Shown here: in pieces, positions 1 to 64,000 of the stretch
Numbering within the stretch: the first letter of the stretch is position 1
Layout of the letters: the number at the start of each line of letters is the position of its first letter
Source: Polaribacter sp. SA4-12
Lineage (GTDB): Bacteria; Bacteroidota; Bacteroidia; Flavobacteriales; Flavobacteriaceae
Assembly (NCBI RefSeq): GCF_002163675.1
Contig: NZ_CP019334.1
Location: 2,213,501 to 2,277,500 of the forward strand
DNA: 64,000 bases
Direction: 5' to 3'
Notes under the pieces: generated by a model
Databases searched by the model: none
What the model was told of the DNA's origin: nothing
What the model saw: only the letters and a program-made list of their open reading frames with translations
Position numbers and translations under genes: made by a program

Positions 1-2
1 AT

Positions 3-506
3 GAAATTACGGTTACAGGCCCATTTGATTTGCCTTTTAAAGTTCCACAGGACAAAACTGCCAATTTAATTCTCATTGGTATGGGTACAGGTATTGCACC
101 ATTCCGAGCATTTATAAAGCACATTTATCAAGATGTTAAAGATTGGGAAGGGCAAATCCGTTTGTTTTATGGTGCTCGTAGCGGTTTGGAATTATTGTAT
201 TTAAATGATAAAGATGGAGATCTTACAAATTATTATGATGAAGAAACATTCAAAGCCTTTCATGCATTAAGTCCAAGACCACAGTGGGCTGACCCCATTG
301 AACTAGAAAAAGCACTTGTAGGGCAAACTGCTGAAATAGTTGAGTTACTTGGAAAATCTAATACCTGTATTTATGTTGCTGGATATGAAGCTATTCACAA
401 AAAACTTAACAAGGCATTTTCAGATATTTTAGGCTCAGAAGAAAAATGGCGACTTCGAAAAGCCGAATTAATTGCCGGAAAAAAATGGGCTGAAATTATT
501 TATTAA
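3..506 (+). CDS. ferredoxin-NADP(+) reductase-like oxidoreductase, C-terminal part
   Basis: The gene is cut by the left edge; the reading frame is open from base 3, so the TTG at 30 is internal and not a start. The visible 167 residues are the NAD(P)-binding half of a plant-type ferredoxin-NADP reductase fold: a glycine-rich LIGMGTGIAPFRAF nucleotide-binding loop, then LFYGARSG, then a late YVAGYEAI segment and a C-terminal aromatic residue (ending IIY) that in this family stacks on FAD. Such enzymes move electrons between NAD(P)H and ferredoxin or flavodoxin. The next gene, 54 bases on, is an RnfB-like Fe-S protein, which fits a shared electron-transfer role. The FAD domain lies outside the window, so subclass and electron partner cannot be settled. 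Confidence 0.75.
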   Translation, partial: EITVTGPFDLPFKVPQDKTANLILIGMGTGIAPFRAFIKHIYQDVKDWEGQIRLFYGARSGLELLYLNDKDGDLTNYYDEETFKAFHALSPRPQWADPIELEKALVGQTAEIVELLGKSNTCIYVAGYEAIHKKLNKAFSDILGSEEKWRLRKAELIAGKKWAEIIY

Positions 507-560
507 CCCGAAATTGAGATATAAAAGAGAGCCTATTTTTTAATAAATCCACAAAATAAT

Positions 561-1427
561 ATGTCTATCATTGTTGCAATAGCCGCACTCGGAGGTTTAA
601 CTTTAGTTCTATCAATAATGCTAATTATTGCGAACAAGAAGCTTTATGTCTATGAAGATCCACGCATAGAAATTGTGGAAGATATGTTGCCTCATGCAAA
701 TTGTGGTGCATGTGGCTATCCAGGTTGCCGCCCCTTTGCGGAAGCATTAGTACATCAAAAAACCTTACCAGGAAAGTGTACTGTTAGTACAGATGAAGGA
801 AGGGAATCTATAGCTCAATTTCTAGGAGTTGTATTAGGTGCTGAAGAAAAGCAAGTCGCTCGTCTCGCTTGTGCTGGAGGAACGAATGTAGCTATCAATA
901 GAGCCCAATATATTGGAATTCAAAGTTGTCAGGCGGCCACTTTGATTTCTGGTGGTGGTAAAGGCTGTTTTTGGGGATGTTTAGGACATGGTGACTGTGA
1001 AGTTGTTTGTGATTTTGATGCCATAATTATGGACGAACATAGACTTCCTGTCGTAGATGTAGATAAATGTACTGCCTGCGGTGATTGTGTAGAAGCTTGT
1101 CCTAAAGATTTATTTTCTTTACAACCAATAAGCAACAAACTTTGGGTGGCTTGTAAAAATCTTGACCACGGTAATGCCGTTTTAGAAGATTGCGAGGTTG
1201 CTTGTACTGCCTGTGGAAAATGTGATATGGATGCACCTGATGATTTAATTACTATGAAAAACAACTTGCCAGTAATTAACTATGCCGAAAATCATAATAC
1301 ACAAATACCTATTCAAAGATGCCCAACAGGAGCTATTGTTTGGTTAAATGATAAAGGAGCTGCAATTAAAGGGAAAGAAAGTAGAAAAATCATCCGTAAG
1401 GGTAAAAGATCAATGGGTAATTCGTAA
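561..1427 (+). CDS. rnfB: RnfB-like multi-cluster Fe-S electron-transfer protein
   Basis: The protein has 288 residues. It starts with one N-terminal membrane helix (about residues 3-24), followed by the Fe-S domain motif CGACGYPGC near residue 48, and then ferredoxin-type cysteine groups in the middle and C-terminal parts. Two observations stand out. CTACGDCVEACP is a full 4Fe-4S half-motif, whereas the later CTACGKCDMDAP lacks the fourth cysteine and is completed only by a distant RCPTGA. RnfB passes electrons from ferredoxin within the Rnf complex, but no rnfA, C, D, E or G gene lies nearby. It follows a ferredoxin-NADP reductase-like gene by 54 nt, suggesting that this pair works together. 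The FMN-attaching ApbE encoded at 44128-45120 is of the type that serves Rnf or Nqr complexes, but the link here is only inferred. The start ATG precedes the hydrophobic anchor directly. Confidence 0.85.
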   Translation: MSIIVAIAALGGLTLVLSIMLIIANKKLYVYEDPRIEIVEDMLPHANCGACGYPGCRPFAEALVHQKTLPGKCTVSTDEGRESIAQFLGVVLGAEEKQVARLACAGGTNVAINRAQYIGIQSCQAATLISGGGKGCFWGCLGHGDCEVVCDFDAIIMDEHRLPVVDVDKCTACGDCVEACPKDLFSLQPISNKLWVACKNLDHGNAVLEDCEVACTACGKCDMDAPDDLITMKNNLPVINYAENHNTQIPIQRCPTGAIVWLNDKGAAIKGKESRKIIRKGKRSMGNS

Positions 1428-1589
1428 TTTACGCTTAATAAGAAAATTACACAACTTTTTGACTTGATCCATTATGACACCTAATTATAATTAGTGTACT
1501 CCTAATTGAGCACCTAATTTTAAAGAAATTATTAAAATGTAATATAATTGTAGATGTATAAATTTATAAAACCCTTGAATTTAGGGCAT

Positions 1590-1620
1590 AAAAAAACCTA
1601 ACTCAATTAAGAATTAGGTT
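1590..1620 (-). terminator. intrinsic terminator of the tRNA-fMet gene
   Basis: Read on the minus strand, AACCTAATTC pairs with GAGTTAGGTT (one G-U pair) around a 6-nt loop and is followed by a run of T. It lies immediately 3' of the tRNA gene. Confidence 0.8.
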
Positions 1621-1625
1621 ATTAG

Positions 1626-1698
<73 letters not shown>

Positions 1699-1769
1699 AT
1701 ATAATTTCAAAATAAACAACTTAGCTTTTAACTTTCGACTCATAAAATTCGATCCGTTTATTTCGACTG

Positions 1770-1802
1770 CAAAGATACAACTTAATAAAACAACTGACCA
1801 AA
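1770..1802 (-). promoter_or_regulatory. promoter for tRNA-fMet
   Basis: On the minus strand TTTG is followed after 21 nt by TATCTTTG, which fits the Bacteroidota -33 TTTG / -7 TAnnTTTG consensus. It would give a 5' leader of about 65 nt ahead of the mature tRNA. Confidence 0.55.
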
Positions 1803-1859
1803 CTTTTTTTCATTTATTTTTTTCCATCATAAATTATGATAGAAAATACAAAAACCAAC

Positions 1860-1867
1860 TATCTTTG
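1860..1867 (+). promoter_or_regulatory. -7 box (TATCTTTG) of the era promoter
   Basis: The box ends 4 nt before the era ATG at 1872, so transcription is predicted to begin at or next to the start codon. It lies inside the longer open frame that begins at 1836, which argues against that upstream start. No TTG box is visible at the usual distance. Confidence 0.55.
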
Positions 1868-1871
1868 CAGC

Positions 1872-2756
1872 ATGACACATAAAGCAGGATTTGTAAATAT
1901 TATTGGAAACCCTAACGTAGGTAAATCGACCTTGATGAATGCTTTGGTTGGTGAAAAACTATCTATCATCACACCAAAAGCACAAACAACTAGACATAGA
2001 ATTCTTGGAATTGTAAACGAGGACGACTATCAAATTGTTTTTTCTGATACTCCAGGAATCATACAACCTGCCTATGAATTACAATCTTCTATGATGGATT
2101 TTGTAAAATCTGCACTAGATGATGCTGATGTTCTTATATATATGGTTGAAGTTGGTGAAAAGGAATTAAAGAACGAATCTTTCTTTAAAAAAATCATTCA
2201 TAGTGAAATTCCTGTTATTTTATTATTGAATAAAATTGACAAATCAACTCAAGATGAAGTAGAAGTAAAAGTTGAATATTGGAAAAAGAAAGTACCTAAC
2301 GCGGATGTTTTTGTGATTTCTGCTTTAGAAAAATTTAATATACTTGCTGTTTTCGATAAAATAAAAGAGTTATTACCAGAAGGACCTCCTTTTTATCCTA
2401 AAGATCAATTAACAGATAAACCAGAACGATTTTTTGTAAATGAAAAAATTAGAGAAAAAATTCTAATGCATTACAAAAAAGAAATTCCGTATTCTGTAGA
2501 AGTTGAAACAGAAGAATTTATTGAGGAAGAAAAAATTGTGAGAATTCGATCTATAATTATGGTAGAAAGAGAAACACAAAAAGGAATTATTATTGGTCAT
2601 AAAGGTTCTGCACTGAAACGAGTTGGTGCTGAAGCTAGAAAAGATTTAGAAAAATTCTTCGAGAAGAAAGTATATATAGAGTTATATGTAAAAGTAAATA
2701 AGAATTGGAGAAGTGATAAAACGCAACTAAAACGTTTTGGTTATAATCAAAGTTAA
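1872..2756 (+). CDS. era: GTPase Era
   Basis: Era is a 294-residue GTPase that binds 16S rRNA and assists 30S subunit maturation. The G domain shows GNPNVGKS (P-loop), DTPG and NKID, followed by a C-terminal KH domain with an IIGHKGSALKRVG core. The frame is open from an ATG at 1836, but the ATG at 1872 is preferred: it gives the family-typical start MTHKAGFVNIIGN, and the upstream stretch contains a promoter box. The start has almost no leader. The gene ends by overlapping 4 nt with the convergent gene 2753-3277. A second Era-like GTPase, der, follows 0.6 kb downstream, an arrangement that places two ribosome-assembly GTPases side by side. Confidence 0.96.
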   Translation: MTHKAGFVNIIGNPNVGKSTLMNALVGEKLSIITPKAQTTRHRILGIVNEDDYQIVFSDTPGIIQPAYELQSSMMDFVKSALDDADVLIYMVEVGEKELKNESFFKKIIHSEIPVILLLNKIDKSTQDEVEVKVEYWKKKVPNADVFVISALEKFNILAVFDKIKELLPEGPPFYPKDQLTDKPERFFVNEKIREKILMHYKKEIPYSVEVETEEFIEEEKIVRIRSIIMVERETQKGIIIGHKGSALKRVGAEARKDLEKFFEKKVYIELYVKVNKNWRSDKTQLKRFGYNQS

Positions 2757-3277
2757 TGGTTGATTACTTTTATCATAAAATCATGTAAATCTTTCATTTG
2801 ATCTTTACCTGTTGCTCGACCTACTTTTCCTAAAAAGTAAAGTAGAACCCAAAATAAGGGTAAAAATACCATCATGATTAAAGGAAGAAGGATAGATTCT
2901 TTTAAGGAAAGTTTACTGAAAAGCATTATTGCAAAACCAAAAAAAGAAATTCCTATTACAAAATGTATAAACATAAAAAGTGTCCAAACTTGAGGCTTAG
3001 GTCCAAACAAACCCTTTAAAAGAGATGTTCTTCTTGTTTTCCCTATAATCTCTAGATGTAATTGTGGGGACCAAAAATGCTCATCTTTCTTAGAAACACT
3101 AATGAACACGTGCCCATCAACAATGTTTCCTAAGAATCTACAATCATCACTTTTAAACTCATTAGAGAACCTTTCTAGTATTTCTTCAGAACCATCTTTA
3201 AGGTCTATTTTAAGCCTCGGACGAAGAAAAACTTCACTATTTCTCTTCTCAATTAACACATTTAGGTTTTCTTTCAT
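2753..3277 (-). CDS. conserved hypothetical membrane protein between era and der
   Basis: The protein has 174 residues and I do not recognise a named domain. The first 95 residues are soluble and mixed alpha/beta. They are followed by two strong hydrophobic helices (about residues 97-121 and 129-151) and a short charged tail, so it is probably an inner-membrane protein with a cytosolic N-terminal domain. It is transcribed toward era and overlaps its end by 4 nt; its start is 82 nt from the divergent der start. There is no signal peptide. The function is unknown. Confidence 0.75.
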   Translation of the reverse strand: MKENLNVLIEKRNSEVFLRPRLKIDLKDGSEEILERFSNEFKSDDCRFLGNIVDGHVFISVSKKDEHFWSPQLHLEIIGKTRRTSLLKGLFGPKPQVWTLFMFIHFVIGISFFGFAIMLFSKLSLKESILLPLIMMVFLPLFWVLLYFLGKVGRATGKDQMKDLHDFMIKVINH

Positions 3278-3332
3278 AAAAATCTATTTTATAACTGTTT
3301 AAATTTACAATAATTAATCATATAGTAAATTG

Positions 3333-3340
3333 TATCTTTG
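3333..3340 (+). promoter_or_regulatory. -7 box (TATCTTTG) of the der promoter
   Basis: This is a match to TAnnTTTG 18 nt upstream of the der ATG, predicting a leader of about 14 nt. Confidence 0.55.
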
Positions 3341-3358
3341 CAAAAAATTTGAATTCAA

Positions 3359-4669
3359 ATGAATAGTATCGTTGCCATTGTAGGAAGACCAAATGTAGGA
3401 AAGTCAACACTTTTTAACAGATTGGTACAGAGAAGAGAAGCTATTGTAGATTCTGTTAGTGGAGTTACAAGAGATAGACATTATGGAAAATCTGACTGGA
3501 ACGGTAAAGAGTTTTCAGTTATTGACACGGGTGGATACATTATTGGCTCTGATGATATTTTTGAAGGAGAAATCAGAAAACAAGTAAATCTAGCCATTGA
3601 TGAAGCAGATTTAATTGTTTTTGTAGTGAATGTTGAAGATGGTATTACACCAATGGATGCTGAAGTTGCTAAACTTTTACGCAAGGTGAAAAAACCAATT
3701 TTCACCGTAGTTAATAAAGTTGATAATGCAATGCGTGAACCAGATGCTGTAGAATTCTACAATCTAGGTTTAGGAGAATATTATACAATTGCATCAATTA
3801 ACGGAAGTGGAACTGGAGATTTATTAGATGCTTTAGCAGAAAAAATGCCAGCTCCAGAAGAAGTAGATTTAGAAAAAGAAGAATTACCAAGGTTTGCCGT
3901 TGTTGGAAGACCAAATGCTGGTAAATCATCATTTATAAACTCTTTAATAGGAGAAGATAGAAACATTGTAACCAATATTGCAGGTACAACTAGAGATTCT
4001 ATTGATACAAAATACAATCGTTTTGGATTCGATTTTAATTTAGTTGATACTGCAGGAATCCGTAAAAAATCTAAAGTAAAAGAAGATTTAGAATTTTATT
4101 CGGTAATGCGTGCAGTACGTTCTATTGAATATTCTGATGTTATTATTCTTGTTGTTGATGCCACTCGTGGTTTCGAAGGACAAGATCAAAATATCTTTTG
4201 GTTAGCTGAAAAAAACAGAAAAGGAGTCGTTATCTTAATCAACAAGTGGGATTTAGTTGAGAAAGAAACGAATACAATGCGTGATTTTGAAGCAATGGTT
4301 AGAAAACAAATTGAACCTTTTACAGATGTGCCAATTGTATTTATTTCTGCTTTAACAAAACAACGTTTATTTAAAGCCATAGAAACTGCAGTAGAAGTTT
4401 TCGGGAAAAGAAAAATGAAAATACCTACAAGTAAGTTGAATGATGTAATGTTAGACATCATTAAAAGTTACCCACCACCAGCTACAAAAGGTAAATTTGT
4501 GAAAATAAAATATTGTATGCAATTGCCTACACCAACACCACAATTTGCATTTTTCTGTAACTTACCACAATACGTTAGAGATCCATACAGACGATTTTTA
4601 GAAAATAAATTAAGAGAAATTTACGATTTTACAGGAACACCAATAACGATATACTTTAGACAGAAATAG
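3359..4669 (+). CDS. der: ribosome biogenesis GTPase Der (EngA)
   Basis: The protein has 436 residues with two tandem G domains: the first has [12 protein letters not shown] and NKVD, and the second [12 protein letters not shown] and NKWD. A C-terminal KH-like domain ends in [10 protein letters not shown]. Der acts in assembly of the 50S subunit. Length and motif order are fully typical. It has its own promoter box and is separated by 77 nt from the next gene. Confidence 0.97.
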
Positions 4670-4746
4670 GATTATTCTGTAACTTTTGTTACCTTTTAAC
4701 GTCTAAATGTAGAGTATTATTGTAAATCCTTTAGGGCATAAAAGAC

Positions 4747-7131
4747 ATGAAAATTATAGAATCAAGTTTAGTTTCGGAAGTTGAATTACCATTACAACTA
4801 AAAATATCTTTCAAAAAAGTTTTTGACTTATTTGAGAAATATGCTGGAAAAGATTTTATAAATCATCCTTTTCATAGTTCTGCCATAAATATGGTGCAAC
4901 TTTTTGAGAAGCATCCTGAGTTGAATGATGGTTTTTCAGATTATACTTTATTAGACAAATATAAAGAGCAGATAGATTTATTATTAAATCCCTTGTTTCC
5001 AGAACCTTTATTATTAAACGAAATAAAAGCAGCAAGTATTCCTTTCTCTTTTACTTCGTTTAAATTTACAGATCGTTTTGAAAACATACTAAGTAATGCA
5101 GGTGATGATTACGAATTAAATGTTCGTAATTTTGGAGACGATGGTATGTACATTATGGCCTGTACATTTATTTTAGGTTTTGTATATGGTTATAAAGTTG
5201 ATGTAAAAAGACCATTTTATTTTGATATTCCAGATAAAACAACTGGAACAATGAAATATTATAGAGCTTCATTTAATGCTGATTTTTCTGAAATTACACC
5301 TACTAAGAATGCTCCTTCAATAACGGAAGACGATTTTAAAGAATTACTAAACAACTTTGAAAACATAGAACTATGGAAAGAAAAGTTCCCAAAAGACAGC
5401 TATATTTTTAAAGGATTTGGGATTGTTAGTTTGTTTGATGTTACTTCAGAAGAAATGTTATCATCCATCAAAGAAAACTTATTAGCTGGTGGAGAAAATT
5501 TGATTCCTAAATTACAAAGTAACTTAAGAGATTTTTATAGCATAAAAGATTTAAAATTAGGTTTCTCTATTTTTGACAACATCAACACTAAAGTCTGTGA
5601 AAACAAGGTTAATAAAACGAATAGTTTAATCTTAAATGACACTGAAATAAATTGCAATACAGGTTACTTCTGTAACGGCATTATGCAAAAAGTATTCAAA
5701 GACCATAAAACATTTATAATTTCTGATGTTGAAGAATATGGTAAGAGTACAAATAAAAATGGCTTTTATCAGAATTTATATAAATCGAACATACAGAGTA
5801 TTATATTGATACCAATTAAGGCTTCAAGTAATGGAGATTTAGCTTTATTAGAAATTGCTTCTCCAAGAGCTTACGAACTAAACTCTGTTAATATCAACAA
5901 ATTAAAAGATATTATTCCTGTTTTTGAAGCTGCTGTAAAAAGAACTTCAGAAGAGCGTCAAAATATTTTAGAAGCAACTATTCAAGAAAACTATACCTCA
6001 ATTCATAATTCTGTAAAATGGCGATTTTATGAAGCTGCAGAAAAATATCACACAGAACGACAAACAAATGACAATGCAAAATTAGATGAAATTGTATTTA
6101 ATGATGTATTCCCTTTATTTGGGCAAAGTGATATAAAAGGATCTTCAATGGCAAGAAATTCAGCCATCAAAGAAGATTTAACAACTCAGTTAACTTTAGC
6201 TATTGCAGTATTAAAAGACGCTTGTAAATCAGAAAAACTACCTATTTACAATGAATTAATGTTTAGAGTTTCTTCTTATCTAAATGATGTAACAGAAGGT
6301 TTAAGTGCTGGTGATGAAATAAATATTTTAGATTTTCTGAATAGAGAAATTTACCCAGTTTTTAGTCATATAAAAGATATTAATACAGAACTTTCACAGA
6401 AAGTTAGCGTTTATATGAACCGTTTAGATAAAAATTTAAATGTTGTTTATGAAAAAAGAAAAGAATACGAGAACAGCGTTACGTTATTAAATGACAAACT
6501 AGCTAAATTCTTAGACGATAAACAAAAACAAGCTCAAGAAATGTTTCCTCATTATTTTGAGCGATACAAAACGGATGGTGTAGAATACAACATGTATATA
6601 GGTCAGTCTATTACAAAAAGTAAGACTTTTGATACTTTATACTTGTACAACCTTCGTTTATGGCAGTTAAAGATTACTTATGAAATGGAGAATCTTGCAT
6701 TTTATGAGCGTAAAAACATGAAACATGATTTACGTGTTGCTTCCTTAATTTTAGTACATAGTAATGCTATGGCTATAAAATTTAGAATGGATGAAAAGCA
6801 ATTTGATGTTGATGGAGCTTATAACATTAGATACGAAATCATAAAAAAGCGAATTGATAAAGCAAATATTAAAGGCACAAAAAATCGTTTAACTGTTCCT
6901 GGTAAAATAGCCATTGTATATTCTCAAGACAGAGATGCTTTAGAGTATATAAAGTACATTAATTACTTACAATCTAAAAATCAATTAGGTAAAATAGAAT
7001 TTTTAGATCTAGAAGATTTACAAGGTGTTACAGGATTAAAAGCATTAAGAGTAGAAGTTATTTATCAAAAAGATTTTGATGAAAATAAAACAATTACTTT
7101 TCATGATTTAATTCAAGAAATCGAAGCTTAA
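4747..7131 (+). CDS. GAF domain-like protein, conserved in Flavobacteriia
   Basis: This is a 794-residue soluble protein without signal peptide or membrane helices. Roughly residues 285-400 read as a GAF-like sensory fold (an ISDVEEYGKS...IILIPIKASSNGDLALLEIAS pattern of strands). The remainder is a largely helical region with no catalytic motif that I can identify; no kinase, cyclase or DNA-binding domain is attached. Proteins of this length and pattern occur widely in Flavobacteriia and are usually named only for the GAF region. It sits alone between der and a structured RNA element. The ligand and output are unknown. Confidence 0.65.
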   Translation: MKIIESSLVSEVELPLQLKISFKKVFDLFEKYAGKDFINHPFHSSAINMVQLFEKHPELNDGFSDYTLLDKYKEQIDLLLNPLFPEPLLLNEIKAASIPFSFTSFKFTDRFENILSNAGDDYELNVRNFGDDGMYIMACTFILGFVYGYKVDVKRPFYFDIPDKTTGTMKYYRASFNADFSEITPTKNAPSITEDDFKELLNNFENIELWKEKFPKDSYIFKGFGIVSLFDVTSEEMLSSIKENLLAGGENLIPKLQSNLRDFYSIKDLKLGFSIFDNINTKVCENKVNKTNSLILNDTEINCNTGYFCNGIMQKVFKDHKTFIISDVEEYGKSTNKNGFYQNLYKSNIQSIILIPIKASSNGDLALLEIASPRAYELNSVNINKLKDIIPVFEAAVKRTSEERQNILEATIQENYTSIHNSVKWRFYEAAEKYHTERQTNDNAKLDEIVFNDVFPLFGQSDIKGSSMARNSAIKEDLTTQLTLAIAVLKDACKSEKLPIYNELMFRVSSYLNDVTEGLSAGDEINILDFLNREIYPVFSHIKDINTELSQKVSVYMNRLDKNLNVVYEKRKEYENSVTLLNDKLAKFLDDKQKQAQEMFPHYFERYKTDGVEYNMYIGQSITKSKTFDTLYLYNLRLWQLKITYEMENLAFYERKNMKHDLRVASLILVHSNAMAIKFRMDEKQFDVDGAYNIRYEIIKKRIDKANIKGTKNRLTVPGKIAIVYSQDRDALEYIKYINYLQSKNQLGKIEFLDLEDLQGVTGLKALRVEVIYQKDFDENKTITFHDLIQEIEA

Positions 7132-7169
7132 AATATTGTTTTCTACGTTTTATTTTAATGAGTATGCAT

Positions 7170-7247
7170 GCGTTAGGGATTGAAACGACATCCTTTTTTG
7201 CTTTTCGAAAAAAAGATATAGTGTAAAGCCCGACCTTTAGGTAACGC
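7170..7247. ncRNA. structured intergenic RNA element (Flavo-1-like)
   Basis: Three nested stems can be drawn. The outer stem pairs GCGTTA (7170-7175) with TAACGC (7242-7247), continuing as GGG (7176-7178) with CCC (7229-7231). The central stem pairs ATCCTTTTTT (7190-7199) with AAAAAAAGAT (7208-7217), with one C.A mismatch. A small hairpin pairs ACC with GGT around TTTA. The layout and the words GGGATTGAAAC and AAAGCCCGACC match what I remember of an element found repeatedly between genes in Flavobacteriia and listed in Rfam as Flavo-1. The strand is uncertain. It lies between the convergent GAF-like and HD-PycTM genes. Confidence 0.5.
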
Positions 7248-7268
7248 CCAAAAAAATACATTTATATT

Positions 7269-8477
7269 TTATAAAAAAGCCCCAGTTTCTTGTATTTTAA
7301 AAGCAACAGCAAAAGCTAATACACTTACGATGATACCAATCATAAAAACGGTATAAGTAACTCTTAATATTTTATATTTTCTGTTTAAAACTAACCCTAA
7401 AAAGTATAAATCTTTCGTTAAAGAACCGTAAAGATAATCTCTATCTTGCATCATTTCTGTAATACCCCATTCAAAATCATTTAATTTCATTTGATGAAAA
7501 TTACCGAAAAACAATAAATTAACTTTTTTATTAGCAACATCTTCTTTTGTAAATTTTCCTTGTGTAACATTAGGTCTCGTTGCTAAAATTGATAATATAA
7601 TAGATGCAACTGTGAAAATTATAAATAGAATTGTTGGCACAATTAAATAACTATTTGAAGAATTATCTAGTTTTGGTAATAAATTAGACAATGCTAAAGA
7701 AACAATAATAGCATTTACAGAAAGTAAAATATTCGCTTTAGTATCTGCAATATTACTTAAAGTCATGTGGTTTTTTAAAGCGATTCTAAACATTGTTTCT
7801 ACACCACGCTCAGGTACATTTCCTTTCTCTTTTTTTAACTCTAAAGCATCTTGCTTCTGATTAAATTTTTTAATATCGTCTTTTAAATCTTTTTGATTCT
7901 TTATTAATTTAGATAAGTTTTTCTGTTTCGCTTTTGTCCAATTTTTTAAAGCATAATCTGTATTAAAGCGATGTTGTTGCGTAAAAAATTCAATATTTCC
8001 TGCAATCCATTCTATGTCAGAAACGTTTTTAAAACCTGTTAACTCCCATTCTTTTCTTAATAAAAAAGTGTAATCAAAATAACTTTTAGAAGCTAAATGC
8101 GCACAATCTGCATCTACTATCATTTTCTCTAAATCATTTTTGGGTTGATGATTCATTTTAGTTGCCAGAATAAGACCTGCAGTAACTTCAATTCTTTTAT
8201 CGGTAACTTTATGTTCTTTTAAAAACTTTGAAGCAATTCTAACACTTTCTTCTTCATGATTTTCAGCTCCTTTTACAAAACCTGTATCATGAAACCAAGC
8301 AGCAATTTCTAAATTTTCAGCAGCTACTTTGTCAATTTTTAAATTTTCAATAAGCTCCTTTGTACTTTTAACCACTCTTTGTGTATGTACTAAATTATGA
8401 TACACATATTTTCGATCTAAATCGGTGTTTAATAAACTAAAGACGTACTTTTCTGTATCAACAATTAATGTGCTCAT
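7269..8477 (-). CDS. HD-domain phosphohydrolase fused to a Pycsar-effector (PycTM/DUF5706) membrane domain
   Basis: The protein has 402 residues. The N-terminal 200 form an HD domain with candidate metal ligands H31 (YHNLVH), H63-D64 (WFHD) and D122 or D124 (VDADCAH), the set used by phosphohydrolases acting on nucleotides. After a Lys-rich helical linker, the C-terminal half begins with ADTKANILLSVNAIIVS, the signature of the PycTM/DUF5706 family, and has hydrophobic helices near residues 250-272, 280-303 and 375-395. PycTM proteins of Pycsar defence form membrane effectors triggered by cyclic pyrimidine nucleotides. No cyclase gene lies nearby, so this stand-alone HD-fused form may sense or degrade a nucleotide in a housekeeping role. 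It has no close operon partner and is divergent from msrB. Confidence 0.8.
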   Translation of the reverse strand: MSTLIVDTEKYVFSLLNTDLDRKYVYHNLVHTQRVVKSTKELIENLKIDKVAAENLEIAAWFHDTGFVKGAENHEEESVRIASKFLKEHKVTDKRIEVTAGLILATKMNHQPKNDLEKMIVDADCAHLASKSYFDYTFLLRKEWELTGFKNVSDIEWIAGNIEFFTQQHRFNTDYALKNWTKAKQKNLSKLIKNQKDLKDDIKKFNQKQDALELKKEKGNVPERGVETMFRIALKNHMTLSNIADTKANILLSVNAIIVSLALSNLLPKLDNSSNSYLIVPTILFIIFTVASIILSILATRPNVTQGKFTKEDVANKKVNLLFFGNFHQMKLNDFEWGITEMMQDRDYLYGSLTKDLYFLGLVLNRKYKILRVTYTVFMIGIIVSVLAFAVAFKIQETGAFL

Positions 8478-8669
8478 AGTAAAATTATTTTATAAATGAA
8501 TAAGAATAAGTGATAACCCCTCTGATAACTTTATCAATATTCGTCGTAAATTTATGAATTGCTTTCATCAGCGTACAAATTAAGAATTATTTGTAAGCTA
8601 ACAAGTGTTTTTACGTCTAAAAAACAGCTAGCATAACAATATTAATTTAGAAAAGAAAGGAAACAAAAT

Positions 8670-9122
8670 ATGCTTACTTGGAAAGAAATTATCAGCTTTA
8701 CAGCAAAAGGAAATCCAACTTCAGATAAAAGAGTTGAAAAAACCGAAACTGAATGGAAAGAATTATTAACCGAAGAACAGTTTAGAATTACTAGGCAAAA
8801 AGGAACAGAAAGACCAAATTCTGGCGCTTTATGTAGTATTTATGATAAAGGACAATACAACTGTGTTTGTTGTAATACGCCTTTATTTGATTCTACGATA
8901 AAGTTCGATTCTAGTTCTGGTTGGCCAAGTTTTACGCAACCTATTAAAGAAAATGCCATTAAATATCATAAAGATATTTCTTTTGGTATGGTTCGAGTTG
9001 AAGTAATGTGTAATACTTGCGATGGACATCTAGGACACATTTTTCCTGATGGACCAGAACCAAGCGGATTGCGTTATTGTATTAATTCTGAGTCTATGCA
9101 ATTAGAGAAAGGGAATTCTTAA
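8670..9122 (+). CDS. msrB: peptide-methionine (R)-S-oxide reductase MsrB
   Basis: This 150-residue enzyme reduces the R epimer of methionine sulfoxide in proteins. Visible features are GWPSF, the zinc ligands C65/C68 and C114/C117, GHLGHIFPDGP, and the catalytic C137 within RYCINS. C55 (GALCS) is a candidate resolving cysteine. There is no signal peptide, so it is cytosolic. It heads a tight operon: msrA follows after 1 nt. A purine-rich stretch (AAAGGAAAC) precedes the ATG. All key residues are present. Confidence 0.96.
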   Translation: MLTWKEIISFTAKGNPTSDKRVEKTETEWKELLTEEQFRITRQKGTERPNSGALCSIYDKGQYNCVCCNTPLFDSTIKFDSSSGWPSFTQPIKENAIKYHKDISFGMVRVEVMCNTCDGHLGHIFPDGPEPSGLRYCINSESMQLEKGNS

Positions 9123-9123
9123 A

Positions 9124-9660
9124 ATGACTAAAAATTTACAAATTACCACTTTAGGAGGTGGATGTTTTTGGTGTACAGAAGCTGTATTTCAAGAAGTAAA
9201 AGGTATAGAAAAAGTTGTGTCTGGGTATTCTGGCGGAAATGCTCCTGGAAGACCAACATATAGAGAAATTTGTTCGGGATTAACAGGGCATGCAGAAGTA
9301 ATTCAACTCACTTTTGATGCAAATGTAATTTCGTTTGAAGATATTTTAGTCATTTTTATGACGACTCATGACCCGACAACCTTAAACCAACAAGGTGCTG
9401 ATAGAGGAACTCAATACAGATCTGTAATTTATTATCATAATGATGTTCAAAAGAAGGTTTCTGAAGAAGTTTTAAAACAGATTCAACCATATTATAATGA
9501 TAAAATTGTGACAGAAATTAGTCCGTCAACAATTTTCTATGAAGCAACAATAGAGCATCAAAATTATTACAGAGAGAATACACAACAAGGATATTGTAGT
9601 TTTGTAATTGAACCAAAATTGGCGAAATTGAGAAAATTACACGCAGATAAACTGAGGTAA
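9124..9660 (+). CDS. msrA: peptide-methionine (S)-S-oxide reductase MsrA
   Basis: The protein has 178 residues with the canonical GGGCFWCTEAVF motif. Catalytic C14 and the neighbouring C17 are present, as are the substrate and catalytic partners E58 (GHAE), D93 (GADRG) and Y98 (QYRS). It reduces the S epimer of methionine sulfoxide, complementing MsrB directly upstream. The gaps of 1 nt on each side (to msrB and to the glutaredoxin-like gene) show one transcription unit. It is cytosolic, with no leader peptide. Confidence 0.97.
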   Translation: MTKNLQITTLGGGCFWCTEAVFQEVKGIEKVVSGYSGGNAPGRPTYREICSGLTGHAEVIQLTFDANVISFEDILVIFMTTHDPTTLNQQGADRGTQYRSVIYYHNDVQKKVSEEVLKQIQPYYNDKIVTEISPSTIFYEATIEHQNYYRENTQQGYCSFVIEPKLAKLRKLHADKLR

Positions 9661-9661
9661 A

Positions 9662-9910
9662 ATGATTAAATTATATGGCGCAGAAAGATGCCATAAAACT
9701 CAATATTATAAAACATTTTTAGAAACGCGTAATTTAGATTACGCGTTTTTAGATGTAGAACAATACGAAGAAAATGCAGAAGAATTACGTAACTTGTATG
9801 AAAATAGAAAGTTAAATTTCCCTACAATTACTAATAATTATAAAAAATTAAGAAATCCTTCTGATAAAGATCTTCAAAAGTGGATTGATAAAATCCATAA
9901 CGAGTATTAG
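9662..9910 (+). CDS. glutaredoxin-like protein with a single active-site cysteine
   Basis: This is an 82-residue thioredoxin-fold protein beginning MIKLYGAERCHKTQYY. The family's CxxC active site appears here as C10-H-K-T13, so only the N-terminal, nucleophilic cysteine remains. The cis-proline region FPTIT is present. It may act as a monothiol glutaredoxin or transfer reducing power to the methionine sulfoxide reductases encoded just upstream. It is 1 nt from msrA and 33 nt from selO. In E. coli a glutaredoxin has been reported as a SelO target, which makes the selO neighbour notable; the functional link here is inferred. Confidence 0.75.
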   Translation: MIKLYGAERCHKTQYYKTFLETRNLDYAFLDVEQYEENAEELRNLYENRKLNFPTITNNYKKLRNPSDKDLQKWIDKIHNEY

Positions 9911-9942
9911 GCATTTTTTATATCACAATAAAATATTGATCA

Positions 9943-11499
9943 ATGAAACTTAACATAAAGAATACTTTTACTACAGAAAATCCGGCAGATTCAATTCTTG
10001 AGAATACAAGAAGACAAGTTGAAGAAGCTGTGTTTTCATACGTGAATCCTAAGAAAACGGCAGTACCTAAAGTAGTACACGTTTCGCAAGAAATGAGTTC
10101 TGAATTAGGTATCTCTCAAGAAGAAACGAAATCAGAATTCTTTAAAAATATTGTTACAGGAAATGATATTTATCCAAATACAAAACCTTTTGCAATGTGT
10201 TATGGAGGCCATCAATTTGGTAATTGGGCAGGACAATTAGGTGATGGAAGAGCTATTAATTTATTTGAAGTAGAATACAAAAATAAAAACTGGAAAGTAC
10301 AATTAAAAGGAGCTGGAGAAACTCCATATTCTAGAACTGCAGATGGTTTAGCCGTTTTACGATCTTCTGTAAGAGAATATTTATGTGCTGAAGCAATGTT
10401 TCATTTAGGTGTGCCAACAACAAGATCTTTGTCTTTAAGCTTGTCTGGAGACGATGTTTTACGTGATGTTTTATATGATGGAAACCCTGCGTATGAGAAA
10501 GGCGCAATTGTTTCTAGAATCTCACCAAGTTTTTTACGTTTTGGAAATTATGAGATTTTTTCAGCTAGAAAAGATCTAAAAAATTTAAAAGCTTTGGTTG
10601 ATTACACAATCAAACATCATTTTTCTCATTTAGGAAAACCATCAAAAGAAAGTTATATCAACTTTTTTAAGGAAGTTTCAGAGCGTACTTTAGAAATGAT
10701 AATTCATTGGCAACGTGTTGGCTTTGTTCATGGAGTTATGAATACTGATAATATGTCAATCTTAGGTTTAACCATCGATTTTGGACCTTATGGTTGGTTA
10801 GAAGGGTTCGATTTTGGTTGGACGCCAAACACAACCGACAGACAACACAAACGCTACAGATATGGAAATCAGCCAAATATTGGTTTATGGAATTTGTATC
10901 AACTTGCAAATGCTTTGTATCCTATCATTGAGGAAGTGGAACCTTTAAATGCAATTTTAGAGCAATATAAAACTGATTTTGAACAGAAATCTTTACAGAT
11001 GATGAAATCAAAATTAGGTTTATTTACTTCGGATGAAGAAGATGTAAAACTAATTCAAAATTTAGAAGACACTTTACAATTAGTAGAAACTGATATGACC
11101 ATTTTCTTTAGAAATTTAAGTAGTTTTACTGATGAAAATTCTGGTTTACAATTGATAAAAAAATCATTTTACGACTTTGAAAACATTTCTGATGAAGTAA
11201 TCAATAGTTGGAATTTGTGGTTCAAAAAATACGATGAAAGACTTCAAATTGAAAGAGTTTCATCCGAAGAAAGAAAAGAAAAAATGGATGCTGTAAATCC
11301 TAAATATGTATTACGTAATTACATGTCACAATTAGCAATTGATGAAGCTGACAAAGGAAATTACACTTTAATTGATGAATTATTTCAACTCTTAAAAAAA
11401 CCATATTCTGAACAACCAGAAAATGAAAAATGGTTTGCAAAAAGACCTGAATGGGCAAGAAATAAAGTAGGTTGTTCTATGTTATCTTGTAGCTCATAA
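9943..11499 (+). CDS. selO: protein adenylyltransferase SelO (YdiU/UPF0061)
   Basis: The protein has 518 residues. SelO is a pseudokinase-fold enzyme that transfers AMP to Ser, Thr or Tyr of target proteins. Recognisable segments are the KGAGETPYSR glycine/lysine region near residue 122, HGVMNTDNMSI near 263 and DFGPYG near 280, the last supplying metal ligands. The tail ends GCSMLSCSS, where a conserved cysteine sits in the position occupied by selenocysteine in animal SelO. It lies within the methionine-sulfoxide repair operon, 33 nt after the glutaredoxin-like gene and 17 nt before an aldo/keto reductase, consistent with the known connection of SelO to redox stress. Confidence 0.96.
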   Translation: MKLNIKNTFTTENPADSILENTRRQVEEAVFSYVNPKKTAVPKVVHVSQEMSSELGISQEETKSEFFKNIVTGNDIYPNTKPFAMCYGGHQFGNWAGQLGDGRAINLFEVEYKNKNWKVQLKGAGETPYSRTADGLAVLRSSVREYLCAEAMFHLGVPTTRSLSLSLSGDDVLRDVLYDGNPAYEKGAIVSRISPSFLRFGNYEIFSARKDLKNLKALVDYTIKHHFSHLGKPSKESYINFFKEVSERTLEMIIHWQRVGFVHGVMNTDNMSILGLTIDFGPYGWLEGFDFGWTPNTTDRQHKRYRYGNQPNIGLWNLYQLANALYPIIEEVEPLNAILEQYKTDFEQKSLQMMKSKLGLFTSDEEDVKLIQNLEDTLQLVETDMTIFFRNLSSFTDENSGLQLIKKSFYDFENISDEVINSWNLWFKKYDERLQIERVSSEERKEKMDAVNPKYVLRNYMSQLAIDEADKGNYTLIDELFQLLKKPYSEQPENEKWFAKRPEWARNKVGCSMLSCSS

Positions 11500-11516
11500 A
11501 TTAAGAAAAAACAACT

Positions 11517-12461
11517 ATGAAATTAGGATTAGGAACTGCTGCTTTAGGAAGACCTCAATACATAAATGTTCGTCAAGAAGATTGTGATAACTTAGACTTA
11601 GCAGCTTTTAGAAAACATAGTTTTTCGGTTTTAGAAGATGCATATAATTCAGGAATTCGTTATTTTGATACTGCTCCAGGTTATGGATTGGCAGAAGAAT
11701 TAGTATTAGAATGGTTGCAAACTAAAAATGATAAAACCATTGAAATTGCTACAAAATGGGGTTATACATATACTGCAAATTTTGACGCGAATGCAACTGT
11801 TCATGAAGTAAAAGAACATAGTTTATCTAAATTAAATGAACAATGGAAGTTCTCTAAACAGCTTCTACCCTATTTAAAAGTATATCAAATTCATTCTGCA
11901 ACTTTAGAAACTGGAGTTTTAGAAAACAAGCAAGTTTTAGAACAATTAGCTTTTCTAAAAAAGGAACACAATCTTAAAATAGGCTTAACAACTACAGGTA
12001 CAAATCAAGTTGAAGTAATTAAAAAAGCATTGGAAGTTTTTGTTGATGGTAAACAATTATTTGACCTATTTCAAGTAACTTATAATTTTTTAGATCAAAG
12101 TTTAAAGGAGATTTCTGATGAATTATTAAATCAAGATAAATCAATTGTAATAAAAGAAGCATTGGCAAATGGTAGAGTTTTTAAAAATGAGAACTATCCT
12201 CATTATGATAAAATGTATACAACTTTAGAAAACTTAGCAAAAAAACACAAGGTTGGTGTAGATGCCATTTCTTTGAAATATTGTGAGCAAACAATCACTA
12301 ACAGCATTGTTTTAAGTGGCGCAAGCAATTCAGAACAATTGAAAGAGAATTTAAAACTGAATTCTTTTATGCTGTCTAAAGAAGAAATTGAAATATTAAA
12401 CTCACTAAAAATTTCTACAGATTCATACTGGACTGAAAGAAAAAAACTTCAATGGAATTAA
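11517..12461 (+). CDS. aldo/keto reductase
   Basis: This is a 314-residue (beta/alpha)8 oxidoreductase. The catalytic tetrad is intact: D51 and Y56 (YFDTAPGYG), K80 (IATKWGY) and H126 (YQIHS). It should use NADPH to reduce a carbonyl substrate that cannot be deduced from sequence. The gene starts 17 nt after selO and its end overlaps the second msrA by 10 nt, indicating translational coupling with that gene. The operon context suggests detoxification of carbonyls formed during oxidative stress. Confidence 0.92.
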   Translation: MKLGLGTAALGRPQYINVRQEDCDNLDLAAFRKHSFSVLEDAYNSGIRYFDTAPGYGLAEELVLEWLQTKNDKTIEIATKWGYTYTANFDANATVHEVKEHSLSKLNEQWKFSKQLLPYLKVYQIHSATLETGVLENKQVLEQLAFLKKEHNLKIGLTTTGTNQVEVIKKALEVFVDGKQLFDLFQVTYNFLDQSLKEISDELLNQDKSIVIKEALANGRVFKNENYPHYDKMYTTLENLAKKHKVGVDAISLKYCEQTITNSIVLSGASNSEQLKENLKLNSFMLSKEEIEILNSLKISTDSYWTERKKLQWN

Positions 12462-12970
12462 CTAAAATTGCTTTTGGTGGTGGTTGTCATTGGTGTACAG
12501 AAGCAGTTTTTCAAACATTAATCGGTGTCGAAAAGGTAGAACAAGGTTGGGTTTCATCAACAGAAGAAAATAGTAATTTTTCTGAGGCAGTTATTGTTCA
12601 TTTTAATATTAAGAAAATTGATTTAGAAACACTAATTGAAATCCATTTATTAACACACAAAAGTACTAGCAATCATTCTATGAGAAGCAAGTATCGTTCT
12701 GCTGTTTATTATTTTTCTCAACATCAGAAAGACGATATTCTAAAAATAGTTGACAAATTACAATTAGGCTTTGATAATAAAATCATAACAAAAACGTTAG
12801 ATTTTAAAGGGTTTAAAGCATCTACTGAAGAGTTTCAGAATTATTATCAAGCAAATCCTAATAAACCATTTTGTAAAAATTACATCAACCCTAAGTTAAA
12901 ATTTTTAATAACTGAATTTTCAAATCAAGTCAATCAGCGTAAGGTAAATCACCTGAATACGACTATTTAA
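12452..12970 (+). CDS. divergent second MsrA paralogue
   Basis: The protein has 172 residues with the MsrA signature GGGCHWCTEAVFQ (C12, C15). The glutamate (E45 in FSEAVIV) and tyrosine (Y81 in KYRS) are kept. The usual GYSGG...PTY stretch is replaced by a shorter Ser/Glu-rich segment, and the conserved GxDxGxQYRS becomes SMRSKYRS, so the aspartate is lost. It shares only the core with the MsrA encoded at 9124-9660. It overlaps the aldo/keto reductase by 10 nt and is followed 15 nt later by a small zinc-ribbon gene. It is either a reductase with altered specificity or a non-canonical member; activity is uncertain. Confidence 0.85.
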   Translation: MELTKIAFGGGCHWCTEAVFQTLIGVEKVEQGWVSSTEENSNFSEAVIVHFNIKKIDLETLIEIHLLTHKSTSNHSMRSKYRSAVYYFSQHQKDDILKIVDKLQLGFDNKIITKTLDFKGFKASTEEFQNYYQANPNKPFCKNYINPKLKFLITEFSNQVNQRKVNHLNTTI

Positions 12971-12985
12971 AAAATCAAATTAATT

Positions 12986-13255
12986 ATGAATATCATCCAA
13001 AACCTAAAAAAATATTTCACTTCAAAGGCTGAAGGAAATACGTCTAAAAAAGCTCCTGAAGGTATTTGTCCAAATTGTTGGGGAAAACAAGAATGGGAAG
13101 GTGAATTTTATAAATTGAACAAGGGTAATAAATTGATTGGAAACGACAAGACGTACAATAACTTTATCAATAAAATTGTAGAAAACAATATTAGTGGAAT
13201 TACAATTAATCAAGATAATTATGAATGTGAGACGTGTAAAGTTGGTTACAAATAA
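12986..13255 (+). CDS. small zinc-ribbon-like protein
   Basis: This 89-residue protein has two cysteine pairs, CPNC near residue 28 and CETC near residue 82, expected to bind one zinc ion. The stretch between them is polar and probably helical. There is no signal peptide and no recognised catalytic motif. It is the last gene of the msrB-selO operon, 15 nt after the second msrA. Small proteins with this CPNCWG...CETCKVGY layout recur in Flavobacteriia without assigned function. Confidence 0.75.
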   Translation: MNIIQNLKKYFTSKAEGNTSKKAPEGICPNCWGKQEWEGEFYKLNKGNKLIGNDKTYNNFINKIVENNISGITINQDNYECETCKVGYK

Positions 13256-13374
13256 CAATATAAACGGCTCAATTCTTTTACATTCATTTCATATTTTATA
13301 ATTACTGAAACAGTAACTTACTAAAATCGTTAAATTTTAGCAAAAGAGTTAAAAGAATCTGAGTTAAGGACAAT

Positions 13375-13401
13375 TTGATTAGCAATTGCAAGTTACATTT
13401 G
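13375..13401 (+). promoter_or_regulatory. promoter of tamB-tamL
   Basis: TTG at 13375-13377 is followed after 16 nt by TACATTTG at 13394-13401. The box lies inside the longest open frame (which begins with a TTG at 13386), indicating that the true tamB start is further downstream. Confidence 0.5.
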
Positions 13402-13424
13402 CACAACTAAAATTGCCTAATACA

Positions 13425-16400
13425 GTGTCTAAAAAAGTACAGCATAAGAAATATCGATTTTTAAAAAGATTTTTACGAATCTTTTTAGGATTTATGATTC
13501 TTATTACCTTGTTGATACTATTTGTAAGAAGCCCTTGGGGACAAAGTATTATTGTAGATAAAGCCGTAAATTTTGTTACAGATAAAACAAACACAAAAAT
13601 TTCTGTAGACAAGCTTTTTTTAACTTTTAAAGGTAGCTTGCAATTAGATGGTTTATACGTAGAAGACACCAAAGGAGACACCTTAATTTATTCGAAATCT
13701 TTAGAAGCTAATTTACCTCTCTGGGCAATGATTAAAGGAGATGCTGTTGGCATTGATAATTTAAATTGGGACGGTTTACAGGCAAATATTAAAAGGAAAG
13801 ACACCATTTCTGGTTATAATTTTCAGTTTTTAATTGATGCATTTGCAACTGAAGATTCAACTCCAGTTATTAAAGACTCTACAACAAAACCTTTAAAAAT
13901 TATTATAGGAAATCTTGATTTAAAAAACATTCATATTGTTTTTAATGATGAAGTATTGGGTATTGATAGCCATTTTAAAATTGGTAATCTAACTGCCAAT
14001 ATGGAAAAAGTTGATTTACAGAAAATGATTTTTAATGCCGATAAAATCGCTCTTTCTGATACAAATATTAAATTGATTCAGAAACCTGTAATTTCAGATA
14101 CTTCAACTACGGAAACTTCTCTACCTCTATTATCTGTTAAAAAATTATCTCTAAAAAATGTAAAAACATATTATGAGAATCCACAAGATAAATTAATTGC
14201 TGATATAAATATTGATGAATTTTATACAGAAATTCCTGAAATTGATTTGTCTAAAAACAACATTCAGCTTACTACCATTCAGCTTAAAAATTCTGATATC
14301 CTCTTAAAAACAGCTTCGAGTAATACTTTATCACATAAAAAACCCGCTGCAAATAATAGCACAACATGTAAGTGGCCCAATTTTAATGTACAAATAACTG
14401 ATATAAATTTAGAAAATAACAACATTAAGTATTTTGTAAACAATGAAAAAGTTATTAAAAACATCTTTAATCCGAATGCTATTGCATTAGAAAAAGTAAC
14501 ATTAAAAGCAGCAGACATTTTCTTGAAAGACAAAAAAGCTGGGTTGCAATTGTCTACATTTAATTTTAAAGAACAATCAGGATTTAGGTTAAGGAAGTTC
14601 ACATTAAACACAGAAGTAACAGATACCGAATTAAAAGTTTCTAATCTAAAAATCAACTTAAATAAAAGTATGGTTTCTGGCTTTGCAAACGCAAAATACA
14701 AATCGATTTCTCAATTAATTTCATCACCAGAAAATACAAGAGTTAAATTAGGTATTCCGAATTTCTCCATTTTTATAGAAGAGTTTTTCACATTTGAACC
14801 TAGCTTAAAACAGAATGAATACGTAACAAAATTAAGTAAGAAAGAACTTTTTGGAAAAATAAATATTACCGGACTTTTAGCAGATTTAAATATTTCTAAT
14901 ACAAATTTAAATTGGGGAATTGCTACTAAAATGTCTATAGATGGGAACATCAAAAACAGCACAAACCCAGAAAAACTAGAATTAAATATTGCTAATTTTA
15001 AAGCAAAGACAAAACGAAATGATCTTTTACAGATTGTTGACGAAAAAGCTTTCGGTATTCATTTACCTGAAGATATTTTAATGAAAAGTAACATAAAAGG
15101 TACTTTAAACAACATCAGTACAAATACAAAAATAACAACATCACAAGGTCTTGCTATTCTTAAAGGAAACTTTAAAGACCAAGCTAAAATTAGTTATAAT
15201 GCTGATCTAAAAATTGAAAATTATAATATTGGAGCTCTTTTAATGAATCCTAATTTTGGAGAATTAAGCGCATCCTTAACATCTACAGGAAGTGGTAAAA
15301 ACATTCAAAATTTAGATGCTACTTTAAATACGACTATTTCTAAATTTCAATTAGAAAAATATCTGATTAAAGATTTACATTTAGAAGGCGATGTAAAAAA
15401 CAGTAAAGGAAAAATAACGGCTACTTATAAAGATCAAAATTTGAATTTCGATTTAAATGCCAATGTAAATTTAGATTCTATAAACTCAAAAGCAACTGTA
15501 AATCTAAACCTAATTGGCGCAAATTTAGAAGCACTTGGTGTTATACAACGTAAAGTAAAAACCGGAATGGAACTTTCTCTGGACTTTGCGGGGAACATTA
15601 AAAATTACACGGTAAAAAGCAACATAAAAAATGGGGTGATTATCTACAATAATAGAACGTTTTTATTAGGAGATGTAACTGCCAATGCTTTTATAGACAA
15701 AGACACAACGGCTGTTTCTTTAAAAAATAAAATGATTGATTTGAATCTAGAATCAAACACAGATCCACAAACATTTAGTACCGCATTACAGCGTCATGTT
15801 TCTAGTTATTTTTATAGAAATATTACACTTTCTGATACCATTGCAAACCCAGTAAATTTAATTTTAAAAGCTAAAGTTTCTCAAACGCCACTTTTAAAAG
15901 ATGTTTTTCTAGTCAATCTAAAAGATTTAGACACTATAAATATTAATGTCAATTTTAAAGAAAAAGAAAGAAAATTGACTGCAAACATTGCTGCTCCACA
16001 CATTAATTTTAGTGACAATGAATTAGATAGTTTGGCTTTTTCTATGCAAACAGATAAAGACGATTTCAACTTTAATTTAGGGTTTAAAGAAATCACCGCA
16101 GGACCTTTAAACGTGCCCAAAACAATAATTACAGGTATACAAAAAGACAACGAATTATCACTTAATTTTTTAGGCTTCTATGAGGGTGAAAAATTAATGA
16201 ATGTAAACACAACCATCACTGGTAACAGTGATAAACTAAAGTTTACAATAGATCAGGACAGTTTATTTTTAAATAGCCATAATTGGAAAATACCTAAAAC
16301 CAATGCCATCCTTTTTGAAGAAAATAAACTTACATTTTCCGATTTTAAAATTAGTAAAGGCAAGCAATCTATAGAAATTACAGATAAAATTCCGCGTATT

Positions 16401-18437
16401 TCTAAAGATCATATCGCTATCAATTATAAAGACTTTCAAATCAATGAAGTTTTTAATTATTTAAGTCCAGAAAACGAAATTACTACAGGAATTTTAAATG
16501 GAGATTTTATTTTAGAACAACCCTTTGGTGACACTGGTATTATTGCAAATCTAAACATTAGTAAGCTAAAAGTATTAAAAACAGACTTTGGTAAATTAAG
16601 TGTAGATGCTAAATCTTTAGAAAACGGAAAGTATGATTTTAATGCTGCTTTAAAAGAAGGTAGTATCGATTTAGATTTAAAAGGCGACTATTTGGTAGAT
16701 AATAATGATGCCAATTTAAATTTAGACTTATTGATTCATAGTTTTCAAATGAAAGCTTTAAACACCCTTTCATTAGGTGAAATCAAAGAAGGTTCGGGTA
16801 GTTTTTCTGGTAATTTTAAAGTAACAGGCAAAACATCTGACCCTAAATATAATGGGAATTTACTTTTTACAAACGCCGCTTTTAAAGTTGCTAAATTAAA
16901 TGCAAAATTCAATTTACAGGATGAAACTTTACAAGTAGATAACAGAGGTTTACACCTATCTAATTTTACAATATTAGATGCAGAAAAAAATTCGTTGGTA
17001 CTTTCTGGAGACATCAAAACTAAGAATTTTATAAACCCTTCTTTTAATTTAGACGTTAAAGCCAATAAGTTTAGAGTGCTAAATGCTACAAAAGAAAACA
17101 ACGAATCTTTGTACGGAAAAGTTTCTATTAATGTTGATGCAAAACTAACAGGAGATTTACAGATTCCTAAATTAAATGCAAAATTAGTTGTTGGTTCAGA
17201 CACAGATGTTACTTATGTGTTACCTTCTAGTTATACAAATATTGAAGAAAGAGACGGTATTGTTGCTTTTGTGAATAGAGAAAATCCGGATGCTATTTTA
17301 ACACAAAAACAAGAACAAACGGCTACTATTACAGGTTTTGATATAAAGGCATTACTTAAAATTGATAAAAAAGCAGCTGTAAATATTATCATAGATAAAG
17401 AATCGGGTGATAATTTTAAGGTTTCTGGTGATGGTGATTTAATCTTTCTAATGAACCCAAATGGACGTTTGTCTTTAACGGGTGCTTATGAAGTTTCCGA
17501 CGGATATTATCAACTGAATTTATACAATGTTGTAGATAGAAAATTTGTATTGGTTCCTGGAAGTCGAATTTCTTGGGGCGGAGATCCTTTTGATGCCAAG
17601 TTAGACATCCGAACAAAATATACATTAAAAACCTCTGCATCAGACTTAATGGCTTCTCAAACTTCTGGCGAAGATTCATCAACAAAAAATAAATACAAAC
17701 AAGTATTGCCGTTTAATGTGTATTTAAATATTGCAGGCGAATTGATGCAACCAAAAATATCTTTTAATTTAGACATGCCAGAAGATCAACAAGGTGCAAT
17801 AAGTGGTCAAGTTTACGAGCGTGTGCAACAAGTAAATCAACAAGAGGAAGAATTAAATAAACAGGTTTTTTCTTTGTTAGTTTTAAATCGATTTTATCCG
17901 GATTCTGGCAGCGATGGTAGTTCTGGTGGCTTTGCAACCATTGCGAGAAACAATTTAAATGATGCTGTATCTGGACAGTTGAATTCTTTTTCTAATAAAA
18001 TTCTAGGTGGCTCTGGTATCGAATTAGATTTTGGTTTAAATAGTTATACAGATTATCAAGGAGACACACCAACAGATAGAACGCAATTAGATGTTGCAGC
18101 TCAGAAAAAATTATTTAATGATCGTTTAACAGTAAGAGTTGGTAGCGAAGTAGACTTGCAAGGAAGCAGTACTACCGAAGAAAAATCTCCTTTAATTGGT
18201 AATGTAAGTTTAGAATATAAAATTACTGAAGATGGTAGGTATCGTCTTAAAGGTTTTAGAAAAAGTGAATTTGAAAATGTAATAGACGGACAAATAATTG
18301 TAAACGGAATTGCATTGATTTTTACCAAAGAATTCAATGAGTTTCATCAACTTTGGAATTCTATTCTACGTTCAAGAGAAGACAAAAAGAACGCAAAAAA
18401 AACTAAGAACGATGATTATTCAGAACCTAAAAAGTAA
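13425..18437 (+). CDS. tamB: translocation and assembly module protein TamB
   Basis: This is a very long protein (about 1670 residues) with one N-terminal membrane anchor (FLRIFLGFMILITLLILFV), then more than a thousand residues of repetitive beta-strand sequence typical of AsmA/TamB bridge proteins, and a C-terminal TamB domain (DUF490) from roughly residue 1250. TamB spans the periplasm and works with an Omp85 partner in outer-membrane protein insertion or lipid transport. The partner, tamL, begins 7 nt downstream. The start is uncertain: no ATG precedes the anchor. GTG at 13425 (VSKKVQHKK) is preferred over TTG at 13413, and the TTG at 13386 lies upstream of the promoter box. Codon use matches the neighbours. 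Confidence 0.92.
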   Translation: MSKKVQHKKYRFLKRFLRIFLGFMILITLLILFVRSPWGQSIIVDKAVNFVTDKTNTKISVDKLFLTFKGSLQLDGLYVEDTKGDTLIYSKSLEANLPLWAMIKGDAVGIDNLNWDGLQANIKRKDTISGYNFQFLIDAFATEDSTPVIKDSTTKPLKIIIGNLDLKNIHIVFNDEVLGIDSHFKIGNLTANMEKVDLQKMIFNADKIALSDTNIKLIQKPVISDTSTTETSLPLLSVKKLSLKNVKTYYENPQDKLIADINIDEFYTEIPEIDLSKNNIQLTTIQLKNSDILLKTASSNTLSHKKPAANNSTTCKWPNFNVQITDINLENNNIKYFVNNEKVIKNIFNPNAIALEKVTLKAADIFLKDKKAGLQLSTFNFKEQSGFRLRKFTLNTEVTDTELKVSNLKINLNKSMVSGFANAKYKSISQLISSPENTRVKLGIPNFSIFIEEFFTFEPSLKQNEYVTKLSKKELFGKINITGLLADLNISNTNLNWGIATKMSIDGNIKNSTNPEKLELNIANFKAKTKRNDLLQIVDEKAFGIHLPEDILMKSNIKGTLNNISTNTKITTSQGLAILKGNFKDQAKISYNADLKIENYNIGALLMNPNFGELSASLTSTGSGKNIQNLDATLNTTISKFQLEKYLIKDLHLEGDVKNSKGKITATYKDQNLNFDLNANVNLDSINSKATVNLNLIGANLEALGVIQRKVKTGMELSLDFAGNIKNYTVKSNIKNGVIIYNNRTFLLGDVTANAFIDKDTTAVSLKNKMIDLNLESNTDPQTFSTALQRHVSSYFYRNITLSDTIANPVNLILKAKVSQTPLLKDVFLVNLKDLDTININVNFKEKERKLTANIAAPHINFSDNELDSLAFSMQTDKDDFNFNLGFKEITAGPLNVPKTIITGIQKDNELSLNFLGFYEGEKLMNVNTTITGNSDKLKFTIDQDSLFLNSHNWKIPKTNAILFEENKLTFSDFKISKGKQSIEITDKIPRISKDHIAINYKDFQINEVFNYLSPENEITTGILNGDFILEQPFGDTGIIANLNISKLKVLKTDFGKLSVDAKSLENGKYDFNAALKEGSIDLDLKGDYLVDNNDANLNLDLLIHSFQMKALNTLSLGEIKEGSGSFSGNFKVTGKTSDPKYNGNLLFTNAAFKVAKLNAKFNLQDETLQVDNRGLHLSNFTILDAEKNSLVLSGDIKTKNFINPSFNLDVKANKFRVLNATKENNESLYGKVSINVDAKLTGDLQIPKLNAKLVVGSDTDVTYVLPSSYTNIEERDGIVAFVNRENPDAILTQKQEQTATITGFDIKALLKIDKKAAVNIIIDKESGDNFKVSGDGDLIFLMNPNGRLSLTGAYEVSDGYYQLNLYNVVDRKFVLVPGSRISWGGDPFDAKLDIRTKYTLKTSASDLMASQTSGEDSSTKNKYKQVLPFNVYLNIAGELMQPKISFNLDMPEDQQGAISGQVYERVQQVNQQEEELNKQVFSLLVLNRFYPDSGSDGSSGGFATIARNNLNDAVSGQLNSFSNKILGGSGIELDFGLNSYTDYQGDTPTDRTQLDVAAQKKLFNDRLTVRVGSEVDLQGSSTTEEKSPLIGNVSLEYKITEDGRYRLKGFRKSEFENVIDGQIIVNGIALIFTKEFNEFHQLWNSILRSREDKKNAKKTKNDDYSEPKK

Positions 18438-18444
18438 CTAAATT

Positions 18445-20739
18445 TTGAAAGCATCCTATAAAAAACAATCTTTTATAATAGTACTATTCGTATTTATCTA
18501 CGGTTGTGGTATTAAAAAACACATCCCAGAAAACAAACGTTTATACACGGGGGCTTCCATAGAAATAGACGCAGACTCAACAGTACAAAAAGTAAGTGAA
18601 TTAAAACAAGATTTATCTTCCGTTTTGAGTCAACAACCAAATACAAAATTCCTTGGTATGCACCTTGGCTTGTATTATTACTATAAAAATCAGCAAGAAA
18701 AAACCAACTTTCTAAACAGATGGTTGTATAAAAAAATAGGACAAAAACCAGTTTATCAATCGGATGTAAATGCCATATCGAATAAAGAAATTTTAAGAAA
18801 TAAATTAGAAAATTACGGCTTTTTCTATAGTACAGTTGGGTCTAGTTTTAAAGAGCAAAAAAAAGAAGCTTCTATAGTATATCGTTTAAAAATACCTGCT
18901 CCTTATAAAATGGCGACCTACAAAATAGATTCTATGGTTTCGCCTATTTATGAAGACATTAAAAGCTTAAGCACAACATCTCCAATTAAAAAAGAGATGC
19001 GTTTCAATTTGGGTAATTTAAAATTAGAAAGACTGCGATTAGATACCGAATTAAAGAACAAAGGATATTATAATTTTAATTCGGAGTTTTTATTATTTGA
19101 AGCGGATACCAATAGATATAAGAGTAAAAAATTCGATTTATTTTTAAAATTAAAAGCGAATGTACCCAAAAAAGCAACCGTTCCTTATCAGATAAAAAAC
19201 ATTAATGTTTATCCGAATTATAATTTAAATGATTCTACAGAAGTAAAAAGCATTCGTTATCAAGAAAAAAACTATCATCAAGACACGTTATTTTTTGATC
19301 CAAAATATTTAGATGAATTTATCACCTTAAAAGAAGGCGATCTTTTTAATCCATCAACCTCTAAAAACACCGCCAGAAGACTTTCTTCTATTGGTGTCTA
19401 TAAGTTTGTAAACATTCAATATAAAGAGATAAAAGATGCTATTACAGATAGTATAGCTAGTTTAGAAGCAAACATTTTTTTATCACCTTTAACCAAACGT
19501 GCCATACGTGCAGAATTACAAGCCGTTACCAAATCTAACAATTTTGCAGGTCCGGAATTATCGTTAACGTATAGCAATAGAAACTTATTTAAAGGAGGCG
19601 AAACGTTAAACATCAGTACAAATATTGGTTACGAAACCCAAATTTCTAGCAGTAGTTCTGGCTTGAGTAGTTTAGAATTGGGCTTAAAAGGCGAACTTGT
19701 TTTCCCGAGAGTTATCTCACCTTTTTCTATCAATAAAGATTATTTCGATTATTCAATTCCCAAAACCAAAGTAAGCTTAAGTGCTACGTATTTAAACAGA
19801 AGTCAATTATACAAATTGCTATCTGGCACAGCACTTTTTGGCTATACTTGGAATGCCAATAAATATATTACGTATGAGGTGAACCCTATTTCTGTAAATT
19901 ATACACGCCTATCAAATACGACCGCAGAATTTCAAGAAATTTTAGATAATAATTCCTATTTACAGAGCAGTTTTGATCAGCAGTTTATAAGCGGACTTAC
20001 CTTTTCTTTCACCTATAATGAAATGTTGAATGCTGCAAAAAGTCATCAATTTTATGTACAATCTACTTTAGATGTTGCAGGAAACTCTATTGGTTTATTA
20101 GGTAAAGAAAAAACAGTAGGTGAACCTAAACAGTTTTTAGGTTTGGAATATGCACAATATGCAAAAGCTGATGTTGATATTAGATATCACTATAATTTTG
20201 GTGCTAAAAAAGAGCAAACAATTGCTGCTCGATTTTTTGCCGGTTATGGTTATGCTTACGGGAATTCTGATGTTATTCCGTTTGTAAAACAATATTATTC
20301 TGGCGGTCCTTATAGCGTTAGAGCATTTAGTATTAGATCTCTTGGACCAGGAACTTATAATGACAAAGATACAGACACTGCGAGTTCTTATTTTGATAAA
20401 ACAGGTAATGTTCGTTTAGAAGCAAATTTAGAATACCGTTTTCCTATTTTTTCTTTTCTAAAAGGAGCTGTTTTTGCGGATACTGGAAATATATGGAATT
20501 CCGTTTCAAACTCTGATTTTAATGATAGTGATGGTAATGTTAGAGACAAATTGACGTCCAACTTTATAAATGAATTAGGAATGGGTGCAGGTTTTGGCTT
20601 GCGAGTAGATGTACAAGGTTTTGTTATTCGTTTCGATTTGGCGGCTCCATTTCATGATCCTTCTTTAGAAGAAGGAAAACGTTGGGACTTTAGAGCAGAT
20701 GAACCTGTTTTTAACTTTGCAATTGGTTATTCTTTTTAG
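18445..20739 (+). CDS. tamL: Omp85-family lipoprotein TamL (BamA/TamA type)
   Basis: The protein has 764 residues. A TTG start gives a short hydrophobic leader ending in FIYGC, a lipobox-like site, in line with TamL being a lipidated TamA homologue of Bacteroidota. POTRA-like domains occupy about residues 30-350, and the C-terminal half is a 16-strand-type barrel with the PYSVRAFSIRSLGPG loop, corresponding to the VRGF/Y signature of Omp85 proteins, and a terminal aromatic strand (FNFAIGYSF). It is 7 nt downstream of tamB, so both parts of the TAM are made from one transcript. Both genes use non-ATG starts. Confidence 0.92.
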   Translation: MKASYKKQSFIIVLFVFIYGCGIKKHIPENKRLYTGASIEIDADSTVQKVSELKQDLSSVLSQQPNTKFLGMHLGLYYYYKNQQEKTNFLNRWLYKKIGQKPVYQSDVNAISNKEILRNKLENYGFFYSTVGSSFKEQKKEASIVYRLKIPAPYKMATYKIDSMVSPIYEDIKSLSTTSPIKKEMRFNLGNLKLERLRLDTELKNKGYYNFNSEFLLFEADTNRYKSKKFDLFLKLKANVPKKATVPYQIKNINVYPNYNLNDSTEVKSIRYQEKNYHQDTLFFDPKYLDEFITLKEGDLFNPSTSKNTARRLSSIGVYKFVNIQYKEIKDAITDSIASLEANIFLSPLTKRAIRAELQAVTKSNNFAGPELSLTYSNRNLFKGGETLNISTNIGYETQISSSSSGLSSLELGLKGELVFPRVISPFSINKDYFDYSIPKTKVSLSATYLNRSQLYKLLSGTALFGYTWNANKYITYEVNPISVNYTRLSNTTAEFQEILDNNSYLQSSFDQQFISGLTFSFTYNEMLNAAKSHQFYVQSTLDVAGNSIGLLGKEKTVGEPKQFLGLEYAQYAKADVDIRYHYNFGAKKEQTIAARFFAGYGYAYGNSDVIPFVKQYYSGGPYSVRAFSIRSLGPGTYNDKDTDTASSYFDKTGNVRLEANLEYRFPIFSFLKGAVFADTGNIWNSVSNSDFNDSDGNVRDKLTSNFINELGMGAGFGLRVDVQGFVIRFDLAAPFHDPSLEEGKRWDFRADEPVFNFAIGYSF

Positions 20740-20799
20740 GGCTACCAAAAACAATATCGTTAAAAGTTTTATATTAGAGCAAAAATTTAGTTTTATTCA

Positions 20800-21819
20800 A
20801 TGATCCACGAACTTAAAGAAATCATCAATCAAGCTGACATCAATCAACAAAAAGGATTGAAAAATGTGTTGGCAACCGTGGTATATTTAGAGGGTTCATC
20901 TTACAGAAAACCAGGAGTTAGAATGCTAATTTCTGAAAATTTTAATTCTGTAGGTGCTGTTAGTGGTGGATGTGTAGAAAAAGAAATTATTCACAGAGCA
21001 AAAAGTGTTTTTGTTGATAACAAACCAAAAGTAATCACTTATGATGGTCGTTACAAATTAGGTTGTGAAGGTATATTGTATATTTTAATTGAACCCTTTT
21101 TTGTCACTAATAATTTTATTGCTCACTTTTCTAATGCAACTTCAAAAAGAGAATTTATAAAAATTGAAAGTCATTTTATAAAAGAAGATGAAGCTTTTGG
21201 TAATTTTGGTTCTGTTGTAACTTTTGAAAACAAAAAGCAAATTGAGTTTTCTGAAACTTTCAAAACTCAAGACAAAAACGATTTAGAAGTTTTTTCTCAA
21301 ATTATACATCCAAGTTTTAAACTGATTATAATTGGTGGAGAACACGATGCAGTTAAGCTTTGTAAAGTAGCTTCTAATTTAGGTTGGGAAATTGATGTGA
21401 TTACCTGCGTAAAAGACAGTAGAACAATCAAGGATTTTCCTGGAGCAAATTCTGTTATTGGTAATTCTGCAGAAACAATTCAGTTTTCTAATATTGAAGA
21501 AAATACCGCCATTGTAATTATGAATCATAGTTATGTGCAAGATTTGAAATATGTAGTAAAACTGTCTGAATACAAACCAAAATATATAGGCATTTTAGGT
21601 GCCCCAAATAGAAGAGAACGTTTATTTAATGAACTTTTTGAATTTGTTCCTGATATTTCTGAAGATTTTTTAGATAACATTTACACACCTGCAGGTTTAC
21701 ATATTGGAGCACAAACTCCTGAAGAAATTGCTGTTTCTATCGTTGCTGAAATTTTATCAGTAATTAGAAAAAAAGAGCCTTTTTCTCTAAGGAAACTTAC
21801 TGGTAAAATTCATAACTAA
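20800..21819 (+). CDS. XdhC/CoxI family molybdenum-enzyme maturation protein
   Basis: The protein has 339 residues. The N-terminal XdhC domain shows GAVSGGCVEKEI. The C-terminal Rossmann-type domain starts at LIIIGGEHDAVKLCKVASNLGWEIDV and continues with GILGAPNRRERL. XdhC proteins bind molybdenum cofactor and deliver its sulfurated form to xanthine-dehydrogenase-type enzymes. The next gene encodes a MobA-like nucleotidyltransferase 4 nt downstream, a usual partner. No molybdenum hydroxylase subunit is encoded in this window, so the client enzyme must lie elsewhere. Confidence 0.88.
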   Translation: MIHELKEIINQADINQQKGLKNVLATVVYLEGSSYRKPGVRMLISENFNSVGAVSGGCVEKEIIHRAKSVFVDNKPKVITYDGRYKLGCEGILYILIEPFFVTNNFIAHFSNATSKREFIKIESHFIKEDEAFGNFGSVVTFENKKQIEFSETFKTQDKNDLEVFSQIIHPSFKLIIIGGEHDAVKLCKVASNLGWEIDVITCVKDSRTIKDFPGANSVIGNSAETIQFSNIEENTAIVIMNHSYVQDLKYVVKLSEYKPKYIGILGAPNRRERLFNELFEFVPDISEDFLDNIYTPAGLHIGAQTPEEIAVSIVAEILSVIRKKEPFSLRKLTGKIHN

Positions 21820-21823
21820 ATTG

Positions 21824-22423
21824 ATGAAAAATATTGCTATTGTAATTCTTGCTGCCGGAAAATCATCTAGAATGAATAGTATAAAACAGTTAGAGAAAAT
21901 TAACAATAAAACACTTTTAGAACTTACTTTAGAGAAAGTAAAAAGTATTTTTTCTGAAAACATATTTTGCGTTTTAGGCGCTAATGCGGATAAAATTAAA
22001 TCTGAAATAAATATTAAAAACGTTGAATTTATTACCAATGAAAATTTTGAAAACGGATTAAGTTCTAGTATCATTACGAGTCTTAATTATTTTAAAAGCA
22101 AGAAACTTCATTTTGATGGAATCTTTATTTTACTTGCCGACCAACCAGCAATTGAAACCTCTTATTTAGAAGCTATGCTTCATTTATTTCAAACAAATGA
22201 TGATATAATTATTGCATCTAACTATGGAAAAAAACTAGGAGTTCCTGTTATTTTTCCTGAAAAACATTTTTCATCCTTACTTTTAATTGAAGGAAATAAA
22301 GGAGCTAAAGAATTTATCAATAAAAGAAAGCGTGAAATTATTTGTCCTCAACAAACAACAAACCTTTTTGACATTGACACAAAAGAAGATTTACAACATT
22401 ATAAAAATTCAATTTTAAAATAG
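21824..22423 (+). CDS. MobA/MocA-like nucleotidyltransferase
   Basis: This 199-residue protein has the GT-A type nucleotidyltransferase signature VILAAGKSSRMNSIKQL near the N-terminus and a LADQPAI motif in the middle. MocA-type enzymes add CMP or GMP to molybdenum cofactor to make the dinucleotide form. The ATG at 21824 is chosen over the in-frame TTG 3 nt earlier. The 4-nt gap to the XdhC gene shows an operon. The exact nucleotide (CTP or GTP) is not resolved. Confidence 0.85.
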   Translation: MKNIAIVILAAGKSSRMNSIKQLEKINNKTLLELTLEKVKSIFSENIFCVLGANADKIKSEINIKNVEFITNENFENGLSSSIITSLNYFKSKKLHFDGIFILLADQPAIETSYLEAMLHLFQTNDDIIIASNYGKKLGVPVIFPEKHFSSLLLIEGNKGAKEFINKRKREIICPQQTTNLFDIDTKEDLQHYKNSILK

Positions 22424-22424
22424 T

Positions 22425-22432
22425 TAGTTTTG
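22425..22432 (+). promoter_or_regulatory. -7 box (TAGTTTTG) of the phosphoesterase-barrel gene
   Basis: The box overlaps the end of the preceding gene's spacer and ends 5 nt before the ATG at 22438, which predicts a leaderless or nearly leaderless mRNA. Confidence 0.5.
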
Positions 22433-22437
22433 CATTT

Positions 22438-25400
22438 ATGAGACCACTCAAATACACTCTATTTTCTTTACTCTTCTTATTGATTTCCGCTTGTGCAACA
22501 ATAGAAATGCAGGTTGCAGAGAATCAACAAACCGTAATTAAAAAAGATAGTACTTTAATTGCTCATACTTTTTATTTAATTGGTGACGCCGGTAATTCTA
22601 CATTAACTAAAAACTCACCCGCTTTAAACTATTTAAGAAAACATATTAAAGGAGCATCAAAAAAATCAACTTTACTTTTTTTAGGTGATAATGTTTATGA
22701 AACTGGAATTCCGAAAAAAAAATCTAAAAAATATCCTTTAGCAAAAAGAAGAATTGAAGCACAGACAGATGTTGCTAAATTATTTAATGGTAACTCAATA
22801 TTTATACCTGGAAATCATGATTGGTATCATGGCTTAGATGGATTAAAAAGAGAAGAAAAATTAGTAGAAAAAGCGTTGGGTAAAAACTCATTTCTACCAC
22901 AAAATGGTTGTCCTTTAGAGAAAGTAGATATCTCTAAAGACATTGTTTTAATTATTGTTGATACACATTGGTATTTAACAAATTGGGACAATCACCCAAC
23001 CATGAATGATAATTGCGAAATAAAAACAAGAACAAAATTCTTTGACGAATTTGAAGGATTGATAAAAAAAGCAAGAGGAAAAACAACAATTGTTGCTCTA
23101 CATCATCCGATGTTTACAAATGGTTCTCATGGAGGTCAATATTCTTTAAAAAGTCATATGAATCCTTTGCCTGTTTTAGGTTCTCTTAAAAATTTAATCC
23201 GAAAAACATCAGGACTTACAAATACCGACATCCAAAATAAAAAATACAACGAACTTAGAAAACGTATTATAACCTTATCTCAAGAAAATGATAAAACAAT
23301 TTTTGTTTCTGGTCATGATCATAATTTACAATATATCGTTCAAGATAATCTCCCTCAAATAGTTAGTGGTTCTGGTTCAAAAACGACTCCGACTAAACGA
23401 ACTGGTAATGCAAAATTCACTTATGGAAAACAAGGTTTTGCTAAATTAGAAGTTTATAAAGACGGTTCTTCAAACGTTCGTTTTTATACTGTAAAAGATG
23501 ATAAAGTTGTTTATCAAACAGAAGTATTAAAAGCAGATGAAAAGAAAGGTTTTACCACTTTTCCTAAAAATAGAATTACTGAGAAAAAAGCATCCATTTA
23601 TACTAAAGAAGAAATCACTAAAGGTAGTGTTTATCGTTTTTTATGGGGAGAACGTTATCGTAAATATTTTGGAACAGAAGTAAATGCACCAACTGTAGAT
23701 TTAGATACACTTTTTGGAGGTTTAAAACCTGTTAGAAAAGGTGGTGGACATCAATCTAAATCGTTAAGACTTCGTGATAAAAAAGGCAGAGAATATGTGA
23801 TGCGTGCTTTGCGTAAAAATGCGGTACAATATTTACAAGCGGTCGCTTTTAAAGATCAATATATTGAAGGACAATTTGATGATACCAAAACAGAAAACTT
23901 ATTAAATGATGTTTTTACAGGCTCACACCCTTATGCACCTTTTACAATTGGTAAATTGTCTGATGCTATTGGCGTTTATCACACAAATCCTGTTTTATAT
24001 TACATTCCAAAACAGAATAGTTTAGGTTATTTTAATGATGAATTTGGAGACGAATTATACATGATTGAAGAACGAGCAGCTTCTGGTCATGGAGATAAAG
24101 CTAGTTTTGGTTTTGCTGACAAAGTAATAAGTACAGATGATTTATTAAATAATTTAAATAAAAACGAAAATCATGTTTTAGACGAAAAAGCATACATAAA
24201 AGCACGATTATTCGACATGTTAATTGGTGATTGGGATAGACATGAAGATCAATGGAGATGGGCCGTTTTTAAGGAAGACAAACAAACCATTTACAGACCA
24301 ATACCTAGAGATAGAGATCAAGCTTTTTCTATTTTTGGCGATGGAGCTTTATTAAATATTGCAACTAAAATAGTACCAACTTTACGTTTAATGCAATCTT
24401 ATAGTGATGAACTAAAAAGTCCTAAATGGTTTAATTTAGAGCCTTATCCTTTAGACATGACATTAATTTCTACTGCAAGTAAAAAGGATTGGGATGCTCA
24501 AGTAAAGTTAATAACTACTAATATTACTGACGCAGTAATTGACGATGCTTTTACAAATTTCCCAGAAGAAGTAAAAGGCAAAACAATTTCTGAAATAAAA
24601 ACAAAATTACAAGGAAGAAGAAGGAATTTACAGAAAATTTCTGATTCTTATTTTTACCATGTAAATAAATTTCAGGTAATAAGAGGTACACACAAAGATG
24701 ATTGGTTTGATATTGAAAGATTACCAAATGGACATACAAAAATCACTGGATATCGCCTTAAAAAAGGAGAAAAAGAATCTATTTTTCATCAACGAACTTA
24801 TAACAAATCTGAAACCAAAGAAATTTGGATTTATGGTTTAGATGATAAAGATACTTTTGTTGTAAAAGGTAATGATAATCAGGTGATAAAAGTTAGAATT
24901 ATTGGCGGACAAAATAATGATTCTTATAATATAATAAATGGCAAGAAAGTAAAAATTTACGATTTTAAATCTAAGAAAAATACATTTGTAACAAATAAAG
25001 GAAGTAAGAAATTAACGGATGATTATGAAACAAATGTTTACGATTATAAGAAGTTAAAAAACAGTGAGCTGTTAATATCACCAACTATTGGTTTTAACCC
25101 TGATGATGGTGTAAGAATTGGACTTTCTAACGTATATACTGCTTATGGATTTGAAAGAAATCCATTTACTTCACAACACATTTTAAACGCTTCTTATTAT
25201 TTTGCAACTAATGGTTTTTACCTTAATTATTCAGGTGAATTTGCTAACTTTTTTAAAAATTGGAATCTAGGTATAAATGCAACTTTTACGAGTCCTAATT
25301 TTGCAATAAACTACTTTGGATTAGGTAACAACTCTTTAAACCCAGCAGCTAATGAAGTAGAAGAAGAGGAATACAATAGAGTTCGAATAAAAGAAATTAG

Positions 25401-26130
25401 TGCTGGTACTTTTGTTCATTGGAAAGGAGATTTAGGAGCAAAAATTAAAATCGGTGTAAATTTTCAAAACTATAAAATAGAAAATACTACAGGAAGATTT
25501 ATTAACTTAGAACTAAGTCCAACTGACCCTGTTTTTGAAGGTCAAAAATTTATAAATACAGAAGCTAGTTATCAATTTGAAAACACAGACAATCCTGTTT
25601 TTACAACAATGGGAATGAAAACTGAATTAAAATTAGGGTATACTTCAAACCTAAAAAACGATCATAATTTCGCTTATTTAATTCCTACTATTTCATTTGA
25701 TCACAAATTATTTTCTAGTAAGAAATTAGTATTGGCAACAAAATTAAAAGGTCATTTTAATTTTGGAGATTCTTATGAGTTTTACCAAGCAGCAACTATT
25801 GGAGGTAACAGTAACGGTTTAAGAGGTTTTAGAAATCAACGTTTTACTGGTAAGAATTCATTTTATCAATCTACAGATCTTCGTTTACTTTTAAGTAAAG
25901 TAAAAACAAGTTTAGTCCCTTTAAATATTGGTATTTATGGTGGCTTTGATTATGGTAAAGTATGGGGAGAACAAAGTTTGACTGTAAATCCTTTTAGTTC
26001 AAAAAACTGGAATCATTCTTATGGTGGTGGCGTTTTCTTTAACGCTGCAAATATGTTAGGAGCGAATATTGCTGCATTTAACAGTAATGAAGGATTAAGA
26101 ATAGCCGTTAGTTTAGGATTTAAATTTTAA
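22438..26130 (+). CDS. surface lipoprotein: metallophosphoesterase, kinase-like middle region and Omp85-like barrel
   Basis: The protein has 1230 residues. The leader MRPLKYTLFSLLFLLISAC is a lipoprotein signal. Residues 45-300 form a calcineurin/purple-acid-phosphatase type phosphoesterase: GDAGN near 48, GDNVYETG near 82, GNHDWYHG near 124, HHP near 221 and GHDHN near 291. Residues 400-700 contain GREYVMRALRKN (about 450), LIGDWDRHEDQW (about 594) and RPIPRDRDQAF (about 620), a spacing like the Lys, DRH and metal-binding Asp motifs of FAM20/CotH/PI4K-type kinase folds. From about residue 875 to the end the sequence is an outer-membrane barrel with GLRGFRNQRF, resembling the Omp85 loop signature. 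The phosphoesterase and barrel are clear; the kinase-like call is inference. It is followed after 7 nt by a DUF423 gene. Confidence 0.85.
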   Translation: MRPLKYTLFSLLFLLISACATIEMQVAENQQTVIKKDSTLIAHTFYLIGDAGNSTLTKNSPALNYLRKHIKGASKKSTLLFLGDNVYETGIPKKKSKKYPLAKRRIEAQTDVAKLFNGNSIFIPGNHDWYHGLDGLKREEKLVEKALGKNSFLPQNGCPLEKVDISKDIVLIIVDTHWYLTNWDNHPTMNDNCEIKTRTKFFDEFEGLIKKARGKTTIVALHHPMFTNGSHGGQYSLKSHMNPLPVLGSLKNLIRKTSGLTNTDIQNKKYNELRKRIITLSQENDKTIFVSGHDHNLQYIVQDNLPQIVSGSGSKTTPTKRTGNAKFTYGKQGFAKLEVYKDGSSNVRFYTVKDDKVVYQTEVLKADEKKGFTTFPKNRITEKKASIYTKEEITKGSVYRFLWGERYRKYFGTEVNAPTVDLDTLFGGLKPVRKGGGHQSKSLRLRDKKGREYVMRALRKNAVQYLQAVAFKDQYIEGQFDDTKTENLLNDVFTGSHPYAPFTIGKLSDAIGVYHTNPVLYYIPKQNSLGYFNDEFGDELYMIEERAASGHGDKASFGFADKVISTDDLLNNLNKNENHVLDEKAYIKARLFDMLIGDWDRHEDQWRWAVFKEDKQTIYRPIPRDRDQAFSIFGDGALLNIATKIVPTLRLMQSYSDELKSPKWFNLEPYPLDMTLISTASKKDWDAQVKLITTNITDAVIDDAFTNFPEEVKGKTISEIKTKLQGRRRNLQKISDSYFYHVNKFQVIRGTHKDDWFDIERLPNGHTKITGYRLKKGEKESIFHQRTYNKSETKEIWIYGLDDKDTFVVKGNDNQVIKVRIIGGQNNDSYNIINGKKVKIYDFKSKKNTFVTNKGSKKLTDDYETNVYDYKKLKNSELLISPTIGFNPDDGVRIGLSNVYTAYGFERNPFTSQHILNASYYFATNGFYLNYSGEFANFFKNWNLGINATFTSPNFAINYFGLGNNSLNPAANEVEEEEYNRVRIKEISAGTFVHWKGDLGAKIKIGVNFQNYKIENTTGRFINLELSPTDPVFEGQKFINTEASYQFENTDNPVFTTMGMKTELKLGYTSNLKNDHNFAYLIPTISFDHKLFSSKKLVLATKLKGHFNFGDSYEFYQAATIGGNSNGLRGFRNQRFTGKNSFYQSTDLRLLLSKVKTSLVPLNIGIYGGFDYGKVWGEQSLTVNPFSSKNWNHSYGGGVFFNAANMLGANIAAFNSNEGLRIAVSLGFKF

Positions 26131-26137
26131 AATAAAG

Positions 26138-26515
26138 ATGAATACAATAGCATTAATTACAGGAGCAACTTTCGGATTAACAGCAGTGATTTTTGGTGCT
26201 TTTGGCGCTCATTTATTAAAGAAAAAACTAACCACAGAACAATTACAAAGTTTTGAAACTGGCGTAAAACACCAAATATATCATGCAATTGTTTTACTTC
26301 TTTTAGGTTTTCAATTGAATGATAATGCTACAATAAACAATTATATTATTTACGCTTTTATAGTAGGAACAATTCTCTTTTCCTTTTCTATCTATGGATT
26401 GGTTATTTCTTCAGCAAGAAATAAAAAGATAAGAATTTTAGGTCCAATTACTCCTTTGGGAGGTTTGTTCTTAATTATTGGTTGGGCTTTATTAATCTAC
26501 AAGTTTGTAGTTTAA
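26138..26515 (+). CDS. DUF423 (YgdD-type) small membrane protein
   Basis: The protein has 125 residues and four hydrophobic helices (about residues 3-24, 47-60, 69-91 and 100-123). The N-terminal GAFGAHLLKKKL and the ETGVKHQIYHA segment are characteristic of DUF423. It is an inner-membrane protein of unknown function. It follows the phosphoesterase gene by 7 nt and its last 4 nt overlap the convergent gene 26512-27360. Confidence 0.9.
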   Translation: MNTIALITGATFGLTAVIFGAFGAHLLKKKLTTEQLQSFETGVKHQIYHAIVLLLLGFQLNDNATINNYIIYAFIVGTILFSFSIYGLVISSARNKKIRILGPITPLGGLFLIIGWALLIYKFVV

Positions 26516-27360
26516 TTTATTTTTAACTCATAAAAATTACCTCCAACACCATGTGCTTTTTCATCGGTAATCAATAATGTGTTATTAGTTTTAAAAGTAA
26601 TTCCTTCTTTTTGAGAATTGTAGTTTAGAGGAATTCTTATTAGTTTTCCTGATAAAAAATCATCCTTTTTAAAATCAGAAAAAATTAAAACGGATGAAGG
26701 TGATAGCAATGCTACTTTACTTCCATCATTAGAAATATCTGCAGAAGTAATCCAACAATCCATTTCATCACAGTTATTAAATTCAGAAATAAATTCTGCT
26801 TTATGATTCCCTTTTGTAGCAGGAATTCTATATAAAGATGTTTTACCAAATTTATTTTTCACCCTACTTTTAGTAAAAATATAAAGTGAGTTATTGTAAT
26901 AGAAGAAAGATTCTGAATCGAAAAAAAGTTGCTTTTTTTTAGGTGGAAAACTTGATTGATTTGGGTAATAAAACCTAATTTTTTCAACGGCAACTTTCTT
27001 AGAGCTTGATAAGTCTTTATGTTTTACCTTTAAAATAACAAGATTTTTTCTTCGGCTTTCGTTGTTACCAAAATCACCGATATAAAGATTTCCTTTTTCA
27101 TCTGAAGTTAAATCTTCCCAATCGTTGTTTTTTGCTTTTATCCTAGTCTCTTTAACAATCTTACCTTTTTTAGAAACTCCGTAAATTTTAGTTTTATTCC
27201 CACCATCATTTAGCATCCAAATTAAGTTAGAATTCGAAACAACTTCAGTTCCAGAAACTTCTCTTAAATCGTTAGGTAAATCTGACAAAATAGTAAGTTC
27301 TCCAAAGTTCTGACAACCAACAAGAAGTAATAAACTGAATAAAAATGTGATCGTTTTCAA
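26512..27360 (-). CDS. lipoprotein with beta-propeller-like repeats
   Basis: The protein has 282 residues. A TTG start gives the leader LKTITFLFSLLLLVGC, a convincing lipobox. The mature part has recurring strand patterns such as NLIWMLNDGGNKTKIYGV, GNLYIGDFGNN and KVALLSPSSVLIFSDF that suggest a propeller; no catalytic motif is seen. It is probably anchored in the cell envelope. It ends by overlapping the DUF423 gene by 4 nt. The function is unknown. Confidence 0.75.
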   Translation of the reverse strand: MKTITFLFSLLLLVGCQNFGELTILSDLPNDLREVSGTEVVSNSNLIWMLNDGGNKTKIYGVSKKGKIVKETRIKAKNNDWEDLTSDEKGNLYIGDFGNNESRRKNLVILKVKHKDLSSSKKVAVEKIRFYYPNQSSFPPKKKQLFFDSESFFYYNNSLYIFTKSRVKNKFGKTSLYRIPATKGNHKAEFISEFNNCDEMDCWITSADISNDGSKVALLSPSSVLIFSDFKKDDFLSGKLIRIPLNYNSQKEGITFKTNNTLLITDEKAHGVGGNFYELKIN

Positions 27361-27438
27361 GAGTAGTTAAAATTTACGATTGTTATTTAAGAATATTTAT
27401 TTCGTTTTGGAATAATGAAATTTTGAAAAAGTTAGGTT

Positions 27439-28278
27439 TTACCAACCTCCAGAAGCTCCACCTCCACCAAAACTTCCACCACCAAATCCGCCACCAAATC
27501 CTCCAGAAGAACCGCCAAATCCTCCACTTGATGAACCACCAAATCCGCCACCAAAACTTCCGCCACCTCTACCAGCGTTACTTAAAATAATGGTATCGAA
27601 AATAGTATCAGCAAGAGAACCTCTTCTAAAACGTTTACCTCCACTTCCGTTATTTTTATTTCCTCTAGAAATTAGAATAAAAACGACGATGATGATAATG
27701 ATAAAAATGATGATTCCAGGATCAAATCCTTCAGCATCATTCTTACGTGTTCCTTGGAATTCTCCGTTTAAAGTTTTAAAAATATAGTCTGAACCTTTGT
27801 TTAAACCACTGTAATAATCTCCTTTTTTAAATTCTGGAATTATAACTCTTTCAATGATTCTTTTTGATTGAAAATCGGTTAGTAAATGTTCTGTTCCTTT
27901 ACCTGCTTGTATGGTTATCTTCCTGTCATCTTTTGCCAACAACATTAAAACACCATTATCTTCTTTGGCTTGACCAATTCCCCACTTTTCTCCCCAATTC
28001 GCACCCAAATAGGCAATATTTTCACCTTCAGTAGATGAGATAATTGCAATAACAATTTGTGTAGAAGTACTATCTGAATAACGTACTAGTTTGCCTTCTA
28101 AATTAGATTTTTGGCTAGGAGTTAATAATCCTGTATAATCATAAACACTTGTTTGAAACTTAGGTTTATCAGGAATCTTATACCCTTGAGAAAAAAGACT
28201 TATTGAAAATAATAAAGCTACTAAAAACAATAACTTAGAATTAACTGAATACTGAGTACTAGAAACTAAATTTTTCAT
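27439..28278 (-). CDS. TPM-domain (YgcG family) membrane protein with Gly-rich tail
   Basis: The protein has 279 residues. It has a signal peptide, then a TPM domain (YDYTGLLTPSQKSNLEGKL...GVLMLLAKDDRKITIQ, about residues 43-170), a membrane helix (IIIFIIIIIVVFILIS, near 190-205), and a tail of FGGG/SSGG repeats. The leader contains an unusual insert, SSTQYSVNS, between the Met-Lys-Asn start and the hydrophobic core. Its ATG overlaps the stop of the upstream TPM gene (ATGA), so the two are translationally coupled, and LemA lies one gene further upstream. LemA/TPM sets are common in Bacteroidota; a role in envelope maintenance or protein quality control is inferred. Confidence 0.88.
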   Translation of the reverse strand: MKNLVSSTQYSVNSKLLFLVALLFSISLFSQGYKIPDKPKFQTSVYDYTGLLTPSQKSNLEGKLVRYSDSTSTQIVIAIISSTEGENIAYLGANWGEKWGIGQAKEDNGVLMLLAKDDRKITIQAGKGTEHLLTDFQSKRIIERVIIPEFKKGDYYSGLNKGSDYIFKTLNGEFQGTRKNDAEGFDPGIIIFIIIIIVVFILISRGNKNNGSGGKRFRRGSLADTIFDTIILSNAGRGGGSFGGGFGGSSSGGFGGSSGGFGGGFGGGSFGGGGASGGW

Positions 28279-28715
28279 CCTTTAGAAATCTCATTAGAAA
28301 GTTCATCTTCATCATCAATTTGCCAAGGAAAGTGCTCTTGTAATTCTTCTCCTGCTTTTAAGATTCCATCAACAATTCCTTGTTTAAAGTTCCCTTGTTT
28401 AAAATGGTTTTGCATTACATCTTTGGTTGAATTCCAAAAATCTTCAGGAACTACTTTGTTTATTCCTTTATCACCATAAATTACAAATTTCTTGTCTTTT
28501 ACAGCAACATAAATCAATACCGCATTTTCATCTTTGGTATTGTTCATTTTTAACAGATTGAATACTTCTAACGAACGCTCATCATGGTTCTTCTTTTCTG
28601 AGGAAGCTTCAATATGTACACGGATTTCGCCAGAAGTATTTTTCTCTGCAACTCTAATCGCAGAAATAATTTCTTGTTCTTCTTCTGGAGAAAGAAACGC
28701 TTCTACTTTAGACAT
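28275..28715 (-). CDS. TPM-domain protein, cytosolic-type short form
   Basis: This 146-residue protein is a single TPM domain: FLSPEEEQEIISAIRVAEKN, GEIRVHIE, then AVLIYVAVKDKKFVIYGDKGI. There is no signal peptide or clear membrane helix, unlike the second TPM protein encoded just downstream. It starts 5 nt after lemA and overlaps the next gene by 4 nt. It is the middle gene of a LemA-TPM-TPM operon. Confidence 0.88.
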   Translation of the reverse strand: MSKVEAFLSPEEEQEIISAIRVAEKNTSGEIRVHIEASSEKKNHDERSLEVFNLLKMNNTKDENAVLIYVAVKDKKFVIYGDKGINKVVPEDFWNSTKDVMQNHFKQGNFKQGIVDGILKAGEELQEHFPWQIDDEDELSNEISKG

Positions 28716-28720
28716 TTTTC

Positions 28721-29329
28721 TTATTTTTTATTTTTAAAATCAAAATTTACATCAGGTGCATTCTCTGAACCAGCATTGGATTTAAAACGATCCATTTCAT
28801 CAAAATTAAACATACCAGCTAAGAAAGATCCAGGAAATTTCTTTATCAATTTATTGTAAGTATTTACACCTCCATTAAAACGATCTCTAGCAACATTTAT
28901 TCTGTTTTCTGTTCCTTCTAACTGACTTTGTAATTCTAAAAAGTTTGCGTTTGCTTTTAATTCTGGATAACGTTCTACAGAAACTAATAATTTAGAAAGC
29001 GCTCCACTCATTCCTGCTTGTGCTTGTTGAAATTGAGCCATTTTTTCTGGTGTTAAATCTCCAGCGTTAATGTTTACAGAAGTTGCTTTTGCTCTTGCAT
29101 TAATTACATCTGTTAAAGTCTCTTTTTCAAAATCTGCAGCTCCTTGTACAGTTTTTACTAAGTTACCAATTAAATCGTTTCTTCTTTGGTAAGAACTTTC
29201 TACATTAGACCAAGCTGTTTTAGCATCTTCTTGATATTCTACTGCTGTATTATTAAAACCTACTGCCCAACTATAAACTGAATATCCGATTACTAATATT
29301 ACTATTACAGGAATTAACCATTTTTTCAT
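28721..29329 (-). CDS. lemA: LemA family protein
   Basis: The protein has 202 residues. It has an N-terminal membrane helix (LIPVIVILVIGYSVYSW), then a long helical bundle with the LemA hallmarks AWSNVESSYQRRNDLIGNLV near residue 40 and ENRINVARDRFNGGVNTYN near 135. LemA proteins are anchored to the cytoplasmic membrane and are of uncertain function. It is the first gene of the LemA-TPM-TPM operon; no clear TAnnTTTG box was found in its 105-nt upstream region. Confidence 0.95.
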   Translation of the reverse strand: MKKWLIPVIVILVIGYSVYSWAVGFNNTAVEYQEDAKTAWSNVESSYQRRNDLIGNLVKTVQGAADFEKETLTDVINARAKATSVNINAGDLTPEKMAQFQQAQAGMSGALSKLLVSVERYPELKANANFLELQSQLEGTENRINVARDRFNGGVNTYNKLIKKFPGSFLAGMFNFDEMDRFKSNAGSENAPDVNFDFKNKK

Positions 29330-29434
29330 AATTTCTAAATTTAATTTTTGTTGATTTTTTGTTTTACAATATTACCTAATATTCTTAAGAATCTAAAGCC
29401 CATTGCAATTATTAGACACAAAAAGAAGAAAAAG

Positions 29435-29764
29435 TTACAATTGATTTTTAATTTGAATCAATTCTGCTTTTACAGCTTCTAGTCTACTAATAATTTCTTG
29501 ATTGTCAAAAATAGATTCAGGGTTTTTCTTCAATTTCTGTTTTGCGCCTTCTAATGTAAATCCTCTTTCTTTAACTAAATTAAAGATTAATTTGAAGTTT
29601 TTAATATCTTCTTGAGTAAATAAACGATTTCCTTTCGCGTTCTTTTTAGGCTTAATAATATCAAATTCTTTTTCCCAAAAACGAACTAAAGAAGTATTTA
29701 CATTAAAAGCACTAGCTACTTCACCTATTTTATAATACCTTTTTTCTGGTAAATCTACATGCAT
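29435..29764 (-). CDS. MerR-family transcriptional regulator
   Basis: The protein has 109 residues. The N-terminal winged helix YYKIGEVASAFNVNTSLVRFWEKEF (split here by its two helices) and the wing segment NRLFTQEDI are typical MerR. A short coiled coil forms the C-terminal third. There is no cysteine-rich effector site, so it does not look like a metal sensor. It lies between the M23 peptidase gene and lemA on the same strand. A target is not apparent. Confidence 0.9.
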   Translation of the reverse strand: MHVDLPEKRYYKIGEVASAFNVNTSLVRFWEKEFDIIKPKKNAKGNRLFTQEDIKNFKLIFNLVKERGFTLEGAKQKLKKNPESIFDNQEIISRLEAVKAELIQIKNQL

Positions 29765-29772
29765 TTATTATT

Positions 29773-29853
29773 GTGTAATTGTTTAACTATGTATAAGTGT
29801 AATTCTTAAATTATGTTTTCATTTTAAACAGTTAAACGATTTAACAATTACAC
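29773..29853. repeat. inverted repeat between the M23 peptidase and merR genes
   Basis: GTGTAATTGTT (29773-29783) is matched by AACAATTACAC (29843-29853), 11 bp perfect with partly matching flanks on the inside, separated by about 59 nt. The intervening DNA contains another GTGTAATT. It could be an mRNA stem-loop in the M23-merR transcript or the remnant of a small mobile palindrome. No T-run follows, so it is not a standard terminator. Confidence 0.45.
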
Positions 29854-29858
29854 GATTT

Positions 29859-30827
29859 TTAGTCGTAAGACTGACCTTCTTCTTCCGCTGCTTTTTGCAT
29901 TGCAGCAAACTCTTCTGGAGTTAAATCTCCGTAATAAAAATTAATAGGGTTTAAAGCTCTATCATTCTTGTGAACCTCATAATGTAAATGTGCGGAAACA
30001 GAACGCCCAGTATTACCAACAAAACCGATTAAATCTCCACGTTTTACACTTTGCCCTTTTCTGGCTTTAATTTTACTCATGTGTGCATAAATAGTTTTAT
30101 ACCCATAACCATGATCTATATAAACAACATTACCAAAAGTAGCACTTCTTTGCGCTCTAATTACTTTTCCATTACCAGAAGCAAAAATTGGTGTTCCTGT
30201 TGGTGCTGTAAAATCCATTCCTTTATGAAACTTTCTAATTTTCAAAATTGGATGCATTCTCCATTTATAACCAGAAGCCATTCTTGTTAAATCTTTTATT
30301 TTAACAGGTAAAATTGCTGGTATTGAAGCCAACATTTTCTCTTTTTCTTTTGCTAAAACTACAATTTCATCCAAAGATTTAGACTGAACCACCAATTGCT
30401 TAGAAAGTACATCTACCTCTTTCGTTAACTTTGTTATCATGGTTGAATTATCGAAACCATCTAAATATTTATATCTATTTACACCACCAAAACCAGCTTT
30501 TCTTTGCTCATCAGGAATTGGATTTGCTTCAAAATAAGTTCTATAAATAGTATTATCTCTTTGTTGAAGTTGTGTTAAGATGGACGAACTTTCTTCCATT
30601 CTTTTAGAAAGTAACTCGTAATGCAAGTTTAAGTTTTCTAGCTCTCTTTTTTGCGCTCGCTCATTAGGAGACATTATAAATTGACTAAAAACAATAAAAC
30701 CTATGAAAGCAATTAAGAATGCTGCTAAAACTCCGAAAACACTTTTCTTATAGTAATCACCCTTCTTTACAGTAATTTTCCTGTAAGAAAGCGTGTCTGC
30801 ATCGTAATAATATTTTACTTTTGCCAT
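29859..30827 (-). CDS. M23-family (LytM-type) metallopeptidase
   Basis: The protein has 322 residues. There is one N-terminal membrane helix (about residues 32-52), a coiled coil (about 60-170), then a peptidase domain with HKGMDFTAPTGTPIFA (H and D zinc ligands near residue 202), HAM and the late HLHYEV near 285. It should cleave peptide cross-links of peptidoglycan or activate such enzymes at the inner-membrane face of the periplasm. The coiled coil plus LytM layout resembles division-linked EnvC/NlpD-type proteins. It is divergent from alaS across 159 nt. Confidence 0.93.
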   Translation of the reverse strand: MAKVKYYYDADTLSYRKITVKKGDYYKKSVFGVLAAFLIAFIGFIVFSQFIMSPNERAQKRELENLNLHYELLSKRMEESSSILTQLQQRDNTIYRTYFEANPIPDEQRKAGFGGVNRYKYLDGFDNSTMITKLTKEVDVLSKQLVVQSKSLDEIVVLAKEKEKMLASIPAILPVKIKDLTRMASGYKWRMHPILKIRKFHKGMDFTAPTGTPIFASGNGKVIRAQRSATFGNVVYIDHGYGYKTIYAHMSKIKARKGQSVKRGDLIGFVGNTGRSVSAHLHYEVHKNDRALNPINFYYGDLTPEEFAAMQKAAEEEGQSYD

Positions 30828-30960
30828 AATTCTAAATGTACTATTTTTGTGTTTTAAAAATCGATTTTTGTTTCAATCTCATTTTTAATAACTCGCTAAT
30901 TTACAAAATGTTTTACAACTACTTTTTTAAGGTAGTAATTTTAAAAAAATATTAACATAA

Positions 30961-30974
30961 TCCAACTTGTTGGA
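30961..30974. promoter_or_regulatory. palindrome 13 nt upstream of alaS
   Basis: TCCAACTTGTTGGA is a perfect 6-bp inverted repeat with a 2-nt centre, close to the alaS start codon. It could be an operator or a small hairpin in the leader. In E. coli AlaRS represses its own gene by binding a palindrome near its promoter; whether this one is used that way is speculation. Confidence 0.3.
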
Positions 30975-30986
30975 AACTTCTTTATT

Positions 30987-33605
30987 ATGAAATCACAAGA
31001 TATTCGCGCTACTTTTTTAAATTTTTATAAAGAAAAAGGACATTTAATTGTTCCTTCTGCTCCAATGGTAACAAAGGATGACCCAACGTTAATGTTTGTA
31101 AACGCAGGAATGGTTCCTTTTAAAGAATATTTTTTAGGAAACGGTAAACCAAATAATAACAGAATATCAGATTCTCAAAAATGTTTGCGTGTTTCTGGTA
31201 AACATAACGATTTAGAAGAAGTTGGTTATGACACCTATCATCATACATTATTTGAAATGTTAGGAAACTGGTCTTTCGGCGATTACTTTAAGAAAGAAGC
31301 AATTTCTTGGGCTTGGGAGCTATTAACTGAAGTTTATAAGATTGATAAAGATATTTTATATGTAACTGTTTTTGAAGGATCTGATGATGCTGATAATTTA
31401 GATATGGATACAGAAGCTTCTGATATTTGGAAACAATATATTTCTGAAGACCGTATTTTAAAAGGAAATAAGAAAGATAATTTCTGGGAAATGGGTGAAC
31501 AAGGACCCTGTGGACCTTGCTCTGAAATTCATGTTGATATTCGTTCTGCAGAAGAAAAAGCGAAAGTTGATGGAAGAACTTTAATTAATGAAGATCATCC
31601 TCATGTTGTAGAAATATGGAACTTAGTTTTTATGCAATACAATAGAAAAGCAAATGGAACTTTAGAAGATTTACCAAACAAACATATTGATACAGGAATG
31701 GGTTTTGAGCGTTTATGTATGGTTATGCAAAACGTAAAATCTAATTATGATACAGATGTTTTTACACCTATAATTAGAGAAATTGAAACAATTACCCATG
31801 TAAAATATGGTGAAAATTTAGAACAAGATATTGCAATTCGTGTAATTTCTGATCACGTTAGAGCAGTTGCTTTTTCTATTGCAGACGGACAATTACCAAG
31901 CAATACTGGTGCTGGTTATGTAATTAGAAGAATATTAAGAAGGGCTGTTCGTTATGGTTTTACGTTCTTAAACAAAAAAGAACCTTTTATTTATAGATTG
32001 GTTGATGTTTTAAGTAAAAAAATGGGCGTTGCTTTTCCTGAATTAAAAGCTCAAAGTCAATTAATAGAAAATGTTATAAAGGAAGAAGAAACTTCTTTCT
32101 TAAGAACTTTAGACCAAGGTTTATTATTATTAGATAGAATTATAGAAAACACTTCTGGTAATGAAGTTTCTGGTGATAAAGCTTTTGAATTATATGACAC
32201 ATATGGTTTTCCTATCGATTTAACATCTTTAATTCTTTCTGAAAAAGGATTAAATTTAGATGAAAAAGGATTTGAAACTGAACTTCAAAAACAAAAAAAG
32301 AGATCTAGAGCTGCAAGTGAAATGTCTACCGAAGATTGGACTATTTTAACTGATGACGCAATAGAAGAATTTATAGGTTATGATTCTTTAGAAGCAAATG
32401 TAAAAATTACTCGATACAGAAAAGTTACTTCTAAAAAAGATGGAGAAATGTATCAACTAGTTTTTAATTTAACTCCTTTTTACCCAGAAGGTGGAGGACA
32501 AGTTGGAGACAAAGGGTATCTAGAAACAACTCAAGGAGACGTTCTTTATATATTAGACACTAAGAAAGAGAATAATGTTATTATTCACTTTACTAAAAAT
32601 ATGCCTAAATATATTAACGAAACATTTAAAGCTTTAGTTGACAAAAAACAACGTTCTAGAACAGAATGTAATCATACAGCAACACATTTATTACACCAAG
32701 CTTTAAGAGAAGTTTTAGGAACTCATGTAGAACAAAAAGGGTCTGCTGTTCATTCTAAATATTTACGTTTTGATTTTTCACATTTCTCTAAATTAACTGT
32801 GGATGAATTACGTGAAATAGAAAACTTTGTAAATAGAAGAATTGAGGGTAAAATTGCCTTAGAAGAAAGTAGAAATATCCCGATGGAAAAAGCAATTTCC
32901 GATGGTGCAATGGCTTTATTTGGAGAAAAATATGGAGATACTGTAAGAGCTATAAAATTTGGAAAATCTATTGAACTTTGTGGAGGAACACATGTAAAAA
33001 ACACAAGTGATATTTGGCATTTTAAAATTAAGTCTGAAGGAGCTGTAGCATCTGGAATTAGAAGAATTGAAGCAATTACAAATGATGCTGTAAAAGATTT
33101 TTATTTCGAAAACAACAGGTCTTTATTTGAAATTAAAGATTTACTAAATAACACAAAAGAGCCTGTAAAAGCAGTTCAGAAGTTACAAGATGAAAACGCT
33201 TCTTTACAGAAACAAATTGAGCAATTATTAAAAGATAAAGCTCAGAATTTAACTGGAGAATTAAAAAATCAATTGCAAGAAATAAACGGCGTTCAATTTT
33301 TAGCTACAAAAATAGATTTAGACGCAAACGGAATTAAAAACCTAGCTTTTTCAATCGGTAAAGAACATAAAAACTTATTCTTATTATTTGCGACTGCTCC
33401 TTCAAAAGAAAAAGCAATGTTAACTTGTTATATTTCTAAAGAATTAGCAAACGAACGTGGTTATGATGCAGGAAAAGTAGTAAGAGAACTAGGAAAACTG
33501 ATTCACGGTGGTGGTGGTGGACAAAATTTCTTTGCAACTGCTGGAGGAAAAAACCCTGGAGGAATTCCTAAAGCTTTAGATAGAGCTAAGGATTATTTGG
33601 TATAA
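30987..33605 (+). CDS. alaS: alanine-tRNA ligase
   Basis: This 872-residue enzyme charges tRNA-Ala. Visible are the class II catalytic core at the N-terminus ([31 protein letters not shown]), the editing domain with HTATHLLH near residue 565 and CGGTHV near 665, and the C-terminal DHHA1 domain with [14 protein letters not shown] near 838. Length and domain order are typical. It has a strong hairpin terminator 21 nt downstream of its stop codon. Confidence 0.98.
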
Positions 33606-33625
33606 AAGCAATTAGAAAACTCATC

Positions 33626-33663
33626 AAAAAAGGTTCAAAATTTTATTTTGAACCTTTTTTATT
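33626..33663 (+). terminator. intrinsic terminator of alaS
   Basis: AAAAAGGTTCAAAA pairs with TTTTGAACCTTTTT around a 6-nt loop and is followed by further T residues. It lies between alaS and the GSCFA gene. Confidence 0.8.
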
Positions 33664-33676
33664 TTACTTTTATAAA

Positions 33677-34624
33677 ATGCAGCTTCAGACAATAATTCCC
33701 TTAAAAAAAGAAATAAGAAACCCAATAGATTACAATTCTAAGCTTCTTTTGTTAGGCTCATGTTTTTCTGAAAATATTGGTGATAAACTAAATTATTTTA
33801 AGTTTCAAACCAATCAAAATCCATTTGGAATTTTATTTCATCCAAAGGCAATAGAGAACCTTATTACTAATGCTATCAATGAAAAAGAATATGTATCTGA
33901 AGATTTAATATTCCAAAATGAACGCTGGCATTGTTTTGATGCGCATTCTCATTTAAGTTCTCCTAATAAAAACGAGCTTTTAGATAATTTAAATTCAGCG
34001 ATATCAGCTACCAATAAACAACTAAAAGAAGCAACCCATATTATAATTACATTAGGGACTTCTTGGGTGTATCGTTTTATTGAAACAGACACAGTTGTTG
34101 CTAATTGCCATAAAATTCCACAGAAAAAATTCTTAAAAGAGTTGCTTTCTGTTGATGAAATTATTGAAAGTTTAGAAGCTACTATTGCACTTTTAAAATA
34201 TGTAAACAAAGACGTAAATGTACTTTTTACAGTTTCTCCAATAAGACATTTAAAAGATGGCTTTTTAGAAAACACACAAAGTAAATCACATTTAATTACA
34301 GCAATTCATTCAATTCTTAATACAGATGATGTCTCTTATTTTCCTTCTTATGAAATTATGATGGATGAATTACGAGATTATCGTTTTTATGCAGAAGATA
34401 TGGTTCATCCGAACAAAACTGCCATAAATTACATTTGGGAGCGATTTATTGAAATTTGGATTTCTGAAAACTCAAAACCAACAATGCAAGAGGTAGAAAC
34501 GATTCAGAAAGGAATTTCTCACAGACCTTTTAACGAAAATTCTGAGCAACATCAGAAATTTTTAAAGAACTTAGACTCAAAAATCAGTAAAATCCAATCT
34601 AAATTACCTTTCATAAAATTTTAA
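33677..34624 (+). CDS. GSCFA-domain protein (SGNH-hydrolase like)
   Basis: The protein has 315 residues. The family-naming motif appears as LLGSCFSENIGDKL near residue 26, where the serine would be the SGNH nucleophile. Later segments TLGTSWVYR, TVSPIRHLKDG and DMVHPNKTAINYIWERF supply the Asn/Gly and the Asp-x-x-His (D-M-V-H) elements of an esterase fold. There is no signal peptide, so it is probably cytosolic. The substrate is unknown. It starts 14 nt after the alaS terminator. Confidence 0.9.
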   Translation: MQLQTIIPLKKEIRNPIDYNSKLLLLGSCFSENIGDKLNYFKFQTNQNPFGILFHPKAIENLITNAINEKEYVSEDLIFQNERWHCFDAHSHLSSPNKNELLDNLNSAISATNKQLKEATHIIITLGTSWVYRFIETDTVVANCHKIPQKKFLKELLSVDEIIESLEATIALLKYVNKDVNVLFTVSPIRHLKDGFLENTQSKSHLITAIHSILNTDDVSYFPSYEIMMDELRDYRFYAEDMVHPNKTAINYIWERFIEIWISENSKPTMQEVETIQKGISHRPFNENSEQHQKFLKNLDSKISKIQSKLPFIKF

Positions 34625-34626
34625 TA

Positions 34627-34672
34627 AAAAAAGCTTGCAGATATAGTAACAACAAGCTTTCTTATTTTTTTT
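34627..34672. terminator. bidirectional terminator between GSCFA gene and 34684-35127
   Basis: AAAGCTTG (34630-34637) pairs with CAAGCTTT (34653-34660). T-runs flank the stem on the plus side and A-runs on the other, so it can serve both convergent genes. Confidence 0.7.
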
Positions 34673-34683
34673 ATAATTCAGTT

Positions 34684-35127
34684 TTAAAAAAGACCAACTC
34701 TTACCCTTGGTAATCCAACTCTTACATCCGTTTTTATACTGCTTCTTGGTTTTGGCTGTCTTCTGTACTCATATGTATAATAAAACCTTGCATGATTATG
34801 GTAATAATAACCATGATCACAATGGTTATTACAATGGTTTTGATGTTCTGAATATGCATCTTTTTTTCCTTGCATATAAGATTTATGAGCTTCCTTATCT
34901 TTTCTTTTTAATTCTTTTTCATAAGTTTTTTGCTCTTTCCAAAATTTCTTTTCGTCTTTTTTAGTTTCCGCAGAATATTGTTGTTCAAACTTAGCGTCTT
35001 CTTTAGCTCTTTTTTCATAATATGAAGATTTAGATTTTTTAGAAACTTCGTCTTTTTTTTCTTGTGCATTTATAATTCCTAAAGTAGAAATAGCGATTAT
35101 AGTTAATACGATTTTTATTGTTTTCAT
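34684..35127 (-). CDS. small secreted Lys/Glu- and His-rich protein
   Basis: The protein has 147 residues. A clear signal peptide ends at INAQ. The mature protein begins with a very charged helical stretch rich in Lys and Glu (about residues 22-90), then a His/Tyr cluster (HQNHCNNHCDHGYYYHNH near 95-112) that could bind metal, then a basic tail with a VGLPRVRVGLF end. It is not recognised as a named family. It is convergent with the GSCFA gene across a shared terminator and is expected to be periplasmic. Confidence 0.7.
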   Translation of the reverse strand: MKTIKIVLTIIAISTLGIINAQEKKDEVSKKSKSSYYEKRAKEDAKFEQQYSAETKKDEKKFWKEQKTYEKELKRKDKEAHKSYMQGKKDAYSEHQNHCNNHCDHGYYYHNHARFYYTYEYRRQPKPRSSIKTDVRVGLPRVRVGLF

Positions 35128-35309
35128 AATTTTATAAATTTAAATTCTAATAATATACTATGGTGATTCTATTAGTTAAACAACTAAGATTTACTTTACC
35201 CTACTTTTAATTTAAAAAAAATGAGAACGATTTAAAAGCTCAAAAAAAGAAATTTAATTTAGTTTAAATAATTTATGTATTTTTATAGCTTATAATTCTC
35301 TTTATAAAA

Positions 35310-35696
35310 ATGATTCGAAAAATAATAATTGGTATCCTTTCTGGAGTTTTGATTGGCTTATTTATAACTTCAATTTTTTCTTCTAAGGAAACTACTATCC
35401 TAGAATTATTTCTAACAAAAATTACAGCAACATCTATTATTACAGGTGTTTTTTGCGGGATATTTTATCACTTATCAAAATCTAAACTAAAAGTATTTCT
35501 TGTTTCTATAGTTATAGGAATGATTACTTTTTATGTGAAATACCTTATAACAGGTCACCATTTCGACCCAATTACAATGGGTGCATTTGTTGGTGCAATG
35601 CTTGGTGGAACATTTGCAGTTGTAAGAAAAATAACACATTCATTAAAAGTATATAATCGACTTCAAAGACATCGAAAAAAAGGTTTTACTAATTAA
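35310..35696 (+). CDS. small membrane protein of unknown function
   Basis: The protein has 128 residues with four hydrophobic segments (about 4-24, 34-52, 60-78 and 86-104) and a basic tail (RLQRHRKKGF). The first and last segments contain small-residue patterns such as GILSGVLIGLF and GAFVGAMLGGTF, typical of tightly packed helices. No named family was recognised. It stands alone between a divergent secreted-protein gene and a strong bidirectional terminator. Confidence 0.65.
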   Translation: MIRKIIIGILSGVLIGLFITSIFSSKETTILELFLTKITATSIITGVFCGIFYHLSKSKLKVFLVSIVIGMITFYVKYLITGHHFDPITMGAFVGAMLGGTFAVVRKITHSLKVYNRLQRHRKKGFTN

Positions 35697-35745
35697 GGTT
35701 TACGCCTTATTATTTTAACAAATTTGATGGTGGAATTAAAGTTTA

Positions 35746-35797
35746 TATCAAAAAAAATAGAATCACAACAACTGTTATGGTTCTATTTTTTTTGATA
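35746..35797. terminator. strong bidirectional terminator (17-bp perfect inverted repeat)
   Basis: TATCAAAAAAAATAGAA (35746-35762) and TTCTATTTTTTTTGATA (35781-35797) are perfect reverse complements around an 18-nt loop. It sits between the convergent genes 35310-35696 and 35844-36161; the stem itself supplies a T-run in either direction. Confidence 0.8.
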
Positions 35798-35843
35798 GTA
35801 GACTAAAAACAATAAACGATTTTAACCGTTTATTTAAAATTCA

Positions 35844-36161
35844 TTATTTGTTAGAAACGTATTGATCTACATTCCCCCAAGGACCGCCATTAATAACATC
35901 TACACCATTATTTGCTAAAAATTGAGTTGCCTGACCACTTCTAGCCCCGCTTCTACAAACCGCAATAATAGGTTTTTTCCAAGATTTTATTTTCTCTATT
36001 TCTAAAGGAATTACTGTTAAAACAATGTGTTCTGCTCCTTCTGTATGCCCTTCATCCCACTCTTGCTTAGTTCTTACATCTAAGACAATTGCTCCTTTTG
36101 CTAAATATTCTTTAATTTCTTCGCCCATATTTTTTCTTCTAAATAAGTTAAATAAACCCAT
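35844..36161 (-). CDS. rhodanese-like domain protein
   Basis: The protein has 105 residues and is a single rhodanese domain. AIVLDVRTKQEWDEGHTEGA supplies the structural motif, and the active-site loop is C69-R-S-G-A-R. It is cytosolic and probably carries persulfide sulfur. It follows the aromatic amino acid hydroxylase by 9 nt, yet a TAGTTTTG box inside the end of that gene could also start its transcription separately. Confidence 0.9.
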   Translation of the reverse strand: MGLFNLFRRKNMGEEIKEYLAKGAIVLDVRTKQEWDEGHTEGAEHIVLTVIPLEIEKIKSWKKPIIAVCRSGARSGQATQFLANNGVDVINGGPWGNVDQYVSNK

Positions 36162-36170
36162 ACTATATTA

Positions 36171-37916
36171 TTAATTTTTGCACAAAACTAAACCATTTTC
36201 AATTAGCTTTGTGTAGCTTTTGTTACACTTTAACGCTGTTAGTCTTTCTAAAATTGCAACTTTTATAGCATAATTATTTTGCAAAGCTAATTCATATAAT
36301 TCTAAACACAATAACCAATCTGCTTGAAATTCACTTTTTAACTGATTAAATATTTCTGTTATTTTTTTATTTGTTGAAGATTTTTCTTCTCGCATTCGTC
36401 TAACATCAGCATATAATTGATACAATTCTTGCTCTTTAGCCGAATATGTAATCTTATGAGTTTTTGTTTCTGAAACTTTACTTAAATCTAAAAAAGAATC
36501 AACATCCGCAGGACCAGAATACACTGAAATAACTTCTTTACCAATTGCCATGTCATAGATTCCCCATTCTGGTTTAAACAAAATTTCATCATTATAAGTC
36601 ACCGTACAATCCTCTAAAGAAATAATTAAAATTTTCCCTCTTAAATCTCTAGTTCCGGTAATTGCCTTCCCTTTTACAATAACGCCACTTTCAAATTCTA
36701 AAGTCATGAATTCACCTTCGTAAATTCCGTAAGCTCTTAAATCTCTAGGACTCATATCTTCTATATGTAAATTAATTCCTTTTAATTTACCAACAGGACT
36801 TCCAAAACCACTTGCATGACTTGTAATTCCGTGTCCTATTAATTCTTTATCTCTATTAGACAAAGCAGTTGCACCTACAGTTTGTAGATAAGCAACTTTA
36901 TTATTTTTATAATGAATGACTTTAGAAAAAACACCCGAAATCTGAATTCCGGTTGATAATTCTACCGTTCCTAAACTTTCTGAATCAATTAATTTCTGAA
37001 CGCCTTTTAAACCACCGGTTCTTAAAGCCATTGTATTTCCAAATTCATTTAAAACCAAACTTAAATATGCAAAATCTGGAGTTACAAATAATTGTGGTTG
37101 AGGCTTCGTGATATCAAAACTAACATTTGCAGCTTCTATAGAATAAGGTACCTTTTTTACTTCATCTTTCATGCACCAAGCACTTTCTCCTATTGATGAG
37201 AGCAAACCTGCTCCATATATTTTAGGCTTTTCTAAAGAACCAATCAATCCATATTCTACGGTCCACCAATGTAAATTTCTAATTTGAGCCATTTCAGACA
37301 ATTCACCCATATTATTTTGAAGATATTCTACTTTTTCTTGAGCTTCGTTTATTGCTGTTTCTGATGAATTCGGGTCTTCTTTTAAGATTGATAAAAGCCG
37401 AATTGCCTCATACATTTCATAATCTTTAGAAGAAGAAATTGCTTTACTACCTATTTCTCCGAATCTTCTTAAATACTCTGCATATTCAGGATTTGAAATA
37501 ATTGGCGCATGACCTGCAGCTTCATGAATAATATCTGGCGCTGGTGTATATTCTATATGATTAATCGTCCTCATATCTGAAGCGATTACCAAAACATTAT
37601 ATGCTTGAAACTCCATAAAAGCATTCGGAGGAATAAAGCCATCTACAGAAACAGCTGCCCAACCTATTTCTTTTAAAATTCTATTCATTCCATCCATGTA
37701 AGGAATATTTTCAATAGAAACACCTGTTTTTTCTAAGCCTTTCATGTATGATTTATGAGCTACTTTACTCAAATAATCTACATTCATTCTCATTACATAT
37801 CTCCAAACCGCCTGATTTTGGGCTGTATATTCTTCATAAGGTTGTTTTACAATAAACTTGTGTAAATGTTTGGGTAATTTCTTGGTAACTTCGTTCAATT
37901 CAAAATGTAGGCTCAT
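36171..37916 (-). CDS. aromatic amino acid hydroxylase (phenylalanine 4-hydroxylase family), extended form
   Basis: The protein has 581 residues. The N-terminal 300 residues match pterin-dependent hydroxylases. The iron ligands are H131 and H136 (IIHEAAGHAP) and E221 (WWTVEYGLIG), and YTPAPDIIHE is the hallmark sequence. Typical bacterial phenylalanine hydroxylases are near 280 residues; here an additional 280-residue C-terminal region of mixed strands and helices follows, a form found in Bacteroidota. It should use O2 and a tetrahydropterin to hydroxylate phenylalanine (or another aromatic amino acid). The rhodanese gene follows after 9 nt. A good promoter is present upstream. Confidence 0.92.
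   Translation of the reverse strand: MSLHFELNEVTKKLPKHLHKFIVKQPYEEYTAQNQAVWRYVMRMNVDYLSKVAHKSYMKGLEKTGVSIENIPYMDGMNRILKEIGWAAVSVDGFIPPNAFMEFQAYNVLVIASDMRTINHIEYTPAPDIIHEAAGHAPIISNPEYAEYLRRFGEIGSKAISSSKDYEMYEAIRLLSILKEDPNSSETAINEAQEKVEYLQNNMGELSEMAQIRNLHWWTVEYGLIGSLEKPKIYGAGLLSSIGESAWCMKDEVKKVPYSIEAANVSFDITKPQPQLFVTPDFAYLSLVLNEFGNTMALRTGGLKGVQKLIDSESLGTVELSTGIQISGVFSKVIHYKNNKVAYLQTVGATALSNRDKELIGHGITSHASGFGSPVGKLKGINLHIEDMSPRDLRAYGIYEGEFMTLEFESGVIVKGKAITGTRDLRGKILIISLEDCTVTYNDEILFKPEWGIYDMAIGKEVISVYSGPADVDSFLDLSKVSETKTHKITYSAKEQELYQLYADVRRMREEKSSTNKKITEIFNQLKSEFQADWLLCLELYELALQNNYAIKVAILERLTALKCNKSYTKLIENGLVLCKN
36183..36190 (-). promoter_or_regulatory. possible internal promoter box (TAGTTTTG) for the rhodanese gene
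   Basis: This match to TAnnTTTG lies in the last codons of the hydroxylase gene, 21 nt before the rhodanese ATG. No TTG box is at the usual distance. Confidence 0.35.
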
Positions 37917-37940
37917 TAAAAAAATATTGAATTATTCTCA

Positions 37941-37972
37941 CAAAATTACATATTAAAATATTAATATCACAA
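37941..37972 (-). promoter_or_regulatory. promoter of the aromatic amino acid hydroxylase gene
   Basis: On the minus strand TTG is followed after 21 nt by TAATTTTG (37948-37941). The expected leader is about 20 nt. Confidence 0.6.
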
Positions 37973-38072
37973 TTAAAGATGCATTAAACTTTTTTTTATA
38001 CAATTACCGTAAAAATATATGTAACATTTTATGCTTTTCCGCTACTTATAAATAAAGGTAAAATTATTAACT

Positions 38073-38348
38073 ATGGCAGGAGAGGGATTTGTAGCACACA
38101 TGATTGCAAGTTTAAAAGCGAACAAAAGATCGCGTGTTTCTACTTTTGATAAAATTAAAAATTATAAAAAAAGTAAAAAATCTGAACTCCATTTTGATAA
38201 TAAAGCAAGTCCATCCGAATTAAAAAAAATAAAAGAAAAACTTATAGAAGAAAATGAAATTACATTTAAACGAAAAGTAGCCATCTTAATACTATTAATT
38301 GCAGCTATTTTAATTGGTTTAAATTACATGGGATATTCTTTATCATAA
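38073..38348 (+). CDS. small C-tail-anchored protein, conserved hypothetical
   Basis: The protein has 91 residues. The start MAGEGFVAHMIASLKANKRSR is followed by a very basic Lys-rich middle (about 25-68) and one C-terminal membrane helix (VAILILLIAAILIGLNYMGY). It is probably inserted in the cytoplasmic membrane with its basic part in the cytosol, where it could touch nucleic acid or phospholipid heads. I do not recognise a named family. It is monocistronic, with a hairpin directly after the stop. Confidence 0.75.
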   Translation: MAGEGFVAHMIASLKANKRSRVSTFDKIKNYKKSKKSELHFDNKASPSELKKIKEKLIEENEITFKRKVAILILLIAAILIGLNYMGYSLS

Positions 38349-38384
38349 AAAAACAGACTACCTAAAAGATAGTCTGTTTCGCTT
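38349..38384. terminator. hairpin after 38073-38348
   Basis: AAACAGACTA (38351-38360) pairs with TAGTCTGTTT (38370-38379). The T-run is interrupted on the plus strand (TTTCGCTTT) and better on the minus strand. Confidence 0.6.
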
Positions 38385-38648
38385 TAGATTAATTAATTCA
38401 AATAATAATACTAAAGTACTTCATTAAAAATCTTCTCTTAACTGTCCTTTTAATGTTTATATATAGAAGACGCTTAAAAAAAGAAAACGTTTCACTTATA
38501 AACCACAATCAACACGCTTTTAACAAGAAGGTTAAATTTGTTTAGAATTAAACGAATTATTCAAATAAGAAAATACGCTATCGGTTTCGTTAAAAAAACA
38601 AAAGCAAGACAAAAATATTTCTTATTTTTACTGTTCAATTTTAAGATA
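38385..38648. other. intergenic stretch upstream of gpmI
   Basis: There is no gene here. The frame of gpmI is open back to 38538 from a TTG, but those residues are Lys-rich and unlike the family. No clear promoter box or structured element was recognised. Confidence 0.5.
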
Positions 38649-40166
38649 ATGAACAAGAAAGTTATATTGATGATTTTGGATGGTTGGGGAATAACACAAG
38701 ACCCAAAAGTATCCGCTATTTACAACGCAAAGACACCTTTTATTAATGGTTTATACAATAAATATCCAAACGCTCAATTAAGGACAGATGGAGAACATGT
38801 TGGCTTACCAGAAGGACAAATGGGTAATTCTGAAGTTGGCCACATGAATTTAGGTGCTGGTAGAATAGTTTATCAGAATTTAGCTCGTATAAATAAAGCT
38901 GTAAAAGAAAAAACTTTAGGGAAAGAAAAAACCTTATTAGACACTTTTAAATACGCAAAAGAAAACAACAAAGATGTTCATTTATTAGGATTACTTTCTA
39001 ATGGAGGAATTCACGCACATATTGATCACTTAAAAGGATTGTTAGATGTTGCAAAAGAAAATGAAGTAGATAATGTGTTTTTACACGCATTTACAGATGG
39101 TAGAGATTGTGATCCAAAATCTGGAACTTACTTTATTAACGACATTCAAGAATATATGAAAGAAAGTACAGGAGAATTAGCTTCTGTAACTGGGCGTTAT
39201 TATGCAATGGATAGAGATAATAGATGGGAACGTGTAAAGGAAGCTTATGATGGTCTTGTTAATGGAGTTGGTACTAAAACTACTGATGCTATTGCTGCAA
39301 TGAATAAAAATTATGAAGACGGAATTACAGATGAGTTTCATAAATCTATCATTGTAACTAATGAAGATGGATCTCCAAAATCACAAATTAAAGAAGGAGA
39401 TGTTGTCTTATTCTTTAACTACAGAACAGATAGAGGTAGAGAATTGACAAACGCTTTATCTCAAAATGATTTTCCAGAATTTGGAATGAAAAAATTAGAT
39501 CTTTATTACACAACCATCACTTTATACGATGCAAGTTTTAAAGGAATAAACACTATTTATAACACCGATAATATTAAAAATACTTTAGGTGAAGTTTTAT
39601 CTAAAGCAGGTAAAAAGCAAATTAGAATTGCTGAAACTGAAAAATATCCTCACGTAACATTCTTCTTTTCTGGAGGACAAGAAGCTCCTTTTGAAGGTGA
39701 ATCTAGAATTTTAAAGAACTCACCAAAAGTAGCGACTTACGATTTACAACCAGAAATGTCTGCTTATGAATTAAAAGATGCTTTATGTGAAGATTTAAAG
39801 AAAGGTGAAGCAGATTTTGTTTGCTTAAACTTTGCTAACGGAGATATGGTTGGGCATACAGGTATGATGGATGCTGCAATAAAAGCTTGTGAAGCTGTAG
39901 ATATTTGTGCAAAAGAAGTTATAGAAACTGGTTTAGAAAATGGTTATTCTATCTTATTAATTGCAGATCATGGTAACTGTGAAACTATGATGAATCCTGA
40001 TGGATCTCCTCATACAGCTCACACAACAAATCCTGTACCTTTTATCTTAATTGATGAAGAAATAAAATCAATAAACAGTGGTGTATTAGGTGATATTGCT
40101 CCGACAATTTTAGATTTAATGGGAGTAGAACAACCTAAAGAAATGACACAGCATTCTTTATTATAA
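38649..40166 (+). CDS. gpmI: 2,3-bisphosphoglycerate-independent phosphoglycerate mutase
   Basis: This 505-residue glycolytic enzyme interconverts 3- and 2-phosphoglycerate using two manganese ions. The ATG at 38649 gives MNKKVILMILDGWGIT, the usual start; DGWG supplies metal ligands, and the phosphorylated serine lies in GNSEVGHMNLGAGR. LIADHGNCETM and HTAHTTNPVPF are late metal-binding segments. The 37 extra residues of the longer open frame are rejected. A thioredoxin-like lipoprotein gene follows 15 nt downstream. Confidence 0.97.
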   Translation: MNKKVILMILDGWGITQDPKVSAIYNAKTPFINGLYNKYPNAQLRTDGEHVGLPEGQMGNSEVGHMNLGAGRIVYQNLARINKAVKEKTLGKEKTLLDTFKYAKENNKDVHLLGLLSNGGIHAHIDHLKGLLDVAKENEVDNVFLHAFTDGRDCDPKSGTYFINDIQEYMKESTGELASVTGRYYAMDRDNRWERVKEAYDGLVNGVGTKTTDAIAAMNKNYEDGITDEFHKSIIVTNEDGSPKSQIKEGDVVLFFNYRTDRGRELTNALSQNDFPEFGMKKLDLYYTTITLYDASFKGINTIYNTDNIKNTLGEVLSKAGKKQIRIAETEKYPHVTFFFSGGQEAPFEGESRILKNSPKVATYDLQPEMSAYELKDALCEDLKKGEADFVCLNFANGDMVGHTGMMDAAIKACEAVDICAKEVIETGLENGYSILLIADHGNCETMMNPDGSPHTAHTTNPVPFILIDEEIKSINSGVLGDIAPTILDLMGVEQPKEMTQHSLL

Positions 40167-40181
40167 TTTAAATATAAAAAA

Positions 40182-40724
40182 ATGAAAAAACTTGTTTTAT
40201 TAGTTTGTATAATCGTTTTATCTTGTTGCAGCACGCAACAAAAAGTAGTTGAGGCTAAAGAAGCAACTGCAGTAAAAAACCAAAGAGGAGATTTAGTTGG
40301 CTTTGCTAACAAAGAGTCTTTTCAACAAACTCCTTATAATACATGGTTTACTCAAAAATTTGATACATATAAACCAGATCCTTCAACAATTGCTTCCTTA
40401 AAAAAAGGGTTAAAAGGGATTAAAATTAAAGGTTTTATGGGTACTTGGTGTGGAGATAGCAAAAGAGAAACTCCTCGTTTTTATAAAATTTTAGAACAAG
40501 CAGAATTTAATTTAAATAACTTCGAATTAATAACGGTTAACAGAGGTAAAAAAACTCCTGATAATTTACAAGAAGGTTTAGACATAAAAAGAGTTCCAAC
40601 TTTTATCTTTTATAAAGATGGAAAAGAAATTGGACGATATGTTGAATATGCTCGTGAATCTTTAGAGAAAGACATGCTGAAAATTGTTACAGGAGAAGCT
40701 TATAAACATTCTTACGACAAATAA
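40182..40724 (+). CDS. thioredoxin-fold lipoprotein with a single-cysteine active site
   Basis: The protein has 180 residues. The leader MKKLVLLVCIIVLSC is a lipoprotein signal. The thioredoxin fold carries GTWCGDSKRETPRFY, where the usual CxxC is C-G-D-S, and the cis-proline segment RVPTFIFY. The loss of the second cysteine argues against simple disulfide exchange and for a monothiol, bacilliredoxin-like or binding role in the periplasm. It follows gpmI by 15 nt and its stop overlaps the next start by 1 nt. Confidence 0.85.
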   Translation: MKKLVLLVCIIVLSCCSTQQKVVEAKEATAVKNQRGDLVGFANKESFQQTPYNTWFTQKFDTYKPDPSTIASLKKGLKGIKIKGFMGTWCGDSKRETPRFYKILEQAEFNLNNFELITVNRGKKTPDNLQEGLDIKRVPTFIFYKDGKEIGRYVEYARESLEKDMLKIVTGEAYKHSYDK

Positions 40725-41125
40725 TGATACCTAGTAATCCATTAATTATTGCTGTAGATTTTGACGGTACTATTGTAGAAGATGCATATCCAAAAATTGG
40801 GAAACCAATAATATTTGCCTTTGATACATTAAAAAGACTACAATCTGAAGGACACCGATTAATTCTTTGGACATATAGAAATGGAAAAAAACTAGATGAA
40901 GCTGTTGCTTTTTGTAAAGAAAATAATATTGAATTTTACGCTATAAACAAAAACTTCCCTGAGGAAGATTATGATGAAAAATACAGCCGTAAAATTCATG
41001 CAGACTTATTTATAGACGATAGAAATGTTGGTGGTTTTTTAGGATGGACTGCAATCTATAAATCGATCTTTAATCACGATCCAACACCAAAAAAGAAAAA
41101 AGGTTTTTTCTCTTTTTTCAAATAA
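40724..41125 (+). CDS. small HAD-family hydrolase (BT0820-like)
   Basis: The protein has 133 residues. The HAD nucleophile motif is IIAVDFDGTIVED near the N-terminus; the later FIDDRNVGG provides the acidic metal ligands, and there is almost no cap domain. It resembles small Bacteroidota HAD proteins such as BT0820. The C-terminus is Lys/Phe-rich (KKKKGFFSFFK). Its ATG overlaps the preceding stop by 1 nt. Confidence 0.85.
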   Translation: MIPSNPLIIAVDFDGTIVEDAYPKIGKPIIFAFDTLKRLQSEGHRLILWTYRNGKKLDEAVAFCKENNIEFYAINKNFPEEDYDEKYSRKIHADLFIDDRNVGGFLGWTAIYKSIFNHDPTPKKKKGFFSFFK

Positions 41126-41156
41126 GAAACGTCCTTACTAGTAATAGAAATTATAG

Positions 41157-41164
41157 TAACTTTG
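41157..41164 (+). promoter_or_regulatory. -7 box (TAACTTTG) of the map promoter
   Basis: This matches TAnnTTTG 18 nt before the ATG at 41183 and overlaps the longer open frame, supporting the shorter start. Confidence 0.5.
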
Positions 41165-41182
41165 CCGTTAAATTTTTTTAAC

Positions 41183-41992
41183 ATGATTAAGATAAAAACT
41201 AAAGAGGAAATAGAAATCATGCGCGAAAGTGCATTAATTGTTTCTAAAACGCTAGGTATGCTTGCTAAAGAAGTAAAACCTGGAGTTTCTACTTTATATT
41301 TAGACAAACTTGCCGAAGAATTTATTAGATCTGAAGGAGCTATTCCTGGTTTTTTAGGATTATATGATTTTCCAAATACACTTTGCATGAGTCCAAACTC
41401 TCAAGTTGTACATGGTATTCCTAATAAAAAACCTTTAATAGAAGGCGATATTATTTCTATAGATTGTGGTTCTAAAAAGAATGGTTTTTACGGAGATCAC
41501 GCATACACATTTGCTGTTGGTGAAATTTTACCAGAAACTAAAAAACTTTTAGATGTAACTAGAGAAAGTTTATATGTTGGTATTCGCGAATTTAAAGCAG
41601 GAAATAGAGTTGGTGATGTAGGTTTTGCTATTCAAAACTTTACAGAGAAACACGGTTATGGAGTTGTTAGAGAATTGGTTGGTCATGGTTTAGGTAGAGA
41701 AATGCATGAAGATCCAGAAATGCCAAACTACGGAAAAAGAGGGAGAGGAAAAAAATTTACTGAAGGAATGGTTGTTGCCATAGAACCTATGACTAATTTA
41801 GGGACTCATAAAATTAGACAACATAGTGATGGTTGGACAATTACAACTTTAGACAACAAACCTTCAGCTCATTTTGAACATGATGTTGCAATTGTTAACG
41901 GTAAACCAGAACTACTTTCAACTTTTAAATACGTACACGAAGCTTTAGGTATTATTACTGATGAAGAAGATGAATTTAGAGCAGTTTTATAA
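41183..41992 (+). CDS. map: type I methionine aminopeptidase
   Basis: The enzyme has 269 residues and removes the initiator methionine from new proteins. The metal ligands are visible in IDCGSKKNGFYGDHAYTF (two Asp), ELVGHGLGREMHEDP (His), AIEPM (Glu) and HFEHDVAIV (Glu). The ATG at 41183 (MIKIKTKEEIEIMRESA) is used because a promoter box overlaps the earlier TTG at 41162. A methyltransferase gene begins 5 nt after its stop. Confidence 0.97.
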   Translation: MIKIKTKEEIEIMRESALIVSKTLGMLAKEVKPGVSTLYLDKLAEEFIRSEGAIPGFLGLYDFPNTLCMSPNSQVVHGIPNKKPLIEGDIISIDCGSKKNGFYGDHAYTFAVGEILPETKKLLDVTRESLYVGIREFKAGNRVGDVGFAIQNFTEKHGYGVVRELVGHGLGREMHEDPEMPNYGKRGRGKKFTEGMVVAIEPMTNLGTHKIRQHSDGWTITTLDNKPSAHFEHDVAIVNGKPELLSTFKYVHEALGIITDEEDEFRAVL

Positions 41993-41997
41993 GGCTT

Positions 41998-42768
41998 GTG
42001 TCTCTATTCAAATCCATATTAAATACAGTACCAAGACCTTGGTTGATAAAAGCTAGTTACCTAGTTAGACCAATCATTGCTTTTTCTTTAAAAGGTGATA
42101 AATTTACAGATCCTATTGATGGGAAATCTTTTCGTAAGTTTTTACCTTATGGATATGGTAAACAAAGAGAAAATGCACTTTCACCATCTACCCTTTCTTT
42201 AGAAAGACACCGATTAATGTGGTTGTTTCTAAGAGATGAAACTGATTTTTTTACATCAACAGAAAAACTAAAAACCTTACATATTGCTCCAGAACAATGT
42301 TTTTTAGACATCTTTAGAAAACAGAAAAACCTGGAGTATATTACATCTGACTTAGAATCTCCAATTGCAGATGTAAAAGCAGATATTTGCGACTTACCTT
42401 TTGAAGACAACTCTTTTGATATTGTTTTCTGTAATCATGTATTAGAACATATTATAGATGATACAAAAGCAATGCAAGAACTATGTAGAGTCCTCAAAAA
42501 AGGTGGATTTGGTATTTTTCAAATCCCACAAGATTTATCAAGAGAAAAAACTTTTGAAGATAATTCTATAACAGACAGAAAAGAACGTGCTAAAATATTT
42601 GGTCAATACGATCATGTAAGAGTTTATGGTAGAGATTATTTTGACAAGCTACGTTCTATAGGTTTTAAAGTTAATGAAATTGATTACACAAAAAAAATCG
42701 CTCCAGAAAAACTAGAACGATTTTGTTTAATGAAGAATGAAATTCTTCCTGTATGTTATAAAAAGTAA
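41998..42768 (+). CDS. class I SAM-dependent methyltransferase
   Basis: The protein has 256 residues and a GTG start. The central methyltransferase fold shows LHIAPEQCFLDIF (motif I region), DLESPIADVKADICDLPF, and DIVFCNHVLEHIIDD (motif IV, with the NHVLEH of the methyltransferase-11 group). The glycine-rich SAM loop is replaced by an APEQ segment, which is unusual but known in some members. It lies 5 nt after map. The substrate is unknown. Confidence 0.85.
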   Translation: MSLFKSILNTVPRPWLIKASYLVRPIIAFSLKGDKFTDPIDGKSFRKFLPYGYGKQRENALSPSTLSLERHRLMWLFLRDETDFFTSTEKLKTLHIAPEQCFLDIFRKQKNLEYITSDLESPIADVKADICDLPFEDNSFDIVFCNHVLEHIIDDTKAMQELCRVLKKGGFGIFQIPQDLSREKTFEDNSITDRKERAKIFGQYDHVRVYGRDYFDKLRSIGFKVNEIDYTKKIAPEKLERFCLMKNEILPVCYKK

Positions 42769-42772
42769 TCTG

Positions 42773-44053
42773 TTACTTTTTGTTATTTCTTAAGAAGTCT
42801 GCCATTTTTTCTAGCTTTTCATTACCTAAAACAATAAAACCATCTTTCATCAGTTGGTAAGATCCATTAACTAACTTTACAACATTAATGCCTGCTGTAT
42901 AAACTCCTGATTCATCTTTTGGTTCATTAACCTTAGTTCCGTTTTGATTTATCCACACCGTCTTATTATCTTTTATCGCTTGAAACTTATTGTTATAAAA
43001 AGCACCTATGTATTGGTAATTGGATGTAGCTCTTATAACATTTCCATCAACCGAACATAAAAATGAGTGAATTTTGTAATTATTATCTAAATATAATGGA
43101 TAAATTCCTCCTCCTAAATGACCTCCAAAATTATACCAGATTTTGTTAATCTTTAATTCATCATCCTTATTATATTTATCAATAACATCATTCTTTTTTA
43201 AGCTTTTAAATAAATCTTGTTTATTGGCAACTTTCACATTTTTCTTTACGTTTAAATCGTACACCATTGGCTCATAAGAATTGTTTGGATAAGTTACCAA
43301 CCTACCATTTCCTCTAGGCAACATTATTTTACCATAATGTGTAGAAATCGGATTGAAATCTGAGGGACTTGGTAGTAAAAAACCCGCTTTAGAATTAGAG
43401 TTAAAACAATAAACTTTAGTAGCTTCTTGCTCTTTATTTTTTAGGATAAAAAAACCATCAAAACTTAAAACATCTTGATATTCATCTGCTTTTACTAAAA
43501 CCTCTCCTCTATCAGTAATTACCCCGTAATAATTATTAACTTTAAAAATTGCTAGATTATTTTTATTAAAAATATAAATACTATCGACTTTTAATGAAAG
43601 AGATTCAGATTTATTATTCCAAATAGTTTTTAGAGAATCTATTCTTTTCAACTCCTTTTCTTTCCTGATACGTTCCTCTTCTAACCTCTTATTTTCGGCT
43701 AATTGAGCTTCATATTCTTCATTAATATTAACATAGAGATCTAAAAATTCTAAATATTCTTCTGTTTTCTTATTCTTTTCTAAAACAAAATATTGTTTAG
43801 CTAAAGATAGAGCATCTGCAAAATTTCTTAATTCATAATGGATGAAAGCCCCTAACTTAGCAACTTTAGAAGAAGTAATAGTATCCATATACTTCATCGC
43901 TTTGTTAAAATGTACTAAAGAAAGTTCTACCTCTAAATTAGAAAGACTCTCTTGAGATCTTTTAATATAGACACTTGCAATGTCTTTGTTTGACTGAGCA
44001 TTAGTGAATGCAAAAGTCATTAAGCATAAAAACGCTAAAAGTAGTTTTTTCAT
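42773..44053 (-). CDS. secreted protein with TPR-like N-terminus and WG-repeat-like C-terminus
   Basis: The protein has 426 residues. The signal peptide MKKLLLAFLCLMTFAFTNAQ is clear. Residues 25-115 look like TPR helices; a Glu/Lys-rich coiled coil follows (about 115-145). The rest is made of strand pairs such as NNYYGVITDRGEVLVKADEY, which resemble WG repeats. It is expected in the periplasm or at the surface. No enzymatic motif was seen. It is convergent with the methyltransferase gene, 4 nt apart. Confidence 0.7.
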   Translation of the reverse strand: MKKLLLAFLCLMTFAFTNAQSNKDIASVYIKRSQESLSNLEVELSLVHFNKAMKYMDTITSSKVAKLGAFIHYELRNFADALSLAKQYFVLEKNKKTEEYLEFLDLYVNINEEYEAQLAENKRLEEERIRKEKELKRIDSLKTIWNNKSESLSLKVDSIYIFNKNNLAIFKVNNYYGVITDRGEVLVKADEYQDVLSFDGFFILKNKEQEATKVYCFNSNSKAGFLLPSPSDFNPISTHYGKIMLPRGNGRLVTYPNNSYEPMVYDLNVKKNVKVANKQDLFKSLKKNDVIDKYNKDDELKINKIWYNFGGHLGGGIYPLYLDNNYKIHSFLCSVDGNVIRATSNYQYIGAFYNNKFQAIKDNKTVWINQNGTKVNEPKDESGVYTAGINVVKLVNGSYQLMKDGFIVLGNEKLEKMADFLRNNKK

Positions 44054-44093
44054 AATAATAGTAATTATCCCCAGGTTACAAAATGCAATATAC

Positions 44094-44121
44094 CAAAAAT
44101 ACAGCGTAAATACAGAAACAA
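44094..44121 (-). promoter_or_regulatory. promoter of 42773-44053
   Basis: On the minus strand TTG is followed after 17 nt by TATTTTTG. It lies 40 nt upstream of the ATG. Confidence 0.5.
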
Positions 44122-44127
44122 AAGTAC

Positions 44128-45120
44128 CTACTTGTAAGTAATTGTCTTATATTCTTTTAAACCCCCATTTTTATCAACAAATAATAAAATAGCGTCAATA
44201 TTTTTATGATTTTTTAAAAACTCTTTTGCTTTATCTAACCCCATTGCCATAAATGCAGTTGCATAAGCATCTACATCTGCACAATCTAAGCTAGCTACTA
44301 CAGAAGCACTTAACAAATTACTTTCTTTTGCATAACCCGTTTTGGGGTTTATTGTGTGAACAAATTTTTGCCCATTTTTTGTTAATCTAAATTTTCTATA
44401 ATTACCAGATGTAGCCATAGATTTATTTGATAAATTTATCTTTTTATAACCTTTAATCTCATCTTTTTTTAATGGATCTACAAGTTTAATAACCCAAGGA
44501 ACATTATTCTCTTTAGTTCCTTTAGCACGAATTTCTCCTCCTATTTCAACTAAATAATTCGCTATTTTTTTACTACTCAAAAAACGAGCAACAACATCAA
44601 TTCCAAACCCTTTTGCAATAGAATTAAAATCTAAATATATTTTAGAATCCTGTTTTACAACCCTTCTATTAACAATTTCTACTTTATCTAAACCAACAAG
44701 CTGCATTTGTTCATTTACTTCTTCACTTGTTAAATTTCTTTTTTCTCTATTCGGGCCAAATCCCCATGCATTTACCAAATTACCAACAGTTGGATCAAAA
44801 TGTCCATTTGTTTCTTTATGTATTCTTTTCGATTTTTTAAAAACTTCTAAGAATAAATCATCAACAATAACTGTAGAATCTCCTTTATTAATTCTTGAAA
44901 TATCTGAAGTAGGAATATAAGTTGACAGTGATTTATTCATTAAATAAAACAAACTATCTATAGATTTCTGATGATTTTCTGATGCATTTAAATACACTAT
45001 TTTATAAGTTGTACCAAAAACATGTCCTTTTAAAATAAAGTCTTCAGCTTTTTGTTCTTTAGCACAAGATATAAAAAGCAATAAAATCGTAATAGAACCA
45101 ACTATTTTTTTAAGTATCAT
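44128..45120 (-). CDS. apbE: FAD:protein FMN transferase ApbE
   Basis: The protein has 330 residues. ApbE covalently attaches FMN to Thr or Ser of target proteins such as Nqr and Rnf subunits. The leader MILKKIVGSITILLLFISC is a lipoprotein signal, so it acts on the periplasmic side. Visible motifs are GHFDPTVGNLVNAWGFGP, IDFN/LDFNSIAKGFGID, EIGGEIRAKG and HTINPKTGYAKES. The frame is open from an ATG at 45174, but a TATTTTTG promoter box lies between that ATG and 45120, and only the later start gives a proper signal peptide. Confidence 0.95.
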   Translation of the reverse strand: MILKKIVGSITILLLFISCAKEQKAEDFILKGHVFGTTYKIVYLNASENHQKSIDSLFYLMNKSLSTYIPTSDISRINKGDSTVIVDDLFLEVFKKSKRIHKETNGHFDPTVGNLVNAWGFGPNREKRNLTSEEVNEQMQLVGLDKVEIVNRRVVKQDSKIYLDFNSIAKGFGIDVVARFLSSKKIANYLVEIGGEIRAKGTKENNVPWVIKLVDPLKKDEIKGYKKINLSNKSMATSGNYRKFRLTKNGQKFVHTINPKTGYAKESNLLSASVVASLDCADVDAYATAFMAMGLDKAKEFLKNHKNIDAILLFVDKNGGLKEYKTITYK

Positions 45121-45139
45121 TAGTTTGAAAATCAGATTA

Positions 45140-45147
45140 CAAAAATA
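45140..45147 (-). promoter_or_regulatory. -7 box (TATTTTTG) of apbE
   Basis: It matches TAnnTTTG, 19 nt before the ATG at 45120. It decides the start codon of apbE. Confidence 0.5.
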
Positions 45148-45203
45148 GTACATAAAGTTTTCATAAAATATCATTAATACTACTTTTTGTTAATCCATTT
45201 TGT

Positions 45204-45211
45204 TAAATTTG
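45204..45211 (+). promoter_or_regulatory. -7 box (TAAATTTG) of the OmpA-like gene
   Basis: It matches TAnnTTTG 24 nt before the ATG. A TTG lies 14 nt upstream, closer than usual. Confidence 0.5.
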
Positions 45212-45235
45212 TCAACTGAATTTAATATTTAAACG

Positions 45236-46084
45236 ATGAAAAAAATATCATTACTGTTATTAACTACTATTCTAGTAAGTTCTTGTGTTACAAAAAAAGA
45301 GTTTGTTGCTTTACAAGCTAAACATGATCAAACTAAATCTGAATTAGTAAATGTAAAAACAAATTTACAAAAGTGTTTAATTGAAAACGAAAAAGAATCT
45401 ACTAAAGCTTTTGTATTAGGCGAACAAGTAAAGACTTTAAAAGAAGATAAAAAAGTAGCTTTAAAACAAGTTGAAAACTTAACTGTTTTAACTCAATCTT
45501 CTTCTGATAATATTAAAAATGTTATTTCTCAATTAAGTGAAAAAGATAAATATATTAATGGGGTAAGAAAAGCAATGACTCAAAAAGATTCATTAAATCT
45601 TGCTATTAAATACCACTTAACTAAAAATTTAACAGACGGAATTCAAGATAAAGACATTGAGGTAAATGTTGAAAAAACAGTTGTGTTTATATCTATTTCT
45701 GACAAGTTATTATTTAAAAGCGCAAGCTATAATGTAACTGAAGGAGCTTACACTGTTTTAGAGAAAATTGCGAAAGTAATTAACGCACAACCTAAAATGG
45801 AAGTTATGATTGAAGGACATACAGATTCTAGACCAATTAAAACTGAATTTTTACAAGACAACTGGGATTTATCTGCTAAAAGAGCTACTTCTATCACTAG
45901 AATTTTACAATATAAATTTGGTGTAAAACCAGAAAGATTAATTGCTGCTGCAAGAAGTCAATATGTACCATTAGTTGCTAATGACTCGCCAGAAAACATG
46001 TCAAAAAATAGAAGAACAAAAATCATTATCATGCCTAAATTAAATCAATTTTTTGATTTATTAGAGCAAGATGCTACGAAGTAA
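45236..46084 (+). CDS. OmpA-family peptidoglycan-binding lipoprotein
   Basis: The protein has 282 residues. The leader ends in LVSSC, a lipobox. A long coiled coil (about residues 25-110) is followed by an OmpA C-terminal domain with MIEGHTDSRPI, DNWDLSAKRATSI and NRRTKIII, the peptidoglycan-binding residues. It should tether the outer membrane to the cell wall. It is divergent from apbE and is followed by a strong terminator. Confidence 0.93.
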   Translation: MKKISLLLLTTILVSSCVTKKEFVALQAKHDQTKSELVNVKTNLQKCLIENEKESTKAFVLGEQVKTLKEDKKVALKQVENLTVLTQSSSDNIKNVISQLSEKDKYINGVRKAMTQKDSLNLAIKYHLTKNLTDGIQDKDIEVNVEKTVVFISISDKLLFKSASYNVTEGAYTVLEKIAKVINAQPKMEVMIEGHTDSRPIKTEFLQDNWDLSAKRATSITRILQYKFGVKPERLIAAARSQYVPLVANDSPENMSKNRRTKIIIMPKLNQFFDLLEQDATK

Positions 46085-46105
46085 TTTTTATTCAAAATAA
46101 TATTT

Positions 46106-46137
46106 AAAAAACCATCTGAGATTCAGATGGTTTTTTT
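46106..46137 (+). terminator. intrinsic terminator of the OmpA-like gene
   Basis: AAAAACCATCTGA pairs with TCAGATGGTTTTT around a 4-nt loop, followed by more T. Confidence 0.85.
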
Positions 46138-46177
46138 CATTTTTAACAAAAATTGTTATCAAAAAAAAGCAAAATAA

Positions 46178-46897
46178 ATGAAAGATTTAAAAAATAAAAA
46201 AGCAATAATTACAGGTGGAGGAAGAGGACTTGGAAAAGCGACTGCAATAGCATTCGCAAAAGAAGGAATAGACGTTGCAATAACAGGTAGAAATGAAGCT
46301 GTTTTAAAAGAAACAGTTGCTGAACTAAAAGAGTTTGGCGTTAAAGCTATTTACTCAGTATTTGACGTTGGTAATTATGATGATGTTAAAGAAGGAATCA
46401 AGAATATTATAAATACATTGGGTAACGTTAATATTCTTGTAAACAATGCAGGAATTGCTGCTTTTGGTACTTTGAATGATATGGAAGTGAGCCAATGGTC
46501 TCAAATAATTCAAACTAACCTAATGGGAATGTATTATGTAACAAAAGAAGTTTTACCTTATTTAATTGACAATAATGAAGGTGATATTTTTAATATTGCA
46601 TCTACAGCAGGATTAAGTGGTAACGCAACAACATCTGCTTATTCTGCTTCTAAATTTGCAGTTATTGGTATGTCTGAATCTTTAATGAAAGAGGTTCGTA
46701 AAAACAACATTAGAGTTTGTACATTAACTCCAAGTACTATTGCTTCTGATATGTCTATAGAATTAGGTATTGCAAATAAAGATTCTGAAGACAGTGTTTT
46801 ACAACCAGAAGATTTTGCTGAATTAATAGTTACTGGCTTAAAATTACCAAGAAGAGCAATGCTTAAAGGAGCTTCTTTATGGTCTACAAATCCGTAA
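46178..46897 (+). CDS. short-chain dehydrogenase/reductase (FabG-like)
   Basis: The protein has 239 residues. The cofactor motif TGGGRGLGKATAIAFA and NNAG are followed by the catalytic YSASKFA (Tyr and Lys). TGRNEAVL suggests NADP preference through the Arg. It is often annotated as 3-oxoacyl-ACP reductase, but SDR substrate cannot be told from motifs, and no other fatty acid genes lie nearby. A perfect ACTTATAAGT palindrome lies just after the stop. Confidence 0.88.
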   Translation: MKDLKNKKAIITGGGRGLGKATAIAFAKEGIDVAITGRNEAVLKETVAELKEFGVKAIYSVFDVGNYDDVKEGIKNIINTLGNVNILVNNAGIAAFGTLNDMEVSQWSQIIQTNLMGMYYVTKEVLPYLIDNNEGDIFNIASTAGLSGNATTSAYSASKFAVIGMSESLMKEVRKNNIRVCTLTPSTIASDMSIELGIANKDSEDSVLQPEDFAELIVTGLKLPRRAMLKGASLWSTNP

Positions 46898-47074
46898 TTA
46901 CTTATAAGTACTTTATTACAATTGAAACAAAAACGAGGTATAAAATTGTTGAATAACACAATCTTTTACCTAATTTATTGTTACTTGACTTTCTCAAAAA
47001 AATCAACTAACTTCGTTTAAGTTCTGATATCAGTCATTAAAACAACGTCATATCATTATAGTTAGCAAATATTG

Positions 47075-47827
47075 ATGAAGAAAATTCTCAAATATTATAA
47101 AGAAACATTAAAAATTGATTTGTCAGATTTAACTCATCCTATTTCTGTTAAAATTAATTCAATTCCTTATTCATCTAAAATTGATCAAAAAGTAAAAAAA
47201 CATCATCTAAGAATATTTGGACTATCCTTAATGGATATTAAAGATTATGATGATAATATATACGATTTCTATTTAAAAAGAATCGTTAATAATTCAGATA
47301 TTTCAATTCACGGACATATTTTTGAAATTAATCAATGTGCACATTTCATCAGAACTTCATCAGAAAACAAATTAGAATTCAAATTTGGAGATGCTAACCA
47401 AAATGAGCCAGACTTTATAGTTGAAAATATTGGATTTGAAATAACTTCAATTAGATTCTTAGAAAGCTCTGACAAATCAAATCCTGGAAGAAAACTATTA
47501 AATAAATTTATAAATAAGAACAAAAAAGAATATGCTAATGAAAATACAGTTTTAATAATTGACATAAATCAACCTTCTTATCATACTATAAAAAAAGAAA
47601 AACGAGTAGCTCCAACATTAGACGAAGTTAGAGAAATAATAAAAAAAGAGTCAAAATTTGGATTAGTTCTATATTTTATGGAGTGGATTGATAACGATAA
47701 TGATAATGATAATCTATTATTTAAAGGAACTACCTATTCGGATTATTCTGAAAACTGCACTACTGAATTGAAAAGTCTAATGGAAAAGCATATTTATAAA
47801 GGAGATATTCTAATATCACCGAATTAA
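47075..47827 (+). CDS. orphan protein with a nuclease-fold-like motif
   Basis: The protein has 250 residues and I do not recognise a family. Residues 84-125 have the spacing of a PD-(D/E)xK core: E84 in HIFEINQCAHF, then P112-D113 in NEPDFIVENI, then E122 in FEITS, where the final Lys of the motif is replaced. A low-complexity DNDNDNDN run (residues 206-213) is encoded by a hexamer-type repeat. The ATG at 47075 is used rather than the TTG 3 nt earlier. It sits at the edge of a patch with gene debris and may be an accessory gene (for example a lone restriction- or toxin-type nuclease); this is an inference. Confidence 0.6.
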   Translation: MKKILKYYKETLKIDLSDLTHPISVKINSIPYSSKIDQKVKKHHLRIFGLSLMDIKDYDDNIYDFYLKRIVNNSDISIHGHIFEINQCAHFIRTSSENKLEFKFGDANQNEPDFIVENIGFEITSIRFLESSDKSNPGRKLLNKFINKNKKEYANENTVLIIDINQPSYHTIKKEKRVAPTLDEVREIIKKESKFGLVLYFMEWIDNDNDNDNLLFKGTTYSDYSENCTTELKSLMEKHIYKGDILISPN

Positions 47828-47901
47828 AAAAAAAATTGCTCCATTTAATGATTAGAGAAATCTGACAAACAAATAAACGAAATAACAAACATCGAAAAAT
47901 T

Positions 47902-47939
47902 ACGGTTTACCAACCGCAACTTTCCTTGACCTAAACCGT
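47902..47939 (-). terminator. inverted repeat downstream of the truncated gene copy
   Basis: ACGGTTTA and TAAACCGT form an 8-bp stem; read on the minus strand it is followed by TAATTTTTC. It probably was the terminator of the minus-strand gene whose fragment lies just upstream. Confidence 0.45.
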
Positions 47940-47949
47940 TAAACGAACC

Positions 47950-48174
47950 TTACTCCAAAATCTTTATAAAGTCTTCAAAAGCCACATAATAAGGTTGGTT
48001 TTTAAAAACAGGACTATCAACACTTTCTGCATTGGCAATTCCTACACTAGCAAACCAAAATTTTGCATTTTGTTTTATCGCATGGTTTTTAAAAGTTTCC
48101 ATCCAAACAACATCATATTCAGTTGGGTTTTGAATATTGATAGGTTCTCCTTTTTTAAAGAAGAGTAAAAGAGA
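47950..48174 (-). pseudogene. 5'-truncated copy of the gene at 49973-50338
   Basis: About 205 bases are nearly identical to the 3' two-thirds of the gene 49973-50338 (encoding ...PTEYDVVWMETFKNHA...). The copy lacks the first 40 or so codons: upstream of the KKGEP segment the frame meets TAATGA at 48175-48180. It also carries an in-frame deletion of 27 bases (nine codons, corresponding to TIFVLVKASS in the intact copy). The stop codon is TAA here versus TAG. The high identity suggests a fairly recent duplication. The two copies flank the BACON/propeller gene. Confidence 0.85.
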
Positions 48175-48282
48175 TCATTATACTTAAATTAAATAATTTT
48201 TATTACTCATAAAATAACATCCTAGTATGCAACTTTCATTAAAAGTAATATATACAAATAAACCTTTTACACAAAAAAAAAC

Positions 48283-48290
48283 TAAATTTG
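48283..48290 (+). promoter_or_regulatory. -7 box (TAAATTTG) of the BACON/propeller gene
   Basis: It matches TAnnTTTG, 27 nt upstream of the ATG at 48318. This supports 48318 as the original start although its frame now stops after six codons. Confidence 0.4.
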
Positions 48291-48317
48291 AACTATACCT
48301 GATATATTTTAATTGCT

Positions 48318-48747
48318 ATGAGAAATCTTATTTTTTAATAGTTGCGAAAAAAAAGAAATACTTTTTTTTGAACTACAACTAGAAGAAATTAAAACAGACT
48401 TTAAAGAAAAAACCGAAACTATAGAAATTACATCTAATACCTCTTGGAATATAATTAACATTCCAGATTGGGTTTCTTTTAATACAACGCAAGGTTCTGG
48501 CAACTTTAATTTAGAAATAAACTTTTCTAAAAATTCTAAATCAACAAATGGTGAGGTTGAATCTAGAACTGCAGAAGTACTTTTTGTAACTGAAACAAAG
48601 ATTACTACTTTAGTTATAACACAACATCCTTATTATGATGATAGATATTTAACAACAACTTCCCCCAAAGAATACACTCTAAGTTTTGATTCACAAACAA
48701 TAATATTAGAAATATCATCAAATGCTGCTTGGACTCTATCAGATTAT
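48318..48747 (+). pseudogene. disrupted 5' portion of the BACON/propeller lipoprotein gene
   Basis: ATG at 48318 reads MRNLIF then stop. From 48322 a different frame is open without interruption through to 49968. It begins EILFFNSCEKKEI, which looks like the end of a lipoprotein signal with its lipobox cysteine, and continues with a complete BACON-type domain (IEITSNTSWNIINIPDWVSF, then GSGNFNLEINFS and RTAEVLFV). No ATG, GTG or TTG exists in that frame before 48748. The hydrophobic core of the signal peptide is missing, so a deletion with frameshift at the start is likely. Runs of eight A and eight T follow within 45 nt and could cause slippage or sequencing error. Confidence 0.6.
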
Positions 48748-49968
48748 ATGCCCGATTGGATTATTGTCTCACCAAAAACAGGTAATGGAGATAATGTACA
48801 AGTTACACTAAATCTTCTTGAGAATAAAACAAATGAATCTAGAGAATGGTTTGTAAAATTTGACATTGAAAACCCACATGTTTTAGGTTTTACTTTTCAT
48901 CAAAACGCTCAACCAATAATAAAATCTTGGGAATTAATTACACAAAACACGAATTTTACAACTCCAAGAGGCTTTAACTTTTCTTTTGATAAAAATGATA
49001 TTCCTTTTTTCGGCTATAGCAGTAGTCAAATTGGAAGTGACGCTTATTTTTATAAATATGAAGACAACAATTGGAACTCTAATGGAACTTTTGAAGGTCT
49101 TTCCTTAAAAACTGTATTTACCAAAGATAATATACCTTATACTTTCTATGTTAATTCTTCTCCAGGATCTAACCAAGGATTTGCTTCACTAAAAAAATAT
49201 GTAAATAACACATGGGAAATAGTTGCAAATGATATATCTAATAATAAAGTTAACTATTTAGATATCACAGTAGATAGTAATGATAATATCTATATGTTAT
49301 ATGAACAAGAAAAAGAGAATCAATCTGGAAGCCGTAATAAAATTATTGTTAAAAAATATGATGGTACAAATTTTACAATTGTTGGACAAGAAGGTTTTTC
49401 TAATTATGATGCAAAATACTGTAAAATAGCTGTTGATTCTCAAGACAAAATATATGTAGCTTACAGTGATTCTGGTTTTGGCAAGAAAATAATAGTAAGA
49501 AAATTTAATGGAACATCGTGGGATTTTATTGGGAATCAGGTAGGTTTTTCAGAAGGCGAAGTACTAAACATACAACTTGGTTTCGATATGAATGACACCC
49601 CTATTGTTGGGTACTTTGATAATCGTTATAATTATGATCTTAAAGTTCAAAAATTAAACAATGATAATTGGGAAACTTTGGGTGATTTAGGTAGTGGAAA
49701 TCAAAATGGATATAGTATGAGCATGTCTGTATTTGAAAACACTCCTTACATAGCAATACTCAAACAAAGTGGAATAGTTGTTGTTAAAAAATTTACAAAT
49801 TCTAATTGGGAAGATATTGGAGAAATAGAGGATGATATAACCGATTATTATAAAGATGGAGTTGCTAAAGTAATTTTAAAAACCAACCCAAGTAATGGTA
49901 AACCCTATATTGCGTTTGAAGAAAAAGGCGGTGCATATTCTATAAATGTTATAAAATATAACAAATAA
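48748..49968 (+). CDS. BACON-domain and beta-propeller surface protein (intact 3' portion)
   Basis: This 406-codon frame is the longest with an ATG but begins inside a second BACON domain (WTLSDYMPDWIIVSPKTGNG continues across the ATG), so it is not a natural protein start; see the disrupted upstream part. After the BACON domain come about seven repeats of 45-50 residues with the pattern W..v......y......DSNDNIYMLYE / DSQDKIYVAYSD / FDMNDTPIVGYFD, consistent with a beta-propeller. BACON domains often bind glycans or mucin in Bacteroidota surface proteins. It lies between a truncated and an intact copy of another gene and converges on the intact one. Confidence 0.7.
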   Translation: MPDWIIVSPKTGNGDNVQVTLNLLENKTNESREWFVKFDIENPHVLGFTFHQNAQPIIKSWELITQNTNFTTPRGFNFSFDKNDIPFFGYSSSQIGSDAYFYKYEDNNWNSNGTFEGLSLKTVFTKDNIPYTFYVNSSPGSNQGFASLKKYVNNTWEIVANDISNNKVNYLDITVDSNDNIYMLYEQEKENQSGSRNKIIVKKYDGTNFTIVGQEGFSNYDAKYCKIAVDSQDKIYVAYSDSGFGKKIIVRKFNGTSWDFIGNQVGFSEGEVLNIQLGFDMNDTPIVGYFDNRYNYDLKVQKLNNDNWETLGDLGSGNQNGYSMSMSVFENTPYIAILKQSGIVVVKKFTNSNWEDIGEIEDDITDYYKDGVAKVILKTNPSNGKPYIAFEEKGGAYSINVIKYNK

Positions 49969-49972
49969 TATT

Positions 49973-50338
49973 CTACTCCAAAATCTTTATAAAGTCTTCA
50001 AAAGCAACATAATAAGGTTGATCTTTAAAAACAGGACTATCAACACTTTCTGCATTGGCAATTCCTACTCCTGCAAACCAAACTTTTGCATTTTGTTTTT
50101 TCGCATGGTTTTTAAAAGTTTCCATCCAAACAACATCATATTCAGTTGGGTTCTGAATGTTACTAGATGCTTTTACCAAGACAAAAATAGTAGGTTCTCC
50201 TTTTTTGAATAATACATATTGAGGATGTCTTTTTAACTGACTATTTATAGCCTGAAACTCATAACCCATTTTTACAAGCTTCTTACCAACAATGTTCATT
50301 GCTAAATTATGCAACTCTTGTGCTGTTAAAATCTGCAT
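49973..50338 (-). CDS. conserved 121-residue flavobacterial protein
   Basis: The protein begins MQILTAQELHNLAMNIVGKKLVKMGYEFQAINSQ (helix, then strand) and contains PTEYDVVWMETFKNHA and a YYVAFEDFIKILE end. Similar flavobacterial proteins are sometimes named Na+-NADH-quinone reductase subunit F in databases, but there is no ferredoxin, FAD or NAD motif here and that name looks wrong. The GYEF...HPQYVLFKKGEPTIFVLVKAS segment has the strand order of a restriction-endonuclease-like fold; this is only a suggestion. It is 2 nt upstream-facing of the helicase gene (same strand, helicase upstream). A truncated copy lies at 47950-48174. Confidence 0.8.
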   Translation of the reverse strand: MQILTAQELHNLAMNIVGKKLVKMGYEFQAINSQLKRHPQYVLFKKGEPTIFVLVKASSNIQNPTEYDVVWMETFKNHAKKQNAKVWFAGVGIANAESVDSPVFKDQPYYVAFEDFIKILE

Positions 50339-50340
50339 TA

Positions 50341-51693
50341 CTATTTCTTCTTATTTCTTTTATTATAATTTTTATCCCCTCTAGTTCTAGGCTTCTTATA
50401 TTTTGCGGCTATTTCTCTTCTATAAGAACCACCTCTATTAACCTGACTGTTCTTCTCACTTTTTTCGTGAAATGCTGGTCCAGGAACGTATTCTAATGAA
50501 GTTCTATTTTTAGAAATCCCTTGATCTTCTCTTGGGCGTTCATCTTCAGTTAATAGCTCAGAAATTTCTATTTCTTCAGGAAGTTCTAAAACCGGAATTT
50601 CATATTTCATCAACTTTTCAATTTCTCCTTTTGATTCTTGCTCTTTCGGAGTTGAAAATAAAATTGTTTTACCTGCTTTTTCTGCACGACCAGTTCTACC
50701 AATTCTGTGCATGTAATTTTCAGGAAATTCTGGTGTATCAAAGTTAATAACATGAGAAACTTTATCGAAATCTAAACCACGAGCCATTACATCTGTAGCC
50801 AATAAAATTCGATTCTTTCCTTCATCAAACTGTCTTATAGAACGAATTCTATAATTCTGAGTTTTATTAGAGTGAATGATACACATTTCGTCATTAAATG
50901 CTTCTTGCATATGTTCAAACAACAAATCTGCAGTTCTTTTAAAACCAACAAAAATTAATACTTTATGAAAAGTTTCTTTATCGTTTAAAAGGTCATGTAA
51001 CAAATTTACTTTCGTGAAAAAGTTAGGTATGTTATAAGAAATTTGCTCTATATTATCTAATGGAGTTCCACTAACTGCAACAGATATTTTTTCAGGTTTT
51101 TTAAAGAAATCGTAAATTAAAGCATCTACATCTTCTGTCATCGTTGCAGAAAACAAAACATTTTGTCTTCTATCTGGAAGCACGTCAAAGATATTCATCA
51201 ACTGAAAACGGAATCCTAAATCTAACATTACATCTACTTCATCAATTACTAATTTCTGAATAGACTTCAACTTTAAAGCATTGCTCAAAGCCAAATCATA
51301 CAAACGACCAGGAGTCGCAACAATAATATCTTGACCTTGTAAAATTGATTGTTTTTGAGTGTTGATGTTTGCACCACCATAAACTCCTAAAACACGTGTA
51401 TTAATATATTTTGATAATTGTTCTATCTGTTCAACTACCTGTAAAACCAACTCACGAGTTGGTACTAACACCAAAACTCTTGGATGTTTTTGCTTAGAAA
51501 ATGGCAAATCTTGTAAAATAGGCATCATGTAGGCAAAGGTTTTACCTGTTCCTGTTTGCGCAATTCCTACAACATCTTTACCTGATCTTACTACTGAAAA
51601 TGCTTGTTCCTGAATTGGAGTTGCATTCACAAAGCCCAAATCATCAACAGCATATTGTAATTGAGTAGAGATACCTAAATCTTGAAAAGTCAT
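50341..51693 (-). CDS. DEAD-box type ATP-dependent RNA helicase
   Basis: The protein has 450 residues. The motifs are Q motif (ATPIQEQAF), AQTGTGKT, PTRELVLQ, GATPGR as VATPGR, DEVD in place of DEAD, SAT, and HRIGRTGR. The C-terminal tail (from about residue 380) is basic and Arg/Lys/Asn-rich (KKPRTRGDKNYNKRNKKK), typical of RhlE-like helicases that act on rRNA or at low temperature. The Walker B variant DEVD keeps the catalytic residues. It has the best promoter match in the window and the 121-residue protein gene follows after 2 nt. Confidence 0.94.
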   Translation of the reverse strand: MTFQDLGISTQLQYAVDDLGFVNATPIQEQAFSVVRSGKDVVGIAQTGTGKTFAYMMPILQDLPFSKQKHPRVLVLVPTRELVLQVVEQIEQLSKYINTRVLGVYGGANINTQKQSILQGQDIIVATPGRLYDLALSNALKLKSIQKLVIDEVDVMLDLGFRFQLMNIFDVLPDRRQNVLFSATMTEDVDALIYDFFKKPEKISVAVSGTPLDNIEQISYNIPNFFTKVNLLHDLLNDKETFHKVLIFVGFKRTADLLFEHMQEAFNDEMCIIHSNKTQNYRIRSIRQFDEGKNRILLATDVMARGLDFDKVSHVINFDTPEFPENYMHRIGRTGRAEKAGKTILFSTPKEQESKGEIEKLMKYEIPVLELPEEIEISELLTEDERPREDQGISKNRTSLEYVPGPAFHEKSEKNSQVNRGGSYRREIAAKYKKPRTRGDKNYNKRNKKK

Positions 51694-51709
51694 TCTTAAT
51701 ATTTTTCTG

Positions 51710-51739
51710 CAAAGGTACGCTTTATAAAACGCTAAACAA
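51710..51739 (-). promoter_or_regulatory. promoter of the RNA helicase gene
   Basis: On the minus strand TTG, 19 nt, then TACCTTTG: a full match to the Bacteroidota consensus. The leader is predicted at about 12 nt. Confidence 0.65.
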
Positions 51740-51765
51740 TAGCCCTTTTCAGTAAGAATATTTAG

Positions 51766-51773
51766 TAGTTTTG
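51766..51773 (+). promoter_or_regulatory. -7 box (TAGTTTTG) of tatD
   Basis: It matches TAnnTTTG 21 nt before the tatD ATG. It is back to back with the helicase promoter. Confidence 0.5.
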
Positions 51774-51794
51774 CAATAGAAATTTTTACAAGAA

Positions 51795-52559
51795 ATGATT
51801 ACAGATACACATACCCATTTATATTCTAGTCAGTTTGAACAAGACCAAGCAGAAACAATCCAACGTGCTAAAGACGCTGGTGTTTCACGTTTTTTTATTC
51901 CCGCGATAGATTCTTCTTACACAGAAAGCATGATGAAGATTGAAAAAGACTTTCCTAATGATGTTTTTTTAATGATGGGCTTGCATCCTACTTCAGTAAA
52001 AGAAAATTACCTAGAAGAATTAGCGCATGTTAAAGAATGGATTGATAAAAAGGACTTTTACGCTATTGGCGAAATCGGAATTGATTTATATTGGGATAAA
52101 ACGCTTTTAACACAACAACAAGAAGCTTTTAGAACTCAAATTAAATGGGCAAAAGAAAAAAAATTACCTATAGTTATTCATTGTAGAGATGCTTTTGATG
52201 AAATTTTCGAAGTATTAGAAACTGAAAAAGGGGATGATTTAAGAGGGATTTTTCATTGTTTTACAGGAACTTTAGAACAAGCAAAACAAGCAATTTCTTA
52301 CAATATGAAATTAGGAATTGGTGGTGTTGCTACTTTTAAAAATGGAAAAATTGATAAATTTTTAAATGAAATTGATTTAAAACACATCGTTTTAGAAACG
52401 GATTCTCCTTATTTAGCGCCAACTCCATACAGAGGAAAAAGAAACGAAAGTGCTTATATTACAAACGTAGTTGATAAATTAGTTGACATTTATGGACTTT
52501 CTTTCAACGAAATTTCAGAAATTACTACTCAGAATTCAAAAGACGTTTTTGGAATATAA
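51795..52559 (+). CDS. tatD: TatD-family metal-dependent hydrolase (DNase)
   Basis: The protein has 254 residues. The metal ligands are visible in ITDTHTHLY (HxH), AIGEIGIDLY (Glu), VIHCRDAF (His), FHCF (His) and LETDSPYL (Asp), the full TatD set. TatD proteins are 3'-5' exonucleases or deacylases acting on nucleic acid. It heads a tatD-Nudix-ogt row with gaps of 10 and 5 nt, a small set with a nucleotide-repair flavour. Confidence 0.95.
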   Translation: MITDTHTHLYSSQFEQDQAETIQRAKDAGVSRFFIPAIDSSYTESMMKIEKDFPNDVFLMMGLHPTSVKENYLEELAHVKEWIDKKDFYAIGEIGIDLYWDKTLLTQQQEAFRTQIKWAKEKKLPIVIHCRDAFDEIFEVLETEKGDDLRGIFHCFTGTLEQAKQAISYNMKLGIGGVATFKNGKIDKFLNEIDLKHIVLETDSPYLAPTPYRGKRNESAYITNVVDKLVDIYGLSFNEISEITTQNSKDVFGI

Positions 52560-52569
52560 ATAATACTTG

Positions 52570-52968
52570 ATGAGGGAAATTGATAAAATTGCTTTTATAG
52601 AATTAAGAAACGGGAAAATTTTAAGTTCTAAATCTAAAGGGAAAAATAAATTTTATATTCCTGGAGGGAAAAGAGAAAAAGAAGAAACAGATCGAGAAAC
52701 TTTAATTAGAGAAGTTAAAGAAGAACTAAGTGTTGATATTATTGCTAGTTCTATTAAATATTTTGGAACTTTTTCAGCACAATCTGATGGTGATAAAGAA
52801 GGAGTAATTGTTAAAATGACTTGCTACAAAGCAACATTTACGGGTCAATTAAAAGCAAATAACGAAATAGAAGTGTTAAAATGGCTAGACTCTTCTAACC
52901 TTGAAATAATTTCTGAAGTCGACAAAAAAATATTTCATCATTTAAAAGAAAACAAAGAATTAAAATAA
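52570..52968 (+). CDS. Nudix hydrolase
   Basis: The protein has 132 residues. The Nudix box is GGKREKEETDRETLIREVKE followed by ELSVD, which fits Gx5Ex7REUxEExGU except for Ser at the last Gly. It should hydrolyse a nucleoside diphosphate linked to another group. The ATG at 52570 is used rather than the TTG just before. It stands between tatD and ogt, where removing damaged nucleotides would make sense, but the substrate is not known. Confidence 0.92.
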   Translation: MREIDKIAFIELRNGKILSSKSKGKNKFYIPGGKREKEETDRETLIREVKEELSVDIIASSIKYFGTFSAQSDGDKEGVIVKMTCYKATFTGQLKANNEIEVLKWLDSSNLEIISEVDKKIFHHLKENKELK

Positions 52969-52973
52969 AATTT

Positions 52974-53468
52974 TTGGATACACAAACCACATATTACAAA
53001 ACACCAATTGGCACTGCAAAAATTGTAGGTGATGAAAACGGAATTCAATCTGTTTCTGTTTTAGATGAAGACTTCTCGACTGCGCTCGAAGTGACAGAAT
53101 CTGATATTCCTGAATGTTTGCAAGAATGTGTAACTCAATTAGAAGACTATTTTGAAGGTAAAAGGAATGATTTCGACTTAAAATTAAATCCACAAGGAAC
53201 TACTTTTCAGAAAAGAGTTTGGGATGAATTATTGAATATTCCTTATAATAAAACGAGAACTTATTTAGAACAAAGCAAGGCTTTGGGAGATGTAAAAGCC
53301 ATAAGAGCAGTTGCTTCTGCAAATGGTAAAAACCCAATTTGGATTATTATTCCTTGTCATAGAGTTATTGGTTCTGATGGTTCTTTAACTGGTTATGCAG
53401 GCGGAATTTGGCGTAAAAAATGGTTATTAGCACATGAGAATCCTGTAAAACAGCAATCACTGTTTTAA
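52974..53468 (+). CDS. ogt: methylated-DNA-protein-cysteine methyltransferase
   Basis: The protein has 164 residues. The acceptor cysteine is C128 in IIIPCHRVIG; upstream RAVASANGKNP is the arginine-finger and recognition region. It removes alkyl groups from O6-methylguanine in a suicide reaction. The start is TTG (LDTQTTYYKTPIG), 5 nt after the Nudix stop. Residues 33-41 (DFSTALEVT) are encoded by a REP-like palindrome that appears to have inserted in frame in the variable N-terminal domain. Confidence 0.95.
   Translation: MDTQTTYYKTPIGTAKIVGDENGIQSVSVLDEDFSTALEVTESDIPECLQECVTQLEDYFEGKRNDFDLKLNPQGTTFQKRVWDELLNIPYNKTRTYLEQSKALGDVKAIRAVASANGKNPIWIIIPCHRVIGSDGSLTGYAGGIWRKKWLLAHENPVKQQSLF
53070..53096. 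repeat. REP-like palindrome inside ogt
   Basis: The core reads TTCTCGACTGCGCTCGAAG, an inverted repeat with a short centre, followed by TGACA. From memory, this word is a frequent extragenic palindrome in flavobacterial genomes. Only one copy occurs in this window, and it lies in a coding region. Confidence 0.55.
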
Positions 53469-53493
53469 TTTTTATTCCAAATATTAAAAAACA

Positions 53494-53501
53494 TATTTTT
53501 G
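53494..53501 (+). promoter_or_regulatory. -7 box (TATTTTTG) of 53524-56901
   Basis: It matches TAnnTTTG 22 nt before the ATG. Confidence 0.45.
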
Positions 53502-53523
53502 CGTTAAGAATGTATCACTTCTT

Positions 53524-56500
53524 ATGATTCAAAGAATTCTCTTTTTCTTATTGCTGTTTATTGGGTTTACGATCCAATCTCAAACAATATCTAAAGATTT
53601 TAGTGTTAAGAATATTTTGGTTAAAAAAGACACAATTCAATTAGATTCCGTGGCTTTAAATCCTCAGAAATTTAAAGTCTTAGATACTTTCCTAAAAGTA
53701 ATTCCTTCATCAGCATATAAAATTGATTATAGCAATGCTATTTTAATTATCAACTCGAAAAAATATGCTGAAATTACCGTTGAGTATTTTAGACTTCCAG
53801 ATTTTATTACAAAAATTTACACTCCTTTTAATGACAAGTTTATTTTACCAAACGGAACAAATACTGGTAAATTATATAGCTTAACTACCAATAAAAAAGC
53901 ATCAGAAATAAAACTCTTTGAAGGCTTACAAACAAAAGGTTTTATTAGTAGAGGAATTACTTCTGGAAACAATCAAAACGCAGTAACAAACTCTGCTTTA
54001 GATTTAGAAATATCAGGAAAACTATCTAAAGACGTTACTTTAAGAGCTAATATTTTTGATACAAATATTCCTGTTCAAGAAAATGGATATTCACAAAACA
54101 TTACAGATTTTGATCGAATTTTTATTGAAATGTTTACTGATAATTGGCGTGTAAAAGCAGGTGATATTTCTTTACAAAATTCTGATAGTTATTTTATGCC
54201 TATTAGCAAACAAATTGCAGGTTTAAGAGTAGAAGCTTCTATTAATGAAAACATAAAAGTCGCTGCTTCAGGCGCAGTTGTAAGAGGAAAATTTAATAGT
54301 TATAGAGTTACAGGAAGCGAAGGAAACCAAGGTCCATATAAAATTTATGGTGTAAATAATGAGTCTGCAATTTTAATTATTGCTGGCAGTGAAAAGGTTT
54401 ATATAAACGGAATTCAAATTGAACGTGGAGAAAGCAATGATTATACTATTGATTATAATCTAGCTGAAATTACTTTTAATACAACATATCCTATAACAAA
54501 CGATATGAGGATTGCTGTAGAGTTTCAATATGCAGATAGAAATTATACACGATTTGTAACTTATGAGGAAGCAACCTATAAAAGTGAAAAACTAAATATC
54601 AGCGCCTATTTTTATAATGAAAACGATGCTAAAAATCAACCTTTACAACAAAGTCTAACTGATGATCAGAAACAAATTTTAGCAAATGCTGGAAATGATA
54701 CTGATTTAATGGTTGCAGAAAGCGCTTTTCTAGATGCTTTTGATGAAAATAAAATAGGCTACAAAAAAGTACTTAATGGTGTTGTAGAAAATTTCGAATA
54801 TTCTAATAACCAAACTGACGAACTCTATTTTGTAACCTTTACAAATGTGGGTTCAAATAATGGTGATTATCAATTAGACAGAAGCACTGCAGTTGGTAAC
54901 GTTTATGTTTATGCAGGCGTAAATTTAGGTAGCTATAGCCCAATTATTAAATTAGCACCTCCAACAAAACAGCAAACGTTTGTTTTAAAATCTAATTACG
55001 ATTCTACTAAAAAAACTGAAATAAACACTGAAATAGCGATCAGTAATAATGATGCAAATTTATTTTCTACAATAGATGATGCGAACAATGTTGCTGTTGC
55101 AGCAAAAGTAAATTGGCAACAAATTTTAATTGACAAGGAGTGGCAATTAAAAAGTGCTATTTCTCACGAATTTGTTCAGAATAATTTTAAAACTGAAATG
55201 AGATGGGAATCTATTGAATTTAATAGAGATTGGAATATCTTAACAAATAATGCTACCAAAAATTATTTTCAATCAGAATTTTCGCTTCAAAATAAAAAGA
55301 ATGATTTTGTTTTATATCGATATAACAACCTAAGTTATCTGAATACGTTTAACGGAAGTAAACACGAATTACAGTCTAAAATGAAGCTAAATAAGACTTC
55401 TTTTTATATTGACGGAAGCTTTTTAACAAACACCTCAACTACAGAAGACAACTCCTTTTTTAGAGCAAAAGCGAAAGCTGAACAAAATTTTAATAAAAAA
55501 TGGTTAGGTGCTTTTATCAATTTTGAAACAAACAGCAGAAAAAACGGTACAACACAAGAATTTATAAATACAAGTCATCGTTTTAAAGAGGTTGAAACGT
55601 ATTTTGGTATTGGAGACAGCACAAATGTCTTTGCTAAATTCGGTTTTAATTATAGAAACAATGATAGTATTAAATCGAATGCTTTTACTGAAATTAACAA
55701 TAGAAAAACACTTTATTTAAACAGTAAACTGATACAAAACAAAAAAACGAGTTTAAGCATTTTTGCTAATTATAGACTTACAGAAAACAAGTTTACAGAT
55801 GATGAAAAGTCTCTAAACTCTAAAGTAGTTTTTAATCAGAAGTTATTTAATAATTTTATCAATCTAGGAACTGTTTATGAAACCTCATCTGGAAATATTG
55901 CTAGACAAGAATATATTTATATAAAGACAGAACCTGGTTTAGGGTATTATACTTGGATCGATTATAACAGTGATGGAATTAAAGATTTTGATGAATTTGA
56001 AGTTGCTGAATTTCAAGATCAAGCAGAATATTTACGTTTACCAAAACCTAACTTGCAATTTATTGCTACACAGAGAGCAAAATTCACCCAATCTTTAAGT
56101 TTAAATCCTAGAGTTTGGTCTTCTAAAAAAGGATTTCGAAAAATGCTTTCTCATTTTTACAATCAGAGTTTTTTAAGCGTAGAAAATGAACAAGAAAGAA
56201 TTGGAAATTCTTTTAATTTCAACCCTTTTGATTTTGATGAAAATAAATTAATTGGTCTTAGTTTTAATATCAGAAATAGTATTTATTTCAACAAAAACCT
56301 TCAGAAACACAGTGTTACTTATACATTTGGGAAGAACAGAAATAAACAACAATATTTTATCGGAAGTCAAGAAAACAACATCAAACTACATCAAGTAGAT
56401 TATGCTCATAAATTTGCTTCTTTCTGGTTGTTTGAGTTGATGGGAAAAAATTCTGAGAATGATTTAGAAACTGAAAATTTCAACAATAGAAATTATACGA

Positions 56501-56901
56501 TTCATACAAATGAGATTCAGCCAAAAATCAGTTTTCTATACAATGAGAACAATCGACTTACAGCTTTTTATCATTTTAAGAACAAAGAGAATCTGTTGCA
56601 AGATTTCGAACAATTAAATCAACAAAAATTCGGAGTTGAATATTTTTACATCAGCAGTAAAAAGAATCAAATTTCTGCCAATATAAATGTATTTTTAAAT
56701 GATTTTACTGGAAACACAAACACGCCTGTTGCCTACCAAATGTTAGAAGGTTTGCAATCAGGAAAAAATTATACTTGGTCTGTTTTATTCAACCAAAAAT
56801 TAAATCCTTTCTTAAATCTGAATTTAAATTACCTTGGAAGAAAGAGCGAAAATTCAAAAACCATACATACAGGAAGTATACAATTAAGAGCTATTTTTTA
56901 A
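53524..56901 (+). CDS. large outer-membrane barrel-type protein
   Basis: The protein has 1125 residues. The signal peptide MIQRILFFLLLFIGFTIQSQ is clear. The N-terminal 130 residues are a beta-rich domain, then a long series of amphipathic strands begins near TKGFISRGITSGNNQNAVT and continues to the terminal strand TGSIQLRAIF, which ends in the aromatic residue expected of outer-membrane barrels. Near residue 812 the sequence DYNSDGIKDFDEFE matches a calcium-binding EF-hand-type loop. I know no assigned function for this flavobacterial family. A degraded copy of its last 110 bases occurs at 62949-63058. Confidence 0.75.
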   Translation: MIQRILFFLLLFIGFTIQSQTISKDFSVKNILVKKDTIQLDSVALNPQKFKVLDTFLKVIPSSAYKIDYSNAILIINSKKYAEITVEYFRLPDFITKIYTPFNDKFILPNGTNTGKLYSLTTNKKASEIKLFEGLQTKGFISRGITSGNNQNAVTNSALDLEISGKLSKDVTLRANIFDTNIPVQENGYSQNITDFDRIFIEMFTDNWRVKAGDISLQNSDSYFMPISKQIAGLRVEASINENIKVAASGAVVRGKFNSYRVTGSEGNQGPYKIYGVNNESAILIIAGSEKVYINGIQIERGESNDYTIDYNLAEITFNTTYPITNDMRIAVEFQYADRNYTRFVTYEEATYKSEKLNISAYFYNENDAKNQPLQQSLTDDQKQILANAGNDTDLMVAESAFLDAFDENKIGYKKVLNGVVENFEYSNNQTDELYFVTFTNVGSNNGDYQLDRSTAVGNVYVYAGVNLGSYSPIIKLAPPTKQQTFVLKSNYDSTKKTEINTEIAISNNDANLFSTIDDANNVAVAAKVNWQQILIDKEWQLKSAISHEFVQNNFKTEMRWESIEFNRDWNILTNNATKNYFQSEFSLQNKKNDFVLYRYNNLSYLNTFNGSKHELQSKMKLNKTSFYIDGSFLTNTSTTEDNSFFRAKAKAEQNFNKKWLGAFINFETNSRKNGTTQEFINTSHRFKEVETYFGIGDSTNVFAKFGFNYRNNDSIKSNAFTEINNRKTLYLNSKLIQNKKTSLSIFANYRLTENKFTDDEKSLNSKVVFNQKLFNNFINLGTVYETSSGNIARQEYIYIKTEPGLGYYTWIDYNSDGIKDFDEFEVAEFQDQAEYLRLPKPNLQFIATQRAKFTQSLSLNPRVWSSKKGFRKMLSHFYNQSFLSVENEQERIGNSFNFNPFDFDENKLIGLSFNIRNSIYFNKNLQKHSVTYTFGKNRNKQQYFIGSQENNIKLHQVDYAHKFASFWLFELMGKNSENDLETENFNNRNYTIHTNEIQPKISFLYNENNRLTAFYHFKNKENLLQDFEQLNQQKFGVEYFYISSKKNQISANINVFLNDFTGNTNTPVAYQMLEGLQSGKNYTWSVLFNQKLNPFLNLNLNYLGRKSENSKTIHTGSIQLRAIF

Positions 56902-56971
56902 AAGTTAAATATCTTCTTATGTAACAATTATTTCATTTAGAATTAAAAAAAAATCTTTACTTTGTAGTATA

Positions 56972-57361
56972 ATGATGAAATTCACTGCAATACTATTATC
57001 AAATTTAATTCTCTTTCAGAGTCTTAATATTGATTTGGATTTTTTTCCAAAAATAAAAGTATTGCTAGAGCACGCCCAATATCATCAAGATAAATATGGC
57101 GATACCTTTCTTGAGTTTTTAAGTGAACATTATGGAGAAAAGGAACTTTCATCTACCACAGAACATAAAGAACACAAGGATTTACCTTTCAAAAAAAGTT
57201 CACAAACGTGTAATCATCTCATTTCTGATTTCAATTTCAGTAACACTTTTTTTGAGTTAAAAACTCAAATGGTATTAAACGTAAGACCCAACTATTTTTA
57301 TACAGATTCTTTCTCATTTCACGAAAAACCCTCTGTATTTCAACCTCCAAAATTAGCATAA
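56972..57361 (+). CDS. small His-rich protein ahead of the metal-efflux genes
   Basis: The protein has 129 residues with a hydrophobic N-terminus (MMKFTAILLSNLILFQSL) and a middle part rich in His and Glu (EHAQYHQDKYG, EHYGEKE, EHKEHKDL). It contains one cysteine (SQTCNHL). Proteins like it commonly precede CzcA-type genes in Bacteroidota, so a metal-binding or regulatory role in efflux is plausible but unproved. It is 71 nt upstream of the RND gene. The start may be either of two adjacent ATGs. Confidence 0.75.
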   Translation: MMKFTAILLSNLILFQSLNIDLDFFPKIKVLLEHAQYHQDKYGDTFLEFLSEHYGEKELSSTTEHKEHKDLPFKKSSQTCNHLISDFNFSNTFFELKTQMVLNVRPNYFYTDSFSFHEKPSVFQPPKLA

Positions 57362-57432
57362 TTCACCACTGATTAAAATCATTTATTAACAAGCTATTTC
57401 TCAATAGCTTACAATGTTTTAATATACGAATA

Positions 57433-60400
57433 ATGTTAGAAAAAATCATCTACTTAAGCTTAAAAAACAAGCTACTTGTTTTCATTTTCACTATTTTTAT
57501 TATTGGTTTTGGAATTTTCTCATTAACCCAAATTCCTATTGGTGCTGTTCCAGATATTACCAATAATCAAGTACAAGTAATTACGACTTCTCGTAATTTA
57601 TCTACGCAAGATGTAGAACAATTTATTACCTATCCTGTAGAATTAGAAATGGCTAATTTACCAGGTGTAGAAGAAATTAGATCTGTTTCAAAATTTGGAT
57701 TATCTGTTGTAACCATTGTTTTTGAAGACAATATGGGCACATATTTACCTAGACAACTAATTGCTGAAAAAATTAAATCTGCTTCTGAGAAAATTCCTGA
57801 AGGTTTTGGAACACCAGAAATGGGACCAATTACAACAGGTTTAGGTGAAATTTATCAATATATTTTAGATGTAAAACCAGGTTATGAAAACCGTTATTCG
57901 GCTACAGAGTTAAGAACCATTCAAGATTGGATTGTTAAGCGTCAATTATCCGGAATTTCTGGAGTAGTTGAAGTCAATACTTGGGGAGGATTTTTAAAAC
58001 AATACGAAGTTGCCATCAACCCAAATAAGTTAAATGCGATGCATATTTCTGTTTCGGAAATTTATAATGCATTAGAAAAAAACAACAGTGTTGCTGGTGG
58101 TGGATATATAGAAAAAACAAATCAAGCATTTTTTATTCGTGGAGAAGGTTTGATAAAATCTTTGGAAGATGTTGGTAATATTGTGGTTAAAAATGATGGA
58201 ACTCCAATTTATATAAAAGACATTGCCAAAGTTGGTTTTGGTAGCGCAACTCGTTTTGGAGCTATTACAGGAAATGGTCAAGGAGAAAAAGTTCTTGGTC
58301 AGGTTATGATGCTTAAAGATGGTAACTCCAAAGCAATTATTGATGCCGTAAAAGAACGTGTTGCTTCCATACAAAGTAGTTTGCCAGAAGGCGTTTACAT
58401 TAATGGTTTTTTAGAGCGTAGCGAGTTAATTGATAAAACCACATTTACCGTTTCAGAAAATTTAATTTTAGGATCGCTAATTGTCATCTTTGTTGTTGTT
58501 TTATTATTAGGAAATCTACGTTCTGGCTTAGTGGTTGCATCTGTGATTCCATTAAGTTTATTATTCACTATTTCTTTGATGAATATTTTTGGAATCGATG
58601 CTAATTTAATGAGTCTTGGAGCTATCGATTTTGGAATTATTATTGACGGAGCAGTTATTATTGTAGAGTTTATTGCATTTAGAATCATAAAAGAAAGTGA
58701 CAAACTAAAATTACTCGAAAAAGAAGTTAAACAAGAAGAAATTGATGCAATTACATTAAAAAGTGCTTCAAAAATGATGAATTCTGCCATTTTCGGGCAA
58801 TTAATCATTTTAATCGTTTTCATTCCTATTTTATCTTTAAGTGGTGTAGAAGGCAAAATGTTTAAACCAATGGCTTTAACATTTAGTTTTGCTTTGGTTG
58901 GCGCTATGTTACTCTGTTTAACTTATGTTCCTGTGGCTTCTTCACTGTTTCTAAAACCGAGTAAACCTAGTGATAAAAACATTTCTGTACGTTTAATGAA
59001 AATTTTAAACTCTTGGTACAAACCTTCTATACATTGGGCGTTAAAACATAAAAAAACGGTAATTAGTTTAGCTGGAATCTTATTAATATCAAGTATTTTC
59101 TTGTTTAGTAGAATGGGAGGCGAATTTGTGCCCACTTTAGATGAAGGAGATTTTGTAATTCAACCTGTATTAAAAACAGGAACTTCACTTGGCAAAACCA
59201 TTGAAATCACCACTAAAATAGAACAAATTCTATTAGACAATTTCCCAGAAGTAGATCAAGTAGTTAGTAGAATTGGTGCAGCAGAAGTACCAACAGACCC
59301 TATGTCTATGGAAGAAAGTGATGTAATTATCAAACTAAAACCAAAAAGTGAATGGGTTTCTGCAAAAAGTAAAGACGAATTAGCAGATAAGTTTAAAGAA
59401 GCCTTATCGATAATTCCAGATATGGAAGTCGAATTTACGCAACCTATAGAAATGCGTTTTAATGAATTAATTACAGGAGTTAGAGCAGATGTTGCTATCA
59501 AAATATTTGGTGAAGATTTATCTGTTTTAGCTGCAAAAGCAGATGAAGTAAAAGCAATCATTAAAGATGTGCAAGGTGCATCTGACATTATTATTGAAAA
59601 AGTAGAAGGTCTACCTCAAATGAGTGTCACCTTCAATAGAAGTAAAATTGCGCGTTATGGTCTAAATATTTCTGATGTAAATCAATTAATTACAATGGGT
59701 TTTGCAGGAGGAACCGTTGGTAATGTTTTTGAAGGTGAAAAGCGTTTTGATTTAGTAATTCGTTTAGATCAAAATAACAGAAAAAACTTATCAAGTCTTC
59801 AGCATTTATATGTTGATACTCCAAGTGGAAATAAAATTCCTTTAAGCGAATTAGCAGAAATAAAATATACAACAGGACCTGCAAAAATATCGAGAGACGA
59901 TACCAAACGTCGTATTGTGGTTGGTGTTAATGTAAGAAATCGAGATTTACAATCTGTTGTAGATGATGTTAAAACTATTATTGATAGTAAACTTAAATTG
60001 CCTGTTGGCTATACAATTACTTATGGTGGGCAATTTGAAAATTTACAAAGCGCGAAGGCTCGTTTAAAAGTTGCAGTACCAATTGCATTAGCCTTAATAT
60101 TTCTACTACTCTACTTTGCTTTTGGTTCTATAAAGGAAGCTTTGCTAGTGTATTCTGCTATTCCGCTTTCTGCTGTTGGTGGGGTATTATTGTTGTGGTT
60201 ACGCGATTTGCCTTTTAGTATTTCTGCAGGTGTTGGTTTTATTGCATTATTTGGTATTGCAGTATTAAACGGAATTGTTCTAATAGAGCATTTTAAAGAA
60301 CTTAAAGAAGAAGGAATGGATGATATTGAAGAACGTATAAAACGAGGAACAGCAGAACGTTTAAGACCTGTTTTATTAACAGCAGCAGCAGCAGCTTTAG

Positions 60401-61752
60401 GTTTTTTACCAATGGCAATTTCTACAAATGCTGGTGCAGAAGTTCAACGTCCGTTAGCAACGGTAGTTATTGGTGGTTTAATTACAGCAACTGTTTTAAC
60501 GTTAATTGTTTTACCAGTATTATATGCTTGGTTTGAAGAGAAAAAATCAATCAAAATAAATAAAACGGCTATCATAACTATTATTGGTTTCTTATCTGTA
60601 GTTAATATAAATGCACAATCTAAATTAACCGTTGAAGAAACATTGACTTTGGCTATTAAAAATAATGCAAGTTTAAAAGCGTCTAATTTAAAAATTGATG
60701 AAAGCAAAGCTTTGATTGGAAGTGCTTTTAGTTTTGATAAAACTTCTATTTACTATAATTATGACGAAAATAATTTAGCGACAAACAATCTGCCTTTAAA
60801 AATATTTGGTATTGCCCAAGATTTTAAATTTCCGACAGTTTATTTTGCTGATAAAAAGGTAAACAAAGTAAAAGTTAGTATCGAAGAAACTAATTATAAC
60901 ATTCAAATTTTACAAATTAAAAAAGCAGTTTATGCTAATTATTATCAACTGAGCTATGTTAAGAATAAAGCTGAAACGTATCGATTTTTAGATAGTTTGT
61001 TTCAAGATTTTGCAAAAAAATCAGCACGTAAATTTGAATTAGGTGAAACTAATTATTTAGAAATGATTACCGCAAAATCTAAACAAAAACAGTTAGAAAC
61101 TATTTATAAACAAGCTGTTCAGGAGATTTTATTTTCGACAGCACAATTAAAAAGTATCGTACAAGTTGATACCTTAAATATTTTAGATGAACCTCTTCAA
61201 AAATTAGAAGTACAAAATATCTCGACTAAAGATAATTTAGGAATTCAGTATTTTGAAGATGCTAAAAACTATCAAAATGCTTTGTATAAAAAAGAGAAGC
61301 AAAGTTTATTACCAGATATTAGTTTAGAATATTTTCAGGGTACAAACGACCTCATAAAAAATACTGTTAAAGGATATCAAATAGGATTAAAAATACCTTT
61401 ATTTTTTAATGGAAATACTTCAAAAATAAAAGCTTCAAAAATTTCTGAAAATATTATTTTAGAACAACAGAAAGATTACAGAGTGAAGTTAGCATCTGAG
61501 TACAATGCTCTTTTAGCAACTTTACATCAATATGAAGAAGCTATAAATTACTACGAGAATCAAGGAAAAAATCTTAAAAACGAAATTATAAAAACAGCTA
61601 ATCGTACTTTTAAAGAAGGTGAAATTGATTTTTTTCAATACATCCAAAGTTTAGAAACCGCTAAAGATATTGAGCTCTCTTATCTAGACAATTTAAACGC
61701 GTACAATCAAACTGTTATCAATATTAATTATCTTATTTTAAATACTTTTTAA
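57433..61752 (+). CDS. CzcA-type heavy-metal RND transporter fused to a TolC-like domain
   Basis: The protein has 1439 residues. Residues 1-1040 are a full RND pump: 12 membrane helices, the N-terminal helix plus IPIGAVPDITNNQVQV, and the GAIDFGIIIDGAVIIVEF stretch in helix 4, where the two Asp and Glu are the proton-relay set of divalent-cation CzcA pumps. From about residue 1055 a leader-like hydrophobic segment and NAQSKLTVEETLTLAIKNN begin a TolC/outer-membrane efflux protein region that runs to the end. Inner- and outer-membrane parts are thus made as one chain, a recurring Bacteroidota arrangement. Whether it is cleaved after export is unknown. The adaptor gene follows after 2 nt. Confidence 0.93.
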   Translation: MLEKIIYLSLKNKLLVFIFTIFIIGFGIFSLTQIPIGAVPDITNNQVQVITTSRNLSTQDVEQFITYPVELEMANLPGVEEIRSVSKFGLSVVTIVFEDNMGTYLPRQLIAEKIKSASEKIPEGFGTPEMGPITTGLGEIYQYILDVKPGYENRYSATELRTIQDWIVKRQLSGISGVVEVNTWGGFLKQYEVAINPNKLNAMHISVSEIYNALEKNNSVAGGGYIEKTNQAFFIRGEGLIKSLEDVGNIVVKNDGTPIYIKDIAKVGFGSATRFGAITGNGQGEKVLGQVMMLKDGNSKAIIDAVKERVASIQSSLPEGVYINGFLERSELIDKTTFTVSENLILGSLIVIFVVVLLLGNLRSGLVVASVIPLSLLFTISLMNIFGIDANLMSLGAIDFGIIIDGAVIIVEFIAFRIIKESDKLKLLEKEVKQEEIDAITLKSASKMMNSAIFGQLIILIVFIPILSLSGVEGKMFKPMALTFSFALVGAMLLCLTYVPVASSLFLKPSKPSDKNISVRLMKILNSWYKPSIHWALKHKKTVISLAGILLISSIFLFSRMGGEFVPTLDEGDFVIQPVLKTGTSLGKTIEITTKIEQILLDNFPEVDQVVSRIGAAEVPTDPMSMEESDVIIKLKPKSEWVSAKSKDELADKFKEALSIIPDMEVEFTQPIEMRFNELITGVRADVAIKIFGEDLSVLAAKADEVKAIIKDVQGASDIIIEKVEGLPQMSVTFNRSKIARYGLNISDVNQLITMGFAGGTVGNVFEGEKRFDLVIRLDQNNRKNLSSLQHLYVDTPSGNKIPLSELAEIKYTTGPAKISRDDTKRRIVVGVNVRNRDLQSVVDDVKTIIDSKLKLPVGYTITYGGQFENLQSAKARLKVAVPIALALIFLLLYFAFGSIKEALLVYSAIPLSAVGGVLLLWLRDLPFSISAGVGFIALFGIAVLNGIVLIEHFKELKEEGMDDIEERIKRGTAERLRPVLLTAAAAALGFLPMAISTNAGAEVQRPLATVVIGGLITATVLTLIVLPVLYAWFEEKKSIKINKTAIITIIGFLSVVNINAQSKLTVEETLTLAIKNNASLKASNLKIDESKALIGSAFSFDKTSIYYNYDENNLATNNLPLKIFGIAQDFKFPTVYFADKKVNKVKVSIEETNYNIQILQIKKAVYANYYQLSYVKNKAETYRFLDSLFQDFAKKSARKFELGETNYLEMITAKSKQKQLETIYKQAVQEILFSTAQLKSIVQVDTLNILDEPLQKLEVQNISTKDNLGIQYFEDAKNYQNALYKKEKQSLLPDISLEYFQGTNDLIKNTVKGYQIGLKIPLFFNGNTSKIKASKISENIILEQQKDYRVKLASEYNALLATLHQYEEAINYYENQGKNLKNEIIKTANRTFKEGEIDFFQYIQSLETAKDIELSYLDNLNAYNQTVININYLILNTF

Positions 61753-61754
61753 AG

Positions 61755-62891
61755 ATGAAAAACATATATATACTCTTATTTTCATTACTTTTTTTTGCTT
61801 GTGGAAATACAGAACAAAAAGCAGAAACTGTTGAAGAAACTGCTATAAATAGCAATCAAATTAAAATTAGCGCTCAACAATTTAAAGGTGAAGGTATGCA
61901 ATTAGGTGAGCTTTCTGAACAAACTTTTAATACGGTTATAAAAGTTAGTGGAATGATAGATGTTCCGCCAGAAAACAAATCTAGCATCAGTACATTTGTT
62001 GGTGGATATGTAACTAAATTTCCGCTTTTAATTGGTGATAAAGTTAAAAAAGGGCAATTAGTCGCTAGTTTAGAAAACACAGAATTTATTGAGATTCAAC
62101 AAGAATATTTAGAAATTTCTGCACAACTCAATTTTCTAAAGAATGAGTATCAAAGACAAAAAACCTTGTTTGATGAAAAAATTACATCACAAAAAAACTA
62201 TTTAAAAGCAGAAAGCACATATAAAGTTAGTTTGGCAAGTTATAACGGATTGCGTAAGAAGTTACAAATGATGAACATCAATCCAAATGCTGTAGATCAA
62301 GGACAAATAACTTCAACTATAAATTTATATGCACCCATTAGTGGTTATGTTACAAAAGTAAATGTAAGTAATGGCTCTTTTGTTTCTTCATCAAGTGAAC
62401 TTTTAGAAATTATAAACACAGATCATATTCATTTAGAATTAGCTGTTTTTGAGAAAGATGTTTTAAAAATTAAAAAAAATCAAAAAATTGAATTTAAAAT
62501 ACCAGAATCATCAGATAAAACTTTTGATGCATCTGTGCATTTAGTTGGTACCTCTATAAATACTGACAGAACTATTAAGGTTCATGGTCATATTAATGAT
62601 GAGGAAAGCAATAATTTTATTTCAGGAATGTATATTGAAGCAGCTATTATTTGTGAATCAAAAAAAGAAATATCATTACCAAAAAACGCTATTAAAAAAA
62701 GTGGAGATATTTATTTTGCTTTGGTTTTAAAAGAACAAAAGGAGGATTATTATGTATTTAAAAAAGTAAAATTAGACATCGGGTTGCAAGATGAAAACTA
62801 CATACAAGTAGTAAATTATAGTTTACTCGAAAACAAAAAGATACTTACCAAAGGTGGCTTTATGTTGTCAAATGATTTTAATGAAGATTAA
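61755..62891 (+). CDS. RND efflux periplasmic adaptor lipoprotein (CzcB/CusB type)
   Basis: The protein has 378 residues. The leader MKNIYILLFSLLFFAC is a lipoprotein signal. A lipoyl/barrel-sandwich half near VGGYVTKFPLLIGDKVKKGQ, a helical hairpin (about 115-180), and the second half LYAPISGYVTKVNVSNGSFV are typical of membrane fusion proteins. It links the RND pump to its TolC-like part, which in this system are encoded as a fusion 2 nt upstream. Metal specificity cannot be read; divalent cations are likely from the pump motif. Confidence 0.92.
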   Translation: MKNIYILLFSLLFFACGNTEQKAETVEETAINSNQIKISAQQFKGEGMQLGELSEQTFNTVIKVSGMIDVPPENKSSISTFVGGYVTKFPLLIGDKVKKGQLVASLENTEFIEIQQEYLEISAQLNFLKNEYQRQKTLFDEKITSQKNYLKAESTYKVSLASYNGLRKKLQMMNINPNAVDQGQITSTINLYAPISGYVTKVNVSNGSFVSSSSELLEIINTDHIHLELAVFEKDVLKIKKNQKIEFKIPESSDKTFDASVHLVGTSINTDRTIKVHGHINDEESNNFISGMYIEAAIICESKKEISLPKNAIKKSGDIYFALVLKEQKEDYYVFKKVKLDIGLQDENYIQVVNYSLLENKKILTKGGFMLSNDFNED

Positions 62892-62948
62892 ATTTCTTTT
62901 ATTTTACATTTGAATTTAATCAACTTACAGTAAAATTATTATGTTACA

Positions 62949-63058
62949 ATTCAACCAAAAAAAAATACTTTATAACATCTGAATTTAAATTATTTAGACA
63001 GAAAGAGTGAAAATTCAAAAACCAAACACACAAGAAGTATACAATTGAGAGCATTTTT
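62949..63058 (+). pseudogene. decayed copy of the 3' end of 53524-56901
   Basis: About 110 bases align with 56787-56901, including the words AATTTAAATTA, GAAAATTCAAAAACCA and GAAGTATACAATT, with scattered substitutions and a 1-nt indel. The reading frame is no longer maintained. Together with the intact gene it brackets the metal-efflux module 56972-62891. Confidence 0.75.
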
Positions 63059-63059
63059 G

Positions 63060-63067
63060 TATGTTTG
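63060..63067 (+). promoter_or_regulatory. -7 box (TATGTTTG) of 63107-63610
   Basis: It matches TAnnTTTG 39 nt before the ATG and overlaps the TTG at 63065, showing that the shorter start is right. Confidence 0.45.
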
Positions 63068-63106
63068 CAGCATATTATTATAAGTAATAAAACGCTATAC
63101 TCAAAA

Positions 63107-63610
63107 ATGAAAAAATTATTTTTAGCTTTCGGAATTTTAATTAGTTCTCTAGCCTACTCACAACAAGAAATTAAATTAGACATTGCTGATGCCTTAATTA
63201 TAAGGAGCATTGAGTTTTCTTATGAAAACTATTTAACCGAAGATTCTTCTTTTGGTATTTCTGCACTTTTTAATTTAGCAAAGCAAGATATTACTTTTAG
63301 ATATAATGAAAATACAATGATTACACCTTATTATCGTCATTATTTTTCTACGAACGAACAATGGAACTTTTTTGGTGAAGGGTTTATTGGGATCAATTCC
63401 GGTAAAACAGAAGTTACTAATTTAGGAGGTAGTGGTGTTTCTTATAAAAAATATACAGATGGCGCTTTAGGAGTTGCTGTTGGAACTAAATATGTTGCTT
63501 CTGGTGGTTTAATCATTGATTTATACGCTGGAGTTGGAAGAAACTTATTCGGTACAGACTCTCCTATTTTAGTTCCAAGATTAGGACTAAATGTTGGTTG
63601 GAGATTCTAA
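63107..63610 (+). CDS. small outer-membrane barrel protein (DUF3575-like)
   Basis: The protein has 167 residues. The signal peptide MKKLFLAFGILISSLAYSQ is followed by eight or so amphipathic strands (SIEFSYENYLTEDSSFGIS, YYRHYFSTNEQWNFFGEGF, LGLNVGWRF end) ending in Phe, typical of small outer-membrane barrels. The ATG at 63107 is chosen over the TTG at 63065 because of the promoter box and signal peptide. It is followed by a strong terminator. The function is unknown. Confidence 0.8.
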   Translation: MKKLFLAFGILISSLAYSQQEIKLDIADALIIRSIEFSYENYLTEDSSFGISALFNLAKQDITFRYNENTMITPYYRHYFSTNEQWNFFGEGFIGINSGKTEVTNLGGSGVSYKKYTDGALGVAVGTKYVASGGLIIDLYAGVGRNLFGTDSPILVPRLGLNVGWRF

Positions 63611-63629
63611 AGATCTCAATTATATATTA

Positions 63630-63668
63630 AAAATCCTCCTGAAATAGATAATTTCAGGAGGATTTTTT
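63630..63668 (+). terminator. intrinsic terminator of 63107-63610
   Basis: AAAATCCTCCTGAAAT pairs perfectly with ATTTCAGGAGGATTTT around a 5-nt loop, followed by TT. It is the most GC-rich terminator stem in the window. Confidence 0.9.
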
Positions 63669-63829
63669 GATTTTATCAATAAGTTCTTCTAATCTTTTTC
63701 ATTTCCAATGTTAAGCTTTCAGGTCTAAAAACAACCTAAAAAACTGTTTTACAGTAACTTATGTTTATTTTACTCCTTATCAATGTTAATTTAATGTTAC
63801 CTAATAGTGTTTTTAATGTAATTTATCGG

Positions 63830-63837
63830 TATATTTG
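63830..63837 (+). promoter_or_regulatory. -7 box (TATATTTG) of the last gene
   Basis: It matches TAnnTTTG 36 nt before the ATG at 63874. Confidence 0.45.
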
Positions 63838-63873
63838 TGTAAGCAGAATGTTAATTACTAAAAACAAAAGACC

Positions 63874-64000
63874 ATGAAAAAAGCAATTTTACTCGCAATA
63901 TTATTTATATCAGCCTTAGGATTTTCACAAGAAAAAGAAACAACTTTTGAAAGAGATGGTGATTTAGTGAAAGCTACTTACTATTTTGATAACGGAGATG
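63874..64000 (+). CDS. secreted protein, N-terminal fragment (possibly YwqK/MORN-repeat family)
   Basis: The gene runs off the right edge. The 42 visible codons give a signal peptide MKKAILLAILFISALGFSQ and then EKETTFERDGDLVKATYYFD. The DGDLVKATYYFDNGD pattern resembles the first repeat of MORN-like (YwqK-type) secreted proteins of Flavobacteriia. Too little is present to be sure. Confidence 0.5.
   Translation, partial: MKKAILLAILFISALGFSQEKETTFERDGDLVKATYYFDNGD

Follow-up and report, generated by a model that had tools for sequence, protein, structure and literature searches.

Ten subfamilies of Omp85 proteins were distinguished by Heinz and Lithgow in 2014, including POTRA-less ones (PMC4104836). 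One of them, 'Metallo', carries a PF00149 domain, which was termed a metalloprotease, on an Omp85 barrel without POTRA, and the barrels of the 'noNterm' subfamily resemble those of 'Metallo'. A kinase is not mentioned in that paper, and no word of its text begins with 'phosph'. Another described protein in which an enzyme domain precedes an Omp85 barrel is PlpD, the model of type Vd secretion, whose patatin domain is located in the periplasm according to the available text (PMC11116518). Among the openly licensed papers listed by text searches, none reports, in its title or the beginning of its abstract, an Omp85 protein with a kinase domain. The available sections of a paper on the Flavobacterium johnsoniae BAM complex neither name such a protein nor contain the word 'kinase', and those of a Fam20 review have no text on the kinase motif. 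OMP76 of Riemerella was considered and rejected, being a TonB-receptor-like protein unrelated to the one described here.

The gene analyzed here lies in the window, a 64,000-nucleotide stretch of the genome of Polaribacter sp. SA4-12, and its features are shown in Table 1. The frame displayed on the opposite strand of 22438-26130 is closed. The genome consists of a single 3,990,161-base contig, in which the protein was matched once, and the nearest named relatives are from Polaribacter, with 85-86% identity in the middle region. The predicted model of the full-length protein has a pLDDT of 91.7 and a pTM of 0.90. On the predicted structures, it is almost certain that a phosphatase, a kinase fold, and a barrel are combined in one chain; the initial annotation had noticed a phosphoesterase, a kinase-like region, and an Omp85-like barrel in the same order, and this observation is confirmed.

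Table 1. Features of the gene and its neighbors in the window. Counts are numbers of sequences among 164.
Feature	Position	Strand	Remark
Whole gene: phosphoesterase, kinase-fold domain, Omp85 barrel	22438..26130	+	1230 aa, single frame
Signal peptide ending in lipobox LISA-C19	22438..22494	+	Export signal absent after Cys
Purple-acid-phosphatase/TRAP-type metallophosphoesterase, residues 45-340	22570..23457	+	
Kinase-fold domain, residues 415-742	23680..24663	+	Model residues 40-367 aligned; no Pfam or NCBIfam family
GGGHQ, residues 435-439, putative glycine-rich loop	23740..23754	+	G435 157, G436 157, G437 154, Q439 155
RALRK, residues 456-460, candidate strand-3 Lys K460 or R456	23803..23817	+	R456 157, K460 159
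D491, candidate helix-C acidic partner	23908..23910	+	D 159, E 4; role inferred
GDWDRHEDQW, residues 597-606, catalytic-loop motif	24226..24255	+	D600 158
PRDRDQAF, residues 623-630, candidate metal-binding Asp D625	24304..24327	+	D625 158; like CotH PxDxDxxF
Connecting all-beta domain, residues 745-870	24670..25047	+	Predicted secondary structure; in place of POTRA of other Omp85 proteins
16-stranded Omp85-type barrel, residues 877-1227	25066..26118	+	Full-length model and structure search
GLRGFR, loop-6-type motif (RGF/RGY) between strands 11 and 12	25816..25833	+	
SdiA-regulated-type propeller protein, lipobox-like N-terminus	26512..27360	-	PF06977; convergent
Protein with HD-type N-terminus and PycTM	7269..8477	-	PF18967; 14 kb upstream here
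SelO protein adenylyltransferase	9943-11499	+	PF02696
Genes grouped with SelO/methionine sulfoxide reductases	8670-9122, 9124-9660, 12452-12970		
TamB- and TamL-like genes	13386-20739	+	PF04357, PF01103

Both ends of the protein are as initially annotated. The N-terminal domain has a calcineurin-like fold with the metallophosphoesterase ligands D, D-x-x-Y, N-H, H, and H-x-H; in contrast to the type 5 (tartrate-resistant/purple) acid phosphatases, it is the lipoprotein part of a membrane-anchored fusion. The C-terminal domain has the 16 predicted strands and the GLRGFR motif of an Omp85 barrel. The match to NCBIfam Omp85_fam (1.5e-17) scored 64.2, below the cut-off of 200, and PF03865 scored 23.3 against a cut-off of 22.7 bits. 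PF01103 is listed for most relatives and not for this protein. The POTRA model PF07244 did not match the protein, and the connector is all-beta. The protein is similar to the 'Metallo' subfamily in its PF00149 domain and its POTRA-less barrel, but differs from the description in PMC4104836 in that the PF00149 domain is a phosphatase of the purple-acid type, separated from the barrel by a kinase-fold domain. The overall architecture is already partly described, and the kinase-fold domain within it appears to be new; this corrects and completes the published description of an Omp85 subfamily.

The kinase fold rests on a separate predicted model of residues 376-875. This confident model is a two-lobed kinase fold which matched kinases in the structure search. 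The initial annotation had named a confident model lacking such a fold as refuting its kinase-like call, and the call survived this test. The middle domain shares its fold with PI4KII, CotH, CtkA, HipA, and Fam20C over about 210-265 residues at 10-15% identity. It shares with these atypical kinases a catalytic loop of the form DRH/D-x-x-x-N/Q and a metal motif of the PxDxDxxF type, and CotH is said to retain equivalents of D166, N171, and D184 of PKA in the available text of PMC12189002. Unlike them, the middle domain belongs to no Pfam family, has Gln for Asn, and forms one chain with a phosphatase and an outer-membrane barrel. No credible match to a known family was found in Pfam, NCBIfam, or PDB by sequence or profile. 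The CotH model PF08757 did not match the protein; it matched one of 46 relatives at E 0.026, among 31 families with equally weak matches. The Pfam models of HipA, Fam20C, and PI3/PI4 kinases gave no match for the protein and none for the 46 relatives among the 25 families listed. In the profile comparison with CotH and HipA that had been proposed with the kinase-like call, neither relationship was significant with hhalign (E 0.021 and probability 2.2% for CotH; E 0.3 and 0.2% for HipA). When a PI3/PI4-kinase profile was sought from the phylum, 0 of 99 genomes matched, which left nothing to compare. The search of PDB with the whole protein listed only phosphatases and barrels among its matches, a list that one domain can fill, and the whole model matched phosphoesterases, generic kinases, and nucleases in a viral structure library. 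PDC-M03A, a PADLOC candidate defence protein, matched residues 577-622 around the catalytic loop (7.8e-05 and 0.0013); this match is read as a common kinase motif.

The active site of the kinase-fold domain looks complete at the sequence level, where candidates for a glycine-rich loop, a strand-3 Lys, a helix-C acid, and the catalytic and metal-binding Asp residues are all present. D600 is likely to be the catalytic Asp, and D491 sits in a predicted helix at model residues 109-118. Our guess is that the strand-3 Lys is K460 rather than R456, because K460 precedes D491 by ~21 residues, counted by eye, in relatives without a local insertion. The initial annotation had staked its kinase-like call on the conservation of the K/DRH/D positions in homologues, and they are indeed kept (K460 in 159, D600 in 158, and D625 in 158 of 164). 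When nine active-site positions were scored jointly, all nine were kept in 155/164 sequences. One relative (L140) has a single change, D600G, and eight have lost at least four of the nine positions, with gaps at some of them in L150 and L157. Such block-wise loss is what the decay of a site looks like. Six relatives (L131, L154, L155, L156, L162, and L163) combine the middle fold with degenerate kinase motifs and are natural pseudokinase-like members. All eight relatives with a lost site are without the phosphoesterase: the site is intact in 131/132 sequences with the phosphoesterase, a figure dominated by 80 close Flavobacteriaceae loci, versus 24/32 without it, of which L042 and L103 seem to lack it only because the contig ends or the frame is broken (Fisher p 7e-06, ignoring relatedness). 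L103, from Polaribacter sp. MSW5, is split over two frames by breakage or sequencing error. The position of the catalytic-loop Asn is occupied by Gln (Q605) in 157/164 sequences and by the usual Asn in four.

The three parts occur in different combinations. In 170 loci, including that of the window, 131 ORFs encode phosphoesterase, middle domain, and barrel; 26 encode middle domain and barrel (two truncated or broken); one, at a contig end, encodes phosphoesterase and middle domain; and nine, four, and six encode the phosphoesterase (one from a broken frame), the middle domain, and the barrel alone, respectively. Two genes encode the kinase fold but no barrel. G055 and G251 have the three parts as separate genes in a row on the same strand, the first two each with their own lipobox. 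The 24 untruncated proteins of middle domain and barrel indicate that the pairing of phosphatase and kinase fold is not obligatory. In a tree of 77 middle domains, made by a quick method and containing several long branches, the presence of the phosphoesterase needs six changes, five of which are forced by starred branches. Many of the best matches in the profile search are ~870 aa proteins composed of the middle domain and a PF01103 barrel; those with names come from groups of Bacteroidetes, from Ignavibacteria and their relatives, from Rhodothermales, and from a single Acidobacteriota bin. Of the 296 genomes drawn from the phylum, 144 match at least one part of the protein, not always the middle domain, and at least 7270 protein clusters match one query region. 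This outer-membrane protein is common across Bacteroidota and apparently unstudied.

Neighboring genes were counted in 139 loci, with flanks up to about 6 kb, several ending at contig ends, and families named by Pfam on examples. The HD-PycTM gene is found near 62/80 loci in Flavobacteriaceae, 16/20 distant loci with the phosphoesterase, 15/37 loci without it, and 0/2 split loci; the corresponding numbers for the propeller gene are 46/80, 11/20, 11/37, and 0/2. In Flavobacteriaceae, the PycTM gene is upstream and divergent in 58/62 loci, and the propeller gene is downstream and convergent in 43/46. Given these orientations, the two genes are conserved neighbors and not parts of an operon. Of 40 genomes, 31 have a single PycTM gene, five have two to four copies, and four have none (hand count); as the gene is mostly single-copy, its closeness to the kinase-barrel gene is unlikely to be due to chance. 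The PycTM protein of the window was matched by PADLOC PycTM at 1e-16, and no cyclase was recognized among the neighbors examined. Its conservation as a divergent neighbor in relatives makes a role outside Pycsar defence possible. A polyphosphate kinase gene is near 0/80, 5/20, 6/37, and 0/2 loci in the same order, and a SixA-like phosphatase gene near 0/80, 3/20, 9/37, and 0/2. Polyphosphate kinase, SixA-like, HD-PycTM, and propeller genes are found beside the kinase-barrel gene in L217, L211, L223, L229, and other distant loci. An operon with the upstream XdhC and MobA-like genes was rejected as local (12/80 related loci). A link to the TamB- and TamL-like genes just upstream was rejected likewise, with the adjacency seen in 1/80 related loci.

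The protein had been annotated as a surface lipoprotein, similar in design to type Vd passengers. The export signals described in the available part of PMC5080379 (QKDDE, SDDDD, and SDDFE) need two acidic residues shortly after the lipidated Cys. Among the 122 proteins with Cys at the lipobox position, the stretch from +2 to +6 contains no acidic residue in 107, one in 15, and two in 0. Lipoproteins without the signal were assigned to the periplasmic side in a Flavobacterium study (PMC12045153, in its accessible part). A phosphatase-kinase passenger brought to the surface by an Omp85 barrel of its own, the route proposed for type Vd secretion, is improbable, even though the N-terminal lipid and the enzyme domains preceding the barrel are formally as in PlpD. 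The PlpD passenger is itself periplasmic. Besides, PlpD has patatin and a POTRA, whereas this protein has a phosphatase, a kinase fold, and an all-beta connector, and did not match the patatin domain. A simple lipobox pattern was found in 0/26 proteins of the class with middle domain and barrel, so lipid-led export to the surface cannot be general. The surface reading is unsupported, and the enzyme domains are likely on the periplasmic side of the outer membrane. The explanation that we moderately favor is a Bacteroidota outer-membrane enzyme facing the periplasm, composed of a TRAP-type phosphatase, a kinase fold, and a POTRA-less Omp85 barrel. The barrel, in many relatives together with the N-terminal lipid, would hold and position both enzyme domains at the periplasmic face of the outer membrane; the kinase-fold domain would transfer a phosphoryl group onto a protein, lipid, or glycan of the envelope, and the phosphatase would take it off or handle phosphate.

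From its motifs and predicted fold, the kinase-fold domain is somewhat more probably active in phosphotransfer than inactive. The replacement of the usual catalytic-loop Asn by Gln casts doubt on the activity, as does the fact that periplasmic ATP is not known; Fam20C departs from the Asn as well. The Gln and the lack of any known periplasmic ATP would suit a pseudokinase-like sensor or scaffold which binds nucleotide, phosphate, or a phosphorylated ligand without phosphate transfer, leaving the phosphatase as the working enzyme for envelope phosphate scavenging. The eight relatives with decayed sites, in which the fold persists without the site, and the phosphate-related neighbor genes also fit. 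This is unlikely, as Lys, the two Asp residues, and the glycine loop are held together, all nine positions being kept in nearly all sequences, which is unexpected for a pure scaffold. Even less probable is a mainly TamA/BamA-like factor for outer-membrane assembly or transport, with enzyme domains regulating the barrel or its partners: POTRA is absent, the TamB/TamL adjacency is local, and the barrel is in some genomes encoded on its own or missing beside the kinase fold. Returning to the periplasmic enzyme, reversible phosphorylation in the envelope may be inferred, and it is doubtful that the kinase and the phosphatase share one substrate.

Kinases working outside the cytoplasm are hardly known in Gram-negative bacteria. 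The Fam20C/TRAP pair acts in the secretory pathways of animals. It is a rather improbable extension that a new extracytoplasmic kinase family and a TRAP-type phosphatase, tethered by Omp85, cycle phosphate on an envelope component, with the donor perhaps being polyphosphate or another non-ATP compound. If true, bacteria would have an analogue of the animal pair. Polyphosphate is proposed because its kinase gene recurs nearby in distant genomes; no PPK1 match was found in the genome of the window, which rules out PPK1-made polyphosphate as the obligate donor. The kinase-fold family is unnamed in the curated libraries searched and is linked to a phosphatase and an outer-membrane barrel through gene fusion or gene order, making an envelope phosphorylation cycle in Bacteroidota a directly testable question.

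Other kinase-related families were observed in the same genome. Two CotH-family matches (C1:455568-456560 and C1:1957632-1958627) and one HipA-family match (C1:1534112-1534792) are located elsewhere. SelO, another kinase-fold enzyme, is encoded in the window amid methionine sulfoxide reductase genes (SelR and PMSR).
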